A stretch of DNA of 64,000 nucleotides from Trichocoleus sp. FACHB-46. GTDB lineage: Bacteria > Cyanobacteriota > Cyanobacteriia > FACHB-46. The notes under the pieces were generated by a model, which did not search any database, was not told the DNA's origin, and saw nothing but the letters and a program-made list of their open reading frames with translations. The position numbers and the translations under genes are program-made. Shown here piece by piece: positions 1-64,000 of this stretch (positions within the stretch are counted from its first letter, which is position 1; each line of letters opens with the position of its first letter). The DNA lies in NCBI RefSeq assembly GCF_014695385.1, contig NZ_JACJOD010000013.1, forward strand, positions 186,001 through 250,000, given 5' to 3'.

Positions 1-519
1 TGTTTCTCGATGGAGCAAAGTTGCAAGTCGCGTTCTGGGCACAAGTTGCACGGGGTGCTTGGCACAGTGAGACTGATCGGCTCGGTGAATGACGGTATTG
101 CCAAATTCATCAGGAATGTGAGGAACCAACTGGCCACCGCTCACAACCATAAAAATTTCCAGCCCTCGGCAAATTCCCAACATTGGAATTGACGTTTTCA
201 GAGCTAGGTTAGCAAGTCCAAGTTCAAAGGCATCTCGCTCGGCATTGACGCGATAGATGCTGGGGTGTGATGAACCCTCATACTCGGCTGGGTCAATATC
301 GCCGCCCCCCGAAAAGAGCAGACCATCGACAAAATCGAGGATTCGAGCCTGATGCATTTCACCAGGAGTTAGGAGTACAGGCACACCTCCAGCACGTCTG
401 ACCGCATCTATGTAATTGCTGAACAGAGAGTAGTGGCCTGTTTCGTTTTTGCAAGAAGTCGTGATGCCAATAATTGGCGGCTTCGTAATTGAGTTGGGGG
501 ATGGAAGAGGGAACAACAT
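1..519 (-). CDS. gamma-glutamyl-gamma-aminobutyrate hydrolase family protein (peptidase C26), partial
   Basis: The reading frame begins at ATG (complement of 517-519) and stays open through the left edge, giving 173 residues of a class I glutamine-amidotransferase-like hydrolase. Visible landmarks are the first strand KPPIIGITTSC (about 13-23), the LFSGGGDIDP stretch (about 69-78) and the nucleophile elbow LGICRG with Cys116. The family is usually about 240-260 residues, so the C-terminal part with the expected His/Glu partners is cut off by the window. Relatives cleave gamma-glutamyl amide bonds in polyamine or gamma-glutamyl compound breakdown; the substrate here cannot be read from sequence. 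Family assignment is firm, specific function inferred. Confidence 0.85.
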   Translation of the reverse strand, partial: MLFPLPSPNSITKPPIIGITTSCKNETGHYSLFSNYIDAVRRAGGVPVLLTPGEMHQARILDFVDGLLFSGGGDIDPAEYEGSSHPSIYRVNAERDAFELGLANLALKTSIPMLGICRGLEIFMVVSGGQLVPHIPDEFGNTVIHRADQSHCAKHPVQLVPRTRLATLLHRET

Positions 520-758
520 GCTGCACAATCATCCTAAGCAAGACAACCAGGAGAGCGCAGTCTTAGAACCAGAGTGCGATCACCCGCTTTATGATCAACC
601 ACATTGGGATCATTCACTATTACTAAATTTCCCTAATTTGTTCTAGGAGTTGGCACGATCCCAAACATAATCTTAGGGTCGAAATTTAGGATACTTTAGT
701 TGCCTGAGTTCTAACTGTGTTCAAACTGTCAGACTTGGCTTTAATCTCGCTCTAAACT

Positions 759-1208
759 TCAAGATTCTCTGTTAGCTGACGCGGCTGGAGTGGCAAAGTA
801 GCGATCGCAGGCATTAGAGTCACAGGCAGGATAAGCAGAATGGTAAACAGCCGTGCGCTGCCCAAACAGGGTATAGCGGTTGTCGCGCACTTGTTCGTAG
901 ATGCGATCGCCGCTCCACTTTAGACCAGGGAGAGCACGATAGGCAGCCACAAATACATTGCCTAGAGGAAATAATTGACCAATTTCTTCAGCGGCATCAC
1001 TTCCTTGCCAGCGGCGTTCTGGGGCTTCTGCATCAATTAAGATCATGCCTAGTTCGCAGTCCTGAGGGGTGACGTTCCAGCGCTGCAATGTTTCTGGATC
1101 TTGCATGGGAATGTACTGAAAGCGATCGCCTTGGTCTAAGCTTTCTAGAAGTTGTACCAGGGTAACGCAGAGGTTGCATTTGCCGTCATAGATTACGGTG
1201 TAGGGCAT
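759..1208 (-). CDS. DCC-family (DUF393) thiol-disulfide oxidoreductase-like protein
   Basis: This is a 149-residue protein starting MPYTVIYDGKCNLC. The DGxCxxC signature near the N-terminus (residues 8-14) defines the DCC/DUF393 family, which has a thioredoxin-like fold. The middle part (GSDAAEEIGQLFPLG, then YRALPGLKW, then YEQVRDNRY) follows the usual family pattern. An in-frame stop lies about 33 bases upstream of the ATG, so the start is well bounded. It is transcribed away from the radical SAM gene, with a 180-bp divergent spacer. The redox substrate is unknown. The C-terminal tail holds two further cysteines in the segment ACDSNACDRY. Confidence 0.85.
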   Translation of the reverse strand: MPYTVIYDGKCNLCVTLVQLLESLDQGDRFQYIPMQDPETLQRWNVTPQDCELGMILIDAEAPERRWQGSDAAEEIGQLFPLGNVFVAAYRALPGLKWSGDRIYEQVRDNRYTLFGQRTAVYHSAYPACDSNACDRYFATPAASANRES

Positions 1209-1388
1209 CAGTTTTTTAGAGAGTTGCCTTTCTATTGTGAATTATTCTCCTCCGTAGAGCAGAAGGCACCTGTACCTAAGAGTTCGGGGATGTCCGGAAA
1301 TCCAGCCTGTCATCGCTTGCTCAAAATTGACTAGAGTGAGAGAGCTAATCCTTGTTCAATTCGCCTAGATCCGAGCGATCGCCCTTCT

Positions 1389-3047
1389 GTGACTAATTCG
1401 CCCTTTGCTGCCGAACGCCTCCTCTTTACTCCCGCTACACCCAACCCTGACGCGATTCCCACGATCTTTGCCTTCCCTAACGAGTACAACGTCGGCATCA
1501 CCAGCTTGGGTTATCAAGTCGTTTGGGCCACCTTAGCCGCTCGCTCGGATCTGCAAGTCAGCCGCTTATTTACCGATGTTCACGAACCCCTCCCCTCCCA
1601 ACCAGAGCTGCTCGGCTTTTCGGTGTCTTGGGAACTGGACTATGTAAATATTTTGAACTTGCTAGAATCCCTCGATATTCCGATTCGGGCTAGCGATCGC
1701 ACCAACACTCACCCGCTCGTTTTCGGAGGCGGCCCTGTCCTGACGGCAAACCCCGAACCCTTCGCCGACTTCTTTGACGTAGTGCTGCTCGGAGATGGCG
1801 AAATTCTGCTGAATACGCTGGTCGCAGCCTACAAAGAAGTGCGAGATAGCGATCGCCCAACTCAACTACGGCACTTGGCCCAAGTTCCAGGGATCTACAT
1901 TCCTAGCTTGTACGAAGTCACCTACCACAGCCCAGACGGAGCGATCGCCACGATTCAACCCGTTGACTCCACCATTCCTGCTCAGGTCGAAAAGCAAACC
2001 TATCGGGGCAATACTCTCTCCGCCTCTACCGTTGTCACCGGAAAAGCTGCTTGGGAAAATATTTATATGGTGGAAGTGGTGCGGAGCTGTCCAGAGATGT
2101 GCCGCTTCTGCCTCGCCAGTTACCTGACTTTGCCCTTCCGCACCGCCGATGTGGAAGCGTCATTGATTCCTGCGATCGAACAGGGTCTGACCGTGACCGA
2201 TCGCCTCGGTTTATTGGGAGCTTCAGTTACCCAACATCCAGAATTTGACTCCTTGTTGGATTACATCAGCCAACCTCAACATGACCAAGTACGGCTGAGC
2301 ATTGCTTCGGTACGGACCAACACTGTCACCGAGAAACTAGCGCGAACCCTCACTCAGCACGACACCCGCTCCATCACGATTGCGGTGGAAAGCGGCTCAG
2401 AGCGATTGCGGCAAATCATCAATAAAAAGCTGCACAACGACGAAATTAACCAGGCAGCGGTGAATGCCAAAGCAGGGGGCTTAAGCAACCTAAAGCTCTA
2501 CGGTATGGTGGGTGTGCCTGGCGAAGAAACAGATGACCTAGAGCAAACCGTGACGATGCTGCGCGGCCTCAAGAAAGCGGCTCCGGGTGTGCGCCTCACC
2601 TTTGGCTGTAGTACCTTTGTGCCCAAGTCCCATACTCCGTTCCAATGGTTTGGCGTGAATCGCCAAGCAGAGAAACGACTGCAATTTCTGCAAAAACACC
2701 TGCGATCGCAAGGAATTGACTTCCGACCGGAAAGCTACAACTGGTCGGTGATTCAAGCCTTGATTTCTAGGGGCGATCGCCGTCTCTCTCGCTTATTGGA
2801 ACTAACTCGTCATTACGGAGACTCCTTGGGCAGCTATCGCCGCGCCTTCAAAGAACTGCGAGGACAGTTACCCGACCTGGAATTTTATGTCCATGCTGAT
2901 TGGACTCCAGATCTCGTATTGCCTTGGCAGCACTTAAAGGGACCATTACCCCAAAACACGCTGCTGAAGCATTTGGCAACGGCTACCAGTCTATTTAACT
3001 GGGAGCACCAAGCCTCACTAGAGCAACAGTTAAGCGTTCCCGCCTAA
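1389..3047 (+). CDS. radical SAM protein with N-terminal B12-binding-like region
   Basis: This 552-residue protein starts at GTG. The cluster-binding motif is CPEMCRFC, with Cys234, Cys238 and Cys241 (CxxxCxxC), the classic ligands of the [4Fe-4S] cluster that cleaves S-adenosylmethionine. Upstream of it are an N-terminal region with FGGGPVLTANPEP and LLGDGE, typical of the Rossmann-like cobalamin-binding domain in this superfamily, although no DxHxxG cobalamin ligand is evident. After the cluster come SIASVRTNTV, AVESGSERLR and KLYGMVGVPGE, which build the SAM barrel. The reaction is not predictable; relatives include methylthiolases and methyltransferases. A terminator-like hairpin follows directly. 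Confidence 0.85.
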   Translation: MTNSPFAAERLLFTPATPNPDAIPTIFAFPNEYNVGITSLGYQVVWATLAARSDLQVSRLFTDVHEPLPSQPELLGFSVSWELDYVNILNLLESLDIPIRASDRTNTHPLVFGGGPVLTANPEPFADFFDVVLLGDGEILLNTLVAAYKEVRDSDRPTQLRHLAQVPGIYIPSLYEVTYHSPDGAIATIQPVDSTIPAQVEKQTYRGNTLSASTVVTGKAAWENIYMVEVVRSCPEMCRFCLASYLTLPFRTADVEASLIPAIEQGLTVTDRLGLLGASVTQHPEFDSLLDYISQPQHDQVRLSIASVRTNTVTEKLARTLTQHDTRSITIAVESGSERLRQIINKKLHNDEINQAAVNAKAGGLSNLKLYGMVGVPGEETDDLEQTVTMLRGLKKAAPGVRLTFGCSTFVPKSHTPFQWFGVNRQAEKRLQFLQKHLRSQGIDFRPESYNWSVIQALISRGDRRLSRLLELTRHYGDSLGSYRRAFKELRGQLPDLEFYVHADWTPDLVLPWQHLKGPLPQNTLLKHLATATSLFNWEHQASLEQQLSVPA

Positions 3048-3048
3048 G

Positions 3049-3076
3049 ACCCTCCTATAGGTAAAATGAGGGTTTT
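3049..3076 (+). terminator. Rho-independent-like hairpin after the radical SAM gene
   Basis: Arms ACCCTC (3049-3054) and GAGGGT (3068-3073) form a six-pair stem followed by a short T run. It starts right behind the stop codon of the radical SAM gene and ends 17 bases before the next ATG, so it may end the first transcript or act as a leader hairpin for the small gene behind it. Confidence 0.5.
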
Positions 3077-3093
3077 GCGCTGCACCTGAACTC

Positions 3094-3282
3094 ATGCAAA
3101 ACACAGCTGAATACTTCTGTGCCTTCTGTGGTGAACCTAACTTAACCTTTGTGGACTTCAGCGCTGGAGGACAGCAATCCTACATCGAAGATTGCCAAGT
3201 TTGCTGCCGCCCCAATGTGCTTTATGTCCGCATTGATGAAGACACGCTGGATATTGAAATCGACAGCGACTATGAAGGTTAA
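3094..3282 (+). CDS. CPXCG motif-containing cysteine-rich protein
   Basis: This is a 62-residue acidic protein. Four of its five cysteines sit in two pairs, CAFCGE (residues 9-14) and CQVCCRP, separated by DFSAGGQQSYIED. This arrangement matches the small CPXCG (PF14255-type) family, presumed to bind zinc. The function of the family is unknown. The C-terminus is rich in Asp and Glu (DEDTLDIEIDSDYEG). It is convergent with the following gene, only three bases between stop codons, so both genes share the terminator space. Confidence 0.85.
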   Translation: MQNTAEYFCAFCGEPNLTFVDFSAGGQQSYIEDCQVCCRPNVLYVRIDEDTLDIEIDSDYEG

Positions 3283-3285
3283 GCG

Positions 3286-4338
3286 TTAACGTCGCTCGGC
3301 ATCAACTCGCTGCGCCACCCCGACAGGCTGGAAACGCTTGGCAAAGTTGATGAATTTGGGGATTTTATCTCCCGTGATATTCAGCACAGGTAAATTGTGA
3401 GTTTCCTGCGCAGCATTATTGCCATAGCCAAAACGAATTACGGTACGCTCTTTGCGACCCTGCCCATAGGCATTGACCACATCGCGCACCAAATTGCAGC
3501 CCATGACGAAGCGGCCCATGTTGATGTCGCCATTGCCTGCAAAGTAGTTCCACTCCACACTCTGCCAATCGTTAGTGGAGCAGTAGAGATTGGCGACTTC
3601 AAACATTTTGGCTAAATGCACATCGTAGCGACGTAAAGAGCCACCATAGGCCGAGCGAGCAGTGTCGCGATCGGGCACGATGAAAATGCCACGAGCTTGC
3701 CCTCCTTGGCTGGCTGGCAGGAAACGAATGCTAGCGACGGGAACGGTTGTGTCTGTTGGCGTAGTGGCTGGGGCAATCGAGACAGGCTCGCTCTCACCGC
3801 CGATCGCTGACCCAAACCCAGAACTGGGAGCAGGCCGAAATTGCTGAACGGTATCTTGGAAGCGGGCTAAGCGATCGCCTCGCAAGTTCAAGGTGGGGAT
3901 GTACTCTACTGTCTTAGTTCCCGTAGCCCGATAAGTCATAGTCGTGGGTTCGGAGTTGGTCAGACCATAGGTATCCACCACTTCCTGAGCCAGTTCGCAA
4001 TTGATCGAGAATTGATCCAAGTTCAGATCGCCATTGTCCCCAACATATTGCCATCGCACTTGTTGAATATGAGGGCGCAACTGGTCGCAGTGGGCAAACG
4101 TGACCTCAAACATTTTGGCCATGTGCAGGTTGTAGCGGCTTAGAGCACCACTGGAACCGTTATACAGATTGCGATCAGGCACGATCAGGGTTAACTGCTC
4201 CTGACCATTTCTCTGCATGGGTTCAATTTGGATCGCGGTAATGTTCGCGCTGGGACGGGACCAGGCTGGCTGAGTTATTGAGAGCAGACCGAGCGCAGCA
4301 CAGATAGAGGCACTGATTGTGAGAGATGGTTTAAACAT
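3286..4338 (-). CDS. exported protein with two copies of an unnamed domain
   Basis: I place the start at the ATG complementary to 4336-4338 because it gives a clean signal peptide (MFKPSLTISASICAALGLL, cleavage near AWS-RP); an upstream ATG at 4374 would put 12 extra residues before it. The mature protein holds two copies of one domain: first with LYNGSSGALSRYNLHMAKMF and WQYVGDNGDLNLDQFSINC, second with SAYGGSLRRYDVHLAKMFEV and WNYFAGNGDINMGRFVMGC. Each copy carries paired cysteines (HC...NC and YC...GC) that could form a disulfide in the periplasm. I do not recognise a named family or function. It is divergent from the VIT/vWA gene. Confidence 0.75.
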   Translation of the reverse strand: MFKPSLTISASICAALGLLSITQPAWSRPSANITAIQIEPMQRNGQEQLTLIVPDRNLYNGSSGALSRYNLHMAKMFEVTFAHCDQLRPHIQQVRWQYVGDNGDLNLDQFSINCELAQEVVDTYGLTNSEPTTMTYRATGTKTVEYIPTLNLRGDRLARFQDTVQQFRPAPSSGFGSAIGGESEPVSIAPATTPTDTTVPVASIRFLPASQGGQARGIFIVPDRDTARSAYGGSLRRYDVHLAKMFEVANLYCSTNDWQSVEWNYFAGNGDINMGRFVMGCNLVRDVVNAYGQGRKERTVIRFGYGNNAAQETHNLPVLNITGDKIPKFINFAKRFQPVGVAQRVDAERR

Positions 4339-4429
4339 AGGAAGCTTGCCACAGCAAAGCAATAAACAAAGCAACTAAAGCCTGATTGGTAAGTAGCTAC
4401 AGTCGCGATCGCTATAATTTCCGATCTTG

Positions 4430-4489
4430 CCATGACCGATGTTACAAAAATTGCAACGGTCGAGATCGGTAGCTTTCAGCATGTCATGG
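4430..4489. promoter_or_regulatory. nested inverted repeat in a divergent promoter region
   Basis: Between the two divergent genes, CCATGAC (4430-4436) pairs with GTCATGG (4483-4489), and inside it ACCGAT (4435-4440) pairs with ATCGGT (4465-4470). The loop contains GTTACAAAAATTGCAAC, itself an imperfect dyad. This could be an operator or a cruciform; no regulator is identified. Confidence 0.35.
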
Positions 4490-4544
4490 TAAGAGTCAAC
4501 CGCGTTCGGTCTAGCGATTCTTTTCTACTGCTAAGAGTTTAAGT

Positions 4545-6989
4545 ATGAAATTTGCCTATGCTCTGCCTGCTGCTACATTGCTCCTGGTTGGCACGATAGG
4601 AGCGATCGCCCACTTTTCTATTGCTCCATCGGCGAGGTCAGTGCCTCTGCGCCCTACAATCGTGAATCCAACTTCAATGGATAACGCTGCTGAGCCGACA
4701 CCTACTCCTGCACCCGGTGGTTTATTTGGGCAAAAGGATGGGCAGCAGCAAGCCTTTGTGCTCAAACATACGGAGGTGAAGGCGAGGGTAGCGGGCAATA
4801 TCTCTCGCGTTGAGGTAACTCAAACCTTTGAGAATCCCTTTAAAGATCCCCTAGAAGCCATCTATGTTTTTCCCCTGCCCGATGAGGCGGCAGTAGATGA
4901 CATGGAAATCAAAATTGGCGATCGCGTCATCAAAGGAGATATTAAAAAGCGAGAAGAAGCGCAGAAAATCTATGAGCAGGCAAGACAGCAAGGCCGCACC
5001 GCAGGGCTATTAGAGCAAGAGCGGGATAATATTTTTACGCAGTCCTTGGCGAATATTCGTCCCGGTGAACGAATTGAAGTCACGATTCGCTACAGCGATA
5101 GCCTCAAGTTTGAAGGAGGCGATTACGAATTCGTCTTTCCGATGGTGGTGGGACCGCGCTATATCCCTGGCAACGCGATCGGCAATAGCGGCGATACCGA
5201 TGTGGTGCCCGATGCTTCTCGGATCACGCCTCCGGTGCTCAAACCGGGTACCCGTTCTGGTCATGATATTGGAGTCACAGTTGAGATTGATGCAGGTGTG
5301 TCTGTGCAAGAGGTGCGATCGCCTTCTCACAAACTGAGAGTGGAGCCAGCAGGTAATACAACCAAAGTGCAATTGGTGGCAGAAGACACGATTCCTAACA
5401 AAGATCTGATTTTGCGTTATCGGGTAGCGGGCAAAGAGACGCAAGCCACGCTGTTGACGCAAGCCGACGCCCAAGGGGGGCACTTTGCGGTCTATCTCAT
5501 CCCCGCTGTGCAGTACCGCAGCAATGAGATTGTGCCGAAAGATGTGGTGTTCTTGATGGATACCTCTGGCTCTCAAGAAGGCGATCCGTTGGCGAAGTCG
5601 CAAGAACTGATGCGCCGCTTCATCAATGGGCTGAATCCCAACGACACCTTCTCGATTATTGATTTTTCCAATACAACCACCCAGCTCTCTCCCGCACCAC
5701 TGCCAAACACACCCGCTAATCGCGCTAAGGCGATCGCTTATGTGGACCAACTCAAGGCCAACGGCGGCAGCGAATTGTTGAATGGCATCCAAGCGGTGAT
5801 GAATTTCCCAGCGGCAGAATCCGGGCGGTTACGCAGCGTCGTGTTGCTCACCGATGGCTACATTGGCAACGAAAATCAGGTGATTGCCGAAGTGCAGCGA
5901 CAACTCAAGCTAGGGAATCGGCTCTACAGCTTTGGCGTGGGTAGCTCGGTCAATCGCTTCTTGCTCGATCGCTTGGCTGAGGTAGGGCGAGGCACATCTC
6001 AAGTGATTCGCCAAGATGAGCCAACTCAGCAAGTATCCGAGAGGTTCTTCCGCCAAATCAACAACCCCGTTCTGACCAACGTTCAAGTCACCTGGCAAGG
6101 CTCCGGTGCCGCCCCAGAAATTTATCCCTTAGCAGCTCCTGATTTGTTTGCCAGTCAACCACTGGTGCTGTTTGGACGTAAAAGCGATCGCGCCAGTGGC
6201 ACTCTGAAAATCACCGGAGTAGCGGCGGGTGGAGAACGTTATGAGAAGACGCTCCAGGTTAACTTTGACCAAGGAGACAACAATCCCGCGATCGCTCAGC
6301 TTTGGGGCCGTGCCCGGATCAAAGACTTGATGAACCAAATGTTTGGTGGCGAAACCACGTCTGGCGTGGCCGCAGTTACTGATACAGCCTTGGCTTATCG
6401 CTTGCTCTCGCAATATACAGCGTTTGTCGCGATCAGTGATGAGGTGCGAGTCAATCCAGATGGCACTCGCCAGAGGGTACAAGTGCCAGTGGAAATGCCA
6501 GAGGGGGTTAGCTACGAAGGTGTCTTTGGGAGCGCTCAAGACGCTGCGATGGGGTCAGGTGCCGCTGTTCCTATGCCTGCGATGGCTCCATCTAGGAGTT
6601 TAGCGGGACGACCAGTGGGGAGTAACAACCGAGCAGCAACAGCGAGTCCTCCAGTAGCTAAGACCAGGGTGGCTGCTGAAGCAGAGGCGATCGCTCCTGT
6701 ACCTAACAATTCTCGCTTGCAAGTCGTAAGTATCACGGGTTTAGATCCAGCCCAAATGCCTGCTCTCTCCCAATATCTACAAAGCCTCAATCTGCCCACT
6801 GGGTTTAACGGCGATGTGGTGCTAGAGTTCTCGGTGCAGAATGGTCGAGTCGGTCGCATTTTGTTGGATGACAAGACTTCTACCCTAAAAGAGGCGGCTG
6901 TGGTTGATGTGATCAAGCGATCGCTCCAGGGCTGGCAGCCATCGCAAGGTGTGACGGGTAAGGTGCGGGTGACGTTACGGTTGCGTTAG
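4545..6989 (+). CDS. VIT and von Willebrand factor A domain protein with TonB-like C-terminus
   Basis: This 814-residue protein has an N-terminal hydrophobic segment (signal peptide or anchor, about 4-25), a VIT domain (about 55-180, with VTQTFENPFKDPLEAIYVFP and EAQKIYEQARQQG), a vWA domain beginning DVVFLMDTSGS (about 335) with the DxSGS metal-ion-dependent adhesion motif, then a Pro/Ala-rich linker. The last about 85 residues (FNGDVVLEFSVQNGRVG ... VTGKVRVTLRLR) resemble the TonB/AgmX-type C-terminal fold. Related VIT-vWA proteins in proteobacteria are sortase targets; no LPxTG-like signal is seen here. It probably acts in the periplasm as a metal-dependent binding protein. The signal peptidase gene follows after 34 bases, so co-transcription is likely. 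Confidence 0.85.
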   Translation: MKFAYALPAATLLLVGTIGAIAHFSIAPSARSVPLRPTIVNPTSMDNAAEPTPTPAPGGLFGQKDGQQQAFVLKHTEVKARVAGNISRVEVTQTFENPFKDPLEAIYVFPLPDEAAVDDMEIKIGDRVIKGDIKKREEAQKIYEQARQQGRTAGLLEQERDNIFTQSLANIRPGERIEVTIRYSDSLKFEGGDYEFVFPMVVGPRYIPGNAIGNSGDTDVVPDASRITPPVLKPGTRSGHDIGVTVEIDAGVSVQEVRSPSHKLRVEPAGNTTKVQLVAEDTIPNKDLILRYRVAGKETQATLLTQADAQGGHFAVYLIPAVQYRSNEIVPKDVVFLMDTSGSQEGDPLAKSQELMRRFINGLNPNDTFSIIDFSNTTTQLSPAPLPNTPANRAKAIAYVDQLKANGGSELLNGIQAVMNFPAAESGRLRSVVLLTDGYIGNENQVIAEVQRQLKLGNRLYSFGVGSSVNRFLLDRLAEVGRGTSQVIRQDEPTQQVSERFFRQINNPVLTNVQVTWQGSGAAPEIYPLAAPDLFASQPLVLFGRKSDRASGTLKITGVAAGGERYEKTLQVNFDQGDNNPAIAQLWGRARIKDLMNQMFGGETTSGVAAVTDTALAYRLLSQYTAFVAISDEVRVNPDGTRQRVQVPVEMPEGVSYEGVFGSAQDAAMGSGAAVPMPAMAPSRSLAGRPVGSNNRAATASPPVAKTRVAAEAEAIAPVPNNSRLQVVSITGLDPAQMPALSQYLQSLNLPTGFNGDVVLEFSVQNGRVGRILLDDKTSTLKEAAVVDVIKRSLQGWQPSQGVTGKVRVTLRLR

Positions 6990-7023
6990 GGTGGATTTAG
7001 TTGAGCATTTGTAGCCATCTGCC

Positions 7024-8487
7024 GTGACTGAGAATCTGCTGGAACTAGCTAAACAAGGGAATCCTGATGCGATCGCTACGTTGATGAATCGGGCTCTGAA
7101 GCCGCAGGGGATAACGGCGGCGGTGGAGTTGGTGGGCGATCGCTTGCAGGTGGAGCTGGTGGCGGAGCGGTTACCTAATCAGTCAGTAGCAATAAACTAT
7201 GTGCGTCGAGGCTTGCTGGCTTTGGGTGTGACAGGGATTCAGCAGGTGCAGGTTTCGGGGAAGCAAGTTGATCAGGTCGCACTGGGTTGGATGGAGGAGT
7301 TTGCGATCGCGGAGCAAGCTTCTGTGTCTGATACAAGGACAACAACCGCTATTCCTGCGGCTGCATCTATTGCCAGTTCGCATTCTTTGACTCAGGCTGG
7401 TTCTGATCAGAAGCAAAAGTCTGCGGGGACAGGAGAGGTAGGGGCGATCGCGAGTAAAGATGCTTGGTTCGCGGCGAATTTATCTTTGTTGTTTCCTGGT
7501 TTGGGCCAAATCTATGTAGGTCAAATAGTTAGGGGATTACTATTCGCGGGGATGGCGATCGCCCTAATTTGGTTGGCTTTTTGGTCAATTTTCAGCCCTG
7601 CGGGCAATACGTTAATTGGCTTGAGTTGCATTCTGCCAGTTGTCTTTATCTACATTGTGGATTTGTTTGAAGCGTACCGTGGGGTAACGGGGGGTAGCAT
7701 TCTAGAACTTCACAAGGAGGATGCGAGCCAAAAAGAGAGTTGGTTGGCTGTTTTTTTGTCGCAACTTTTGCCTGGACTGGGGCAGGTTTACCTTCAGCAA
7801 AACCTTCTTGGTACGGTCTTGATAGTAGCCATGATTGTTGCTGCCAGTGGTTTGGTAGGCCTCAAGATTCATGTTTGGCTACCTGCAATGATTACGGGTT
7901 TTGCTTGTTATCACGCCTACGCTCACGCACCGAAAAAACCAGCAATCCGAGCACAACAGATTATTGTTTTAGTGATTGCTAGTATTGTTGCAATTCGCTT
8001 ATTAATGGGAGCAGTTCCGGCATCTCTCCAGCAACGAATTGAGAGGTTTGTAATTCCTAGCAGTTCAATGGAGCCAACGCTACAAGTTAAGGACCGAATC
8101 TTTGTTTTAAAGTCTTTAAGATATGTGCCCAAAGATGGTGATCTGGTTGTTTTTCGCCCACTGCAAAGAAGTTCCACAGACAGGCCAATGAAAGATAAGT
8201 TTTTTGTCAAACGAGTGATTGGTACGCCGGGGGAAACAATTCAAGTCAAAGATGGTAAGGTCTATCGCAATGACCAGCCTTTACAGGAGAGCTATATTTC
8301 TGAGCCTCCTGCTTACGAATGGGGACCAGAGGTAGTGCCTAACGATGCCTACCTAGTCTTAGGAGATAATCGTAACGATAGTTTTGATTCTCATGTTTGG
8401 GGATTTCTTCCGGACAGAAATATTGTGGGTAGAGCGTACAAAATCTACTGGCCACCCGCTAGAATTCGACCTCTAAACCAGCAGTAA
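7024..8487 (+). CDS. lepB: signal peptidase I with an extra cyanobacterial N-terminal module and duplicated membrane domain
   Basis: This 487-residue protein starts at GTG. The C-terminal about 170 residues are an S26 signal peptidase I: catalytic Ser in IPSSSMEPTL (about 346), catalytic Lys in VKRVIGTPGE (about 396), and the GDNRNDSFDSHVWGF box. Usual cyanobacterial LepB is about 190-220 residues. In front lie (a) residues 1-95, a soluble module seen at the N-terminus of several cyanobacterial proteins (LAKQGNPDAIATLMNRAL), (b) a Ser/Thr-rich linker, and (c) two tandem membrane units, each starting with a PGLGQ(I/V)Y motif (LFPGLGQIYVGQ and LLPGLGQVYLQQ). It would cleave signal peptides at the membrane. 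The extra parts may target or regulate it; that is inference. Confidence 0.85.
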   Translation: MTENLLELAKQGNPDAIATLMNRALKPQGITAAVELVGDRLQVELVAERLPNQSVAINYVRRGLLALGVTGIQQVQVSGKQVDQVALGWMEEFAIAEQASVSDTRTTTAIPAAASIASSHSLTQAGSDQKQKSAGTGEVGAIASKDAWFAANLSLLFPGLGQIYVGQIVRGLLFAGMAIALIWLAFWSIFSPAGNTLIGLSCILPVVFIYIVDLFEAYRGVTGGSILELHKEDASQKESWLAVFLSQLLPGLGQVYLQQNLLGTVLIVAMIVAASGLVGLKIHVWLPAMITGFACYHAYAHAPKKPAIRAQQIIVLVIASIVAIRLLMGAVPASLQQRIERFVIPSSSMEPTLQVKDRIFVLKSLRYVPKDGDLVVFRPLQRSSTDRPMKDKFFVKRVIGTPGETIQVKDGKVYRNDQPLQESYISEPPAYEWGPEVVPNDAYLVLGDNRNDSFDSHVWGFLPDRNIVGRAYKIYWPPARIRPLNQQ

Positions 8488-8489
8488 GT

Positions 8490-10643
<2,154 letters not shown>

Positions 10644-10770
10644 CTAAAAGCGATCACAGTTTAACCCACTCCTAAACTGCTATTAACTCAAAGCTAGACA
10701 CAGGCTTAATCTGAACCCCGTATTTTCACTTAATGAGGCATCAATTCACCTGCTTGTGAGGAGTTATCTT

Positions 10771-12012
10771 ATGCTGCGTCTATTCAAGTTAGGATTGCTA
10801 GCAAGTACGGTGCTAGCAGTATGGCCGATGGTTGAAGTGAAAGCTGCGACCTTAACCGGGCAACCCCCAATTGTAATTGGTCATCGAGGCGCGAGTGGTC
10901 TGCGGCCAGAGCATACCTTGGCGGCTTATGAGTTAGCGATCGCCCAAGGAGCCGATTACATTGAGCCTGACTTGGTTGCAACCAAAGATGGTGTGTTGGT
11001 GGCGCGTCACGAAAACGAGATTTCTGGCACGACCGATGTGGCTGAGCGTCCAGAATTTGCCACCCGGAAAGCCACCAAAGTGATTGATGGCGTGACCTAT
11101 ACTGGATGGTTCACCGAAGACTTTACCTTGGCAGAACTAAAGACGCTGCGAGCCAAGGAGCGAATTCCTGACCTGCGTCCGGGCAATACGGCTTTTGATG
11201 GGCAGTTTGAAGTTCCCACGCTGCAAGAAGTGATTGATTTAGCCCAGCGCAAGAGTACTGAACTTGGTCGCACGATTGGCATTTACCCCGAAACCAAACA
11301 TCCTAGCTACTTCGACTCGATTGGTCTGTCGCTCGAAGAACCTCTGGTCGAAACCCTGAATAAGAATGGCTATATCGGCCTCAATGCTCCGGTATTTATC
11401 CAGTCGTTTGAAGTGGGCAACCTTCAGCAACTCAACCAACTCACCGATGTACCTTTAGTGCAGTTGTTTGGCGGGGCCACTGAAAAACCCTACGATTTTG
11501 TTTTAAGTGGCGACGCTCGCACCTATGGTGATCTAACTCGACCCAATGCTTTGACTGCGATCGCCTCCTACGCCAACGGCATTGGCCCTTCCAAGCGCTT
11601 GATCGTTCCTGCGGCAACCGTTGACCAAAACCAAGACGGCAAGCCAGATGACTTGAACGGAGACGGCGTCATTAGCGATGCTGATCGGTTTTTACAATCG
11701 CCGACTACGTTAGTCGATGATGCTCACACAGCTGGTCTGTTGGTACATCCCTACACGTTCCGCAACGAGAACTTCTTCCTAGCTCAAGATTACAACGGCA
11801 ATCCGGAACGGGAGTACGAACAGTTCTTTGCGTTGGGTGTCGATGGTGTGTTCAGCGATTTCCCTGGAACTGCGGTGCAAGTGCGGAATCGGGTTGCTGG
11901 TGATCCAAATGGCGGTAAGGAAGTCCCCGAACCCGGTTTGACTTTAGCGCTAGGAGTTATCCCTGTCGCAGCTTTTCTTCGCCGTCGTCGCACTCAATCT
12001 GAACTGTCTTAG
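10771..12012 (+). CDS. glycerophosphodiester phosphodiesterase with PEP-CTERM sorting signal
   Basis: I chose ATG 10771 because a GTGAGGAG Shine-Dalgarno ends seven bases upstream; a GTG at 10756 is the alternative. The protein has a signal peptide (LGLLASTVLAVWP), then a GDPD TIM barrel: IGHRGASGLRPEHTLAAYE with the catalytic His-Arg and Glu, EPDLVATKDGVLVARHE, and IYPETKHP. A calcium-loop-like insert (DQNQDGKPDDLNGDGVISDA) interrupts the barrel, resembling dockerin or EF-hand loops. The C-terminus is VPEPGLTLALGVIPVAAF followed by RRRR: a PEP-CTERM signal normally read by exosortase. Expected role: hydrolysis of glycerophosphodiesters at the cell surface. No exosortase gene lies in this window. 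Confidence 0.9.
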   Translation: MLRLFKLGLLASTVLAVWPMVEVKAATLTGQPPIVIGHRGASGLRPEHTLAAYELAIAQGADYIEPDLVATKDGVLVARHENEISGTTDVAERPEFATRKATKVIDGVTYTGWFTEDFTLAELKTLRAKERIPDLRPGNTAFDGQFEVPTLQEVIDLAQRKSTELGRTIGIYPETKHPSYFDSIGLSLEEPLVETLNKNGYIGLNAPVFIQSFEVGNLQQLNQLTDVPLVQLFGGATEKPYDFVLSGDARTYGDLTRPNALTAIASYANGIGPSKRLIVPAATVDQNQDGKPDDLNGDGVISDADRFLQSPTTLVDDAHTAGLLVHPYTFRNENFFLAQDYNGNPEREYEQFFALGVDGVFSDFPGTAVQVRNRVAGDPNGGKEVPEPGLTLALGVIPVAAFLRRRRTQSELS

Positions 12013-12055
12013 GTTTGCGCGATCGCCAACCCACCATCCACAGCGATCGCCACTC

Positions 12056-12105
12056 GTAGGGGCAGGTCTCGTGCCTGCCCTATTTAGATCAAGAGGTGCC
12101 CCTAC
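12056..12105. repeat. palindrome-ended intergenic repeat
   Basis: A 50-bp element bounded by perfect 9-base inverted ends, GTAGGGGCA (12056-12064) and TGCCCCTAC (12097-12105), with an inner GGGCAGG/CCTGCCC hairpin. Its appearance is like the small dispersed palindromic repeats common in cyanobacteria. It lies between the GDPD gene and a small membrane protein. Confidence 0.55.
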
Positions 12106-12118
12106 CAACAATCAAAGA

Positions 12119-12172
12119 TGGTACAGCTTGAAACCTTGCGATATAGTACAGCTCTGGTACAGTACTGGTACA
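12119..12172 (+). promoter_or_regulatory. cluster of GTACAG/GGTAC direct repeats before the 12198 gene
   Basis: TGGTACAG occurs at 12119-12126 and 12155-12162, with AGTACAG near 12145 and a further TGGTACA near 12165, all within 80 bases of the next ATG. The repeated half-site suggests a regulator-binding array, but no known consensus fits. Confidence 0.3.
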
Positions 12173-12197
12173 TGAGTGGAGCGCTTGGAGCTGAGCC

Positions 12198-12554
12198 ATG
12201 AAAATCTGGGCAACTACGTTTGTCGTTTTGTTTGGCTTAGTGGAACTGTACCAATGGGTGCAGCATTTTAACTGGACAGTGACCTTACCATTGCCCGTGT
12301 TTATCCTGGGCGGGGCAGCTTTAGCGATCGCCTCTAACTATGACAAACGTGCAGGCTTGCCTTTCGCCTTGAAGTTCGAGGAATCAAAGGCGATCGCTAA
12401 CCCAACTCCTACGGTGATTAATTCTGTCACATCAGGAATTCCCGTTCAGCTCAACTCAGCCCAGAAACCTTTAGAGCCTCAGTTACCCAACCTAAAATCT
12501 CAACCACCTCATCCCATTTCGTTTAGGATTCAGCGCCCTGAGTCCCAAGAGTAA
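12198..12554 (+). CDS. small membrane protein of unknown function
   Basis: This is a 118-residue protein. The first about 50 residues hold two hydrophobic segments (TTFVVLFGLVELYQWV and LPLPVFILGGAALAIAS), joined by a short turn. The rest is polar and Pro/Gln-rich (SQPPHPISFRIQRPESQE) and probably cytoplasmic or disordered. I do not recognise a family. The codon use, with an internal GCGATCGC site, matches its neighbours, so it appears native. It stands alone between the palindromic repeat and the oppositely transcribed TIGR04376 gene. Confidence 0.7.
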   Translation: MKIWATTFVVLFGLVELYQWVQHFNWTVTLPLPVFILGGAALAIASNYDKRAGLPFALKFEESKAIANPTPTVINSVTSGIPVQLNSAQKPLEPQLPNLKSQPPHPISFRIQRPESQE

Positions 12555-12642
12555 AGCCCAAAGCTGGTTCTGCATTGAGTCGGGTTAAGTGTTGCTGCGA
12601 TCGCTAAATTTTAGACTTCCAGCTTTTCGCAGGAAGTTGGAA

Positions 12643-13236
12643 CTACCGGCCCATGTTGCGCTTGAGTTGATCTAGCTCTTCATCCATTTCCCAGCGCTTG
12701 AACTGAGCTTCTAAGGGGTCGGCGCTGTTGTGTAAGTAAGTGTTGCTTTGGTTCCAGCCAATCGTCTGCCAACTGGGTTCGGTTTTGGCACTCGCATTGG
12801 CATTAGCACTCGCACGAGCTGCCTCCGCTTCCACCGCCTTGGCTCTGACTTCCTGGCGACGAGCTTGAATCTTCCGCTGCAACTCTTCCGTTTGCTTCAT
12901 GCGTTCCTTCAGCACTTGCATTTGGCCCCAGCGTTGATTGCCTTCTCGCAACAGAGCGGCCTCTCGCTCCTCGGCTGGCTTCACCAAGTCCCATCTCCCG
13001 GCAGTTTTGGCTTTCCCAATGCGCTCATGCCAGCGCTGGATTTCTTGAGCTGTTGCCAAAATATTATCTTGGGCTTGCTTCTCTTTCAGACGCAAATCGG
13101 CCATGAGTCGCAGCGCTTCTTCTTCCTGTTCCCGCAGTTGTTCTTCCAGAGCTTGCAACTCCAAATGAGGGTTGTTCCGCAGAAATTCCTCTAGTCGAGT
13201 TTCCAGAAAACGGCTGAAATCTTCAAATAAACCCAC
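12643..13236 (-). CDS. TIGR04376 family coiled-coil protein
   Basis: This 197-residue protein opens MGLFEDFSRFLETRLEEFLR, the hallmark start of the cyanobacterial TIGR04376 family. Most of the remainder is a charged alpha-helical coiled coil (LEALEEQLREQEEE-like heptads, then ERMKQTEELQRKIQARRQEV), with an Ala-rich segment and a conserved end (FKRWEMDEELDQLKRNM). The N-terminal amphipathic helix is reminiscent of membrane-associated coiled-coil proteins such as PspA, but that is only analogy. Function is unknown. It lies 115 bases downstream of the next minus-strand gene and may be co-transcribed with it. Confidence 0.85.
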   Translation of the reverse strand: MGLFEDFSRFLETRLEEFLRNNPHLELQALEEQLREQEEEALRLMADLRLKEKQAQDNILATAQEIQRWHERIGKAKTAGRWDLVKPAEEREAALLREGNQRWGQMQVLKERMKQTEELQRKIQARRQEVRAKAVEAEAARASANANASAKTEPSWQTIGWNQSNTYLHNSADPLEAQFKRWEMDEELDQLKRNMGR

Positions 13237-13351
13237 GGCCAGAACTCCTGCGGTCGGATAAAGCTTTGTCTGATGGTAGCAAGGGGTAACCCAAAGTCCG
13301 CTACAAGCTTAAGGAAGAACTTACGAAGCACTGGATCAATTTGAAACTAGC

Positions 13352-14401
13352 TTAAAACTGCTGCCCTACGTAAACCGATCGCACCTCTCCATTGCGGCGA
13401 ATTACGGCTTCTTTGTTACTGACTTTCACCAAAGTCCAACCGCTAGAGCCAATGCCCTCACCCAAGTTAATTCGCTGGGTGCTGCCGCCAATTTCAAATA
13501 AAGCGGCAGAGCGATCGCCCCATTCCACAACCCCTTGCAAAGTTACTTTAGGCGCAGGCGCGGCAGGTGCAGCGGGAGCAATAGGGACAGAAGCGACAGG
13601 TGCAGGCGCGACACTGGGCATGGGGACTACGGGACGCACAACCACAGGACGCGGTACCACAGGTGCTACAGGTGCGGGGACAGGACGATTGTAGGGGCGT
13701 TGCGGTATCTTCGGTAGGGTGTAGATGCGCTCTAATGCGCTGGGAATCCGAGTCAGCGGCTGAGCTAAGTTGCCAGTCACAGGTACGCTCGGCAGAGTTC
13801 CGGCAGGTTGGGGTGCAGTGGTGGGAACTGCTGCTACTTGCTTGCCTGGGTTTTCGAGTTGAACAATGGTTTCTAGCGATCGCTGCACATACGCACCAAA
13901 TTGAGCATCTGCTAGCTCTTTAGTCGTGGGGGCGGATGTAGTTATGACGGAGGAGGAGTTGCTAGTAGGGAAGAATCGTCCCAACTTACCCTGGTTACCT
14001 AACCAGATCAAGATGATGCCGACAATGGAGGCACAAGCCGCCCCCAACAAGATCTTGTCGAACGAGTGGCCGAACTGGCGATGCTTTTCGAGTGAGCTAT
14101 CGGTTTCTACCAAAGCTGTATCGAGAGCGTCGCTGCGAACAGGCTGGGAGGTGAGACCTTGGCGTGGCATTAGTGCTGAAGCCAGGATCATTTGAGGAAT
14201 CGCCAGAGCTTGGACCGAAGTGTTCTCAATCGGTGTAGTTTCTGTAGGTAGTGAGGTGCCGCCTTCCACGACGCGATCTACGTCCTCAAACAGCTCATCC
14301 ATCAATTTGTCAGCGTAGTCCTCTACAGACCAAACAGGACTCGGCATTGAGTTTTCTAGTGAGTCTGAAGCCATCTGGCTGGTTACGACATCCTGGGACA
14401 T
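13352..14401 (-). CDS. single-pass membrane protein with PilP/PulC-like C-terminal domain
   Basis: This 349-residue protein has an acidic cytoplasmic N-terminal part (VEDYADKLMDELFEDVDRVV), one transmembrane helix near residues 115-135 (ILLGAACASIVGIILIWLG), a long Pro/Val/Ala-rich linker (repeats of PVAPVVPRPVVV type), and a small C-terminal beta domain starting VTLQGVVEWGDRSAALFEIG and ending RRNGEVRSVYVGQQF. The last domain resembles the homology region of PilP/PulC inner-membrane secretion proteins, which would place it in the periplasm. No pilus genes are adjacent, so a pilus or secretion role is only a suggestion. Confidence 0.7.
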   Translation of the reverse strand: MSQDVVTSQMASDSLENSMPSPVWSVEDYADKLMDELFEDVDRVVEGGTSLPTETTPIENTSVQALAIPQMILASALMPRQGLTSQPVRSDALDTALVETDSSLEKHRQFGHSFDKILLGAACASIVGIILIWLGNQGKLGRFFPTSNSSSVITTSAPTTKELADAQFGAYVQRSLETIVQLENPGKQVAAVPTTAPQPAGTLPSVPVTGNLAQPLTRIPSALERIYTLPKIPQRPYNRPVPAPVAPVVPRPVVVRPVVPMPSVAPAPVASVPIAPAAPAAPAPKVTLQGVVEWGDRSAALFEIGGSTQRINLGEGIGSSGWTLVKVSNKEAVIRRNGEVRSVYVGQQF

Positions 14402-14427
14402 AGACTGCTCGCTCAGTGACAGTTCAA

Positions 14428-14601
14428 TTAATGCTGGAGGAGGTTGGAGTGATTCTGCCCAACCAATCTCTCAAAAAAGCTAATGCTAGTGCGCCCTGAT
14501 ATAGATATAAAGATTGCTTCCTGAAATCGTTTGCGAAGTAGCTTATTAAAGGCGATCGCGACCTCATCAGTAGAAGGTTCTACGCGGAGGCGGAAAATCA
14601 T
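14428..14601 (-). CDS. possible small protein of unknown function
   Basis: A 57-codon frame begins MIFRLRVEPSTDEVAIAFNK (ATG complementary to 14599-14601) and continues with a basic, helix-prone stretch. It has plausible amino-acid composition but no Shine-Dalgarno and no recognised family. A competing frame on the other strand overlaps it. It could be a small gene preceding the PilP-like gene or a chance frame. Confidence 0.25.
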   Translation of the reverse strand: MIFRLRVEPSTDEVAIAFNKLLRKRFQEAIFISISGRTSISFFERLVGQNHSNLLQH

Positions 14602-14771
14602 GAGTAGTTTACAGGAAGAATACAACGAATCGTGTGATCTGAAGCTGCGATCGCTGAATCTACCAAAATTTAGCAAGAGTGGTGATGATTACAGGGTTTC
14701 GGGGTTCAGATTTTAATTAGTTGTTACAAAAAACTAGGGTGGCTGTGGCTAGGTTTGACTGAATTCGAGCC

Positions 14772-14817
14772 TTGGGGGCACTCGCCCCCAAACCCCCGCT
14801 GAAGGACGGCTGCGTCC
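14772..14817. repeat. paired GC-rich hairpins between mnmG and the upstream region
   Basis: TTGGGGGC-ACTC-GCCCCCAA (14772-14791) is a perfect eight-pair hairpin with a four-base loop, followed by GGACGGCTGCGTCC (14804-14817), a second shorter hairpin. Such units are common dispersed elements in cyanobacterial intergenic DNA. It lies beyond the 3' end of mnmG (which reads on the minus strand) and lacks a T run on that strand, so repeat is preferred over terminator. Confidence 0.5.
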
Positions 14818-14912
14818 TCCAGACCTCCTCCAGACGAGTCTAGTTGTCGGTGTTTCGAGGCTTGGAATGCCCTAACCCCCAAATTTTTGGCTCATTCCTC
14901 ATCCTTGCTCCG

Positions 14913-16826
14913 TCATCCCTCAGTTCCAACCAACTGCCGCGCCCGGACTTCTAAGTAAACTAGGAGGGCGTTGATGTCGGCGGGGTTGACGCCACCGATG
15001 CGGGTGGCTTGGCCTAGGGTCAGGGGTTTGATTTTGGCTAGTTTTTCGCGGGATTCTTTCGAGAGGGTTTCGATCGCGGCGTAGTCGAGGTCAGCGGGGA
15101 GTTTGCGGTGTTCTTGGCGGGCGATTTGCTCAATTTGGTGTTGTTGGCGGTGCAGGTAGCCTGCGTATTTGATGTCGATTTCCGCGCCTTCTTTTTCGAC
15201 GCGCTCCAGTTCTAAGTTGCCAAGGTTGTAATGGTCGAGGTTGGTGTAGTGGAAGCCAGGGCGACGCAGTAAATCGGCTAGGGTAACGGAGCCTTTGATG
15301 GCTTGTTGAGTGTCGGTGGCGATCGCTTTGCCCACGGGGTCGTGTTCTTTGATGCGGGTTTCGTGCAGGCGCTCTTTTTCGGCGGTGATGTTGGCTTGCT
15401 TGCGGGTAAAGAGTTCCCAGCGGCGATCGTCGATGAGGCCAATTTCTCGACCGAGGGGGGTAAGGCGCTGGTCGGCGTTGTCGGAGCGCAGGAGCAATCG
15501 GTACTCGGAGCGACTGGTGAGCATGCGGTAGGGTTCGCGCAGGTCTTTGGTGCAAAGGTCGTCGATCAAAGTGCCGATGTAACTTTGCTCACGGGGCAAA
15601 ATCACCATCTCCTGGTTGTAGGCATAGCGGGCGGCGTTCAGGCCTGCAACTAAACCTTGAGCCGCAGCTTCTTCATAGCCTGTGGTGCCGTTGATTTGCC
15701 CTGCACAGAACAGCCCAGCTACTTTTTTGGTCATTAAGGTGGGGTAGCACTGGGTAGCGGGTAGGTAGTCGTATTCCACGGCGTAGGCGGGCCGCAACAT
15801 GGTGCAGTTTTCTAGCCCCGGAAGCGATCGCAGCATTTGCAGTTGCAAACCTTCGGGCAATCCGGTGGAGAAGCCTTGGATGTAAAGTTCTGGGATGTCT
15901 CGGCCTTCTGGCTCAATAAAAATTTGGTGGCTCTCTTTGTCGGCAAAGCGCACAATTTTGTCTTCGATGCTGGGGCAGTAGCGTGGCCCTTTGGCATCGA
16001 CCCAACCGCCATAAACCGGAGATAAGTGTAAGTTTTCGCGAATCAGGCGGTGCGTCTCGGCAGTGGTACGAGTCAGGTGACAGTTCATCTGCTCCCGCTC
16101 TACCCAAGCTTCTGGGTCAAAGCTAAACCAGCGCACGTCTTCGTCGGGGGGCTGGGCTTCCATTTTGCTGTAGTCTACCGATCGCCGATCTACCCGCGCG
16201 GGGGTGCCAGTTTTGAGGCGTCCGGTTTCAAATCCGAGTCGGTTGAGGGTTTCGGTCAAGCCGACAGCAGCAAATTCTCCAGCTCGTCCTGCATCCATCG
16301 ACTTGTTGCCGACCCAAATTTTGCCACCTAAAAAGGTGCCTGTGGTCAGCACAACGGCTTTGCACTGGAAGGCCACGCCAAAGTAGGTTTGCACGCCGAT
16401 CACTTCATCATTTTCGCCCAAAATCAGGTCGGTCGCCATGCTCTCTCGCAGCACCAAGTTCTCCTGGTTCTCCACGATGACTTTCATGATGTTGGCGTAT
16501 TCGCGCTTGTCGGTCTGCGCCCGCAAAGCCCAAACTGCTGGCCCTCTAGAGTTGTTGAGGATGCGTTTTTGCAAATAGGTGCGATCGGCCATTTTGCCAA
16601 TTTCGCCACCCAGAGCATCAGCTTCATGCACAAGTTGAGATTTAGCAGGTCCGCCAACAGCTGGATTGCAGGGTTGCCAAGCAATTTTGTCGAGGTTGAG
16701 GGTGAGCAGCATCGTACGGCAACCTAACCGTGCGGAAGCGAGAGCTGCTTCACAACCAGCGTGACCCGCTCCAACCACAATCACATCAAAAGCATCTAAG
16801 AATTCTACGGGTGTTTGCAGGGTCAT
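14913..16826 (-). CDS. mnmG: tRNA uridine-5-carboxymethylaminomethyl modification enzyme MnmG
   Basis: This 637-residue protein matches MnmG/GidA throughout. The FAD-binding Rossmann motif is [19 protein letters not shown] (about 16-34), followed by the conserved [22 protein letters not shown] and [17 protein letters not shown]. The C-terminal segment DLYAYLLHR-type region appears here as [14 protein letters not shown]. With MnmE it installs the carboxymethylaminomethyl group on wobble uridine 34 of certain tRNAs, using FAD and a folate derivative. mnmE is not in the window. The length is normal for the family. A 0.7-kb gap lies upstream. Confidence 0.97.
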
Positions 16827-17265
16827 AGTTTGGTTCGAACGCTGGAGAATCTCAACTCACTAATTTTAGCGGTTATACTCAACCGTCAGGCTATATCCAC
16901 TTAACTGTTGCCAAAGGAATTGATGCTGCACATCAACCTAAGTAAAGACAGAAAAATCAACAGAATATTGTTGGATTGGCAAAAGCTTTTCTCCCAGATG
17001 CTTCGCCCCAATAACTACAAGTTAATTCTTGAAATCTTTGCTTACCAGCTAATTCCATGAGCAATGCTCTTGAAGATTAATTAATACTTATTGAGGTTTT
17101 TATAAGCAACTTATCTACTAGGCGTTGAACAGGTTTACTGACGGAGTGCGATCGCCACATTTTCAGTCCTATAATGTTTACACTTGACTCCCAAAACTCT
17201 TTAAAAAATACTTCCTGAAAAGTTCTGAAAATTTTACAAAGCTGAATGCTTTAAATATTTCAGTG

Positions 17266-17296
17266 GTATGCAAGTACAAACCTTCAACTTGCATAC
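17266..17296. repeat. perfect 10-bp inverted repeat
   Basis: GTATGCAAGT (17266-17275) and ACTTGCATAC (17287-17296) are exact inverted copies separated by 11 bases, and TTTAAAGG follows. This could be a hairpin in RNA or a protein-binding dyad. Confidence 0.5.
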
Positions 17297-17324
17297 TTTA
17301 AAGGTGTAGAATCTAGCAAAAATC

Positions 17325-17340
17325 CTTCTGATTTCAGAAG
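17325..17340. repeat. short perfect hairpin
   Basis: CTTCTGA-TT-TCAGAAG is a seven-pair palindrome with two central bases, 29 bases after the preceding inverted repeat and followed by AAAAATAG. A weak terminator or a binding site are both possible. Confidence 0.35.
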
Positions 17341-17366
17341 AAAAATAGTTTTAAGAGTGGCTGTAA

Positions 17367-17507
17367 GCTGGCGATCGCCCAGACAGACACCTCCCCCTAG
17401 GTGAGCCTTTTCCTCTTAGCTTTGACTTTGCTGATCATCCTGGTGAGTTGCAACAAATACTGAATGATCCTGAAGCATTAGGAAATACTGGATTTAGAAC
17501 GCCATAA
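17367..17507 (+). pseudogene. possible remnant of a protein-coding gene
   Basis: An open frame of about 46 codons ends at TAA 17505-17507 and reads FDFADHPGELQQILNDPEAL and then GNTGFRTP near its end. The composition looks like a real soluble protein, but an in-frame stop at 17364-17366 bounds it upstream and there is no ATG or GTG in frame. It may be the 3' end of a decayed gene. I cannot name a parent family, and it could be chance. Confidence 0.2.
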
Positions 17508-17538
17508 TTTCAGAGCCATTTTTCATTTTTAACCGCTT

Positions 17539-17859
17539 GTGAAATACTTCTTTTTATCAGACGGCTGGACTGTGGGGCGAGTGTGGGAGTCAGCAGGATT
17601 GTGGAGCGAGGTGGCCTGGAGACGCAAACCAGACATCAAGAAAATGAACGTTTCCATCCTAGAGCAAGGAGAAAAGTTGTGGCTTTACCGAGTTGAAGAA
17701 GCGGTACTGATGGTAGAGGTAAGGCCCACTGAGTCAGCAGAGCTAAATCCTGGGGCTCAAGTCATTGGACAAGTCGTGCTCAAGCGCTTAATCACAGCAG
17801 AGCAAGTCTTAGAGTGGCTGTCTACATCCAGTTCGGTCTGCACCCAAGGAGATGACTGA
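17539..17859 (+). CDS. conserved cyanobacterial protein of unknown function
   Basis: This is a 106-residue protein with a GTG start. It begins MKYFFLSDGWTVGRVWESAG, with conserved Trp and Arg residues, and continues WLYRVEEAVLMVEVRPTESA, a pattern I recognise as a conserved cyanobacterial family without assigned function. No membrane segment or metal motif is visible; the predicted fold is a mix of beta strands and a C-terminal helix (LKRLITAEQVLEWL). It is followed after 135 bases by another small gene. Confidence 0.7.
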   Translation: MKYFFLSDGWTVGRVWESAGLWSEVAWRRKPDIKKMNVSILEQGEKLWLYRVEEAVLMVEVRPTESAELNPGAQVIGQVVLKRLITAEQVLEWLSTSSSVCTQGDD

Positions 17860-18012
17860 GCTGGATCTTTATCTAAAGTTGCAGTCGTGTAAGCGTTCAC
17901 TCATTCGGGGGAAGAAGATTTTTGGGACATCACTCAGACTAAATAAATAGGCGTTGAAGCCACCTCAGACTCTAGTGCAGCACTATATAAGCTAGTGGAA
18001 TCTTTAGTGGGA

Positions 18013-18201
18013 ATGAACTTGGTCGAACAAGCGTATCAGCGTCTTGCCATCGCCACAGATTTGGTCAAGAGTAGTGTTGATTCCCTCTCCGAAGTAAGCG
18101 ATCGCTCAGAAGTGACGTTTGAGGTTTTACAGGATTTGACAGTTGTCCTCTACGAACTGGAAAAACTAGCTCAAGATTTCAACACGCTGCTGAAAAACTA
18201 A
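18013..18201 (+). CDS. small helical protein of unknown function
   Basis: I place the start at ATG 18013 (62 residues); a GTG at 17995 would add six. The sequence NLVEQAYQRLAIATDLVKSS ... DLTVVLYELEKLAQDFNTLL is almost entirely amphipathic helix with regular leucines, so a helical bundle or partner-binding helix pair is likely. No family is recognised. It converges with the TolC gene, 89 bases between stops. Confidence 0.5.
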   Translation: MNLVEQAYQRLAIATDLVKSSVDSLSEVSDRSEVTFEVLQDLTVVLYELEKLAQDFNTLLKN

Positions 18202-18290
18202 GCCAAGGTTCTACAATCCTGCCAAAAAGAGATCTTTAGGAAAAACCAATAGAGAGAGAAAGGGCAAGGAAAGACTTGCCCCCGTAAGTT

Positions 18291-20369
18291 CTATGGAGCA
18301 GTAGCCGCAGGCGTTCTACCTGTAGAGGCACTAGGAGCAGCGCCTAGATTGGTAATCGATCGCTGGAGGGCAGCTAAAGCTCGGTTGTAGTTCAGAATCG
18401 CATTCAAGCGATTGCCTTCAGCCCTAGTCAATTCGTTTTGAGCACTGATTACGTCTGTTTGAGTGCCAACACCCGCTTGGAATCGCAGCCGTGCTAGACG
18501 TAAACTCTCCCGAGCCTGCTCCAAGGCAACTGAAGCCGTCTGGATGTTCTCAAAGTTAGATTGCAGGTTAAAGAACGATTGCTCTACGTCGAGACGAACT
18601 TGATTTCTCGTATCCGCAAACTGGTTTTCAGAAATTTCTGCATTAATTTCTTCCTGTCTGGCTCTGGCTCTAGCTGCACCGCCGTCAAACAAGTTCCAGT
18701 TCACTTCAGCCCCTAGAGAGTAACTTCTCAGCGCGTCTCGATCATCGTCAAACTGATCTTGCAAACTGGTGTTGAGGAATGCGCTGATTCGCGGTCGGTT
18801 ATTGGCAAGGGCAATTCGACGCTGTTGCTCGTTAATTTCTCCCTGTAGCAGTTGTTGCTCTAGCTCTGCTCGGTTTTTGAAGGCTTGGACAATGCTCTGT
18901 TCTAGCGACAGATTCCACAAGCCTGCAATTTCGACTGGGTCTGCTGCTGATAAATCAACTGATTGGATAATGTTTAGTCGTTGGGAAAGTTGCCGCCGGG
19001 CCGTCCGTTGATCGCTGAGAGATTGGGTTAAATCTTGCTGAGAGTTGGCTAAGTCTACTTGAAATCGCAGCACATCAAAGCGAGTCCCTACACCCGCCCG
19101 TTCCAAAGCTAGAGCGTCTCGCAAACTAGCCTGAGCCGTTTCGACCGCAGCCCGCGAAATGCGAACTTGCTCATCGCTTTGTTGCAAATCATAGTAATTG
19201 TTCGTGACATCCAGCCGTAGCTGCTCTCGCTGCACCTCAACTTCTAATTCGTTAGAGCGTACCTGTTTTTCAGCAGCTCTGACTGTGGCAGACCGTTGGC
19301 CTGAGGTAAAAATGTCGTAAGAGACTCCAAGGGTACCGCTGAGGGATGTGCTGGCAGAGTCAGGATCGGCTGGCTGTGGCTGCGGTGTTAGGTCGTTTTG
19401 GTTAGAGTCCTGGCGCGCGATTCTAGCTCCAGCATTCACGTTGGGGTAATAGGCTGCCTGTGCTTCTCTTAGGGCCGCACGACTTCTTTCTAGGTTCAGT
19501 CTAGACACTTGTAGGCTCGGTGTATTGCGCTCGGCTAGTTCGATCGCTTCTTGTAAGGTAATGGGTTGAGTGCCCTGAATCTGAACTTCGCTAGGTCTGG
19601 TCGGGAATCTCAATGGATTCGGGTCAGGATTGAGATAACCACGAGGAACAGGGCGAACGAATTGGTTGCTATTGCTAGCAGGACTCGTTGGAGTTGCGGT
19701 TGGTGTGACAGGTAGCGTCGGACTTGAGTTATTTGGCTGCGCTGGTTGTGGCGATCGCGGCGCTTCAGAACCACTCGGATTAGCAGGCTCTAGCGCTGGT
19801 AAAGGAGCACTGGTTTGCGCCGTTTTTTTAGCAGGGGTTGTGGTTTTGTCTATGCTCTTTTCTGCTGGTATGCTCTTTTCGGCTGGCTTCTCGGCCCGCT
19901 TAGTAGTGGCACCACGAACCTGATTCGCTGTCTGAGTCCTAGCTTTAGAGCGGATATTGGGCTGAGGGGTGGCTTGCTGAGTTGCTTGTTCCTCAGCTAT
20001 CTCCTTTAGCGCTGCCTCTACACTGGAAACGGTAATTTTTGCAGAGTTGGAGCGAATCTTACGGCTACTCTGGGTCTTGGAGCGGGTCTTGTTTTTGAGT
20101 ACCGGATCTTTGGATGCCGAATCTTTTTGTACCGAGCTTTTCTCAGCAGCGGGTCTAGCAGTATCAGAACTAGTTTGGGTGACACGCTCGGAGGTGGAAT
20201 CAGAGGTGGCAACGTCAGTCTTAGTAGGCTCGTTTGGCGTTGCATCAGTGGAAAGCTGAGCCGAAGTTTTATTAGATTGGGCTGCACTGGGCTCCGGGCT
20301 ACCCAACGTACTTCCCAACGCGATCGCCGCACTCACACCTACAGCCATCAAATAGCGAATGGTTTGCAT
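18291..20369 (-). CDS. TolC family outer membrane protein with long low-complexity N-terminal extension
   Basis: This 692-residue protein has a signal peptide (about 1-30, ending near PSAAQS), then about 230 residues rich in Ser, Thr, Lys, Pro and Ala with no evident fold (for example KSSVQKDSASKDPVLKNKTR). The TolC part starts near ITLQEAIELAERNTPSLQVS and has the two repeated halves expected of outer membrane efflux proteins, each with coiled-coil hairpin and AGVGTRFDVLRFQ / AGVGTQTDVISAQ turns. It would form the trimeric outer-membrane channel for type I secretion or efflux. Cyanobacterial TolC homologues often carry a Pro-rich N-terminus. No ABC exporter or adaptor gene is adjacent. Confidence 0.9.
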   Translation of the reverse strand: MQTIRYLMAVGVSAAIALGSTLGSPEPSAAQSNKTSAQLSTDATPNEPTKTDVATSDSTSERVTQTSSDTARPAAEKSSVQKDSASKDPVLKNKTRSKTQSSRKIRSNSAKITVSSVEAALKEIAEEQATQQATPQPNIRSKARTQTANQVRGATTKRAEKPAEKSIPAEKSIDKTTTPAKKTAQTSAPLPALEPANPSGSEAPRSPQPAQPNNSSPTLPVTPTATPTSPASNSNQFVRPVPRGYLNPDPNPLRFPTRPSEVQIQGTQPITLQEAIELAERNTPSLQVSRLNLERSRAALREAQAAYYPNVNAGARIARQDSNQNDLTPQPQPADPDSASTSLSGTLGVSYDIFTSGQRSATVRAAEKQVRSNELEVEVQREQLRLDVTNNYYDLQQSDEQVRISRAAVETAQASLRDALALERAGVGTRFDVLRFQVDLANSQQDLTQSLSDQRTARRQLSQRLNIIQSVDLSAADPVEIAGLWNLSLEQSIVQAFKNRAELEQQLLQGEINEQQRRIALANNRPRISAFLNTSLQDQFDDDRDALRSYSLGAEVNWNLFDGGAARARARQEEINAEISENQFADTRNQVRLDVEQSFFNLQSNFENIQTASVALEQARESLRLARLRFQAGVGTQTDVISAQNELTRAEGNRLNAILNYNRALAALQRSITNLGAAPSASTGRTPAATAP

Positions 20370-20542
20370 AAGTTTTATTCAGTCTGCAATCCAGAGAAAC
20401 GTTTAGAAGTCGGGCAACCAACCTTAAGCAGAATACTGGCTGGCAAAGTCACTTGGCAAATAGTTCAGCTTGATTATTGCTGCTCTGCTCTAATTTACTA
20501 AGTGTGTAAACCAAAAGCACCCTAAAGATATCAATAAACCTG

Positions 20543-22261
20543 TTACTCAGCATCCGGAGATGCAGAACTGGCAACTAATGTTTCATCGGCTACCATAACG
20601 CGATCGCGCCCAGCAGCTTTAGCACGGTACAAAGCAGTATCTGCCATCCGAGTCACTGCCTCTCCAGTAGGCCCATGCAGCGGATAACTCGCAACCCCAG
20701 CAGAGAGCGTAATCATGCCGAGAGCTTGGCGGTGATAATGAACACTCAGGTGGCTAACGGCTTCTCGAATATGTTCCGCTCGTTGACGGGTGGCTTCTAA
20801 AGAAGCATCGGGCAAGAGTAACATCAGCTCTTCACCGCCGTAGCGACAAGCAATATCGGAGGCCCGAATAGAGTTTCTGATGAGCAAGCCTACCTCACGC
20901 AGCACCGCATCTCCTGCTTCGTGGCCAAAGGTATCGTTGAAGCGCTTAAAGTGGTCAATGTCTAGCATGACAATACCGAGGGGTTGTCGATTACGTTCTG
21001 CCCGTCGCACTTCTCGCTCTAGCGATTCTTCCATATAGCGCCGATTGAATAAGTTAGTCAGAGGGTCGCGAATGCTCTGATTCCGCAGGCTTTCGCGCAG
21101 CTTGAGGTTAGCAAAAGCTAGGGCAATATGCTCAGCCACTGTCCCTGTCAGTAGCCGCTTTGTCGGCGTGAAGTCGTCTTTGTTGGAGGCCGCTAGATAC
21201 AAAGTTCCTAGAGCGTCTCCCTGAGCCATGAGAGGAATGCAGCAGTACTGAGTGGGCCAAGGAGCCTGGAGATGTTGGCAACGCAAACTGCTATCACCGT
21301 TGTCAATGAAGTAAGCTCGGCCTCGACGGAGCGCCCAGCAGTCTGTCGGATCAAACATGATCGGCTGCAAGGAGAGCGGTCCCCAAGAGGCGATCGCTTC
21401 GACTAAATTGCGAGACTCACTGGTGATATAAATCGCCCCGGACATACCCGGAAACAAAGGCTGTACCAACTCAGCCACCACAGCGTAAGCTTCGCCCAAG
21501 GTGAAGCAGGCTTGCAAAACATCGCTCAACTCTCCTAAGAGAGCAATCTCGCGACTGCGTTGTTCTAGCTCCCCTACCCAACCTTTCAGCTTGGTTTCAC
21601 TTTCTTGCAGAGCCAGTTCTACGGTTTTGCGCCGTCTGATGTCTCGGTTGAGGGTAATGGCCGCGATCGGTAGCAACACCGCTGCGAGAAATCCACTAAT
21701 GGCAACCACTAGCGTTGTATTGCGAGTTGCTAATTCTGCCTGATGCGATCTCTGTTGCAGTAAGCGATTTTCTTCAGTGGTCATCTCATCCATGAGGCGA
21801 CGAATTGCATCCATCACCTGACGGCCTCGAGCTTCACGGATTGCTTGCTGAGCCGCTGTAAAGCCTTGTTCCTGCCGAGTGTCTAAAACTGCTTGCAGCT
21901 TGTCTAGGCGCTGCTGGAGCAGAGGACGCAAAGTATTAAGGCGCTGTTGCTGCCTGGGATTATCAGCAGTGAGCCTCTGAAGCGTGTCAACTTGGTCATT
22001 AATGGTGTTAGTGGAAATGTAATAAGGTTCTAAATACTCCTCTTGTCCCGTAATAACGTACCCCCGTTGCCCAGCTTCAGCGTTGGCAATGTGAAAGAGT
22101 AAAACTTCTTGTGCCTCTAGCACCCGATAGGTATGATTTACCCAGTTCGCAGTCACAACGAGTTGTGTGATGTTCCGGTAGCCGAGACCACCAATTAAGC
22201 TAAGCACTAGCAGGGCAATGCCAAAGCCGCCCGTAATACTTTTCTCGATTGACCACTTCAT
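20543..22261 (-). CDS. CHASE3-GAF diguanylate cyclase
   Basis: This 572-residue membrane protein has a first transmembrane helix (about 10-32), a CHASE3 periplasmic sensor (VLEAQEVLLFHIANAEAGQR then GYVITGQEEYLEPY), a second helix (about 183-206, VVAISGFLAAVLLPIAAI), a coiled coil, a GAF domain (about 240-395) and a C-terminal GGDEF domain. The GGDEF domain looks active: DPLTNLFNRRYMEESL, DIDHFKRFNDTFGHEAGD and the signature RYGGEEL. It would make cyclic di-GMP from GTP in response to an unknown extracytoplasmic signal. No RxxD inhibitory site is evident just before the signature: the text reads RNSIRASDIACRYGG, in which RASD does fit RxxD, so product inhibition is possible. Confidence 0.92.
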   Translation of the reverse strand: MKWSIEKSITGGFGIALLVLSLIGGLGYRNITQLVVTANWVNHTYRVLEAQEVLLFHIANAEAGQRGYVITGQEEYLEPYYISTNTINDQVDTLQRLTADNPRQQQRLNTLRPLLQQRLDKLQAVLDTRQEQGFTAAQQAIREARGRQVMDAIRRLMDEMTTEENRLLQQRSHQAELATRNTTLVVAISGFLAAVLLPIAAITLNRDIRRRKTVELALQESETKLKGWVGELEQRSREIALLGELSDVLQACFTLGEAYAVVAELVQPLFPGMSGAIYITSESRNLVEAIASWGPLSLQPIMFDPTDCWALRRGRAYFIDNGDSSLRCQHLQAPWPTQYCCIPLMAQGDALGTLYLAASNKDDFTPTKRLLTGTVAEHIALAFANLKLRESLRNQSIRDPLTNLFNRRYMEESLEREVRRAERNRQPLGIVMLDIDHFKRFNDTFGHEAGDAVLREVGLLIRNSIRASDIACRYGGEELMLLLPDASLEATRQRAEHIREAVSHLSVHYHRQALGMITLSAGVASYPLHGPTGEAVTRMADTALYRAKAAGRDRVMVADETLVASSASPDAE

Positions 22262-22292
22262 ATCGTCTTGCAGCTCCTAGAAGCGACTGGCA

Positions 22293-23678
22293 CTAGACGC
22301 AAGAGGGAGCCTTGGGAGTTCCAGAGATACAGGGTTGGGCAGCCGCATCGAGCCAGAGACAAGTCTCCATAAATTCCTCAACGTTGCTAATCAGCCAAAT
22401 TTTGGTTTGGAGTTGGCAAGCTAAATCCTCAACCGTAGTGTCATCCAAAAAGCGAGACTCTCCATGTTTCAACATAACCGTTGGCAAGAGAATACCATCA
22501 CCTAGGTCCTTGGCTTGGAGCGCTGGCAACAAATCGTGCCCAGTCAGCAAGCCCGTCACGGTGATCGACTGCCCCCAATAGTCGCTGCAAAGTGCGACTA
22601 GTTCTACAGTGAGTCCTTTCACTTGATTGAGCCGTTGTAGCAATGGTTGAAACGCTTGCTCAACTGCATTTCCCACCACCCAAGTCAGTTTCCGGGGAGG
22701 GGAAATTTGTTCAGGTAGGCGAGCCGTAGCAGCGGCAAAAGTTTTCAGGAACTGCTGAATTGACCCAACGCCATTGCCAATTTGTGGGTAGTCTTCGTAG
22801 TGTGATTCTGGCGGCAGCGCTTGTCCTGCAATCAAAAACCACTCATCTGCTAACCAGGCGAAGGTAGAGCTAAACTGCCGTTGGAACTGAGTTTGCAGTG
22901 TCTGAACTTGGGCAATCACTTCTTGAGCTTTTTCCGGTGTCACAGGCACCAACTCGTCTTGGTCAGGCCGAAAGCGCGTGAGTCCTACAGGCACTACAGC
23001 CACAGAAGCCACAGCAGGCATCTCACCTTGATGGAACTCAGCTAAGTCTAGTAAGGTGCGCTCTAAGTGAACTCCATCATTAATCCCTGGGCAAACTACC
23101 ACCTGGGCATGAATCTGCAAACGCCGCTCTTGGAACCACTGCAACTGCGATCGCAACTGTCCTGCCCTGGGGTTCTTCAGTAACCGACTTCTAATTTCTG
23201 GCTCAGTGGCATGGACTGACACATAAAGCGGAGAAAGCCGCATCTGCTCAATCCGATCCCATTCTCGTTGGGTCAAATTGGTGAGGGTTAAATAGCTGCC
23301 ATAGAGAAAGCTAAGGCGGTAATCGTCATCTTTGAGATACAGCGTTTGCCGCATTCCGGGCGGTTGTTGATCAATAAAGCAAAATGGGCAGCGGTTGTTG
23401 CACTGAAGCAACCCATCAAACAAAGCAGTTTCAAACTCTAGACCCAGATCTTCATCAAAGTCTTTTTCGATCTCGATCTCATGAGCTTTTCCTTTGGCAT
23501 CTAAAACTTCTAGTTCTAGAACTTCATCGGCGCAAAGAAACTGGTAGTCGATCAAGTCACGCGGTTTTTGACCATTGATGGCAACAAGGCGATCGCCCGG
23601 CTCAAACCCAATCTCAGCAGCAATCGAATCAGGAAGAACCTTGGTAATTAAAGCCGGACGAATTGAAACTTCGCTCAT
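22293..23678 (-). CDS. TIGR03279 family radical SAM-like Fe-S protein (DUF512)
   Basis: This 461-residue protein begins with a PDZ-like segment (PDSIAAEIGFEPGDRLVAIN), then the cluster motif CNNRCPFCFIDQQPPGMR and YLKDDDYRLSFLYGSYLTL. The C-terminal half carries the DUF512 domain (NGVGSIQQFLKTF, VTGLLTGHDLLPAL, FLDDTTVEDL). Together these match the cyanobacterial version of the putative FeS-containing oxidoreductase family TIGR03279. The reaction is unknown. It sits head-to-tail between uppP and the diguanylate cyclase with short spacers (31 and 51 bases), so these genes may be read together. Confidence 0.93.
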   Translation of the reverse strand: MSEVSIRPALITKVLPDSIAAEIGFEPGDRLVAINGQKPRDLIDYQFLCADEVLELEVLDAKGKAHEIEIEKDFDEDLGLEFETALFDGLLQCNNRCPFCFIDQQPPGMRQTLYLKDDDYRLSFLYGSYLTLTNLTQREWDRIEQMRLSPLYVSVHATEPEIRSRLLKNPRAGQLRSQLQWFQERRLQIHAQVVVCPGINDGVHLERTLLDLAEFHQGEMPAVASVAVVPVGLTRFRPDQDELVPVTPEKAQEVIAQVQTLQTQFQRQFSSTFAWLADEWFLIAGQALPPESHYEDYPQIGNGVGSIQQFLKTFAAATARLPEQISPPRKLTWVVGNAVEQAFQPLLQRLNQVKGLTVELVALCSDYWGQSITVTGLLTGHDLLPALQAKDLGDGILLPTVMLKHGESRFLDDTTVEDLACQLQTKIWLISNVEEFMETCLWLDAAAQPCISGTPKAPSCV

Positions 23679-23729
23679 GAAGATGCCACTGGAATGCTAA
23701 GGCCAATTTCTATTCTAGAGAGTCCAGCC

Positions 23730-24629
23730 TCAGGTATTCCGTAAAGCGCCAGCCGCCACTGCCGTCAGAATCGCTGCACCAAAGCCCAAACGATACCAAA
23801 CAAAGATCCAGGTGTTGCGATTTTGCAGATAGCGCAATAACCAGGCAATGGAGAGGTAGGAGAAAATGAAAGATGACAGTGTGCCAACCACTACTAAAGA
23901 CAGGTCAATTTGGCCCAGTGCTTCCTTAAAAAATTGGTATAAGGTTGCGATCGCTAACGTCGGCAACCCAAGTAAAAAAGAAAATCTAGCCGCTGTCTGT
24001 CGTTCCAACCCTAAAAAGAGAGCAGCCGTCAAGGTAGAGCCAGAGCGAGAAACTCCTGGCACCAAAGCCAACATTTGCCCCAAACCAATCAAAATTCCAT
24101 CTTGAATTCGCAACGCCGAAAAATCCCGTTTCCGACTCCCTAAGTTTTCTGCGGCTCCTAATAACAGTGCCATGACGATAGAGGCGATCGCGATCGTCGT
24201 CATGCTGTTAATGGTCGAGCCGTCATCATTCAGGGCTTTTTTGAGCAAAAATCCCCCCGCCAACGCTGGGATAGTGCCCACCACAATTCCCACTAAAAGT
24301 TTCCATTCCTCCCGCTGCCAATCTCGCTTTTGTACGGCTTGCCATCCTCCTAGCAAAATGGTGCGAATGTCCGACCAAAAGTAGATCACCACTGCGACCA
24401 CACTGCCGAATTGAATCGTCGCCACAAACGGTTTAGCGCCTACAGTAGCCCAGCCCAACGCTTTAGTAAAAACTTGCAAATGGGCAGTACTACTAATGGG
24501 CAAAAACTCTGTAATGCCCTGCACAATTCCCAAAATGAAGGCTTGAAACAACCCAGCCAACCAGTTAACAGCACTCGCTTCTGGGGTAGCAACGGCTAAC
24601 AGAGAGGAAATATTCGCTAAATGATCCAT
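23730..24629 (-). CDS. uppP: undecaprenyl-diphosphate phosphatase
   Basis: The protein carries both signatures of the UppP/BacA family: AFILGIVQGITEFLPISSTA near the N-terminus, with the essential Glu and Ser, and PGVSRSGSTLTAALFLGL further on. It has about eight transmembrane helices. It dephosphorylates undecaprenyl diphosphate at the membrane, recycling the lipid carrier for peptidoglycan and surface polysaccharides. I chose the ATG complementary to 24627-24629 (299 residues) because the family is about 270-310; an upstream ATG at 24707 would add 26 weakly supported residues. No Shine-Dalgarno decides it. Confidence 0.92.
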   Translation of the reverse strand: MDHLANISSLLAVATPEASAVNWLAGLFQAFILGIVQGITEFLPISSTAHLQVFTKALGWATVGAKPFVATIQFGSVVAVVIYFWSDIRTILLGGWQAVQKRDWQREEWKLLVGIVVGTIPALAGGFLLKKALNDDGSTINSMTTIAIASIVMALLLGAAENLGSRKRDFSALRIQDGILIGLGQMLALVPGVSRSGSTLTAALFLGLERQTAARFSFLLGLPTLAIATLYQFFKEALGQIDLSLVVVGTLSSFIFSYLSIAWLLRYLQNRNTWIFVWYRLGFGAAILTAVAAGALRNT

Positions 24630-25084
24630 CTTTACTGATGGAATTGACACTGGTTCCAAGGAATAGCTGAGCCACACCAAACTGTCTATTCCAATCGTCA
24701 TGCACATACTCCAGAAAACTAATCAGTTCGGTATCCAGTTTTTACTGCTGCTCTCAACTAGGAGCAGGACAAACCACTCTCAGGTTCCTTAGCTACGTTG
24801 CGTCAGCCAAGAGCAACGGCAAGCAATTTGACCTTACGCCAGCAGCTAGAAAAGCTCAACTTTCACCTGCTCTGGTATAGCGTAATTGAGTGTTGCAAAC
24901 TTGCGAAAGTTTCAACGATTACATCAGAGGCACTGATCTCAAGCTTTGGCAAGAGAAAAACTAAGTTATCATAAACAAGATGCCCCCCCAGGGGATGTGC
25001 TTGTGTTATGTTAAAAAAAGTAAATTAAATAAGAAACTTAAAAATACTTTGTCTTCCTTCACACCCTTCCCCCCATCCTCACGC
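24630..25084. other. divergent spacer between uppP and the DUF3120 gene
   Basis: About 455 bases without a convincing gene. The right part is a poly-A/T-rich tract (around 25010-25050) following a run of C at 24983-24989. It should hold the promoters of both flanking genes. Longer starts for both flanking genes would shorten it. Confidence 0.4.
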
Positions 25085-25771
25085 ATGGTTGATTCAGCCC
25101 AGGAAAGGTCGCCTGATTCAGCTTGGCAGCTTCGAATTAGCCAAACTTGGCTCGTGTTGGCGGCTGCTGTCCTGCTAGTAGCGGTACCTGTTTTTATTCA
25201 GGCTCCCTTAGTGCGCTGGCAGCCTGTGCTGAGCTTACTTCTGACTGGTGGTTGGCTTGGACTCAGCTTAGTCTTGATGGCTCGCGATCGCACCCAACTC
25301 TGGGGTGACTTGCTTTTTGGATTCACCTGGAGTTGGTTAGCAGGTTCTATTTATTGGGGATGGTTTCGCTGGGAGCCACTGCTACACTTACCCATCGAAG
25401 CGATTGGGTTGCCTGTTGCAGTTTGGTGCCTGATGCGCCAGTGGGGAAAGGTAGGAAATTTCTTTTATTTAGGGTCTTTATTCGGAACCGTCGTTACTGA
25501 TCTTTACTTCTATATCGTAGATCTGATCCCTCATTGGCGACGATTGATGCAAGTTGATCCAACGCTGGCATTACCTATTTTTCAGGATGCGATCGCTCAA
25601 ATGCGGACACCCTGGGGAGCAGCTTGGGCAGCGGTGCTGGGGGTAACTTTGCTGGTGGTGGGATTGTTGCCACTACGCTCTCAGAAAGCTCACTGGTGGG
25701 CCTTTGGCGGAGCTGTGCTGAGCACAATCTTAGTAGATGGTTTATTCTGGTTGGTAGCTTCTGCGGCTTAA
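25085..25771 (+). CDS. DUF3120 family membrane protein
   Basis: This protein of 228 residues matches the cyanobacterial DUF3120 family: LVLAAAVLLVAVPVFIQAPL, FTWSWLAGSIYWGWFRWEP and GSLFGTVVTDLYFYIVDLIP. It has about six or seven transmembrane helices. I take ATG 25085 as start because the residues that a more upstream ATG (24980) would add come from low-complexity A/T-rich DNA and look non-coding. Function is unknown. It is transcribed away from uppP. Confidence 0.85.
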   Translation: MVDSAQERSPDSAWQLRISQTWLVLAAAVLLVAVPVFIQAPLVRWQPVLSLLLTGGWLGLSLVLMARDRTQLWGDLLFGFTWSWLAGSIYWGWFRWEPLLHLPIEAIGLPVAVWCLMRQWGKVGNFFYLGSLFGTVVTDLYFYIVDLIPHWRRLMQVDPTLALPIFQDAIAQMRTPWGAAWAAVLGVTLLVVGLLPLRSQKAHWWAFGGAVLSTILVDGLFWLVASAA

Positions 25772-25895
25772 GTTCCTGAGCTGCTAGTCAGCATTTCCAA
25801 GATTAACGTCTTTGGACTTCAGGGCAAACTTCAAGCGCAACGAGATTTTGATTACAATTCTTAGTTAAATCTTCGAAAGCATCCATTGGCATAAG

Positions 25896-25931
25896 TAGAT
25901 GTGTCATGGATAGTCGTAGATAGATGTGTCA
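25896..25931. promoter_or_regulatory. direct repeat TAGATGTGTCA upstream of the FHA-cyclase gene
   Basis: TAGATGTGTCA occurs at 25896-25906 and again at 25921-25931, start-to-start distance 25 bases, 40 to 75 bases upstream of the GTG start. The similarity extends a little further (GGAT follows in both, one base shifted). It could be a tandem activator site. Confidence 0.4.
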
Positions 25932-25970
25932 GGATGCATCATAGGGAAAGATGCAGTGATTTCTTAGCCT

Positions 25971-26993
25971 GTGGTGACTTTTCAATCCACTCCTCATTTA
26001 GTGCTCCGTTCCGAGGCAGGTGATCGATATCTTCCATTAGTCGGCAACAACTGCTGGACGATTGGTCGAAGCGATGACAACAACTTTGTGCTGCCCGATC
26101 GCTGGATCTCCCGGAACCACGCGATGCTTCAATGCATGGAAACAGGCGAGTTTTATCTCATTGACTTGGGAAGCCGCAATGGTTCCTTTGTGAATGGCCG
26201 CCGAGTTAGTGTTCCGGTAACGTTACAAAACGGAGACCAACTCACCTTTGGTCAGATCGAATTAGAGTTTTACTGTCCTTCCCCAGAGCACCTCACTGAT
26301 CCGTCGATGGGAATGGACTCCAAAGAATTTACCGCGACCGCAACCTTGCATGTCCGTCGCCTAATCTCAGTTTTGGTGGTGGATATTCGCGACTTTACGG
26401 GGTTGACTCGGCAACTGGACGAAAAAATCCTCTCTGAGGTGATCGGCACCTGGTTTCGGCGAGCCGGCGATATCATTCGCGAACACGGCAGTTGGGTCGA
26501 TAAATATATTGGGGATGCGGTGATGGCAGTCTGGATTCACGGCACCCAAGGGGTCAGTGACGAAGAGATGCTACGCATTTTTAGCGCCCTCAGCGCCATG
26601 CATAAGATGACGAGTGAGCTGTACGACCAGTATCCGCTGCCCTTCCCGCTACGCATTGGGGCAGGAATTAATACTGGGTTTGCGATGGTGGGGAATACGG
26701 GGAGTGGCGATCGCCCTGACTATACCGCCCTAGGAGACACAGTTAACGCTGCCTTCCGCTTAGAATCTGCCACGAAAGAAATCCGTCTGGATGTAGCCTT
26801 AGGAGAAACAACCTATAAGCACGTGCCGATGGGCCCAACTTATCAAGCTTTGTTTCAGACTCATACAGTGGACTTAAAAGGTTACGACGTACCCACTGTT
26901 ACCCATGCCTGTACCTTCGCTGACTTGAATCGCTTTCTACAAATGCAGGAAGAAAGTCTAGTGCTGGGTAATGAAAGCCCTGAACCTCTCTAA
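25971..26993 (+). CDS. FHA domain-containing class III adenylate cyclase
   Basis: This 340-residue protein starts at GTG. The FHA domain covers about residues 8-105 (WTIGRSDDNNFVLPD, ISRNHAMLQ, LGSRNGSFVNGRRV) and contains the Gly-Arg, Ser-x-x-His and Asn residues that bind phosphothreonine. The cyclase domain follows (about 120-310): VVDIRDFTGLT and KYIGDAVMAVW supply the metal-binding Asp pair, Lys and Asp of KYIGDAVM/PDYTALG fit adenine recognition, and LGDTVNAAFRLES gives the catalytic Asn and Arg. It most likely makes cAMP from ATP in response to a phosphorylated partner. There is no membrane segment, so it should be cytosolic. Confidence 0.93.
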   Translation: MVTFQSTPHLVLRSEAGDRYLPLVGNNCWTIGRSDDNNFVLPDRWISRNHAMLQCMETGEFYLIDLGSRNGSFVNGRRVSVPVTLQNGDQLTFGQIELEFYCPSPEHLTDPSMGMDSKEFTATATLHVRRLISVLVVDIRDFTGLTRQLDEKILSEVIGTWFRRAGDIIREHGSWVDKYIGDAVMAVWIHGTQGVSDEEMLRIFSALSAMHKMTSELYDQYPLPFPLRIGAGINTGFAMVGNTGSGDRPDYTALGDTVNAAFRLESATKEIRLDVALGETTYKHVPMGPTYQALFQTHTVDLKGYDVPTVTHACTFADLNRFLQMQEESLVLGNESPEPL

Positions 26994-27264
26994 AGCGTTG
27001 TCAAGATTGCTGTCACAGAGTACTAGTAGTTTAGGTTTACGCTTTAAGATCTAAGGCGGTAAAGCGCATCAGCGCTGAGCAACGCAAAGTTTAGAGGTTT
27101 TCCAGGGTACCTGGGTACGCTACCCTAGACTTTAGAAAATTTGTGGCATTTGCTGCTTTGCACGACCTTAGAGAGCATCGCGCTTTTCCAGGGTTGGGTA
27201 TTCTTGTGCCAATTCTATAAATGCTGTGTGTGGATTTTATCTGCTCAGAGGAAGGTATAAATCG

Positions 27265-27696
27265 ATGAAACGCTTTGTTCGCTGGCTATCAGTTCTCAGT
27301 TTGTTAGTGGGCTGCCTGGGATGGCTAGGGTTGCCTCAACAAGCGATCGCTGCAAACTTGAGCCATTTGGTTCTGCAACCGATCCCCGTCTTAGCTGCTG
27401 AGGTCGCTCCTCGCAATGCAGTCGATGATAAGCGGGCCAAAGTTGGGGACAAGATCGATCTCAACAACACCAATGTTCGAGCTTTCTTGCAATATCCTGG
27501 CTTGTACCCCACCCTAGCGCGTGCGATCGTCCAGCACGCACCTTATGAAAAGGTGGAAGATGTTCTTGATCTACCTGGCATCAGCGATCTCCAGAAAGAG
27601 ACATTGCAAGCAAATTTCAAGAACTTTACCGTGACCGATCCAGATTCTGCCTTGACCGAGGGAGACGATCGCTTCAACAACGGTATCTACCGCTAA
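27265..27696 (+). CDS. psbU: photosystem II extrinsic protein PsbU
   Basis: The start at ATG 27265 is fixed by a strong AGAGGAAGG site at 27247-27255 and a good signal peptide (MKRFVRWLSVLSLLVGCLG, cleavage near AIA). The mature part reads VGDKIDLNNTNVRAFLQYPG, AIVQHAPYEKVEDVLDLPGI, and ends DDRFNNGIYR, diagnostic of PsbU, the 12-kDa lumenal protein that stabilises the oxygen-evolving manganese cluster. It contains the helix-hairpin-helix-like repeat typical of PsbU. The gene is monocistronic by spacing. Its upstream region has an AGGGTA...TACCCT dyad near 27103-27125. Confidence 0.97.
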   Translation: MKRFVRWLSVLSLLVGCLGWLGLPQQAIAANLSHLVLQPIPVLAAEVAPRNAVDDKRAKVGDKIDLNNTNVRAFLQYPGLYPTLARAIVQHAPYEKVEDVLDLPGISDLQKETLQANFKNFTVTDPDSALTEGDDRFNNGIYR

Positions 27697-27872
27697 ATCT
27701 GCCTTCAGGTCTGCCACTGTTGACTAAGTTCGTAGAAGCCCCGTGCTCTAGATGCACTTGTCTCTACAGCTTCTGGGTCAGAACTGGGTGTTTAAACGCT
27801 GCAATAATATCTTTGCTCTCTGTACAGTAAGGTTAATCCTTACGCGCGATTGATGACAGGGAGCAATTTTTA

Positions 27873-29603
27873 TTGGACACTTCGTTACCTCTTCCACCCC
27901 CTGCTCCAGCCCAGAGTCCTGACTTCACTCAGCCTTTTGATGTTTTAGTGGTAGGAGCGGGAGCCGCAGGGCTTTATTCCGCCCTTTGTCTACCGCCGTC
28001 GTTTCAAGTCGGCTTAATTACCAAAGACACCTTATCTCTTTCGGCGAGTGATTGGGCTCAGGGTGGGATTGCTGCCGCGATCGCTCCAGATGATTCTACA
28101 GCTCTCCACATTACTGACACGATCAAAGCGGGTGCAGGGCTTTGCGATCCCACAGCAGTGGAGTTTTTGGCTGAGAACGCTTCTGATTGCATTCGGTCCT
28201 TGGTAGAGATGGGGGTGGCCTTCGATCGCCATGATGGAGAACTCGCTTTGACCCTGGAAGCAGCCCATTCTCGACGACGAGTTTTGCATGCGGCAGATAC
28301 CACAGGACGGGCTGTAGTTAATACGCTCACGGCGAAGGTGCTGGAGCGCAAAAATATTCAAGTATTTCCCCAAACGTTTGCTCTGAGCTTATGGATTGAT
28401 CCCCAAACTCAACGTTGCCAGGGAATTAGCCTGATCCACCAAGGGCAAGTTATTTGGGTTCGAGCGACAGCCGTAGTCTTGGCGACAGGTGGGGGAGGGC
28501 AGGTATTCGCCCAGACGACTAATCCCGAGTTGAGTACAGGAGATGGAGTGGCGATCGCTTGGCGAGCCGGAGCTTTGTTGCGGGATTTAGAGTTCATCCA
28601 GTTTCATCCCACGGCGTTAAGCAAGCCTGGAGCCCCCCGGTTTTTGATTAGTGAAGCAGTACGCGGAGAAGGAGCGCACTTAGTGGATACGGCAGGCCAG
28701 CGGTTTGCCTTCGAGTACCATCCAGCGGGAGAACTGGCCCCTAGAGATGTAGTTAGTCGAGCAATTTTCAATCACTTACAACAGACGGAATCAGACCCAG
28801 CCAGCGCCCACGTTTTGTTGGACCTCCGGCCCATTCCTGTAAACACGATTCGGCATCGCTTCCCTAACATTATTCAAGTCTCTCAACAGTGGGGCGTAGA
28901 TGTATTTCAGGAGCCCATTCCCGTGACGCCTGCGGCCCACTACTGGATGGGAGGTGTGGTAACTGACACGATGAGTCGGACGTCGATTCCAGGGCTTTAT
29001 GCGGTGGGAGAAACGACCAGTACTGGCGTGCATGGAGCCAACCGTTTGGCCAGCAACTCGTTGCTAGAGTGTTTGGTTTATGGGGCTCAGTTAGCTCATT
29101 TAGAACTAGGCCAATCGAACGCCCTTGACTCAAGCTCAGAGCCAAGCGTCCCTAAATCTGAGGGCTATCATCCTGAGCCTACAGATTGGCAGCGTCAGCA
29201 GGCGGCGATCGCCACTATGCGTCAAGAATTGCCTCGCTTAATGTGGCAAAGCGCCGGAATTTGCCGCGAAGAAACTACCCTTCTGGGCGCGATCGCTCAA
29301 GTAGAAACCTGGCAAGCAGAATTTGCTGCCTTACCTTTAAGCCAATTCCTGCTGAACTTAGCACCAACTCAAGCCGCTAGCGTGGGCTTGCCGGATGCTG
29401 ACTTAGCCATCCGTACTTGGAGCGAAACCCAAAATCTTTTGGATGTTGGCTACTTGATTCTAAAAAGCGCTTTATTTCGCACTGAGAGCCGGGGTGGGCA
29501 CTATCGAGTTGACTTCCCGCAGCCCGAGCCGCACTGGCAAGCTCAGACTTTGGTACAAGACTACCATTGGTGGACAGCCCCCATTTCAGCCCTCTCAAAT
29601 TAG
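27873..29603 (+). CDS. nadB: L-aspartate oxidase
   Basis: This 576-residue flavoprotein starts at TTG; no in-frame ATG lies between it and the FAD motif VLVVGAGAAGLYSAL. Further motifs are SASDWAQGGIAAAI, HFHPTAL-type FIQFHPTALSKPG, RGEGAHLVD, and GLYAVGETTSTGVHGANRLASNSLLECLV. It oxidises L-aspartate to iminoaspartate, the first step of quinolinate and NAD synthesis. nadA is not in the window. Its last four bases overlap the end of the convergent gene. A GACAGGGAG tract about 15 bases upstream could be the ribosome site. Confidence 0.96.
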   Translation: MDTSLPLPPPAPAQSPDFTQPFDVLVVGAGAAGLYSALCLPPSFQVGLITKDTLSLSASDWAQGGIAAAIAPDDSTALHITDTIKAGAGLCDPTAVEFLAENASDCIRSLVEMGVAFDRHDGELALTLEAAHSRRRVLHAADTTGRAVVNTLTAKVLERKNIQVFPQTFALSLWIDPQTQRCQGISLIHQGQVIWVRATAVVLATGGGGQVFAQTTNPELSTGDGVAIAWRAGALLRDLEFIQFHPTALSKPGAPRFLISEAVRGEGAHLVDTAGQRFAFEYHPAGELAPRDVVSRAIFNHLQQTESDPASAHVLLDLRPIPVNTIRHRFPNIIQVSQQWGVDVFQEPIPVTPAAHYWMGGVVTDTMSRTSIPGLYAVGETTSTGVHGANRLASNSLLECLVYGAQLAHLELGQSNALDSSSEPSVPKSEGYHPEPTDWQRQQAAIATMRQELPRLMWQSAGICREETTLLGAIAQVETWQAEFAALPLSQFLLNLAPTQAASVGLPDADLAIRTWSETQNLLDVGYLILKSALFRTESRGGHYRVDFPQPEPHWQAQTLVQDYHWWTAPISALSN

Positions 29604-30064
29604 AGAACTTCGTGCGTGTACTTATGCTGTTTCACATTGTCTTCAGCTCTGACAATGCGCTGGGAGTTAAGCACGCGCTTGCGTTCGGTGGAGTAATTGA
29701 AGTCTTGACGAGTTGTTCCGGGGGGGACATGACCTTGTGCTGCAGTCTTGGCTTTGTAGGTACGAGCGGCAGCAATAGCACGCTGCACAAATTCATCACA
29801 GAATTGGGCATCTTCCGGGAACCCATCTGGCTTTTGTGGGGTTTCTCCAGCTAGGACTGTGCCTAAAGTCGTGGCAAGGGCCATTTCGTAAGAGGTGGGC
29901 ACTCCTTTCACAATGGCTTCGATCGCGGCTGAGGGGATCGGCTCCAGAATTCTCACTTCGTGCAGTTTGCCATCTTCTTTGAGAAAACAAGTGGCTAAAC
30001 CGATGACTAAATATTCATCTGTGGAGAGGTCGGGGGCTTGAGGATGGGAGGTCGCGGTTGTCAT
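29600..30064 (-). CDS. conserved cyanobacterial protein of unknown function
   Basis: This 154-residue soluble protein has a recognisable conserved core: LSTDEYLVIGLATCFLKEDG, EPIPSAAIEAIVKGVPTSYE, AIAAARTYKAK, and a strongly conserved C-terminus RAEDNVKQHKYTHEVL. I recognise this as a widespread cyanobacterial family without assigned function. Its reading frame ends inside the last codons of nadB (four-base overlap, tail to tail). Confidence 0.8.
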   Translation of the reverse strand: MTTATSHPQAPDLSTDEYLVIGLATCFLKEDGKLHEVRILEPIPSAAIEAIVKGVPTSYEMALATTLGTVLAGETPQKPDGFPEDAQFCDEFVQRAIAAARTYKAKTAAQGHVPPGTTRQDFNYSTERKRVLNSQRIVRAEDNVKQHKYTHEVL

Positions 30065-30546
30065 GGAAGATTTGGATTGGCACTGCCAATTTCAACGGAA
30101 TTGAAAAATTTCAAGGAGCTACGCATCACAGTTCGTTAAAGTGCGATCGCAGGTAAGCTCCATAGGAATTTTAGCTCGGTTAAGCCTTCTGGCCACGTCC
30201 ATCCCTGAGGCCTGTCGAACACTTGAATTTTTAACTGCTAATGCTGTGTTCAGGCAAGGTATACGGTGCACTTCAGAAATTGGCTGAGTTGCTCTTGTAG
30301 TCTTGCTATAAATTCTCAGCATTGTTTTCAGTATTAAGGGTGTCTATTCTGTCACTTGCTCGGCATCAGTCTTAGGAGACAGCTTCAAAGGTAAGGCTTG
30401 CGAGTTTAACGTCTGGAAATCATGACTTAAGACACATCGGTAAGTGACACACGGATAGAGCAACAATTGCGGCCAACTGGATATCGTGAGTCTACAAGCC
30501 CAAAGATACAAGCCCAGAGATACGGTCACTGATTCAGGAGAAGAGT
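30065..30546. other. divergent spacer of 482 bp
   Basis: No gene-like frame on either strand has convincing composition. The only regular structure seen is the 14-bp tandem duplication at 30494-30521, annotated separately. Promoters for the two divergent genes must lie here. Confidence 0.4.
30494..30521. repeat. 14-bp tandem repeat upstream of the TPR gene
   Basis: ACAAGCCCAAAGAT (30494-30507) is immediately followed by ACAAGCCCAGAGAT (30508-30521), 13 of 14 bases identical, within the leader of the TPR gene and 25 bases from its ATG. Confidence 0.45.
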
Positions 30547-31341
30547 ATGAGTAGTCGTTCGGCTTTCAACCCTCAAGGCAGCGCTCAGCGTCGGCGTCAG
30601 GGCTCAACTCTAGCTTCTGTGGCTGGGCAAGCAAATATTGGTACTGGCGTCGGGCAGGCGGGTCCTCATCGGCGGCAAGGCAACCAACTGCGTCTAACCG
30701 GGATTCCATCTCCTCGTTCCAGCGGGAAGCCTGAGGTACACACTGACGAGCAGGATCAACAATTGCGACAGCAAGCGATCGCCGCAGCGCAGCAAGGTTA
30801 CTACGAGGTAGCAATTGATCTACTGAGTGAATTGCTAGAGCGGCACCAAACTAGTGCGACAGATTACAACAACCGGGGTTTGGTCTACTTTCAAAGCGGA
30901 CAAACGGAAAAAGCGATCGCAGATTACAACCAAGCCATTGAACTAAATCCCAAGCTCGCTAGCGTCTACAACAATCGAGCCAACTACTATGCAGCTCAAG
31001 GTCAATTAGCTGAGGCGATCGCAGACTACGGAGTTGCTATTGACCTAAATCCGGGCAACACTCGCGCTTGGATCAACCAAGGAATTACTTTTCGGCAGCT
31101 AGAGATGTATGAGCAAGCGATCGGCAACTTTGAACTAGCGCTGCACTTCGGCCAGCTCGAGGGCCACATTTACGCCGAGCGGGGCCGCACGTTTCATATC
31201 ATGGGTGATTGGAACTGCGCGATCGCTGACTACCAGAAAGCTCTACAAATTCTGCTTCTGACCCATACCGAATCTGCACAACGACTCCGCCAGCAAGTGG
31301 AGAATTGGCTCGACGACCTTCTCAGTCCCCTAAGAGCGTAG
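30547..31341 (+). CDS. tetratricopeptide repeat protein
   Basis: This 264-residue protein has a good AGGAG site 8 bases before its ATG. The first about 70 residues are Arg/Gln/Gly-rich and probably disordered. From about residue 75 four or five TPR units follow; the clearest are YNNRGLVYFQSGQTEKAIAD, YNQAIELNPKLASVYNNRAN and NCAIADYQKALQIL. TPR arrays mount protein complexes; no enzymatic domain is present. There is no signal peptide, so a cytosolic scaffold is likely. Confidence 0.88.
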   Translation: MSSRSAFNPQGSAQRRRQGSTLASVAGQANIGTGVGQAGPHRRQGNQLRLTGIPSPRSSGKPEVHTDEQDQQLRQQAIAAAQQGYYEVAIDLLSELLERHQTSATDYNNRGLVYFQSGQTEKAIADYNQAIELNPKLASVYNNRANYYAAQGQLAEAIADYGVAIDLNPGNTRAWINQGITFRQLEMYEQAIGNFELALHFGQLEGHIYAERGRTFHIMGDWNCAIADYQKALQILLLTHTESAQRLRQQVENWLDDLLSPLRA

Positions 31342-31400
31342 CCAAAGCTACCTCCTTGCGATCTAGCTAAGTTAAACCCCAGACTCCAGCGACTCCAAAT

Positions 31401-31829
31401 TTAGGGAGCGACCTCGTCGGTGTCAGCTAAGTCGGCCACGTTTGTCCACACGACCTGTAGCTGCTTTGGGTCTACCCGATTGCTCTGTTCCTGCATAAGC
31501 GCTTTTGTCTGCTGTGGATCAAAGTGGCGACTAAAGTCATCTCGTAAGCGATTCACTCGCCCTTCAGTCACATTGACTTCAGCTCGAATTTCTTGCAACT
31601 TCTCTTGCTGCGATAACTGGTAAGGCAAAATCCGCATCAACGTAGAGACAGCAGCAACGGACAACGTGACGTTCACAGCTAACTTCAGCGTTGTTTCCAT
31701 CACAAGACCAACAGGTAGCTTCGTGGCTGCTTTGGCGGGTTTGCGCCGCTGGTGCGGATTAGGCGGAGTCGCCAGCCGCAAATGGTTGTTAGTTCTTAAA
31801 GGGGGGCTTGAGGGTTGAATCGCGTTCAT
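31401..31829 (-). CDS. single-pass membrane protein of unknown function
   Basis: I take the ATG complementary to 31827-31829 as start (142 residues); an upstream ATG would add 34 residues without protein-like conservation. The N-terminus is basic (QRRKPAKAATKLP), then one transmembrane helix (about residues 50-72, TLKLAVNVTLSVAAVSTLM), then a coiled coil (QQEKLQEIRAEVNVTEGRVN) and a polar tail. The architecture is like small cyanobacterial membrane-anchored coiled-coil proteins. Function unknown. Confidence 0.7.
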   Translation of the reverse strand: MNAIQPSSPPLRTNNHLRLATPPNPHQRRKPAKAATKLPVGLVMETTLKLAVNVTLSVAAVSTLMRILPYQLSQQEKLQEIRAEVNVTEGRVNRLRDDFSRHFDPQQTKALMQEQSNRVDPKQLQVVWTNVADLADTDEVAP

Positions 31830-31930
31830 ACGGAGTGGGGTGACGTAAAACCTTGAATGTGACGCACCTTTGCTACCCAGGCTCAATGGTAGGTTCAGAT
31901 CAACCAATTCCATAGCACCCAAAAGCTCCA

Positions 31931-32036
31931 ATTGGAGCCTATCTCAGCAGCAAAGCCTAGTTGCTATCAGACAATCTACACTAAATTTCTAAGATTGCCC
32001 GGAGGTTTTGACCCCACCCCTAAGATAGGCTCCAAT
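31931..32036. repeat. inverted repeat element between psaM and its downstream neighbour
   Basis: ATTGGAGCCTATCTCAG (31931-31947) and CTAAGATAGGCTCCAAT (32020-32036) are inverted copies matching at 16 of 17 positions with a 72-base spacer. The left arm is also part of a perfect 14-base palindrome GCTCCAATTGGAGC (31925-31938). A miniature inverted-repeat element or a bulky terminator for psaM are the main alternatives. Confidence 0.5.
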
Positions 32037-32052
32037 CGCTCAATTTGCGAGC

Positions 32053-32148
32053 TTACTTATACAGTTCGGTGGCTAACCGGAAAGCCATAATCCCTGGGAT
32101 CAAAGCAACGACTAGCGCAACGTAGACTTGGGTATCTGATATAGACAT
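32053..32148 (-). CDS. psaM: photosystem I reaction centre subunit XII
   Basis: This 31-residue frame (ATG complementary to 32146-32148) reads [20 protein letters not shown] and ends [11 protein letters not shown]. The SDTQVY start, single hydrophobic helix and FRLxTELYK end are diagnostic of PsaM, the small subunit at the photosystem I trimer interface. GGAG lies nine bases upstream of the start. It is too short for ordinary gene calling. A palindromic candidate operator lies 71-89 bases upstream. Confidence 0.96.
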
Positions 32149-32582
32149 GTTTGAAAACTCCATATTTTGAGGTTGCTAGTTCACCAATTTCGGCCAAATT
32201 CTTGGCTTCTGGAACAACTTGTTACATGATGTAACAAAAAATCAGCTAAAGCTGCGATCGCAGCCTGGTCTACTTCTAAGCATAGTTGAGGCTGCAAAAC
32301 CTAGCTCCAATTGGTTCTGCAACTAGTCGCAGGAGCACAGCCGATACACTTTCAACAAATAGTTCTGAATGAACAGTTAGGGCTGAAGAGAAACTGCATG
32401 CTTACAAATGCTGCTTATAGCGACCTGTAGCCAAAATGCTTTGATTTAGAGCGATCGGGACTACATCTTTCTAAGTTTTAGGTGGCTATACTTAAGCTAT
32501 TTCAATGAGATAAATCATCTTTGCAAAACTCGAAAGCCCCGCCTTCGAGGCGAAGTTTAATAAAATCTACATATTTTTAAGA
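32149..32582. other. divergent spacer between psaM and phoU
   Basis: 434 bases containing the psaM regulatory region (palindrome at 32219-32237) at the left and presumably the phoU promoter at the right. I find no repeated CTTAAC-type Pho box, only a single CTTAAGCT near 32492. No RNA gene recognised. Confidence 0.5.
32219..32237. promoter_or_regulatory. perfect palindrome of two opposed TTACAT half-sites upstream of psaM
   Basis: TTGTTACAT-G-ATGTAACAA is a perfect dyad with nine-base arms and a single central base. The half-site GTTACAT equals the half-site of HLR1, the RpaB-binding element of photosystem I genes, but HLR1 half-sites are normally direct repeats two bases apart; here they are inverted. 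Regulation of psaM by light is therefore plausible but inferred. Confidence 0.5.
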
Positions 32583-33254
32583 TTGGTAACTGTTTCGTTG
32601 GAAAGCCAAAGATCTGTCCGAACCCATTTCGATCGCCAGCTTAAACGCCTGCAACGGGACGTTCTACGCATGGGTGCCTTGGTAGAAAAATCCTGTCGCT
32701 TAGCGCGCCAAGCTTTATTTGAGCGGGATTTAGAAGCCGCTGAGCGGATCAGTCAGCAAGACAAACAGATTGATCAGCTCTACCGCCAAATAGAACTAGA
32801 TTGCGTCAGCATGATGGCACTACAAGCCCCTGTGACCCAGGACTTACGAATGATTAGTGCCTTAATGCAGTTGGTGCGAGACTTGGAGCGGATCGGCGAC
32901 TACGCTGAGGACTTGGGTGAAATTGCGGTTAAGTTGTTCCCTTACCCGATTCATCCCTGCATGGAGCGAGTGCAACTCATGCTAGACCGTTGCCAAGCTA
33001 TGCTCGCTATGAGTTTAGCTGCTTTGTCTGATCTAGATGCAGAGTCAGGTCTGGATTTGAAGACAAAGGACGACGCGGTCGATTCAGATTACCAAGATTT
33101 ATACGACCTCCTTGCACATCAAACTGATCTTCGAGGCGTCGTAGAGCCAACGGTTTTGTTAGTTTTGGTGATTCGTCACCTAGAACGAATGGCTGATCAC
33201 GCAACTAATATTGGCAAACGTGTCGCTTACATTGTGACTGGACAGCGTTATTAG
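32583..33254 (+). CDS. phoU: phosphate signalling complex protein PhoU
   Basis: This 223-residue helical protein shows two PhoU repeats, each with the metal-site pattern: DLRMISALMQLVRDLERIGD followed by YAEDLGEIA, and VLLVLVIRHLERMADHATNI. It starts at TTG; no ATG is available before the conserved HFDRQLKRL. PhoU links the Pst phosphate transporter to the histidine kinase and represses the Pho regulon when phosphate is plentiful. No pst genes lie in the window, so it stands apart from its usual partners. Confidence 0.95.
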   Translation: MVTVSLESQRSVRTHFDRQLKRLQRDVLRMGALVEKSCRLARQALFERDLEAAERISQQDKQIDQLYRQIELDCVSMMALQAPVTQDLRMISALMQLVRDLERIGDYAEDLGEIAVKLFPYPIHPCMERVQLMLDRCQAMLAMSLAALSDLDAESGLDLKTKDDAVDSDYQDLYDLLAHQTDLRGVVEPTVLLVLVIRHLERMADHATNIGKRVAYIVTGQRY

Positions 33255-33645
33255 GAACTGGACAAGGAATCACTTAGGACTGCCATAGTCTGATGAAAAA
33301 GAGTGTTTCTTGGTTCTAAAGACATAATTCTGATGAGAGATTTGGTGAATAGCGTTTGACAGGTTTACATTCAGTGCGAAAGTATTAAATAGAGTGTGTA
33401 CAGTGCCGAGGTAGACGCAATTAAAGCACTGGAACATTGTCAACCCGAATCTAGCGTTCGTTACTCCTGCCTCCTACAACGTCTCGATGTACTATGGCTG
33501 TCCTTTCATCTGGCTGGTAGCTCCAGAAACGTAACTCTAGAGCACTAATCAATGAAGAGATGGTATTCCCCAGACCCTGTCAAAAAGCAAGTTCGCGCTG
33601 TTGCGGCTGCTATGTCTAGGGCAGGATCGAGGTTCATCAGCTGTG

Positions 33646-33905
33646 GATGACCCAGGGCTTAGTAAATGCAAGGAGCTGAGTGACTGGCATACCTGAGCTG
33701 CAAGGCATGGGTTGGCGTGCGATGTAAGCTGTATTGCCTGTATAAATGCGAAGCGTTGTATTGATGCAGGTTTACAGCAAGTGACATCGTTAGGTGCCTA
33801 TTCGGAAACTCTATTGAGTTTTTGAAATTCAAAGCCCCTCCGGGGTTTTCGGATAGGTTCTAGGTAAATCGGGGATAACACAGGCTAAGCGATGCCTGGG
33901 TCATC
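33646..33905 (+). ncRNA. candidate structured RNA or leader upstream of the RNase II/R gene
   Basis: Three nested levels of complementarity are visible. Outer arms: GATGACCCAGGGCTTAG (33646-33662) against CTAAGC plus CCTGGGTCATC (33885-33905), 17 pairs with a four-base insertion. Inside: a long hairpin with CGATGT/ACATCG (33720-33725 with 33784-33789), GCTGTA/TACAGC (33728-33733 with 33773-33778), CCTG/CAGG (33737-33740 with 33767-33770) and an AATGC-GAA-GCGTT tip. Then a cloverleaf-like block at 33797-33857. It ends 52 bases before the RNase start codon. It may be a leader through which the exonuclease controls its own mRNA, or an independent small RNA. No known Rfam-type family recognised. 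Confidence 0.4.
33797..33857 (+). terminator. cloverleaf-like block with terminator-type hairpin
   Basis: The outer arms CCTATTCGGAAAC (33797-33809) and GTTTTCGGATAGG (33845-33857) pair except at two positions. Between them lie three small hairpins: AAACTC-TATT-GAGTTT, TTTGAA-A-TTCAAA (sharing bases with its neighbour) and AAAGCCCC-TCC-GGGGTTTT. The last is a typical intrinsic terminator on the plus strand and could attenuate transcription into the RNase gene. Confidence 0.45.
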
Positions 33906-33957
33906 ACAGCAAGGGTGAGAGAACCGAATCAACAGAAATTTAAGGACCTATCGCTAC

Positions 33958-36306
33958 ATGGAATTTTCGATCGCGGCACTGTTAGCAAATTTCGCGGATG
34001 ACAAACTGATCGCCCCTAAAGTCTTGGAAAAGAAGCTGAACTGCCAAGACGATGCGGGTCTGCGGAAGCTCCAAATTGCCTTAGATGCCCTGGAAAAGGT
34101 GGGCATTTTGGTAAAAGAGCGAGGCAAATACCGTCGGGTCTGGGAAGAAGGCGTCGTTGAGGGCAAACTGCGTTGCTCTAGCAAAGGGTTTTGCTTCGCG
34201 ATTCAAGATGAAGAAGGCGCAGAAGATATCTACGTCCGCGAGAGCCAACTCAGCAACGCTTGGAACGGCGATCGCGTCTTGGTCAGAGTCACCAAGGAAG
34301 GCAGCCGTCGTCGCAGCCCGGAAGGGGAAGTGCGGCTAATTTTAGAGCGGGCCAATAGCTCAGTGCTGGCGCGGGTAAAGCAATCGGAAAAAGGCTATCA
34401 AGCGGTGCCCCTAGACGATCGCTTGCTGTTTGAATTGCACTTAAAGATCAATGGAGTAGATCTAGAAGCCGCCCTGGATCATTTAGTTCATGTTGAGGTG
34501 CAGCGCTACCCCTTGGGACAGCAACCTCCCTTAGGAAAAGTGACGCAAGTTCTAGGCAGTGATGCTCAGTCAGCCGCAGATACCGATATTGTCAGCTGCA
34601 AGTACGATCTGCGTCGAGAGTTTCCCCCCGCAGTGCTGAAAGCTGCGGAAGCGCTACCTAAGAAGCTCAAAGCCGCTGACTTAAAACATCGCTTAGATCT
34701 CCGCGATCGCTTAGCCTTAGCCTTGAAAGCAGACAGCACCCAGCAACCTGTCGATGGTTGTGATGATGCCCTCACTTTGGAAAAGACCGAGGAGGGCAAC
34801 TGGCGCTTAGGGGTGCATATTGCAGATGTGTCTCACTATATCCAGGCTGGGTCACCGCTGGATATAGAAGCGCAAAGGCGGGGCATTTCAGTTTATTTGG
34901 GAGACGTGGTGCTACCGATGCTGCCCGATGCAGCGGCGCAGTTGTGCTGCCTAGTACCAGGACAAGATCGCCTTGCCATCTCCTTACTCTTTACCGTTAG
35001 TCCTGAAGGCCAAGTGGTTGAGTATGAGCTGCAACCCACTGTGCTCCAGGTGGACCATCAACTCAGTTATCAGCAAGTGCAGACAATTCTAGAGCGCCAG
35101 CAGCCGCAGTCTGAGTCGCTAGATAGCCAAACGGCGGCTTTTGTCGAGTCACTGCCTGATGGAGTCAGGGAGATGGTCGATCAATTGGCATTGCTCAGTC
35201 AGGCATTAAAAACCCAGCGTCGCCAGCGGGGTGCCTTTGAACTTAACTTGCCGCAAACCCGCTTCCACTACGACGACGAGGGAGCTTTAGGAGCAGTCAT
35301 CGTCTCCTCCGACCTCTCGGCGCGAGCGATGGTAGTAGAGTTTATGCTGCTAGCGAACCAAGTCGTAGCGGCCCATTTGCAAGCTCTGGGTGTACCTGGA
35401 ATTTATCGAGTGCATCCCACGCCCAATGTCGGTGAGGTGCAAGAACTCATGAAGCTCGTCAGCAACATGGGCATTAACTTGCGCTTGGAGCAGGAAGATA
35501 CAATTCAACCGCAAGACTACCAAAACTTTACTCAGCAGTTTGCGGAGTCGCGAGCCGAAAAGGTGCTCACTTATCTGCTGCTGTCTACGCTCAAGCCTGC
35601 CGTTTATACCACGCATCCCCGACCGCATTTTGGTTTGGCGCTAGAGCAGGGATACACTCACTTCACTTCTCCCATGCGGCGCTACCCAGACTTGTTGGTG
35701 CATCGGGTGCTACAGAGTGTATTTGAGCAAGGCCGCGATCGCCGTTCTACCCGTGCTAAGGACAGCGTCAACCTCCGAGACGGTTCTTGCTACGGCAAAA
35801 TTAACTGGAATGTGTTGCCCCCAGAATTGCACCAAGACCTGGAGAGCCATATTGCCACCATCGTCAACAACTTGAGCGAGCGGGAGAAAGTGGCACAAGA
35901 GGCGGAAGACGACTTAGAGGGTCTGAAAAAAGCTGGGTTCATGAAAGAACATACCGGCGAAATCTTCCAAGGCTTAATTACTGGGGTGCAATCCTACGGT
36001 TTCTTCGTCGAAATTGAAGATCTACTAGTCGAAGGTCTGGTACATGTCAGTTCCTTGAAGGATGACTGGTATGAGTACCGATCGCGGCAGCAGAAGCTAG
36101 TAGGTCGGAAGAACCGGAAGCAGTACCGTTTGGGCGATCGCGTGGAAGTCCAAGTGAAAAGCGTTGATTACTATCGCCAGCAAATTGACTTGATTGCTGT
36201 CGGTGGTGGTAGCGAAGCATCCGAAGATGACTCCGACGAACCCGGAAGCACTAACGCTGACCTGGGTTACGACGCTGACCCTGGTGCCCGTCATCTTGAA
36301 GAGTAA
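33958..36306 (+). CDS. RNase II/R family 3'-5' exoribonuclease
   Basis: This 782-residue protein has a winged-helix N-terminus (LLANFADDKLIAPKVLEKKL), a cold-shock/OB region (GFCFAIQDEEGAEDIYVRES), a central RNB domain (GVHIADVSHYIQAGSPLD, RRGISVYLGDVVLPMLP, THPRPHFGLALEQGYTHFTS, PMRRYPDLLVHR) and a C-terminal S1 domain (FQGLITGVQSYGFFVEIEDL). It degrades RNA processively from the 3' end. The acidic cluster normally read D-x5-D-x-D-D here is ADSTQQPVDGCDDAL, so two Asp residues appear shifted by one or two positions. An unusually long structured leader precedes it. A cyanobacterial VacB/RNase R-type enzyme is the best call. Confidence 0.93.
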   Translation: MEFSIAALLANFADDKLIAPKVLEKKLNCQDDAGLRKLQIALDALEKVGILVKERGKYRRVWEEGVVEGKLRCSSKGFCFAIQDEEGAEDIYVRESQLSNAWNGDRVLVRVTKEGSRRRSPEGEVRLILERANSSVLARVKQSEKGYQAVPLDDRLLFELHLKINGVDLEAALDHLVHVEVQRYPLGQQPPLGKVTQVLGSDAQSAADTDIVSCKYDLRREFPPAVLKAAEALPKKLKAADLKHRLDLRDRLALALKADSTQQPVDGCDDALTLEKTEEGNWRLGVHIADVSHYIQAGSPLDIEAQRRGISVYLGDVVLPMLPDAAAQLCCLVPGQDRLAISLLFTVSPEGQVVEYELQPTVLQVDHQLSYQQVQTILERQQPQSESLDSQTAAFVESLPDGVREMVDQLALLSQALKTQRRQRGAFELNLPQTRFHYDDEGALGAVIVSSDLSARAMVVEFMLLANQVVAAHLQALGVPGIYRVHPTPNVGEVQELMKLVSNMGINLRLEQEDTIQPQDYQNFTQQFAESRAEKVLTYLLLSTLKPAVYTTHPRPHFGLALEQGYTHFTSPMRRYPDLLVHRVLQSVFEQGRDRRSTRAKDSVNLRDGSCYGKINWNVLPPELHQDLESHIATIVNNLSEREKVAQEAEDDLEGLKKAGFMKEHTGEIFQGLITGVQSYGFFVEIEDLLVEGLVHVSSLKDDWYEYRSRQQKLVGRKNRKQYRLGDRVEVQVKSVDYYRQQIDLIAVGGGSEASEDDSDEPGSTNADLGYDADPGARHLEE

Positions 36307-36324
36307 GGCTGAGTTCAAAAACCT

Positions 36325-36957
36325 GTGTCTAATCCTGTGGCTTCAGCCCTACCTCGGCCTCTGATTCTCGGCGTGTCAGGGGCATCGGGTCTCATTTATG
36401 CCGTGCGGGCACTCAAGTTTCTCTTGAGCGCAGATTATGCCATTGAACTGGTAGCCTCTAAAGCTACCTACATGGTTTGGCAAGCCGAGCAAGACATCCG
36501 GATGCCAGCCGAACCTTTGCAACAAGAACAGTTCTGGCGGCAGCAAGCGGGGGTTTTAACAGGTGGTCAACTGACTTGTCACTCAGCGGGCGATGTGGGA
36601 GCTAACATTGCCAGCGGCTCTTTTCGCACCTTAGGGATGTTGGTGATGCCTTGCAGTATGAGTACTGTCGCCAAATTAGCTGGGGGGTTGAGTTCGGATT
36701 TGTTAGAACGAGCTGCTGATGTCCAGCTCAAAGAAGGCCGCAAATTGGTGGTAGTTCCTCGCGAAACTCCCCTAAGCTTAATTCACCTCCGCAACTTGAC
36801 CACTTTAGCTGAGGCAGGCGCTAGGATTGTCCCAGCTATCCCCGCTTGGTATCACCAGCCTCAAACGATCGAAGATTTAGTGGATTTTGTGGTGGCTCGC
36901 GCCCTAGATCAGTTTGAGCTGGATTGCGTACCGCTAAAGCGCTGGGAAGGGCACTGA
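36325..36957 (+). CDS. ubiX: flavin prenyltransferase UbiX-like protein
   Basis: This 210-residue flavoprotein starts at GTG, 18 bases after the RNase stop. The N-terminal FMN-binding loop is ILGVSGASGLIYAVRALKFL; further landmarks are GDVGANIASGSFRTLGMLVM, PCSMSTVAKLAGG, LLERAADVQLKEGRKLVVVP and RETPLSLIHLRNL. These are the standard UbiX/Pad1 motifs. The enzyme prenylates FMN to make the cofactor for UbiD-type decarboxylases. No ubiD is in the window. Co-transcription with the RNase gene is likely from the spacing. Confidence 0.93.
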   Translation: MSNPVASALPRPLILGVSGASGLIYAVRALKFLLSADYAIELVASKATYMVWQAEQDIRMPAEPLQQEQFWRQQAGVLTGGQLTCHSAGDVGANIASGSFRTLGMLVMPCSMSTVAKLAGGLSSDLLERAADVQLKEGRKLVVVPRETPLSLIHLRNLTTLAEAGARIVPAIPAWYHQPQTIEDLVDFVVARALDQFELDCVPLKRWEGH

Positions 36958-37069
36958 TGCCGCCATCATTGGCTCTAGGCAAGCTATAGGATGTAGGGTA
37001 TAGGGTGTGTAAGGTCGAGCTGGCAATATTAACAAGTAGAAGACAATTTAGAGCTGAGTGCTGAATAGC

Positions 37070-37852
37070 ATGCCTGTGATCCGCCTCTTACTACTGCTAT
37101 TGATTTTAGTAGCGTTAGCTGCATTTACCCTGCAAAACTGGGTATCTCAACTGCCGCTGGTGTTTCTCGGCAAGCAGACCTTGCTATTACCCCTCTCAGT
37201 CTGGGTTTTAGGCGCGATCGCGGCTGGAGCACTTACGACCCTGCTCCTAACGGGGCTTTTCCAGTTGTCCAACACTTTAGCTGTCAAGAAAATGCGATCG
37301 CGGGTCGCTACTGCTTCGCGGCTAGAAACAGAAGCCGCTGCCTCCCGTTCCAGTTGGGATAGCAGCAGTCGCTCAGCTAGCAATCAAACTAGCTACACCA
37401 GTCCCACAGCAGATCGCTTTACTGATGAAACAGACTTTGGGGACGAAGAAGAGGAAGCAGATCCAGTAGACCGCTCTGACTACAGTTCCGGCGATCAGCG
37501 CGATCGCACAAGCTACGAAGTGCCCCAAGAACCAACCTCTAGTTATCGCTCTGGATCATCCTACTCCTATAGCTACAAAGAGCCAAACACCTCTGGCGTA
37601 GGCCGATCTGAATCTGTCTATGATGCTGATTACCGAGTCATTATTCCACCGCCCCAACCGCTGGAAGAGACAGAAGATGACTACGGCTTTGAAGATGAAG
37701 ATTTTGAGGATGAAACGCCTCGTGATGTTGAACGCCGTGACTGGGCAGAGCGTCCCGACAGGCAAGACCGGGGAGACTCCCAAAACGATGATTGGGGGGA
37801 TCAAACCTGGCGAGACAAAGGTTGGGGCGATCGCTCAAAGTCTGATTGGTAG
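37070..37852 (+). CDS. two-helix membrane protein with long acidic disordered tail
   Basis: I take ATG 37070 as start (a GTG at 37058 is in frame four codons upstream). The N-terminus has two hydrophobic helices (LLLLLLILVALAAFTLQNWV and LLLPLSVWVLGAIAAGALTT), the arrangement of LapA/DUF1049-type membrane proteins. From about residue 85 the protein is low complexity: Ser-rich, then Asp/Glu-rich (DETDFGDEEEEADPVD), with RDWAERPDRQDRGD-like charged repeats at the end. The tail is probably cytoplasmic and unfolded. Function unknown. Confidence 0.75.
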   Translation: MPVIRLLLLLLILVALAAFTLQNWVSQLPLVFLGKQTLLLPLSVWVLGAIAAGALTTLLLTGLFQLSNTLAVKKMRSRVATASRLETEAAASRSSWDSSSRSASNQTSYTSPTADRFTDETDFGDEEEEADPVDRSDYSSGDQRDRTSYEVPQEPTSSYRSGSSYSYSYKEPNTSGVGRSESVYDADYRVIIPPPQPLEETEDDYGFEDEDFEDETPRDVERRDWAERPDRQDRGDSQNDDWGDQTWRDKGWGDRSKSDW

Positions 37853-37978
37853 CGGCTTATCCCCTATCCCCTATCCACCCATTGACTATTTCTACAGCGG
37901 CGAGTTTATATCGGCGGATTGATGTTCGTCCTGCATAAACAAGCAACACTGATGACGTTGCTCTATATGAGGATGTTT

Positions 37979-38410
37979 ATGATTCGAGTTATTCGTCGTT
38001 TACAACAAATTCAACTACGCCAAGTTCTCAGTGCTTTTCTAGTCGGAATGACGTTCTTCTTGAGCGCTGCTCTAGGTCAAATCAGCTATATCCCTTCCGC
38101 TCAAGCTGCTGCAACTCCTGAAGCCGCTCAATACAACCCAGATGGCAACAGTACTGGAACGGCTAGCGGCATCCAAATTGACACCAAAAATTCCAAAAAG
38201 AATCTTCAGGCAAACACTAAAGAAGCAGGTGGCTTCGTCGGCGCGATCAAAGATGCGGCTGAAAACGTAACTGAAAAGCTGAACTTGAATGAGCCTTTGC
38301 CTGAGAGCACCAAAGAGTTTTTAGATTCTGTGACGAACGATCCAGCAGAAGCGACACAAAATGGCTTAAAAGATGCAGCCGCTTTCCCTCAAGGTGGCTA
38401 TAGCCACTAG
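37979..38410 (+). CDS. small exported protein (DUF6658-like)
   Basis: I take ATG 37979 because GAGG ends six bases upstream; three earlier in-frame ATGs exist. The result is 143 residues: basic start (IRVIRRLQQIQLRQVL), hydrophobic signal (SAFLVGMTFFLSAALGQISY, cleavage near AQA), then a mature part with DTKNSKKNLQANTKEAGGFV and AAENVTEKLNLNEPLPESTK. It resembles the small cyanobacterial DUF6658-type exported proteins, which are uncharacterised. A strong terminator follows. Confidence 0.7.
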   Translation: MIRVIRRLQQIQLRQVLSAFLVGMTFFLSAALGQISYIPSAQAAATPEAAQYNPDGNSTGTASGIQIDTKNSKKNLQANTKEAGGFVGAIKDAAENVTEKLNLNEPLPESTKEFLDSVTNDPAEATQNGLKDAAAFPQGGYSH

Positions 38411-38437
38411 TTCTAGATAAATTTATCTTTTTCAGCA

Positions 38438-38484
38438 AGCGATCGCTCTTGGCTTAAGTCCAAGCAAGGCGATCGCTTTTTTTT
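38438..38484. terminator. strong intrinsic terminator built from HIP1 octamers
   Basis: AGCGATCGC (38438-38446) pairs with GCGATCGCT (38469-38477); inside, TTGG and CCAA extend the stem, and eight T follow (38477-38484). It ends the small exported-protein gene and could also serve the convergent repeat-protein gene. Confidence 0.85.
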
Positions 38485-38522
38485 ACCTCTTTAGGGTTAA
38501 TTTAACCCATGGTTTAAGTTCC

Positions 38523-39722
38523 TTAACCCACTAGAAACGTTCTAGGGCCCTCGGAAATCACCGATAAGAAATCTGTGTAACCTTCCACAACACCAACCAA
38601 GTCACCGGATGTAGTAGAGAGGGTTAAACTACCGTTCACTACTTGCTGAACGTACGCCTCGGGAGAGCCTGCTAACTGGATGTAATCGCTTTGGATGTCA
38701 AAGCTTCGGATAAAGGCATAATCACTGTTGCCATTTCCGAGGTATAACTGCACAGGACCAAGTGCGTCCTCCAGTCCAAGAATGTAGGTATTAGATTCGC
38801 CACCTCCAATTAGATAATCGATCTCGCCAGTTCCTAAGCTTTGCACTATACCTGTTCCTGGGTCTTCACTCACTCCTAGCAATTGAGAGTTAGCACCGAA
38901 ACTGACAATAGTATCGTCTCCATCCGTTCCCGTGAAGAAACCTGTTCGCTGTGGCTCGAATTGGCCAAAGATGCGATAGTGGTCCTCACCAGAGCTAAAC
39001 GCGCCAGCTTGGATCGCCTTATTCACGTCAGGATTAGCTGAACGATAGAGGTATTCATCAAAGCTGGTACCAGAACGGCCTTCTTCTTCGCCATATTCAG
39101 CAAAGTGAGCCAACCCAGAACTGAAAAAGCCCGCAGCAACGGCATTCTCTACATCCGGGTTGTCACGTAGGTAAAAGCCTTCATTAAAGAAAGTGCCGCC
39201 GGAGCGATTCTCACCTAAACCATGATTCAGGTAATGCTGTAACCCAGAACTAAAGAAGCCCACAGCAACGGCATTCGCTACATCAGGATATTTTTGTAAA
39301 TAATATTGCTCGTTATACAATGCCTCGAAGCGGCCTTCATCAAAGCCAAATTGCTCGAAGTGACTGAAACCAGAACTGAAGAAGCCCGCAGCAACGGCAT
39401 TTGCTACATCGGGATATCTGCTTAAGTAAGCTTGCTCATTGAATGTCCCATACAAGCCAAAGCGTCCTTCGTCTTCACCATAGGCCATGTAATGCACTAA
39501 ACCAGAGCTAAAGAAACCCGAGGCAACCGCATTGGCTACATCTGGATTTGCTTGCAAGTACAGACTCTCGTTATACAGCGGGGAAACGGAAACCCGCCCT
39601 TCGGCAAATCCGAATGTATTGAAGTGGTCAGCACCAGATTCAAAGAAGCCCGCAGCAACAGCATTCGCTACATCTGGGTTAGTGGCAAGGTAATATTCCT
39701 CATCAAAAATATCAAAGGTCAT
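38523..39722 (-). CDS. six-repeat NPDVANAV-type protein with RTX-like C-terminal domain (copy A)
   Basis: This 399-residue acidic protein consists of six tandem repeats of 42-44 residues (about 1-43, 44-87, 88-131, 132-173, 174-216, 217-259) followed by a beta-rich C-terminal domain (260-399). The repeat core is YL-x-x-NPDVANAV-x-x-GFFSSG-x-x-HY/F-x-x-x-G-x-x-EGR. The C-terminal part has GTDGDDTIV and YLIGGGESNTYILG, like degenerate hemolysin-type calcium repeats. There is no signal peptide; the first repeat begins at residue 1. Similar repeats occur in secreted calcium-binding or surface proteins, so type I secretion is possible. Its neighbour at 39892 is a paralogue. Confidence 0.8.
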   Translation of the reverse strand: MTFDIFDEEYYLATNPDVANAVAAGFFESGADHFNTFGFAEGRVSVSPLYNESLYLQANPDVANAVASGFFSSGLVHYMAYGEDEGRFGLYGTFNEQAYLSRYPDVANAVAAGFFSSGFSHFEQFGFDEGRFEALYNEQYYLQKYPDVANAVAVGFFSSGLQHYLNHGLGENRSGGTFFNEGFYLRDNPDVENAVAAGFFSSGLAHFAEYGEEEGRSGTSFDEYLYRSANPDVNKAIQAGAFSSGEDHYRIFGQFEPQRTGFFTGTDGDDTIVSFGANSQLLGVSEDPGTGIVQSLGTGEIDYLIGGGESNTYILGLEDALGPVQLYLGNGNSDYAFIRSFDIQSDYIQLAGSPEAYVQQVVNGSLTLSTTSGDLVGVVEGYTDFLSVISEGPRTFLVG

Positions 39723-39891
39723 GATGTCACCCGAAAGTACTGATTAAGACATCAAAGCTAGATATTTCTATTTCGGAATTTACGGAGGAATTTTGTAGAA
39801 CCTACGCAATCTTTTAAACCTAAATAGTAGACCACTGGATAAGTTGTATTTACACAACTCGGCAGATTTGTCAAATCTAAATTAAAACGTA

Positions 39892-41148
39892 CTAACCCAA
39901 TAAAAAAGTTCCAGGCAAGACACTAGGACCAATTATTGATAGCGAAACAACACCCTCTACAACACCAATCAAGTCACCGGCAGTATTAGAAATAGTTAAG
40001 TTACCATCTACAACTTGACGCGTATATTGGTCTTCGCTACCTGCCAGAACAATAAAATCTTCATTCAAATCGAAATTTTTGATCAAGGCGAAGTCTGTAC
40101 TGCCTGCTCCTACATAAAAGGCTGTAGGAGTACCATAGAATTGACCACCAAATCCTAGATAAAATTCATCAGCAGCGTCTCCACCAACTAAGGTATCCAC
40201 CTCACCTACACCAAAGCTTCCCAAAGCTAAGTTTTGGAGGCTCTCTACTGTAGCTGTGATTCTACTGACTTGAACTCCCATTACAGAATTAACAAAGTCA
40301 TCATTTAAGCCAAAATCGCTACTTGAGGCAGCAATAATATCGTTGCCTTTACTACCACTAAAAAGAGGACTCCTGAAATCTTCAAATTGTCCAAACTGTA
40401 AATAATGGTCTAACCCAGAGCTAAAAATCCTTGCTTTCACTGCATTTGCAACATCAGAATACAGAGCTAAATAAACTTGCTCATTGAATGCAGTACCAGA
40501 ACGGTTCTCAGTTTGTCCTGACTGGGCAAAGTGGGCCAAACCAGAACTAAAAATTCCAGCAGCAACTGCATTTGCCACATCAGGGTATCTACGTAGGTAG
40601 AAACCCTCGTTGAATAAAGTTCCGCCCGATCGCCCTTCAGTGAGACCAAATTGCAAAAAGTGCTGCGCTCCAGAACTGAAAATACCTGTCTGCACCGCAT
40701 TGGCGACATCTGGATACTTCTGCAAGTAATACTGCTCATTAAATAGAGCAGCAAAGCGACCTTCCTCAAAACCAAACTGCACTAAGTGCTGAAACCCAGA
40801 ACTAAAAATGCCTGACTGAACTGCATTCGCGACATCAGGATATCTTTGCAGATAAGCTTGCTCGTTATACAAGCCCAATAATCCAAACCGGCTTTCTGTT
40901 TCGCCATACAAAATGTAGTGCTGCAATCCAGACCTTAAGCTGCCAGTGGCAACCGCATTCGCCACGTCTGGGTTGGCTTGTAGGTAAAGGCCTTCGTTGT
41001 AGAGGGGTGAAACAGAAACGCGCCCTTCAGTAATCCCAAATAGTTGAAAGTGCTGTAGTCCAGAACTAAAGAAGCCTGCTTGAACCGCATTGGCTACGTC
41101 TGGGTTAGTAGCAAGATAGTAGCGCTCGTCAAAAATATCGAAGCTCAT
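39892..41148 (-). CDS. six-repeat NPDVANAV-type protein with RTX-like C-terminal domain (copy B)
   Basis: This 418-residue paralogue of the preceding minus-strand gene has the same plan: it starts MSFDIFDERYYLATNPDVAN, has six repeats (to about residue 260), then a C-terminal domain with GSKGNDIIAASSS, VDTLVGGDAADEFYLGFGG and a final VEGVVSLSIIGPSVLPGTF. Repeat length and order correspond one to one with copy A, so the pair arose by tandem duplication of the whole gene. It also lacks a signal peptide. Function unknown; a surface or secreted role is inferred from the C-terminal domain. The intergenic distance to copy A is 169 bases. Confidence 0.8.
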   Translation of the reverse strand: MSFDIFDERYYLATNPDVANAVQAGFFSSGLQHFQLFGITEGRVSVSPLYNEGLYLQANPDVANAVATGSLRSGLQHYILYGETESRFGLLGLYNEQAYLQRYPDVANAVQSGIFSSGFQHLVQFGFEEGRFAALFNEQYYLQKYPDVANAVQTGIFSSGAQHFLQFGLTEGRSGGTLFNEGFYLRRYPDVANAVAAGIFSSGLAHFAQSGQTENRSGTAFNEQVYLALYSDVANAVKARIFSSGLDHYLQFGQFEDFRSPLFSGSKGNDIIAASSSDFGLNDDFVNSVMGVQVSRITATVESLQNLALGSFGVGEVDTLVGGDAADEFYLGFGGQFYGTPTAFYVGAGSTDFALIKNFDLNEDFIVLAGSEDQYTRQVVDGNLTISNTAGDLIGVVEGVVSLSIIGPSVLPGTFLLG

Positions 41149-41258
41149 CTATTACCTTAGAGATTTTATTGTAGTTTGAGTAAAATTACGTAGGAATCTT
41201 TTTAGTAATATCACAATTTCAAGCAGAGCAGTAGAGACTTTAGGTTTCAGTAATCGAT

Positions 41259-41289
41259 CGCCCCACCGAGTCGGCGCTCAGGTGAGGCG
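41259..41289. repeat. GC-rich hairpin in the divergent spacer before aroK
   Basis: CGCCCCACC (41259-41267) pairs with GGTGAGGCG (41281-41289) except at one position, followed by GGATTTT. Both flanking genes read away from it, so it is not an ordinary terminator; a leader hairpin or repeat element is possible. Confidence 0.4.
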
Positions 41290-41410
41290 GGATTTTAACG
41301 GTTTGTTTTACTGAAAGCAGTAAGCTACAGGAAGACCCCAAAGTAGATCTCATCAAGCTGTGCTTTAAGGGTGGTCTTGCTATTTCTCTTAACCTCATGA
41401 AATTAATCTC

Positions 41411-41971
41411 ATGAATCAGTTGCTAAAAGGAGTCAATCTCTACCTTGTTGGAATGATGGGGGCTGGCAAAACAACGGTAGGACGCCTACTTGCAAAAGAG
41501 TTAGGCTACCACTTCTTCGACACAGACATGTTGATTGAGCAGTCCCAGAAAAAATCGATCAATGAAATCTTTGCGGAAACCGGAGAAGCGGCATTTCGGG
41601 ATATTGAAACTGCTGTATTGGCCGAGCTATCGTCTTGTGTCAGATTGGCGATCGCGACAGGCGGAGGGATTGTACTCCAGCGCAAAAACTGGAGCTACCT
41701 GAGGCATGGCTTAGTGGTCTGGTTAGATGCTCCGGTGGAGGTGCTGTACAGCCGATTGCAAAACGATGCGACTCGGCCCTTATTAAGAGAGACTGACTTA
41801 AAGGTAAAGTTGCAAAGCCTATTGGAGCAACGTCAAGCTCTTTATGCCCAGGCTGATTTGCATCTGACTTTGCAGCCGGGAGAAACTCCAGAGCAAATCA
41901 CCGCCAGAGTCATAGCAGAAATTCCTACAGTGCTTTGCCCAGAACGAAGGCCAGTCACTGAGCTGAATTAG
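41411..41971 (+). CDS. aroK: shikimate kinase
   Basis: This 186-residue kinase has the Walker A loop LVGMMGAGKTTVGRLLAKEL (about 12-31), the substrate-binding FFDTDMLIEQ, GEAAFRDIE with the conserved Arg, ATGGGIV for the glycine-rich shikimate-site loop, and NDATRPLL lid arginine. It phosphorylates shikimate to shikimate 3-phosphate in aromatic amino acid synthesis. The length is normal (about 170-190). It precedes argB by 110 bases, though the pathways are unrelated. Confidence 0.95.
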   Translation: MNQLLKGVNLYLVGMMGAGKTTVGRLLAKELGYHFFDTDMLIEQSQKKSINEIFAETGEAAFRDIETAVLAELSSCVRLAIATGGGIVLQRKNWSYLRHGLVVWLDAPVEVLYSRLQNDATRPLLRETDLKVKLQSLLEQRQALYAQADLHLTLQPGETPEQITARVIAEIPTVLCPERRPVTELN

Positions 41972-42081
41972 TCAGCAATTGTTGATGAGCGATCGCATTT
42001 CGTTAGACTCCACGACTTTCATTCCCACCCTTAGGGATATTAAGCTCTACTAGACCTGACTTTTCGCCCAATCCAGCCCTC

Positions 42082-42975
42082 ATGGTTAACGACAGCGAAT
42101 ATTTTCGGCAAGAGGATGCAACCCGCGTCCGCATCCTCAGTGAAGCCTTACCTTACATCCAACAGTTTGCCGGACGCACCATCGTGATCAAATACGGTGG
42201 GGCCGCGATGAAAGACAGCAATCTCAAAGAGAAGGTGATGCGGGACATCGTCTTCATGGCTTGCGTCGGGATTCGGCCTGTAGTGGTGCATGGCGGTGGC
42301 CCAGAGATTAACACTTGGCTCGATAAGCTGGGGATTGAACCTCAGTTTAAGAATGGTCTGCGAGTCACTGATGCTGCCACGATGGACGTGGTGGAGATGG
42401 TCTTAGTCGGTCGGGTGAATAAAGAAATTGTCTCTTTGATTAACCAAGCGGGCGGCTGTGCGGTTGGGCTTTGCGGCAAAGACGGCAGCTTGGTCAAGGC
42501 ACGCCCTGAAGGCCAAGCAGACATTGGCTTTGTCGGTGAGGTGAATAGTGTTAACGTGCGGATTCTAGAATCGCTGCTGAAGGCAGGACATATTCCGGTT
42601 ATCTCTAGCGTGGCGGCAGACGACACGGGGCAAGCTTATAACATCAATGCGGATACAGTTGCGGGAGAGCTAGCAGCGGCTCTCGGAGCCGAGAAGCTGA
42701 TTCTGCTGACCGATACAGCCGGAATCTTGCACGATTATCATGACCCTTCCACCTTAATTGACAAGCTGGATATCCAAGAAGCGCGCCAGCTAATTGAATC
42801 TGGAGTGGTTTCTGGGGGCATGATTCCTAAAGTCAATTGTTGTGTGCGATCGCTGGCTCAAGGTGTAAAAGCAGCCCACATTATTGATGGCCGTCTACCT
42901 CACTCCCTGCTGCTAGAAATCTTTACTGATGCTGGCATTGGCTCCATGCTCGTGGCTTCTGAGTTTATGAAGTAA
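42082..42975 (+). CDS. argB: acetylglutamate kinase
   Basis: This 297-residue member of the amino acid kinase family has [12 protein letters not shown] (ATP/phosphate lysine and glycines), [48 protein letters not shown] near the C-terminus and [20 protein letters not shown] at its end. It phosphorylates N-acetyl-L-glutamate, the controlled step of arginine synthesis; in cyanobacteria it is the target of the PII protein GlnB. The N-terminal helix ([19 protein letters not shown]) is present, as needed for the arginine-sensitive hexamer. The next gene starts five bases after the stop. Confidence 0.97.
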
Positions 42976-42980
42976 GACGA

Positions 42981-44000
42981 ATGATCACTTATTCTGAGCA
43001 AATTTCCACGATCGCTCACCGAGCCCAGGCACGAGAAGATGCTTTGCCTGTGCGAGACCCTGCTTGCCGTTCCCGGTTTTGGTTTCACCCGCGACCCACT
43101 TCTAAGGTTTGCTTGTTCTTCCACGGGTTCACGGCAGGCCCCTACCAATTTGAGCCGATGGGTGAAGCCTTTTACCAAGCAGGCTACAACGTTCTGGTAC
43201 CCCTACAGCCAGGGCACGGCATCGCTGGCGACTGGAATCGCGATCATCCGCCACCGCTCCCCACAGATGTGCTCATCTATCAAAATTTTGCCGTGGATTG
43301 GCTCCAGCAAGCCCAGTCTTTAGGGCAGCAAGTCGTGGTGGGCGGACTCTCCAGCGGAGCGACCTTAGGGGCTTGGCTAGCCTCTGAGTACCCGCAGCAG
43401 ATCGCTCGTGCCCTGCTGTTTGCACCATATCTGAGTGGCACGAACCGATTAGTCGATTTTTTGGTAGAAATTCTGCCCGTCTACTTTGAATGGTTGAACA
43501 AAGACGAGCCTGGGCATCATGGCTATGATGGCTTCCGGATTCCCACGCTGCGTCTGTTCTTGGATCTAGGCCAAGAGTTGCTCGACCGCGTGGCCCATCG
43601 CCCAGCCGCACCCATGTTTGTGATTTCTAGTGCCAGCGATCGCGCTACTAACCCTCAAGATCACCAAGCCTTGGCGCAAGCTGCCCGAACGCTTCAGCCT
43701 CAAACTTGGTACCACTGTCTAGACGAAGCCCTGGATATTCCACATACGATGATGACCCAAGCGGAGGGGAATGATTACCAAAACTTGCTGATCACCCTGG
43801 CGAAAGCTTTTGTGGAAAGCAACTTGACTTGGTCGGAGGTGTTGGCGATTGGCGATCGCTTGCTGCACGGAAACACGTTTGATGGTGCTGTAGCTGAGCT
43901 AAATCTTCAGCAACGCACGGCTGCGGAGTTGTCTGTGATGATGGCATTGCTCGACCTCAAGGCCATTGTTGCAGCGCACCAGGCTGAACTCAAACCTTAA
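42981..44000 (+). CDS. alpha/beta hydrolase (copy 1 of a tandem pair)
   Basis: This 339-residue protein carries LFFHGFTAGPYQFEPM (oxyanion region), the nucleophile elbow VGGLSSGATLGAWLA with Ser in GLSSG, an acid site near ISSASDRATNPQD, and IPHTMMTQAEGNDY with the likely catalytic His. It begins five bases after argB, so it is probably co-transcribed with it. Carboxylesterase- or lipase-like activity is expected; substrate unknown. No signal peptide, so it should be cytosolic. The next gene is a clear paralogue. Confidence 0.85.
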   Translation: MITYSEQISTIAHRAQAREDALPVRDPACRSRFWFHPRPTSKVCLFFHGFTAGPYQFEPMGEAFYQAGYNVLVPLQPGHGIAGDWNRDHPPPLPTDVLIYQNFAVDWLQQAQSLGQQVVVGGLSSGATLGAWLASEYPQQIARALLFAPYLSGTNRLVDFLVEILPVYFEWLNKDEPGHHGYDGFRIPTLRLFLDLGQELLDRVAHRPAAPMFVISSASDRATNPQDHQALAQAARTLQPQTWYHCLDEALDIPHTMMTQAEGNDYQNLLITLAKAFVESNLTWSEVLAIGDRLLHGNTFDGAVAELNLQQRTAAELSVMMALLDLKAIVAAHQAELKP

Positions 44001-44021
44001 AGAAACCAAACTGGCTGTTTT

Positions 44022-45050
44022 ATGCCCAATTACTCTGCTACGATTGCCGCGATCGCCAAGCAAGCAAAAGCGCGGGAAGATGCTCTACCCCTGCGTCATG
44101 AAGCCTGCCGCTCCAAGTTCTGGTTTCACCCCCAACCTACCCAGCGAGTTTGCCTCTTCTTTCATGGCTTTACAGCCGCACCCTACCAGTTTCAGCCCAT
44201 AGCTGAGGCATTTTACAAATCGGGTTACAACGTGTTGGTGCCTTTAATGCCAGGGCATGGCGTCACTGGCAATTGGGGGCCTGACAATCCTCCCCCGCTC
44301 CCAAGCGATCCAGCAATTTATAAGCAATTCGCCTTGCAATGGCTCCAGCAGGCACAAGCACTAGGGAAGCAGGTGATTGTCGGTGGCCTTTCAGGGGGAG
44401 GGACTCTAGCAAATTGGCTGGCCTTCGAGCGATCGCAGCAAATTTACCGCACACTGCTATTCGCTCCCTACCTGAGTAGCAGCAGCAAAGTCATAGATTT
44501 ATTCGTGCAAAAGGCCAGTTCTTATTTCCAATGGGAAAGCAAACCCGGGAGCGTTCCCGTGGGTTATTCTGGATTTTTATTGCCGAACTTACGAGTTTTT
44601 CTGAATATTGGCCAAGAGGTATTAGTTCGCTCCAAGTCTCTAGATCCGGTGGCTCCCATGCTGATCATTTCTAGCGAGAGCGATCGCGCTGTCGGCAATG
44701 ACGATCACAGAGCCATGTTTCGCGCTGTTCTACCACGGCAACCAAAAACTTGGTATCACCGCTTTGATCGCGTCCTCGACATCCCCCACACCATGATGAC
44801 CAAGCAGGAAGGCAACGAGTACCAAAACCTGCTGATCACGATGGCCAAAGCCTATACCGAAAGCAGCTTGGGCTGGAAGGACGTAGAAGAAATTGGCTAC
44901 CGCATGACTCAAGGTAAGACTTTTAACGCAGTAGTAGCTGAGTTGAACTGGCAGAAACGAGTCTCGGCAGACATGCCTGCCATGATGACAATGGTAGATA
45001 AGCGAGAAATTGTCCTGGCCCGCAATAAGGCTGATGTTGGCGCTGACTAG
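44022..45050 (+). CDS. alpha/beta hydrolase (copy 2 of a tandem pair)
   Basis: This 342-residue paralogue of the preceding gene is aligned over its whole length: AREDALPLRHEACRSKFWFH, LFFHGFTAAPYQFQPIAEAF, elbow VGGLSGGGTLANWLA (GLSGG instead of GLSSG), ISSESDRAVGNDD, and IPHTMMTKQEGNEYQNLLI. The two copies are separated by 21 bases. All expected catalytic residues persist in both, so neither is decaying. Divergence is greatest in the middle lid region, which may change the substrate. Its end overlaps the convergent gene by four bases. Confidence 0.85.
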   Translation: MPNYSATIAAIAKQAKAREDALPLRHEACRSKFWFHPQPTQRVCLFFHGFTAAPYQFQPIAEAFYKSGYNVLVPLMPGHGVTGNWGPDNPPPLPSDPAIYKQFALQWLQQAQALGKQVIVGGLSGGGTLANWLAFERSQQIYRTLLFAPYLSSSSKVIDLFVQKASSYFQWESKPGSVPVGYSGFLLPNLRVFLNIGQEVLVRSKSLDPVAPMLIISSESDRAVGNDDHRAMFRAVLPRQPKTWYHRFDRVLDIPHTMMTKQEGNEYQNLLITMAKAYTESSLGWKDVEEIGYRMTQGKTFNAVVAELNWQKRVSADMPAMMTMVDKREIVLARNKADVGAD

Positions 45051-45508
45051 AACGAAATACTAAAAGACCCCCGCACCCCAGGACGATACCGAGGTCGCTC
45101 GATAATCACGGGATTGACCAAGGTGGAGTTGTAGATGGGCGAGTTGACTACCACCGGATTCACTAAGGTAGAATTCACCACGCTGCCGTTGACAATGTTG
45201 TGGTTCGTTCCACCCACAGCAGGATAGGGCGTAATACAGGGATGAAAACAGCCATAACCCACGGAACCATAGTGATTAGAAAAACTAGGTGAGGCGATCG
45301 CGGGACTCAAGAATAGGGGGTCGATCTGAGGTGGATGGTAAATCACATAATTAGGTGCTTGGTTGACTAAAATCACGCGCCTAATCGTCACTTTTTGACC
45401 TGCTACTACCGGAATGGCACTTAGCAAAAAACCACCAATGCTTACTAAAGCAAAGGCTGAAATTAAACTAAACTGCCCAGCAGACTGTAACTGAGAAGAG
45501 TGAGACAT
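45047..45508 (-). CDS. exported or membrane-anchored protein with a repetitive Asn/Val-rich tail
   Basis: I place the start at the ATG complementary to 45506-45508 (153 residues). A hydrophobic helix (FSLISAFALVSIGGFLLSAI) follows the first residues and acts as signal or anchor. The outer part has VTIRRVILVNQAPNYVIYHP, one CFHPC pair, then an Asn-rich repeat: NIVNGSVVNSTLVNPVVVNS and IYNSTLVNPVI, where STLVNPV occurs twice. No family recognised. Codons overlap the end of the hydrolase gene by four bases. Confidence 0.65.
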   Translation of the reverse strand: MSHSSQLQSAGQFSLISAFALVSIGGFLLSAIPVVAGQKVTIRRVILVNQAPNYVIYHPPQIDPLFLSPAIASPSFSNHYGSVGYGCFHPCITPYPAVGGTNHNIVNGSVVNSTLVNPVVVNSPIYNSTLVNPVIIERPRYRPGVRGSFSISF

Positions 45509-45806
45509 AGAGGTAACCTGAAAGTAGGAGCGATTGACTAAGCCAAAGCTGAACCTCAAGGCTGAACGTGGCGACACCCTAACAGGTATGAATTTCTCAA
45601 AGCAACTGATCGCTAGCTCTCAGATCTAGACTAACGCCCTTTGCTAGGATCTTGAAAGGTGCTTTACCGTAGCTTTAGATGGTAGAAAAAGCATCGAAGT
45701 TGCTCAGAAATGCAGCAGCTTCCAGATTTGTGGTGTGGTTTAAGGCGAATAAGTTAAGCATGTTGATGCTTGGCCCAGTCCCAGTCCTGATCTAACTTTA
45801 AGAAGC

Positions 45807-46340
45807 GTGAGTTCAGAAAACCTAGAAATCGTTGAAGCTGAATACGAGGCTGGCAAAGCTACCTTTGAGCGAGGACAGTATCGCCAGTCGGTGCAGCATT
45901 TAGAAAAAGCTAGTGCTTTGGTCAACCGCACATCTCCTTTGGGTGGAGAGGTGCAAATGTGGTTGGTGACAGCCTATGAAGCCGCAGACCAGCGCCCCGA
46001 AGCGATCGCCCTCTGTCAGCAGTTAACTCGGCACCCCGACTGGCAAACTCGTACCCAAAGTAAGCGTTTACTCTATATCCTAGAAGCCCCTAAATTAAAT
46101 ACTCGCCCCGAATGGTTGACCCAAATTCCCGATTTGGTAACTTTAGCGGAAAGCGATCCTAAAGATCGGCGAGGCAGTGCGGGAACAGCACCCGCGCGAT
46201 CGCCGCGCAAAGTAACCGCAGCCGAAGAACCGGAGTCTCCTTTTAATCTCGGTCAAGCTAGCTCTAGAAATGCTAACTTTTTCTGGTTCGCCTTAGGGCT
46301 GATGGCGCTAATCTTGGGCAGTTTGTGGTGGTTTAGCTAA
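45807..46340 (+). CDS. tetratricopeptide-like protein with C-terminal membrane anchor
   Basis: This 177-residue protein starts at GTG. It has a TPR-like helix pair (YEAGKATFERGQYRQSVQHL and QMWLVTAYEAADQRPEAIAL), then LLYILEAPKLNTRPEWLTQI, a disordered stretch and one C-terminal transmembrane helix (FFWFALGLMALILGSLWWF). The order of this gene and the DUF3153 gene behind it looks like a conserved cyanobacterial pair; the spacing is 45 bases. Function unknown. Confidence 0.8.
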   Translation: MSSENLEIVEAEYEAGKATFERGQYRQSVQHLEKASALVNRTSPLGGEVQMWLVTAYEAADQRPEAIALCQQLTRHPDWQTRTQSKRLLYILEAPKLNTRPEWLTQIPDLVTLAESDPKDRRGSAGTAPARSPRKVTAAEEPESPFNLGQASSRNANFFWFALGLMALILGSLWWFS

Positions 46341-46385
46341 AAGCTGTCTAGTGCCGCTGCAACAGAACGGATAGGATGAGCAAGT

Positions 46386-47297
46386 ATGGGAATCAACCTG
46401 GGAGTCAAGCCAGTGGGTAGAACGATCAAGCAGTCATCGCTCACAACTCGCCATTCAAGTCGGCCAGCTCAAACAATTACAAAAACGGTCACAAAAGCGA
46501 TCGCCCAAAAGCTAGGACAGCAGCTTAGGCGCTTTCGAGTGGTTTGGATGATGCTGTTAGCTTCCTTACTGCTTTCTGGTTGCGTTCAGTATGATGTCGG
46601 CATCAACTTCGAGAGTCCCAACCGGGGTGAAATTGTCCAACACATCAAGTTGGACGATCGCTTGACCAGCTTGAGTGGAGCCAGCGCCCAACAGTGGCTA
46701 GAGACGGTCGAACAGCGGACTCGGCGCTTAGGTGGCAAAATCCGCCGCAACTCCAACCAAGAAGTCACAACCATCATCCCCTTCAGTAGTGGCGCTGATC
46801 TGAATACTAAATTCAACGAGTTTTTGCAGCCATCGACCCAAAAAGGTACGGCGAAACGAGCCGAACCAGTTTTGCCTGAGATTACGTCAGACTTTCAGCT
46901 GTCGCAAAGTAACTTCTTGCTCCTGCTACGGAATCGCCTCAGCTATACTCTCGACTTGCGATCGCTCGGTGTCACGAGTGCCAATGGAGATTTGTTGGTG
47001 AGTCCTAGCTCATTATTAGACTTGGAGTTTCGGCTGAACACGCCTTGGGGAGCCCGTAGCATCGATACGGCAGCTAATGCCATTAGTGCGGAGCGTCGCC
47101 AGCAAGGTCATGAATTGATCTGGACGCTGAAGCCAGGCCAGATCAACCACTTAGAAGCAGCTTTTTGGCTACCGAGCCCGTTAGGAATTGGCACTGTGGT
47201 TATCGTCTTCTTAGTGCTAGGTGGGTGGTACTTGAAGTATCAATCTCTGCCCGGACAAACAGCGGGTTCGACTCAAGTTTCTGCCTCAGAAGGTTAG
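46386..47297 (+). CDS. DUF3153 family lipoprotein-like membrane protein
   Basis: This 303-residue protein has an Arg-rich start, a hydrophobic signal ending in the lipobox-like LLASLLLSGC, then the DUF3153 domain (VQYDVGINFESPNRGEIVQH, SGASAQQWLETVEQRTRRLG), and a C-terminal transmembrane helix (LGIGTVVIVFLVLGGWYLKY). The Cys could be lipid-modified. The first about 45 residues (with TITKTVTKAIAQKLGQQLR) are long for a signal; the true start may be the internal Met before MLLASLLL. DUF3153 is restricted mostly to cyanobacteria and plastids; function unknown. Confidence 0.85.
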   Translation: MGINLGVKPVGRTIKQSSLTTRHSSRPAQTITKTVTKAIAQKLGQQLRRFRVVWMMLLASLLLSGCVQYDVGINFESPNRGEIVQHIKLDDRLTSLSGASAQQWLETVEQRTRRLGGKIRRNSNQEVTTIIPFSSGADLNTKFNEFLQPSTQKGTAKRAEPVLPEITSDFQLSQSNFLLLLRNRLSYTLDLRSLGVTSANGDLLVSPSSLLDLEFRLNTPWGARSIDTAANAISAERRQQGHELIWTLKPGQINHLEAAFWLPSPLGIGTVVIVFLVLGGWYLKYQSLPGQTAGSTQVSASEG

Positions 47298-47334
47298 TCA
47301 AACCTGCTAGCTGCTGACTCACGGATTATCTACA

Positions 47335-48423
47335 ATGCGCCGTTCAAACAATCTCCAGCGTTTGTTTCTATTGGGTTTGAGCGGCCCAATTGTAGCTTTG
47401 AACGTTTGGATTCTGTCGCAGGTTTTTCGCTACTTTGAGCACTCGATCACGCTGCTAGTAGTGGCGGCAATTTTGGCGTTTCTGCTCAACTATCCAGTGC
47501 AGATCTTAGAGCGGACTCAAATTAGCCGTTCTCAAGCTGTGATCGCTGTTCTACTGCTAGCACTGGCGCTATTAGTCGTGCTGGGTGTGACCTTGGTGCC
47601 GATTTTGGTGGAGCAAGCCGCTCAGTTTGTGGACAAGCTCCCTGCCTCCTTAGCGGATAGCCAGCGTCATGTAGCTTCTTTAGATATTTGGGCGAAAGCG
47701 CATCGTCTCCCGTTAGACCTCCAAGGTTTTAGCACTCGGATTAACAACCAAATTGAAAATCAGCTACAAGCCTTAGCCAGTCAAGCATTGGGTTTGGCAA
47801 TCATAACGGTTTCGGGGCTATTCGACTTGGTTTTGGTGGTGGTGCTGGCCTTTTATATGCTGCTCTACGGCGATCGCATGTGGCAAGGCTTAGTCAACTT
47901 GTTGCCAGCCAGCATTGGTTTACCGCTCAGTGCCTCTCTACGCCTAAATTTCCAAAACTTTTTCATCAGTCAGTTGTTGTTGGGATTTTTTATGTTCTCA
48001 ACGCTGATTCCTATTTTTATCGGGCTGAGGGTGCCCTTTGCGCTGCTCTTTGCCCTGTTGATTGGCGTGGCTGAGCTGATTCCCTTTATTGGAGCGACGT
48101 TGGGAATTGGGGTCGTGATCCTGCTGGTCATGTTTCAAGACTTTTGGCTCTCGCTACAGGTGGCCTTTGCCGCAATCTTGATGCAGCAGATTAAGGACAA
48201 TGTTTTGGCTCCTAGATTGATGGGCAATTTCACCGGACTAAACCCCATTTGGATTTTCATTGCCATTCTGATGGGGGCGCAAATTGCTGGACTACTCGGC
48301 GTTTTAGTCGCAGTTCCGATCGCAGGCACTATTAAGAGCACCATTGATGCAATTCGCGAGATCAACCGCCCCAAAGTCGTCACTACAGAAATTCTGCCAG
48401 AAGAGAAACAGGTGCACCGCTAA
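47335..48423 (+). CDS. AI-2E/PerM family transporter
   Basis: This 362-residue protein has about seven or eight transmembrane helices in the family pattern: an N-terminal cluster (ITLLVVAAILAFLLNYPVQI), a polar middle (LADSQRHVASLDIWAKAHRL), and the conserved C-terminal region FALLFALLIGVAELIPFIGA then LMGNFTGLNPIWIFIAILMG. The family exports small signals or ions; some members are Na+/H+ antiporters, so naming it AI-2 exporter would be unsafe. No quorum-sensing gene is nearby. Start ATG 47335. Confidence 0.9.
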   Translation: MRRSNNLQRLFLLGLSGPIVALNVWILSQVFRYFEHSITLLVVAAILAFLLNYPVQILERTQISRSQAVIAVLLLALALLVVLGVTLVPILVEQAAQFVDKLPASLADSQRHVASLDIWAKAHRLPLDLQGFSTRINNQIENQLQALASQALGLAIITVSGLFDLVLVVVLAFYMLLYGDRMWQGLVNLLPASIGLPLSASLRLNFQNFFISQLLLGFFMFSTLIPIFIGLRVPFALLFALLIGVAELIPFIGATLGIGVVILLVMFQDFWLSLQVAFAAILMQQIKDNVLAPRLMGNFTGLNPIWIFIAILMGAQIAGLLGVLVAVPIAGTIKSTIDAIREINRPKVVTTEILPEEKQVHR

Positions 48424-48561
48424 TCCACAGAACCATTCGATCGAGTGAGCAGGCTGCTAAGCTTTTCTTCAGATATAGGGTCTGAGATTTAAGTTACAGT
48501 CCTGATGATGCTTAAAAAACTTGTGAAGTTAGCCAGACCTGTGAAATTGAGGAGTTGATGA

Positions 48562-48912
48562 ATGCGCCAGATTAACTTTTTAATCATCTTTGTCATTGCG
48601 CTAGCTTTGGTCTTGTTCAGTTTAGAAAATACCGAACCTGCCACCATTCATATTGTTCGAGATATCCAAATTCAGGCTCCCCTAGCCGTAGAACTGATTT
48701 TGGCTTTGGGCGTGGGTGCAGTACTGGCCTGGGTCTTCAGCGTTTGGGCCCAACTACAACACATGCTGGAAATTCGCAAAGGCTTGCAACAAGTTCAAGA
48801 GCGAGAACAACGAATTGAAGAGTTAGAACAAGACCTCGATCGCTACAAAGCAGAACTTCAAAACCAGCAACCCCTATTGCCTGCGGTTGATTCTATGGCC
48901 CAAGAAGTCTAG
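48562..48912 (+). CDS. LapA domain-containing membrane protein
   Basis: This 116-residue protein has two transmembrane helices (LIIFVIALALVLFSLENTEP and AVELILALGVGAVLAWVFSV) with the short polar loop typical of LapA/DUF1049 proteins, then a coiled coil (VQEREQRIEELEQDLDRYKA). A GAGGAG site ends about seven bases upstream of ATG. It resembles the earlier gene at 37070 in the two-helix part only. The role of the family is unclear; in other bacteria LapA/LapB proteins take part in lipopolysaccharide assembly. Confidence 0.88.
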   Translation: MRQINFLIIFVIALALVLFSLENTEPATIHIVRDIQIQAPLAVELILALGVGAVLAWVFSVWAQLQHMLEIRKGLQQVQEREQRIEELEQDLDRYKAELQNQQPLLPAVDSMAQEV

Positions 48913-48933
48913 ACTGCTGGGAGGCTGGCTGGG

Positions 48934-49050
48934 ATGTGGACTGCTGATTTGACTAACCCTGATAGTCTCTGGAGTTTGGTGGTGCCAGTCTTCTTGCTGG
49001 GCCTGATTGTCTTAGCGGCGGTTGCCTTTGTTCGCATTAACAGCAAGTAG
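48934..49050 (+). CDS. 38-residue single-helix membrane protein
   Basis: The frame MWTADLTNPDSLWSLVVPVF continues with one transmembrane helix (LLGLIVLAAVAFVRINSK) and stops at 49048-49050. It has a GGGAGG site nine bases before ATG and sits 21 bases after the LapA-like gene and 11 before scpA, in the same direction. The layout (short polar N-terminus, helix, basic end) is like the small subunits of photosynthetic or NDH-1 complexes, but I cannot match it to a named one. Confidence 0.6.
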   Translation: MWTADLTNPDSLWSLVVPVFLLGLIVLAAVAFVRINSK

Positions 49051-49061
49051 GAATTGGTGGC

Positions 49062-49892
49062 ATGGTTCTGTCTCTGGCCCAAAGCGCGATCGCCTTACTG
49101 ACCGAGTTGGCAGAGCGGGGTGAAATTGACCCTTGGGATGTCCAAGTGATTGAGGTGATCGATCGCTTTTTGAGTGAATTGACTCCCAGCGACACAGTAG
49201 AAATGAACCGAGCTACCTACGAAGCTGACCTGTCTCGTTCTGGGCAGGCTTTTTTATACGCCTCTATGTTGGTGCTCCTCAAAGCTGACACGTTGGTCCG
49301 GGCCGAATCTTCTGAAGTTGAAGTGCTCGACGAGGGAGAATTCCTAGAGCCAGATGGGTTGATGGAAACTCAGATGCCACTACATCTAGAACGGCGCTTA
49401 CGGCGACGAGCGGTGGCAAAACCGCCGCAAAACCGCCGAGTCACCTTGCAGGAGTTGATTGAGCAACTGGAACTGATGGCCGCAAGCATGGTGGAAGCCG
49501 CTCCCCGCACTCGCCCCCGTCGCCCCCGTCCCCAATCGCGCAGCCAAGCAGTCCGAGCGATCGCGCAACTAGCGCACCAAGAAAACCTTTCCGAAGTGGC
49601 AGCCGCATTAGACCAGTTTCTGGCGACCCAATGGCTAAAAATCTCCCAAGGAGAAGATTGGCTAGACTTTGATTTGTTGATAAAACTATGGTCGGGTGCT
49701 GCTCAGCAAGAATTAGATCTTCCTGGCTTATCTAATGGCTCGCATCACAGCACCAGCGATCGCGTCGCTATCTTCTGGGCGCTACTATTTTTGTCCGCTC
49801 AGTCCAAAGTAGAGTTATCGCAGGAGGAATTTTACCAAGACTTAAAAGTTCGGAGTCTCGCAGAATTGCCTATTTTTGCGGTATCCGAATAA
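49062..49892 (+). CDS. scpA: segregation and condensation protein A
   Basis: This 276-residue protein shows the ScpA pattern: LLTELAERGEIDPWDVQVIE at the N-terminus (kleisin helix that binds the SMC neck), FLYASMLVLLKADTLVR, a variable acidic linker, a basic Pro/Arg segment (RTRPRRPRPQSRSQAV), and a C-terminal winged helix (RVAIFWALLFLSAQSKVELS, then QEEFYQDL). It links SMC heads with ScpB for chromosome compaction. scpB lies 10 kb downstream instead of next to it. Length is normal. Confidence 0.93.
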   Translation: MVLSLAQSAIALLTELAERGEIDPWDVQVIEVIDRFLSELTPSDTVEMNRATYEADLSRSGQAFLYASMLVLLKADTLVRAESSEVEVLDEGEFLEPDGLMETQMPLHLERRLRRRAVAKPPQNRRVTLQELIEQLELMAASMVEAAPRTRPRRPRPQSRSQAVRAIAQLAHQENLSEVAAALDQFLATQWLKISQGEDWLDFDLLIKLWSGAAQQELDLPGLSNGSHHSTSDRVAIFWALLFLSAQSKVELSQEEFYQDLKVRSLAELPIFAVSE

Positions 49893-50231
49893 GCGGGGCA
49901 TCCTAGCAAAACAGATCACCAGTTTCACCAAGCCAGTTTTACCAAGAATGTAAAAGATCTGTTAGCATCTTGGCGACTCCCAGCCAGTTATGTCTGGTAG
50001 TGATAAATTTTGCCGGGTTGGGCAGTCAGGTTGAGATCAATGAAGAGAATGGTTGGTAGATTATCTACAAACCATTGGGTTGCATCAATACGAGTTTTTC
50101 CAAAGCGGCTGATTGAGGTCGTTTGGTAATGAGAGGGGGAGGAGAGCGAGTGCCACAGCACTGGAACTCAACCGCCAAACAATGTATCGATTATTGACAG
50201 TGTAGTGGTCTAGGGTGAGAGATAAATATTT
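49893..50231. other. 339-bp spacer upstream of the nucleotidyltransferase gene
   Basis: No gene on either strand is supported. The perfect GTAGATTATCTAC dyad (50056-50068) is the one regular element and is annotated separately. The promoter of the sugar nucleotidyltransferase should lie here. Confidence 0.4.
50056..50068. promoter_or_regulatory. 13-bp palindrome upstream of the nucleotidyltransferase gene
   Basis: GTAGAT-T-ATCTAC is a perfect dyad with six-base arms, lying about 165 bases before the start codon. A partial outer match (GGTTG/CAAACC) surrounds it. A small operator is possible. Confidence 0.3.
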
Positions 50232-51431
50232 ATGAAAGCCATGATCCTGGCAGCTGGTAAAGGTACGCGCGTTCGTCCGATTACCTACACCATTCCCAAG
50301 CCCATGATTCCAATCCTGCAAAAGCCAGTGATGGAATTTCTCTTAGAACTCCTGCGCCAGCATGGTTTTGACGAGATTATGGTCAATGTCAGCCACCTAG
50401 CCCATGAAATTGAAAACTACTTCCGAGACGGGCAGAAGTTTGGCGTCCAAATTGCTTACTCTTTTGAAGGGCGCATTGTAGATGGTGAGTTGGTCGGTGA
50501 AGCGCTAGGCTCGGCAGGAGGCATGCGCCGAATTCAAGACTTTTCCCCTTTCTTCGACGACACCTTTGTGGTGATGTGCGGCGATGCCCTGATTGATCTT
50601 GACCTTACCGAGGCCGTGAGATGGCACCGAGAAAAAGGTTCGATCGCCACTGTAATCATGAAATCCGTGCCCAGAGAAGAAGTCTCCAGCTACGGGGTTG
50701 TGGTAACTGATGAGTCAGGTCGCATCAAAGCCTTCCAAGAAAAGCCTGCTGTAGATGAAGCCCTCAGCACTAGCATCAACACAGGTATCTACATTTTTGA
50801 GCCTGAAGTTTTAGATTACGTTCCCTCAGGCTGCGAGTTTGACATTGGGGGTGAGTTGTTCCCCAAACTCGTCGAAATGGCTGCGCCCTTCTATGGCGTC
50901 ACAATGGACTTTGAGTGGGTGGACATCGGCAAGGTGCCTGACTACTGGCGGGCGGTGCGTGGAGTTTTGCAGGGCGACGTTAAGAATGTGCAAATTCCAG
51001 GGCATGAAGTCGCGCCAGGCATCTACACCGGATTAAATGTGGCCGTGAACTGGGACAAAGTTGATATTCAAGGCCCAGTCTATATCGGCGGCATGACCCG
51101 AATTGAAGATGGAGCCAAGATTGTTGGTCCCACCTACATTGGCCCTAACTGCCGCATTTGTGGTGGGGCAACCGTTGACAACAGCGTGATCTTTGAGTAC
51201 TCGCGGCTAGGTCCTGGGGTGCGCCTAGTAGATAAGCTGGTCTTTGGTCGCTACTGTGTTGATAAAACGGGGGCGACAATTGATGTCCAAGCGGCAGCCC
51301 TCGACTGGTTGATCACCGATGCTCGCCAAGAAATTCCCTCTCAACCAGCGCTGGAACGGCAGGCGATCGCGCAGCTCCTCGGCAAGGATATCAGCGAGCT
51401 CGGCAAAGACAGCCGAGCCATGCTTTCCTAA
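50232..51431 (+). CDS. nucleoside-diphosphate-sugar pyrophosphorylase (mannose-1-phosphate guanylyltransferase-like)
   Basis: This 399-residue protein has the nucleotidyltransferase signature MILAAGKGTRVRPITYTIPK, then KPMIPILQKPVMEFLLELL, VVMCGDALIDLDL (metal Asp), NTGIYIFEPEVLDY, and a left-handed beta-helix C-terminus of hexapeptide type (IGGMTRIEDGAKIVGPTYIG). It joins a sugar 1-phosphate to NTP to make an activated sugar for polysaccharide or glycan synthesis; mannose/GDP or glucose are the likely choices, but the base cannot be read. A terminator follows. Confidence 0.9.
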   Translation: MKAMILAAGKGTRVRPITYTIPKPMIPILQKPVMEFLLELLRQHGFDEIMVNVSHLAHEIENYFRDGQKFGVQIAYSFEGRIVDGELVGEALGSAGGMRRIQDFSPFFDDTFVVMCGDALIDLDLTEAVRWHREKGSIATVIMKSVPREEVSSYGVVVTDESGRIKAFQEKPAVDEALSTSINTGIYIFEPEVLDYVPSGCEFDIGGELFPKLVEMAAPFYGVTMDFEWVDIGKVPDYWRAVRGVLQGDVKNVQIPGHEVAPGIYTGLNVAVNWDKVDIQGPVYIGGMTRIEDGAKIVGPTYIGPNCRICGGATVDNSVIFEYSRLGPGVRLVDKLVFGRYCVDKTGATIDVQAAALDWLITDARQEIPSQPALERQAIAQLLGKDISELGKDSRAMLS

Positions 51432-51471
51432 GCGTCGGGCCTCAGGTTAGTTCTAGTCTTTGAGCAAAATC

Positions 51472-51515
51472 AAAATCCGATTCTTGAATGCTTTAAGTTC
51501 TAGAGTCGGATTTTT
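51472..51515 (+). terminator. intrinsic terminator after the nucleotidyltransferase gene
   Basis: AAAATCCGA (51472-51480) pairs with TCGGATTTT (51506-51514), the stem prolonged by TTCT/AGAG-type pairs, and five T end it. It stands 40 bases after the stop codon. Confidence 0.75.
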
Positions 51516-51567
51516 GTTGGCACTCTTCTTTGTTGGTGCTGAATAAAACAGCAGCATGACGAAGGCT

Positions 51568-52014
51568 CTAAGGTCTGATTACAGGTTGCCGCAATACTAA
51601 AATTCCTTGAGCATTCACCCGGTAAGCTTGACCCACATAGCCCGTGCGATCGTACAACACTTGATGGATATGTTGATCTAGCTTGACTTCATCGGCAATG
51701 CGCTCGCGATAATAGCCTTTCATTTGCTCCTCAACGCCCATTTCGCTGAGGCGATCGTGCACTTGGGTACTGTTGCCCTCAAAATAGGCAGTTCTGGCGG
51801 TGTTGTCTTGGAGAAAGCTGACGATGACCGAGAAGGGTACGCCTCCAACCGTCACATATTCTCCCACCACTAAAACAACCCAAAGTCCTAAAGATAGCAG
51901 GATGCCTGAGCCAACCAAGACGGCAATTTGCTGAGGCGATCGCAGTGAACCTGAACCCGGAGTTTTGGCTTGTTTGTGTAAGGCTTGCTTTGATTGAGGT
52001 GTGAAAGCACCCAT
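51568..52014 (-). CDS. single-pass membrane protein of unknown function
   Basis: This 148-residue protein has a basic N-terminus (TPQSKQALHKQAKTPGSGSL), one transmembrane helix (about 30-55, IAVLVGSGILLSLGLWVVLV), and an outer region with FEGNSTQVHDRLSEMGVEEQ and RERIADEVKLDQHIHQVLYD, helical and acidic. The pattern suggests a small anchored sensor or adaptor. I do not recognise the family. It converges with the nucleotidyltransferase gene around the terminator. Confidence 0.7.
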   Translation of the reverse strand: MGAFTPQSKQALHKQAKTPGSGSLRSPQQIAVLVGSGILLSLGLWVVLVVGEYVTVGGVPFSVIVSFLQDNTARTAYFEGNSTQVHDRLSEMGVEEQMKGYYRERIADEVKLDQHIHQVLYDRTGYVGQAYRVNAQGILVLRQPVIRP

Positions 52015-52254
52015 GATCTCAGACCTCTAGCGATCGCTCTTAATCTAGCTTAGGGAGTCAAAGGCTGCCAATTCCTTGAACAATTGAGCAGCAAACTCAG
52101 TCTCAATTGCTAAGGTTAGAAATTGGGAAATGTACTGGATCAATCGCACATATGAGCGTATAAGGTTTCAGGTACCCAGTCGCTACCTAAAAAATCATTG
52201 CCCAACTGACTGCTCACCCTGCGTGGTGTGACGAGAAGCCCTGAGTGCAACCCC

Positions 52255-54165
52255 ATGAATTTCTTTTTGTCTGGTTTTGTGGCCCTGACCCTGCGGCGGT
52301 GGCAATTGCAGTTTGTTTCTACTGACCATCGTGTTGTTCAGACTCACCCTGTAAAACGTTGGACTCTTCTAGGACTGGGAGCCCTGAGCAGTGGGCTGTT
52401 ACTACCCAGTCTCGCTCACCCAGCGGCGGCGGCAGAACGTGTCTATGTCTCCTATGGCTCCGTCGAACGCTCCATTTCCGTAGACACACTAGAGACCTAT
52501 GCCAGAACGGGCACCATCAATGATGATTTAGCAGCTTATGCTCAATATGCAGACCCCAAACAGCTGCAAGATTTGCGGGAAGTTCTACTCACACCAATTC
52601 AACTTTCATCGGTCGCTGTTTCTCAGTTCCTCTACACCCCCCAAGCAGAAACCTTACTCATGCGCTTAGGGCAGGTGATTCAAACAGAGGCGCGTCAGAC
52701 TGGGTTTTATGCCATTCGCTCGGCCTTGATTTTGGCAGCAGCTCAGCCAGAGGGCTTGACCTTGCTCAATGTGATGCGGCAATTTCCCACGGATGGCATT
52801 CGAGTGAACTTGGGTCGCAGCCTAGAAATTGCTAATGCCTTGGATGAATTTGTGGAGCAAACAAGGCAAGCCTCTGTCGCAATTAGCCAACAAGCAACGG
52901 CAGAAGCGGCTTTGGCACCTGTGACTGATTTTTCTGCCCTCGCGGACTTGCGTCAAACGGGAGGATTTGAGTGGGAGAAAACCACCATTACTTTGAGCGA
53001 TCGCACCCGCAAAACTATTCAACGATTTCCCAATCGTCCGCCGATAGAAGTTCCTCGAGAACGGGTGTTTCCAGTTGATATCTACATGCCATTGGCCAGC
53101 GCTGCACAAAACCAGGCCCAACCTTACCCAGCTCCAGTGATTGTGATTTCTCACGGGTTGGGGTCAGATCGCACGACCTTCGATTATTTGGCTAAGCATC
53201 TGGCTTCCTACGGCTTTGTGGTAGCTTTGCCAGAGCATTTGGGGAGTAATGCAGGTCGGTTGCAGGCGCTCTTGAGTGGCACAGCCACTGATGTCGCTGA
53301 ATCCTTTGAGTTTGTCGATCGCCCCTTGGATGTTAAATACTTGCTGGATGAGTTGGAGCGGCGGTCTAAGTCTGAGCCGTTGTTTCAAGGGCGACTCAAT
53401 CTACAACAAGTGGGAGTGGTCGGGCAATCCTTCGGAGGCTACACAGCCCTCTCCGTAGCTGGAGCGACGTTGAACTTTGAGCAATTGGCCGAGAACTGTC
53501 AGCGCAGCAATGAGTCTTTGAACTTATCGCTGTTGTTGCAATGTCGGGCGCGGGAATTGGCAGGACGGCAGTACGAGTTGCGAGATCCTCGCATTAAAGC
53601 CGCGATCGCGATCAATCCGGTTGATAGCACTGTATTTGGAGAACCGAGTTTGAGCCAAATCCAAGTACCGTTGATGATGATTGCTGCCAATGCCGACACA
53701 GTTGCGCCTGCCTTGCCTGAGCAAATTCGACCGTTTACTTGGCTTACCATGCCAGAAAAGTATCTAGTGCTGATGAATGGGGCTACTCACTTCTCGGCCA
53801 TTGGCGCTTCTGCTACCAATAGTGAAGTTGTGCCCATTCCTACCCCAGTAATTGGGGCAGCTCCAGCGTTGGCTTACCGCTATATCCAAGCCTTAAGCGT
53901 GGCGTTCTTTAAAACTCACATCACAAATCAAGAGCAATTTCGACCTTACTTAACTTCTGCCTATGCCGCTAACATCAGCCGAGCGCCCCTCAAACTAGAT
54001 TTAGTGCAATCTTTTACTGCTGCTCAATTGGCCCAAGCTCTAGATGGTGAGACAGAAGAACCAACAGTGCCACCGGAGTCTGTCCCTGCTCCCCCTGCAA
54101 CCTCTCCCTCCGAGCCATTGCCCGCACCCGTCCCACTGGAGGAGCTAGTTCCGACGGTGCCCTAG
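52255..54165 (+). CDS. DUF1400 domain alpha/beta hydrolase, exported
   Basis: I take ATG 52255 as start (636 residues); GTG 52228 is an in-frame alternative. A hydrophobic segment (LLGLGALSSGLLLPSLAHPA) is the signal. DUF1400 follows (about 65-200, VYVSYGSVERSISVDTLETY, TPQAETLLMRLGQVI). The hydrolase part has VIVISHGLGSDRTTFDYLAK, the elbow VGVVGQSFGGYTALSVAGAT with Ser in GQSFG, and a late MNGATHFSAIG with the likely His. The C-terminus is Pro-rich. Such proteins are cyanobacterial and act in the periplasm; the substrate (probably an ester) is unknown. Confidence 0.9.
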   Translation: MNFFLSGFVALTLRRWQLQFVSTDHRVVQTHPVKRWTLLGLGALSSGLLLPSLAHPAAAAERVYVSYGSVERSISVDTLETYARTGTINDDLAAYAQYADPKQLQDLREVLLTPIQLSSVAVSQFLYTPQAETLLMRLGQVIQTEARQTGFYAIRSALILAAAQPEGLTLLNVMRQFPTDGIRVNLGRSLEIANALDEFVEQTRQASVAISQQATAEAALAPVTDFSALADLRQTGGFEWEKTTITLSDRTRKTIQRFPNRPPIEVPRERVFPVDIYMPLASAAQNQAQPYPAPVIVISHGLGSDRTTFDYLAKHLASYGFVVALPEHLGSNAGRLQALLSGTATDVAESFEFVDRPLDVKYLLDELERRSKSEPLFQGRLNLQQVGVVGQSFGGYTALSVAGATLNFEQLAENCQRSNESLNLSLLLQCRARELAGRQYELRDPRIKAAIAINPVDSTVFGEPSLSQIQVPLMMIAANADTVAPALPEQIRPFTWLTMPEKYLVLMNGATHFSAIGASATNSEVVPIPTPVIGAAPALAYRYIQALSVAFFKTHITNQEQFRPYLTSAYAANISRAPLKLDLVQSFTAAQLAQALDGETEEPTVPPESVPAPPATSPSEPLPAPVPLEELVPTVP

Positions 54166-54276
54166 AATTGAGCCGCTTCTGAGCGCATGAAGCGCGATCG
54201 CGCTGTTCAAGACTTGACCAAAGCGCATACAGTTCTAAAGGAACGCAATTTTTGTCTCTCTTAAGATAATTTATCT

Positions 54277-55062
54277 GTGCCAGTGCTTGAGCCTAAACAT
54301 CAACAAATTATCGGGGAACTAATTGCACTGCAAGCCCAAGATCGTCAGTGTAATTTATCCCAATTTAGAAGCATCACAAGTGCCGAGCAGTACCAAAAGC
54401 TTTACCAGTTATTGCAGCAATATGTAGCGCCAAAAAGTGCGGTTTTAGATTGGGGCTGTGGCAATGGTCACTTTTCTTATTTCCTCGCCCGTGCCGATTA
54501 TCAAGCTTATGGTTATGCCTTTGAAGACTTTTACTTACGACAAAAGCTAAATCAATTTACTTACGAATTTAAGCAAGGCACTCTTACAGATGCGATCGCC
54601 ATCCCGTACGCCGACCAACAATTTGATGCGGTGGTTTCTGTGGGCGTTTTAGAGCATGTACGAGAAACTGGAGGGGATGAAATCGCCAGCTTAAAAGAGA
54701 TTTTTCGCCTGCTTAAACCGAGCGGTTATTTCATTTGCTACCACTTGCCCAACCAATTCAGTTGGATTGACCCGATCGCCGCGCTAGTCCCTAACAAACA
54801 CCACCACCTTTATCGCTATACTCACCAATCCATTCAAGCTTTGTGCCAAGCAGCAGGCTATGACTTGTTAGAGTTACAACGTTATGGAGTTTTGCCCCGC
54901 AATTTTTGGGGCAACTTACCCGGAAGTATTCGCACCTCGGCAGCGATCGCTCAAGGTTGGCAGATGGCGGATTCAACTTTAAGCTACATTTTCTCGCCGT
55001 TCTGTCAGAATTATTGGTTTGTGGCGCAAAAACCAAGCGACAATCAGCGTCTCACTGCTTAG
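54277..55062 (+). CDS. class I SAM-dependent methyltransferase
   Basis: This 261-residue protein starts at GTG. The SAM-binding motif I is AVLDWGCGNGHFSYFLARAD, motif II AYGYAFE, then FDAVVSVGVLEHVRETGG and LKEIFRLLKPSGYFICYHLP. The C-terminal part (HHLYRYTHQSIQALCQAAGY) fits O- or N-methyltransferases that modify small molecules. Acceptor unknown. It is preceded by 111 bases of spacer with a GCGATCGC site and followed by truB. Confidence 0.85.
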   Translation: MPVLEPKHQQIIGELIALQAQDRQCNLSQFRSITSAEQYQKLYQLLQQYVAPKSAVLDWGCGNGHFSYFLARADYQAYGYAFEDFYLRQKLNQFTYEFKQGTLTDAIAIPYADQQFDAVVSVGVLEHVRETGGDEIASLKEIFRLLKPSGYFICYHLPNQFSWIDPIAALVPNKHHHLYRYTHQSIQALCQAAGYDLLELQRYGVLPRNFWGNLPGSIRTSAAIAQGWQMADSTLSYIFSPFCQNYWFVAQKPSDNQRLTA

Positions 55063-55145
55063 AAAGATTAACTAATTTTGAACTTGTAATAGGTTGGCTA
55101 GCCGACCCATGACCGTACACCACAATGAGAGCTTGAACTGAGACT

Positions 55146-56072
55146 GTGCAAGGGTTTTTGAACTTAAACAAACCAGCAGGAATGACTTCCCATGATTGTG
55201 TGGCTAAGCTGCGTCGTCTGCTGAAGCTGAAGCGAGTGGGACATGGCGGCACCCTTGACCCCGCAGCAACCGGAGTGCTGCCAGTCGCGATCGGACGAGC
55301 CACCCGTCTCCTGCAATTTTTGCGATCGGATAAAGCTTACAAGGCTACCGTGCGTTTGGGAGTCAGGACTGCCACAGATGACCTAGAGGGAGAAACCCTG
55401 TCAGCGCAAGCAACGCCGAATTTAACCTTGGCGGCGGTGCAAGCAGCCCTACCCCAATTTCAAGGCCCGCTCCAGCAAATTCCTCCCGCTTATAGTGCCG
55501 TCCAAGTTGAAGGTCGGCGGCTTTACAGCTTAGCTCGTGCAGGGACACCGATCGAAGTGCAGCCTCGCTCTGTGGAGGTGTTTCAGATCGAAGTACTGGA
55601 CTGGCGATCGGGTGACTTTCCCGAACTCGATTTGGCGATCGCTTGTGGTCCGGGCACTTATATCCGGGCGATCGCGCGCGACTTAGGCGAGGTGTTAGGG
55701 GTGGGGGGCACGTTGGCCGCTTTGAGTCGTACGGAGAGTTGTGGCCTCACGTTAGCGGAGAGCCTCACCTTTGCCGATTTAGAAGCGCAGCTACAGGCAG
55801 GCACCTTTGAGGCGATCGCTCCCCTGAGTGTTTTGCAGCATCTACCCTCGATTATCCTCTCCCATGAGTTAGCGCGACGTTGGTGTTGGGGACAACGAGT
55901 GTTTCAGCCGCTGGATCAGCATTTATTCCAAGCAGTTGAGTCCGCAGATGCCCCAAGTTTAGCAGTACGAATTCACCACGAAGATGGACGGTTTTTGGGC
56001 GTGTCTCAGCAAATTCAAGAACCAGAAGGCACGCTACTAGCACCTCAAATGGTCTTAGAGCCTGATTTATAA
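55146..56072 (+). CDS. truB: tRNA pseudouridine(55) synthase
   Basis: This 308-residue protein starts at [23 protein letters not shown], the catalytic [20 protein letters not shown] with the Asp nucleophile, [38 protein letters not shown], and [17 protein letters not shown] are all TruB motifs. It converts uridine 55 in the T arm of tRNA to pseudouridine. Its last 28 bases overlap the end of a convergent gene. The C-terminal PUA-like part is present. Confidence 0.96.
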
Positions 56073-56398
56073 AGTTCGTCTTCTGGCTCATCGGGTAACT
56101 CGGTTTGCCAAGTGGAAACCGGGCGCAGCACCGCCGGAAGTTCACCTTGGTCTAGGGGAAACTCCAAAATAGTTTCTGACAAGCCTAAATACCCCGATTC
56201 ACTAAACGAGATCAGCATCCGTTGCAGGGCAGGCCAAATCTCCGCTTCGTATTCCCAGTCGCGATCGCGGTTCGCTCTCCCGGCGATCGAGCGTAAGGCC
56301 CAGAAATAGCTATTTCGCACCATCGACCCACCTTTCTTGTAAGGCGGGACATCCTCATGGTGGAGGAACAGAATGTCATCAACGATTTTGGCTCTCAT
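56045..56398 (-). CDS. conserved protein of unknown function overlapping truB tail-to-tail
   Basis: This 117-residue soluble protein starts [20 protein letters not shown] and continues [35 protein letters not shown] and [17 protein letters not shown]. The Tyr/Trp/Glu-rich composition looks genuine. I know no name for the family. The last 28 bases overlap the end of truB on the other strand. It reads away from the S9 peptidase gene, sharing a 101-bp divergent spacer. Confidence 0.7.
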
Positions 56399-56499
56399 GG
56401 TTGTTTCTAGGGGCTGATTCTGGGTTAAGACGATCCGGAGGGCGAAAAAGCTTCTATCCTCAATTTTAGGAATCGCTGACCCGCCTTTGGAGAATACTC

Positions 56500-58440
56500 A
56501 TGCCCTCATCCCAAGTTGCCGCTTACGGTACCTGGAAGTCTCCTATTACTTCAGATTTGATTGTTACAGGTACCATTGGCCTCAGTCAGGCAGCCTTAGA
56601 CGGAGAGGATATCTACTGGCTAGAGCTAAGACCCACAGAGGCAGGCCGAACAGTGCTGGTGCGGCGGACTCCTGATGGGCAAACTTCAGATGTCACACCC
56701 GCTCCCTTCAATGTGCGGACACGAGTGCATGAATATGGTGGGGGAGCTTATGTGGTTCACCAAGGCACCGTCTACTTCAGTCACTTTGCTGATCAACGCC
56801 TCTATCGCCAAACGCTAGGCTCAGAACCGCAAGCTCTGACACCGGAAGGCAAGTGGCGCTATGCCAATGGCGTGGTAGACGCATCACGGCAGCGCTTTAT
56901 CTGTGTGCGAGAAGACCACACGGCTGGTGAGCAGGAACCCGTCAACACAATTATCAGCCTCAGCTTAGAGGCAGGCCAAGAACCAAAGATTTTGGTAACT
57001 GGCAATGATTTCTACTCCTCACCTCGTCTCAGCCCTGATGGTTCGCATTTGGCCTGGCTGACCTGGAACCACCCCAACATGCCCTGGGATGGCACCGAGC
57101 TTTGGGTCGCGGCCTTTAACCCTGATGGTTCCTTGGCAGAATCGGAAAAAGTTGCGGGTAGCATTGCCGAGTCGATCTTTCAGCCAGAATGGTCTCCTAG
57201 CGGCATTCTGCACTTTATCTCCGATCGCAGCGGTTGGTGGAATCTCTACCGTTGGCAAAATGGGCAAATAGAAGCGTTATGCGATCGCGCTGCTGAGTTT
57301 GGCGAACCGCAATGGGTGTTTGGTCAGTCTACCTATGGATTTGATACGAGTACTGGCAGCGAGCAAATTATCTGCACCTATGTCGAGAAGGGTACTACCC
57401 ACCTCGCTCGGCTAAACCCAACCACTCAAGAACTTCAGCCAATCACCATTCCCTATACAGTGGTGCGAGGGTTACAAGTAGCAGCGGGGCAAGCTGTGTT
57501 CTTGACAGGCTCCCCAACCGAATCACTGGCGATCGCTCGTCTCGATTTAGTCACTGGCGAAACTTCTGTCTTGCAACGCTCCAGCCACGTCACGGTTGAT
57601 CCGGGTTATCTCTCAGAACCACAGGCGATCGAGTTTCCTACCGAGAATGGTTTGACTGCATACGCTTTCTTCTATCCACCGAAAAACCAAGACTATCAGG
57701 CACCCGGCGGGGAGAAGCCACCTTTACTCGTCAAAAGTCATGGTGGCCCCACTGCTGGCACTTCTACGCTTTTGAGCTTGAGCATTCAGTATTGGACGAG
57801 TCGGGGGATTGCTGTTTTAGATGTAGATTACGGCGGCAGCACCGGATACGGTCGCGCTTACCGGGAGCGATTGAAAGGACAGTGGGGCATTGTCGATGTG
57901 GATGACTGTGTGAATGGAGCCCGTTTTTTGGCTGAGCAAGGTTTGGCAGATGGCGATCGCTTAGTGATTGATGGCGGAAGCGCTGGAGGCTATACGACGC
58001 TCTGTGCTTTGGTGTTCCGCGATGTATTCAAGGCAGGCGCGAGCTACTACGGAGTCAGCGATTTAGAGGCGTTGGCGAGAGATACGCACAAGTTTGAATC
58101 CCGCTATCTCGATGGCTTAATCGGCCCCTATCCCGAACGGCAAGATTTGTATCAAGCGCGATCGCCTGTCCATTTCTGCGATCAGCTTTCTTGTCCAGTG
58201 ATTTTCTTCCAGGGTTTGGAGGACAAAATTGTGCCGCCTAGCCAAGCCGAAGCAATGGTAAACGTGCTGAAATCGAAGGGCTTACCTGTAGCCTACATTG
58301 CGTTTGAAGGAGAACAGCATGGCTTCCGCAAAGCCGAAAACATTAAGCGATCGCTAGATGGTGAACTCTATTTCTACTCGCGAGTCTTTGGCTTCGAGTT
58401 AGCCGATGCGGTCGAACCCGTCGCGATCGCCAACCTGTAG
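56500..58440 (+). CDS. S9 family prolyl oligopeptidase-type peptidase
   Basis: This 646-residue protein has an N-terminal beta-propeller (about 20-360, repeated [40 protein letters not shown]) and a C-terminal alpha/beta hydrolase: [10 protein letters not shown], the nucleophile [14 protein letters not shown] (GGSAGG), an Asp in [16 protein letters not shown], and His in [14 protein letters not shown]. The arrangement matches acylaminoacyl-peptidase/dipeptidyl-peptidase relatives. No signal peptide, so it should be cytosolic and trim small peptides. Start at ATG 56500. Confidence 0.93.
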
Positions 58441-58500
58441 AGGTTTAAGGCTTTCATCGGTGCTAGGGTAAAGATTGGTTTCATTTCGCTTCGCTTATTC

Positions 58501-59352
58501 ATGTCTGCTGCGATCTCCCTGCAAAACGTCTACAAAACCTATAGCGATCGCCCGGTCGTTCAGGATCTTTCACTCACGATCAAATCAGGGGAGATGTTTG
58601 GTCTACTCGGCCCCAATGGTGCAGGGAAATCCACCACCATCCGCATGCTGACGACGCTGACCAAACCCAGCCAAGGCCAGATTCAGATTGCTGATTTTGA
58701 TGTGGTGCGTCATGCGGCTCAGGTAAAGCAACGGATTGGGGTGGTATTGCAGCAGACGAGTGTGGATGGCGACCTCACGGTTTGGGAGAACATGGAGTTT
58801 CATGGTCGCTTGCACCATATTCCCAATCGGGTACGTCAAGAACGGATCGATCGCTGGCTGGACTATGTAGAACTGAGCGATCGCCGGAATGATTTGGTCA
58901 AAACCTTATCGGGTGGGATGAAGCGGCGCTTACAAATTGCCCGCGCCCTGCTGCATGAACCAGAAATTCTGTTTCTCGACGAACCCACAGTCGGTTTGGA
59001 CCCGCAAACTCGCCGCCGCCTCTGGGAAATCATCCGCGACTTGAACAAGCAGGGCATGACCATGTTGCTCACCACGCACTACATGGATGAAGTGGAGTAT
59101 CTGTGCGATCGCATCGGCGTCATGGATGCGGGCAAGTTGATCGAGTTGGGCACGCTCTCCGAACTCAAGCAGAAATATGGTGAAGGCTTGGTCATGACCC
59201 AAAAAGGCGACAAATGGGACTACCAATTTTTTCCCGACTTGGAGCAAGCCAACGCTTATCTTGATCAGCAGCCAAACAAGACTGGTATGATGGTGCGACC
59301 TTCCAACTTAGAAGACATTTTTGTTGAATTGACAGGACGTAATCTGGATTGA
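58501..59352 (+). CDS. ABC transporter ATP-binding protein (DrrA-type)
   Basis: This 283-residue ATPase has Walker A LLGPNGAGKSTTIRMLTTLT, Q-loop VLQQTSVDGDLTVWENMEFH, signature LSGGMKRRLQIARALLHEPE, Walker B ILFLDEPTVGLDPQ and H-loop TTHYMDEVEYLCDRIG. It fits the DrrA/CcmA-like exporter subfamily. A permease gene is usually next in line, but here scpB overlaps its stop codon, so the membrane partner is elsewhere. Substrate cannot be assigned. Confidence 0.93.
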   Translation: MSAAISLQNVYKTYSDRPVVQDLSLTIKSGEMFGLLGPNGAGKSTTIRMLTTLTKPSQGQIQIADFDVVRHAAQVKQRIGVVLQQTSVDGDLTVWENMEFHGRLHHIPNRVRQERIDRWLDYVELSDRRNDLVKTLSGGMKRRLQIARALLHEPEILFLDEPTVGLDPQTRRRLWEIIRDLNKQGMTMLLTTHYMDEVEYLCDRIGVMDAGKLIELGTLSELKQKYGEGLVMTQKGDKWDYQFFPDLEQANAYLDQQPNKTGMMVRPSNLEDIFVELTGRNLD

Positions 59353-59894
59353 GCGATCAACCAACGCTTTGGGAAGAACCGCCAAAACAGACGGGACTCG
59401 CCAGCACTATCGAAGCAATTCTCTACTTGAAGGCACAACCGCTGACAGCCAGCGAGATTGCCAAATATGCAGGCTGCGATCGCGCTACGGCAGAAGAAGG
59501 CTTGATCGAACTCATGACCGATTATGCTCATCGCGACAGTGCCTTAGAAGTGGTGGAAACCCCAGAGGGCTACAGTTTGCAACTGCGTCCTGCCTTTCAC
59601 AAACTTGTCCAAACCTTGATTCCGGTGGATTTGGGGGTGGGGGCTTTACGAACTTTAGCGGCGATCGCCCTACGCGGACCCATTGCCCAGGCAGATTTGG
59701 TTAACTTGCGCGGTTCTGGTGCCTATCAGCATGTACCAGAATTAGTCGAGCAAGGCTTTGTGCGGAAACGGCGGCAATCGGATGGTCGGTCCTATTGGTT
59801 ACAAGTCACAGAGAAGTTCCACCAGTATTTTCAGGTAGACAAACTACCGATCGCTTTAGAGCCACAAACTCAAGAGCCTGCTGACGAATCCTAA
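59349..59894 (+). CDS. scpB: segregation and condensation protein B
   Basis: This 181-residue protein starts at TTG, overlapping the ABC ATPase stop (TTGA). LASTIEAILYLKAQPLTASE is the family's first helix, and two winged-helix domains follow, with GYSLQLRPAFHKLVQTLIPV, ALRTLAAIALRGPIAQADLV and RGSGAYQHVPELVEQGFVRK. It forms dimers that bind ScpA in the SMC complex. Placement behind an ABC ATPase and far from scpA is unusual, and translational coupling to the ATPase is likely. Confidence 0.93.
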   Translation: MSDQPTLWEEPPKQTGLASTIEAILYLKAQPLTASEIAKYAGCDRATAEEGLIELMTDYAHRDSALEVVETPEGYSLQLRPAFHKLVQTLIPVDLGVGALRTLAAIALRGPIAQADLVNLRGSGAYQHVPELVEQGFVRKRRQSDGRSYWLQVTEKFHQYFQVDKLPIALEPQTQEPADES

Positions 59895-60029
59895 ATTTTG
59901 CCATTCGACAACCACCACCCCTTACCCGTCCCTAGAGGTTCGGAATTTTCACCTTTTTGAGACTGGTCACAGAGGTGGGTGGAAGTGCCACAATAGTACA
60001 AATAAGCAAGTAAACCCTTTAGCGTCCTT

Positions 60030-60386
60030 ATGGTCTTTAACCCTGAAAGTGCTAAGTTCCTTGGCTCTGACCCCGAAAATGCTCAAGCAAATCCGTTGCT
60101 GAAATATCTGCAACATCAGTCACCTGAGGTGCTAGCACGGGTTGCCAAGTCGGTCAGCCCCGAGGTAAAACAAATTATTTCCCACAACGTTCAGGGTTTG
60201 GTGGGAATGTTACCCAGTGAAGGCTTTAACGTTCAAATTACGACCGATCGTGACAACTTAGCAGGGCTGCTCGCCTCTGCCATGATGACGGGCTATTTCC
60301 TGCGCCAGATGGAGCAACGCATGGAACTAGAAGGCGTTTTAGCGGGTTCAATGTCTCTTCACGAAGACCCCCCTTCTAACCCATAA
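60030..60386 (+). CDS. DUF760 domain-containing protein
   Basis: This 118-residue protein matches the DUF760 family, found in cyanobacteria and plastids: NPLLKYLQHQSPEVLARVAK, SPEVKQIISHNVQGLVGMLP, ITTDRDNLAGLLASAMMTGY, FLRQMEQRMELE. It is helical and lacks a signal peptide. In plants related proteins are associated with chloroplasts; the bacterial function is unknown. It is followed by a hairpin repeat before the convergent protease gene. Confidence 0.9.
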   Translation: MVFNPESAKFLGSDPENAQANPLLKYLQHQSPEVLARVAKSVSPEVKQIISHNVQGLVGMLPSEGFNVQITTDRDNLAGLLASAMMTGYFLRQMEQRMELEGVLAGSMSLHEDPPSNP

Positions 60387-60439
60387 CCTGCAAGCGCAAA
60401 AAGAAATTTTTAGGATCGCGAAGATTGACCTAACCCCGG

Positions 60440-60462
60440 CCCCTTCCCTGCCAGGGAAGGGG
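60440..60462. repeat. GC-rich hairpin between two convergent genes
   Basis: CCCCTTCCCTG and CAGGGAAGGGG are exact 11-base inverted copies separated by one base, so the practical loop is a few bases larger. It lies between the ends of the DUF760 gene and the Deg protease gene and has no T run. It looks like a dispersed cyanobacterial palindrome that may also help transcripts end. Confidence 0.55.
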
Positions 60463-60476
60463 AGAGAGATAGTAGA

Positions 60477-61688
60477 TCAGCCCATTTCTTCGGTCGGAAA
60501 AGCGCTGGGTTGAATCCGCAAGCGCTGAGCTTTGCCGTTGCGGTTAATTTCGAGGTTGAGCTGTGCCCCTACGACACTCGCTTCCACCATCTCTTGCACT
60601 TCAGAAGCAGTTCTAACCGACTTGCCGTTAATTTTTTGAATCACGTCTCCCTGCTTTAAACCTGCCTTGGCAGCGGGTGAGTTGTCCAAAACCTTAACAA
60701 TCAAAACGCCTTGATCCTGCGTTACCTTAATGCCCAGCTCGCGATCGCGGTTGATTTCCTCTTTAATTTCGCCCGTTAGATCAACCATCTGGATGCCTAG
60801 GTAAGGATGCTCGGCGCGACCACTGCGAAATAGTTGCTCGGCAATGCGCTCTGCTGTCTCAATGGGAATGGCAAAGCCTAACCCTTGAGCATCAGCTCGG
60901 ATAGCTGTGTTGATACCCACAACTTCTCCCTGCTCGTTCAGCAAAGGTCCGCCAGAGTTACCGGGATTGATCGCCGCATCGGTTTGGATAAATTGCACTC
61001 GCTTGTTGGGCACGCCAACTTGCGAACTAGAGCGACCAATAGCACTGATGATGCCAGCGGTGACAGTGTTATCTAGACCTAAGGGATTGCCGATCGCGAT
61101 CGCCCATTGCCCTGGCACTAAGGATTGAGACTTGCCCAATTTGACCACAGGCAAGCTAGAAGCACTGATTTTGACCACCGCTACATCCGTCACTGGATCC
61201 GTTCCCACCACTTGGCCATTAAAGCTGCGCCCATCTTTCAGCGTCACTTTGACAGTATCAGCCTCAGCCACGACATGGGCATTGGTCATCAGACGGCCAT
61301 CCGCACTCAAAATAAAGCCAGAACCTGTCCCTCGCTCTACGCGATCTTCTGGGGTAGGAGCTTCACCGCCAAAGAAGCGTTTGAACATGGGGTTTCTAAA
61401 CGCCTCTGGCACATTACCCGTGACTGTCCGCGCTGAGTCAATTCGCACTACCGCAGGCCCTACCTTTTCGACTGCTGCGGCAATAAAGTTAGGGCTGGTA
61501 GGGGAGATAGGTAGGCTGGCAGCGGTACGGGCAGACGGCTTCTGAGCCGGGGGCTGAAGAAAAGGTGCCAGCCCAGTAGATGAACTAGTTCGCTCTGCGG
61601 TGAGGTAGCGGTTACCCCACGCTCCTGCACCACCGCCAATGGCTAATAAAGCTAGGTAAATCGTTAGTTGTTTGAACGACAAACTCAT
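60477..61688 (-). CDS. HhoA/HhoB/HtrA-type serine protease
   Basis: This 403-residue Deg protease has an N-terminal membrane anchor or signal (KQLTIYLALLAIGGGAGAWG), a trypsin-like domain with the triad His in LMTNAHVVAEADTV, Asp in DPVTDVAVVKISAS and Ser in AINPGNSGGPLLNEQGEVVG, and one C-terminal PDZ domain (VLDNSPAAKAGLKQGDVIQK and INGKSVRTASEVQEM). It degrades or refolds damaged periplasmic proteins. Whether it is HhoA, HhoB or HtrA cannot be settled here. Divergent from the LysM-M23 gene. Confidence 0.93.
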   Translation of the reverse strand: MSLSFKQLTIYLALLAIGGGAGAWGNRYLTAERTSSSTGLAPFLQPPAQKPSARTAASLPISPTSPNFIAAAVEKVGPAVVRIDSARTVTGNVPEAFRNPMFKRFFGGEAPTPEDRVERGTGSGFILSADGRLMTNAHVVAEADTVKVTLKDGRSFNGQVVGTDPVTDVAVVKISASSLPVVKLGKSQSLVPGQWAIAIGNPLGLDNTVTAGIISAIGRSSSQVGVPNKRVQFIQTDAAINPGNSGGPLLNEQGEVVGINTAIRADAQGLGFAIPIETAERIAEQLFRSGRAEHPYLGIQMVDLTGEIKEEINRDRELGIKVTQDQGVLIVKVLDNSPAAKAGLKQGDVIQKINGKSVRTASEVQEMVEASVVGAQLNLEINRNGKAQRLRIQPSAFPTEEMG

Positions 61689-61814
61689 AGTCTCAACACT
61701 GAATGGCAGTGGCGCAGGAAATATACCTCTACTGTAATCGATGGTGCTTCTGAGCAGGAAAATCGGACCGAGCTAGGCGATCGCTTACGATTGCGATTCA
61801 ATAAAGCTAGGAAA

Positions 61815-61885
61815 CAGCAGTCAGAAAACAGGAGTCAAAATAGATGCAGTTCTTCTGACTTCCAATTCCTAACTTCTGACTCCCC
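61815..61885. repeat. cluster of short GTCAGAA/TTCTGAC repeats
   Basis: CAGTCAGAAAACAGGAGTCA (61818-61837) is followed by TTCTGACT (61853-61860) and CTTCTGACTCC (about 61873-61883). The units are copies and inverted copies of a (G/A)GTCAGAA-type heptamer, like the short repeats often found in cyanobacterial spacers. They lie immediately upstream of the LysM-M23 start. Confidence 0.45.
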
Positions 61886-61890
61886 CAGAT

Positions 61891-62826
61891 ATGATACCCA
61901 TGAGTTTTTCTCGCTGGTTTGCTCTACCCACTCTGCTCTGGCTCACTTGGTATCCCCTCAACAGTAGTGCTGCAACGCCGGAAGTCAGGTCAGGGATACG
62001 GCCAGGAGCGATCGCTCAAACCTCCAGTCTTTGTCCAAAGCCTGCATTAGAGCGCTTGACTCGCTACAAGGTTAAGTCGGGTGAAACGCTAGAGAGTATT
62101 GCTCAGAAATATAATTTGATTCCTGCAACTTTGATGGGGTTTAATCCTAGCCTGAGGAGTGGCAAAGCAACTCCTGGCGCAGAGATTGTGATTCCCCCTT
62201 ACAACGGGGTGCAGGTAAGCGTTCCAGCAGGCCAAACTTGGCGAGATGTCGCAGCGACCTACAAAGTGCGGGCTGATGTGCTGTTTGAAGTCAATGGTTG
62301 CTCAGCCAAACCTGCCACTGTTTTTGTCCCCGGTGTAAATTGGTCTCCAGTCGGCTCCGCCCCACCCAGCATCAGCCCCAAAGATCGCGATAACTATGGC
62401 TTAACAAGCTACCCTCTGCCCACCACGGCGACGGTGCTGCTAGGTTACGGTTGGCGGCTACAGCCTGCGATCGCTCAAGTGGCTTTTCATAGCGGCATTG
62501 ACCTTGCAGCTCCAGTCGGCACCAATGTTCTAGCGGCAGGCGATGGTGTGGTAGCTTTTGCTGATCAACAAGGCAGCTATGGCAGTTTAGTTGTGATTAA
62601 TCATGCGGGTGGAAGGCAGAGCCGCTATGCGCAGTTAGGCAGCATCAAAGTCAAGGCGGGCCAGACCGTGAAGAAGGGCGCGCTAGTTGGTACGGTCGGC
62701 ACCACTGGAACGCCTAGTTCAAAAGCAACTCATCTACATTTCGAGGTGCGCTACAACTCCAATTTAGGGTGGGTCGCTGAAGATCCAGAACCTTATATTC
62801 AGGGCATGAAAGTGGCAAAACAGTGA
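61891..62826 (+). CDS. LysM-M23 peptidoglycan endopeptidase
   Basis: This 311-residue protein begins with a signal peptide (FSRWFALPTLLWLTWYPLNS); ATG 61900 is an alternative start. A LysM repeat (LTRYKVKSGETLESIAQKYN, PATLMGFNPSLRSG) and a second, weaker one (VQVSVPAGQTWRDVAATYKV) bind peptidoglycan. The C-terminal M23 domain has FHSGIDLAAPVGTNVLAAGD (HxxxD zinc ligands) and KATHLHFEVRYNS (HxH ligand). It cuts peptide cross-links in the cell wall. It is divergent from the Deg protease. Confidence 0.93.
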   Translation: MIPMSFSRWFALPTLLWLTWYPLNSSAATPEVRSGIRPGAIAQTSSLCPKPALERLTRYKVKSGETLESIAQKYNLIPATLMGFNPSLRSGKATPGAEIVIPPYNGVQVSVPAGQTWRDVAATYKVRADVLFEVNGCSAKPATVFVPGVNWSPVGSAPPSISPKDRDNYGLTSYPLPTTATVLLGYGWRLQPAIAQVAFHSGIDLAAPVGTNVLAAGDGVVAFADQQGSYGSLVVINHAGGRQSRYAQLGSIKVKAGQTVKKGALVGTVGTTGTPSSKATHLHFEVRYNSNLGWVAEDPEPYIQGMKVAKQ

Positions 62827-62857
62827 TTCAATAAGAAACTGTGAATAAATATTAAAG

Positions 62858-63724
62858 ATGAGCCACCCATCGCCTGAACAACTCCAAATCTTTTTAGACG
62901 TTGCCACGGAAGCAGTGCTGGCAGCAGGAGTCATCTTGCAAGATTACTGGGGCCACCTAGAAGGGATTGAGGAGAAAGGTCGTCCCGGAGATTTAGTCAC
63001 AAAAGCGGACAAGGCCGCAGAAGCAGCGATCCTTCAGGTGCTGCGTCGCCATGTTCCCGATCATCCGATTTTGGCTGAAGAATCAGGGCAGCTCGACAAC
63101 ACCGCCAGCGAATATCTGTGGGCGATCGATCCCTTAGATGGCACCACGAATTATGCCCACCAATATCCTGTCGCCGCAGTTTCGGTGGGGCTGTTAATTG
63201 AGGGGGTGCCGCAAGTCGGAGCTATTTTTGACCCCTTCCGCCAAGAACTATTTCGCGCCGCTACAGGATTGGGAGCCACTCGCGATCGCCGCCCCATTCA
63301 AGTCTCAAAAACCGCTGAACTTAGCAAGAGCCTTTTAGTCTCAGGCTTTGCCTACGATCGCCGTGAAACCTCAGACAATAACTACGCCGAATTTTGTCAT
63401 CTTACTCACCTGACTCAAGGGGTGCGTCGTAGCGGTTCGGCTGCGCTAGATCTAGCCTATGTGGCCTGTGGTCGTTTCGATGGCTATTGGGAGCGGGGGC
63501 TGTCCCCTTGGGATATGGCAGCAGGTATTGTGTTGGTTCGCGAAGCGGGTGGACAGGTTACAGCTTACGACCAAAGCCCTGTAGTCATCCCTTCCGGTCG
63601 CATTCTCGCTACGAATCAGCAAATTCACAGCGCTTTGAGCAATGAACTGTTACAGGTGAGCGCTGCATCAGCCGCAAGAAGTGATAACAATGTATTAAGT
63701 CAGGATGCTAGCCACCCCTCCTAA
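62858..63724 (+). CDS. inositol monophosphatase family protein
   Basis: This 288-residue phosphatase shows ILAEESGQ (metal Glu), WAIDPLDGTTNYAHQYPVAA (metal site DPxDGT), and a late WERGLSPWDMAAGIVLVREA (third metal Asp in PWDMAAG). These are the family's lithium-sensitive magnesium motifs. Substrate may be inositol, histidinol or fructose bisphosphate-type monoesters; the sequence is closest in layout to SuhB/IMPase. Start at ATG 62858; a stop of the preceding gene lies 32 bases before. Confidence 0.92.
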   Translation: MSHPSPEQLQIFLDVATEAVLAAGVILQDYWGHLEGIEEKGRPGDLVTKADKAAEAAILQVLRRHVPDHPILAEESGQLDNTASEYLWAIDPLDGTTNYAHQYPVAAVSVGLLIEGVPQVGAIFDPFRQELFRAATGLGATRDRRPIQVSKTAELSKSLLVSGFAYDRRETSDNNYAEFCHLTHLTQGVRRSGSAALDLAYVACGRFDGYWERGLSPWDMAAGIVLVREAGGQVTAYDQSPVVIPSGRILATNQQIHSALSNELLQVSAASAARSDNNVLSQDASHPS

Positions 63725-63792
63725 GGCATGCATCCCCTGCGAGGCAAAGTAGACTAGAAGCATTTACGTAGTAGGAAGTGAGACCACAAACC

Positions 63793-64000
63793 ATGTCTTT
63801 TCAAATTGACCGAGGGCTATTTAAGCTGGATTTCACTGACTACTACGCCATCTTGGGAGTCCCAATCAACTCGGACGCTAAAGAGATTCGAAAGCGCTAT
63901 CTTAAAATCGCGCGTAACCTCCATCCAGATAGCTTTTCATCCGAATCTGAGGACGAAAAGCAGCAAGCCACAGAGTTATTATCCAAGCTCGTTAATCCAG
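63793..64000 (+). CDS. J-domain protein, partial
   Basis: From ATG 63793 the frame MSFQIDRGLFKLDFTDYYAI stays open to the right edge (69 codons). The J-domain is clear: DYYAILGVPINSDAKEIRKR, YLKIARNLHPDSFSSES with the HPD tripeptide that stimulates Hsp70 ATPase. What follows the J-domain is outside the window, so its class cannot be set. A CCACAAACC leader lacks a strong ribosome site. Confidence 0.85.
   Translation, partial: MSFQIDRGLFKLDFTDYYAILGVPINSDAKEIRKRYLKIARNLHPDSFSSESEDEKQQATELLSKLVNP

Follow-up and report, generated by a model that had tools for sequence, protein, structure and literature searches.

A stable and constrained RNA domain directly upstream of zam in one cyanobacterial genus, probably part of the zam leader

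The locus and its gene

In Trichocoleus sp. FACHB-46, the region between phoU (end at 33254) and an RNB-family gene (33958 to 36306) was described in a preliminary description as heavily structured RNA. The question is what this RNA is: an autoregulatory leader with an attenuator through which a ribonuclease controls its own message, a separate small RNA, or a mobile palindromic element. Positions refer to the window, the whole stretch of 64,000 nucleotides that was analyzed (contig NZ_JACJOD010000013.1, positions 186,001 to 250,000), and all features discussed lie on its plus strand.

The downstream gene had been taken for an RNase II/R gene. Its 782-aa product does belong to the RNB family (Pfam OB_RNB, CSD2, RNB, and S1), but it is Zam, a protein with a degenerate active site, and not an ordinary RNase. 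The TIDGxDARDFDD-type motif is replaced by ALKADSTQQPVDGCDDA, in which two of four catalytic aspartates are missing. The first cold-shock domain (CSD1) retains Cys73 and Cys79, which are invariant in 13 aligned sequences. Their numbers are identical to those in Zam of PCC 7002, where the invariant redox pair C73 and C79 of CSD1 marks the protein (PMC9145284). The genome also contains a second, intact RNB gene, rnb, encoded by a 673-aa ORF (in L167) with the motif TIDDESTREIDDGVSLEY. The redox cysteines, the lost aspartates, and the separate intact rnb match the published marks, indicating that the gene is zam. Among named organisms, the closest relatives by Zam are Leptolyngbyaceae and Pantanalinema. 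The loss of nuclease activity in Zam proteins was inferred from sequence in the same study, in which purified Zam underwent a redox change and deletion of zam altered pigment synthesis, phycocyanin, and photosystem balance (PMC9145284). Judged from its active-site residues, the protein encoded in the window is probably catalytically dead as well.

Fold of the structured domain

When folded alone, the segment 33640 to 33912 reached -118.3 kcal/mol, compared with a mean of -82.2 for 200 dinucleotide shuffles (z -8.45), and none of the shuffles equaled it. This bears out the heavy structure originally proposed. The best 200-nt window within the region had a z of -7.3 on the sense strand versus -3.1 on the antisense strand. 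Excess folding was absent from the upstream half of the leader (33393 to 33640, z +0.5), and a fold of the whole leader kept all 100 of the 100 pairs of the structured block. In a coarse scan of the window (393 of 982 windows, plus strand, 30 shuffles each), the off-register windows over the block were not unique, with a z of -3.6, the fourth lowest.

The predicted domain is built on a continuous stem. P1 (13 pairs), whose 5' strand at 33640 to 33653 pairs with 33898 to 33910, is stacked on P3 (14 pairs), whose 5' strand at 33703 to 33719 pairs with 33881 to 33897. No unpaired base lies between their 3' strands, which run on from 33881 to 33910 and are 94.4% identical to the sister species over 33877 to 33912. 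P2 (33656 to 33699) is a predicted hairpin that branches off the 5' side, and P3 encloses P4 (33720 to 33789) and a right arm (33790 to 33863). P4 corresponds to the long imperfect hairpin already recognized in the preliminary description and has 27 pairs, several of which are broken in the sister species; the right arm adopts another fold there. Common to the minimum free energy (MFE) structures of all three species examined are the P1/P3 stem, with its 13 and 14 pairs, and side hairpins.

A 17-pair outer match joining 33646 to 33662 with 33885 to 33905, also noted earlier, can be drawn as 11 pairs, a 4-nt bulge, and 6 pairs and competes with P2 and P3. In the window, this is a minor conformer of about 13%, with an energy 0.7 kcal/mol less favorable than the MFE, and in each of the two sister species the gap widens to about 9.5 kcal/mol. 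A two-state switch based on this match was rejected: the two conformers are of nearly equal energy in the window, but the alternative is lost in the sister species. Sequestration of the Shine-Dalgarno sequence by AGGTTC at 33630 to 33635, as suggested by an alignment fold, was not supported by pair probabilities, which gave no conserved Shine-Dalgarno sequestration.

Conservation within the genus

The block is also present in two genomes of the same genus, at the same place and with 84% identity. The fold in a sister species was weaker (z -3.0), and none of 200 shuffles was as good. Identity to this species was 78.3% in the 5' part of the leader (33400 to 33639), in which excess folding was not seen, and 82.1% in the structured domain, compared with 61% at the third codon positions of zam and 49%, 52%, 65%, and 64% in four short nearby spacers. 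The flanks were the most conserved, with 97.3% identity in the promoter block (33326 to 33399) and 97.8% in the ribosome-binding region (33913 to 33957). By these identities, the leader of about 560 nt is under constraint.

Two longer spacers in the neighborhood were also 74 to 82% identical, so that the zam leader is not the only constrained spacer. The first, a 482-nt noncoding gap before a TPR gene (30065 to 30546), was 82% identical to the sister, equal to coding DNA, and had no Rfam match. The second, a 651-nt gap before phoU (31932 to 32582), was 74% identical, and the scan window starting at 31851 had a z of -3.9 in the coarse scan.

Among 48 substitutions, 13 pairs were broken versus 17.4 expected (P 0.056), and one double change was found versus 1.5 expected, in three sequences representing two lineages. 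Covariation cannot be claimed with so few relatives. Most of the broken pairs fall in P4 and the right arm. Both strands of P3 are almost invariant, which is neutral as evidence on pairing.

The structured block occurs once in its own genome, the remaining matches being chance hits of 15 to 33 nt. The mobile palindromic element suggested earlier was rejected on this single copy and on the orthologous position in all three species. The chance presence in the leader of a fossil palindromic or mobile element would account for arms that are exceptionally strong in the window species alone (z -8.5 versus -3.0 in a sister) and for the lack of a homologue outside the genus. However, the single copy, the identical position in the three species, and conservation above that of the short neighboring spacers make even such a fossil very unlikely.

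No Rfam match was found in the window at the gathering threshold, and nothing credible appeared at a relaxed threshold. Rfam searches of 20 related loci gave no match, and a tRNA/tmRNA search found none. A hidden small gene in the leader is unlikely, as some indels relative to the sister species have lengths not divisible by three.

Promoter block and zam leaders in other cyanobacteria

The promoter block carries TTTGACAG at 33355 to 33362, which places the previously reported -35-like TTGACA at 33356 to 33361. Despite conservation of the TTGACA, its distance from any -10 element is non-standard; thus, the exact -10 element and start site are left unassigned. The arrangement TTTGACAG-N11-12-TRCGRAA and its variants occur upstream of zam in about 30 other cyanobacteria, in which the zam start codon lies 160 to about 820 nt, mostly 330 to 610 nt, after the first base of the block. 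A comparison of leader lengths between zam and rnb, and gap lengths in general, were set aside as evidence, since the ORF cut-off probably passes over short genes in front of rnb. In its own genome, the block has a single match. At the other end of the leader, the structured domain ends 45 to 48 nt before the zam start codon; the earlier count of 52 bases from the last arm, ending at 33905, to the start codon (33958) was correct. The intervening ribosome-binding region contains AAGGA at 33942 to 33946, and AAGGA..TATCGCTAC-type sequences recur upstream of zam in other cyanobacteria.

The leaders of these other cyanobacteria share sequence with this one only at the promoter and ribosome-binding ends. 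Convincing copies of the structured block outside the genus were found neither by BLAST in 388 genomes nor with a covariance model in 145 genomes. One genome (G232) gave a 70-nt match to the block with an E value of 2e-5. In 33 other zam leaders, excess folding was slight, with a mean z of -0.9 versus -0.5 for the reverse complement. Alignment-shuffle tests detected structured stretches in zam-leader groups B and G, with z down to -5.3 and -4.4, respectively, and no architecture common to the structured groups was recognized. Conservation of the promoter block before zam, together with complete turnover of the leader behind it between lineages, shows the speed at which cyanobacterial leaders can diverge.

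Two further patterns were observed in these leaders. The zam leaders of five loci (L033, L107, L108, L113, and L122) have in common a conserved hairpin, AACTTCCGAA..TTGAT..ATCAACTTCGGAGCTTC, with an alignment-shuffle z of -4.4. In Nodosilinea-type zam promoters (L058, L125, L130, and relatives), a second TTGACA precedes the TTTGACAG block by about 13 nt.

Nature of the transcript

Part of the right arm had been read as an intrinsic terminator. A consensus scan found none in the window or in the sister leader, and in particular none between the structured block and zam. The putative terminator consists of CCCC-UCC-GGGG followed by four U only. Sister species have a weaker version of this hairpin, and the MFE pairs its G run with other bases of the right arm. 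No intrinsic terminator by which a transcription attenuator could be recognized is detectable in the leader.

This result also bears on whether the block is an independent small RNA gene between phoU and zam, with zam transcribed from a start of its own further down. Such a gene would agree with the closed, autonomous fold of the block and with its constraint. However, with no terminator found in the window by the consensus scan, a small RNA would have no detectable 3' end. In addition, 240 nt of constrained, unstructured sequence lie between the conserved promoter block and the structured block, and a conserved ribosome-binding region follows directly. A small RNA gene is thus unlikely.

Regulation of a ribonuclease gene by its own product, which would cut or trim its leader with an attenuator inside, is known for other RNase genes and is indicated for Synechocystis rne, by RNase E. 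In Zam, two of the four catalytic aspartates are replaced, and nuclease loss has been inferred (PMC9145284). The lost aspartates together with the separate intact rnb make it unlikely that Zam cuts its own message, and no terminator was detected. This explanation is highly improbable for zam. From the original proposal of an autoregulatory RNase leader with an attenuator, the long structured leader of the downstream gene is retained, given the promoter block, the constrained stretch of about 560 nt, the conserved ribosome-binding region, and the same position in three species. Self-control by an RNase is not retained, because the active site of Zam is degenerate, and neither is the attenuator, as none is detectable.

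The position of the block, its constraint, and the absence of a detectable terminator favor placing it in a 5' leader of zam mRNA. It is probably the 3' half of an untranslated leader of about 560 nt that is lineage specific and acts in cis. Against this reading, conservation of the leader sequence stops at the genus boundary, and most other zam leaders show little excess folding. Transcription would start at the conserved promoter block, near 33355 to 33400, and would run through the structured domain into zam, giving one transcript of leader and gene. The domain is predicted to fold by itself, with the stacked P1/P3 stem and side hairpins directly upstream of the ribosome-binding region, and may keep the sequence before the gene stable, bound by protein, or resistant to RNases. 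Most likely it would act in cis, on either translation or decay of zam mRNA, and thereby determine the amount of Zam; all of this regulation is inferred.

Known leaders and possible ligands

In Synechocystis, the 583-nt 5' untranslated region of rne controls its gene, and RNase E cleaves a U-rich site there (PMC10989929). The zam leader resembles it as a long 5' untranslated region before a cyanobacterial RNA-decay gene. The two differ in that RNase E cleaves, whereas Zam is probably nuclease dead, and in that the zam leader has a compact, multibranched duplex domain. In Escherichia coli, RNase E binds a stem-loop in the rne leader, according to Schuck et al. (2009) as cited in PMC7283877. Both are structured leaders upstream of RNA-processing genes, but the E. 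coli gene belongs to another family and is controlled by cleavage, and the zam leader has no Rfam match. The E. coli pnp leader forms a long duplex before an exonuclease gene, a possible substrate of RNase III. By analogy, the long duplex in the zam leader may be a substrate of RNase III, although the gene is a different one and Zam is without catalytic residues.

A more specific form of the cis-acting leader is that RNase III or RNase E acts on it and sets the half-life of the mRNA without Zam. The long stacked P1/P3 duplex, the one to three RNase III genes usual in cyanobacteria (PMC10989914), and the precedent of rne in Synechocystis agree with this form, while the genus-specific leader sequence counts against it. 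On balance, it is an alternative to be taken seriously, though a rather unlikely one.

Within the leader reading, Zam itself is a candidate ligand, as an RNA-binding-type protein and not as a nuclease. Zam retains its RNA-binding domains, which makes binding to its own leader an attractive idea, and autoregulation of zam by such binding is plausible as a model. A fuller version, in which the nuclease-dead Zam with redox cysteines in an RNA-binding loop binds its leader and thereby couples Zam synthesis to the photosynthetic redox state, is speculative and quite unlikely. If true, it would mean that a dead RNase has been turned into a redox-dependent, leader-binding regulator. No report of any RNA target of Zam was found in the literature, and the strongly folded, constrained RNA directly before zam offers a concrete candidate ligand. 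What is found at this locus is a real, constrained, and unusually stable leader domain that is confined to one genus.

Other differences between the window and sister genomes

Two further features were observed away from the zam leader. One sister genome (G002) carries an insert of about 1.46 kb (L170:10931-12389), possibly an insertion sequence, at the point matching window position 30265/30266. Between 39076 and 41148, the window contains several mutually similar stretches (66 to 74% identity) that suggest duplicated genes whose copy number differs from that in the sister genome.
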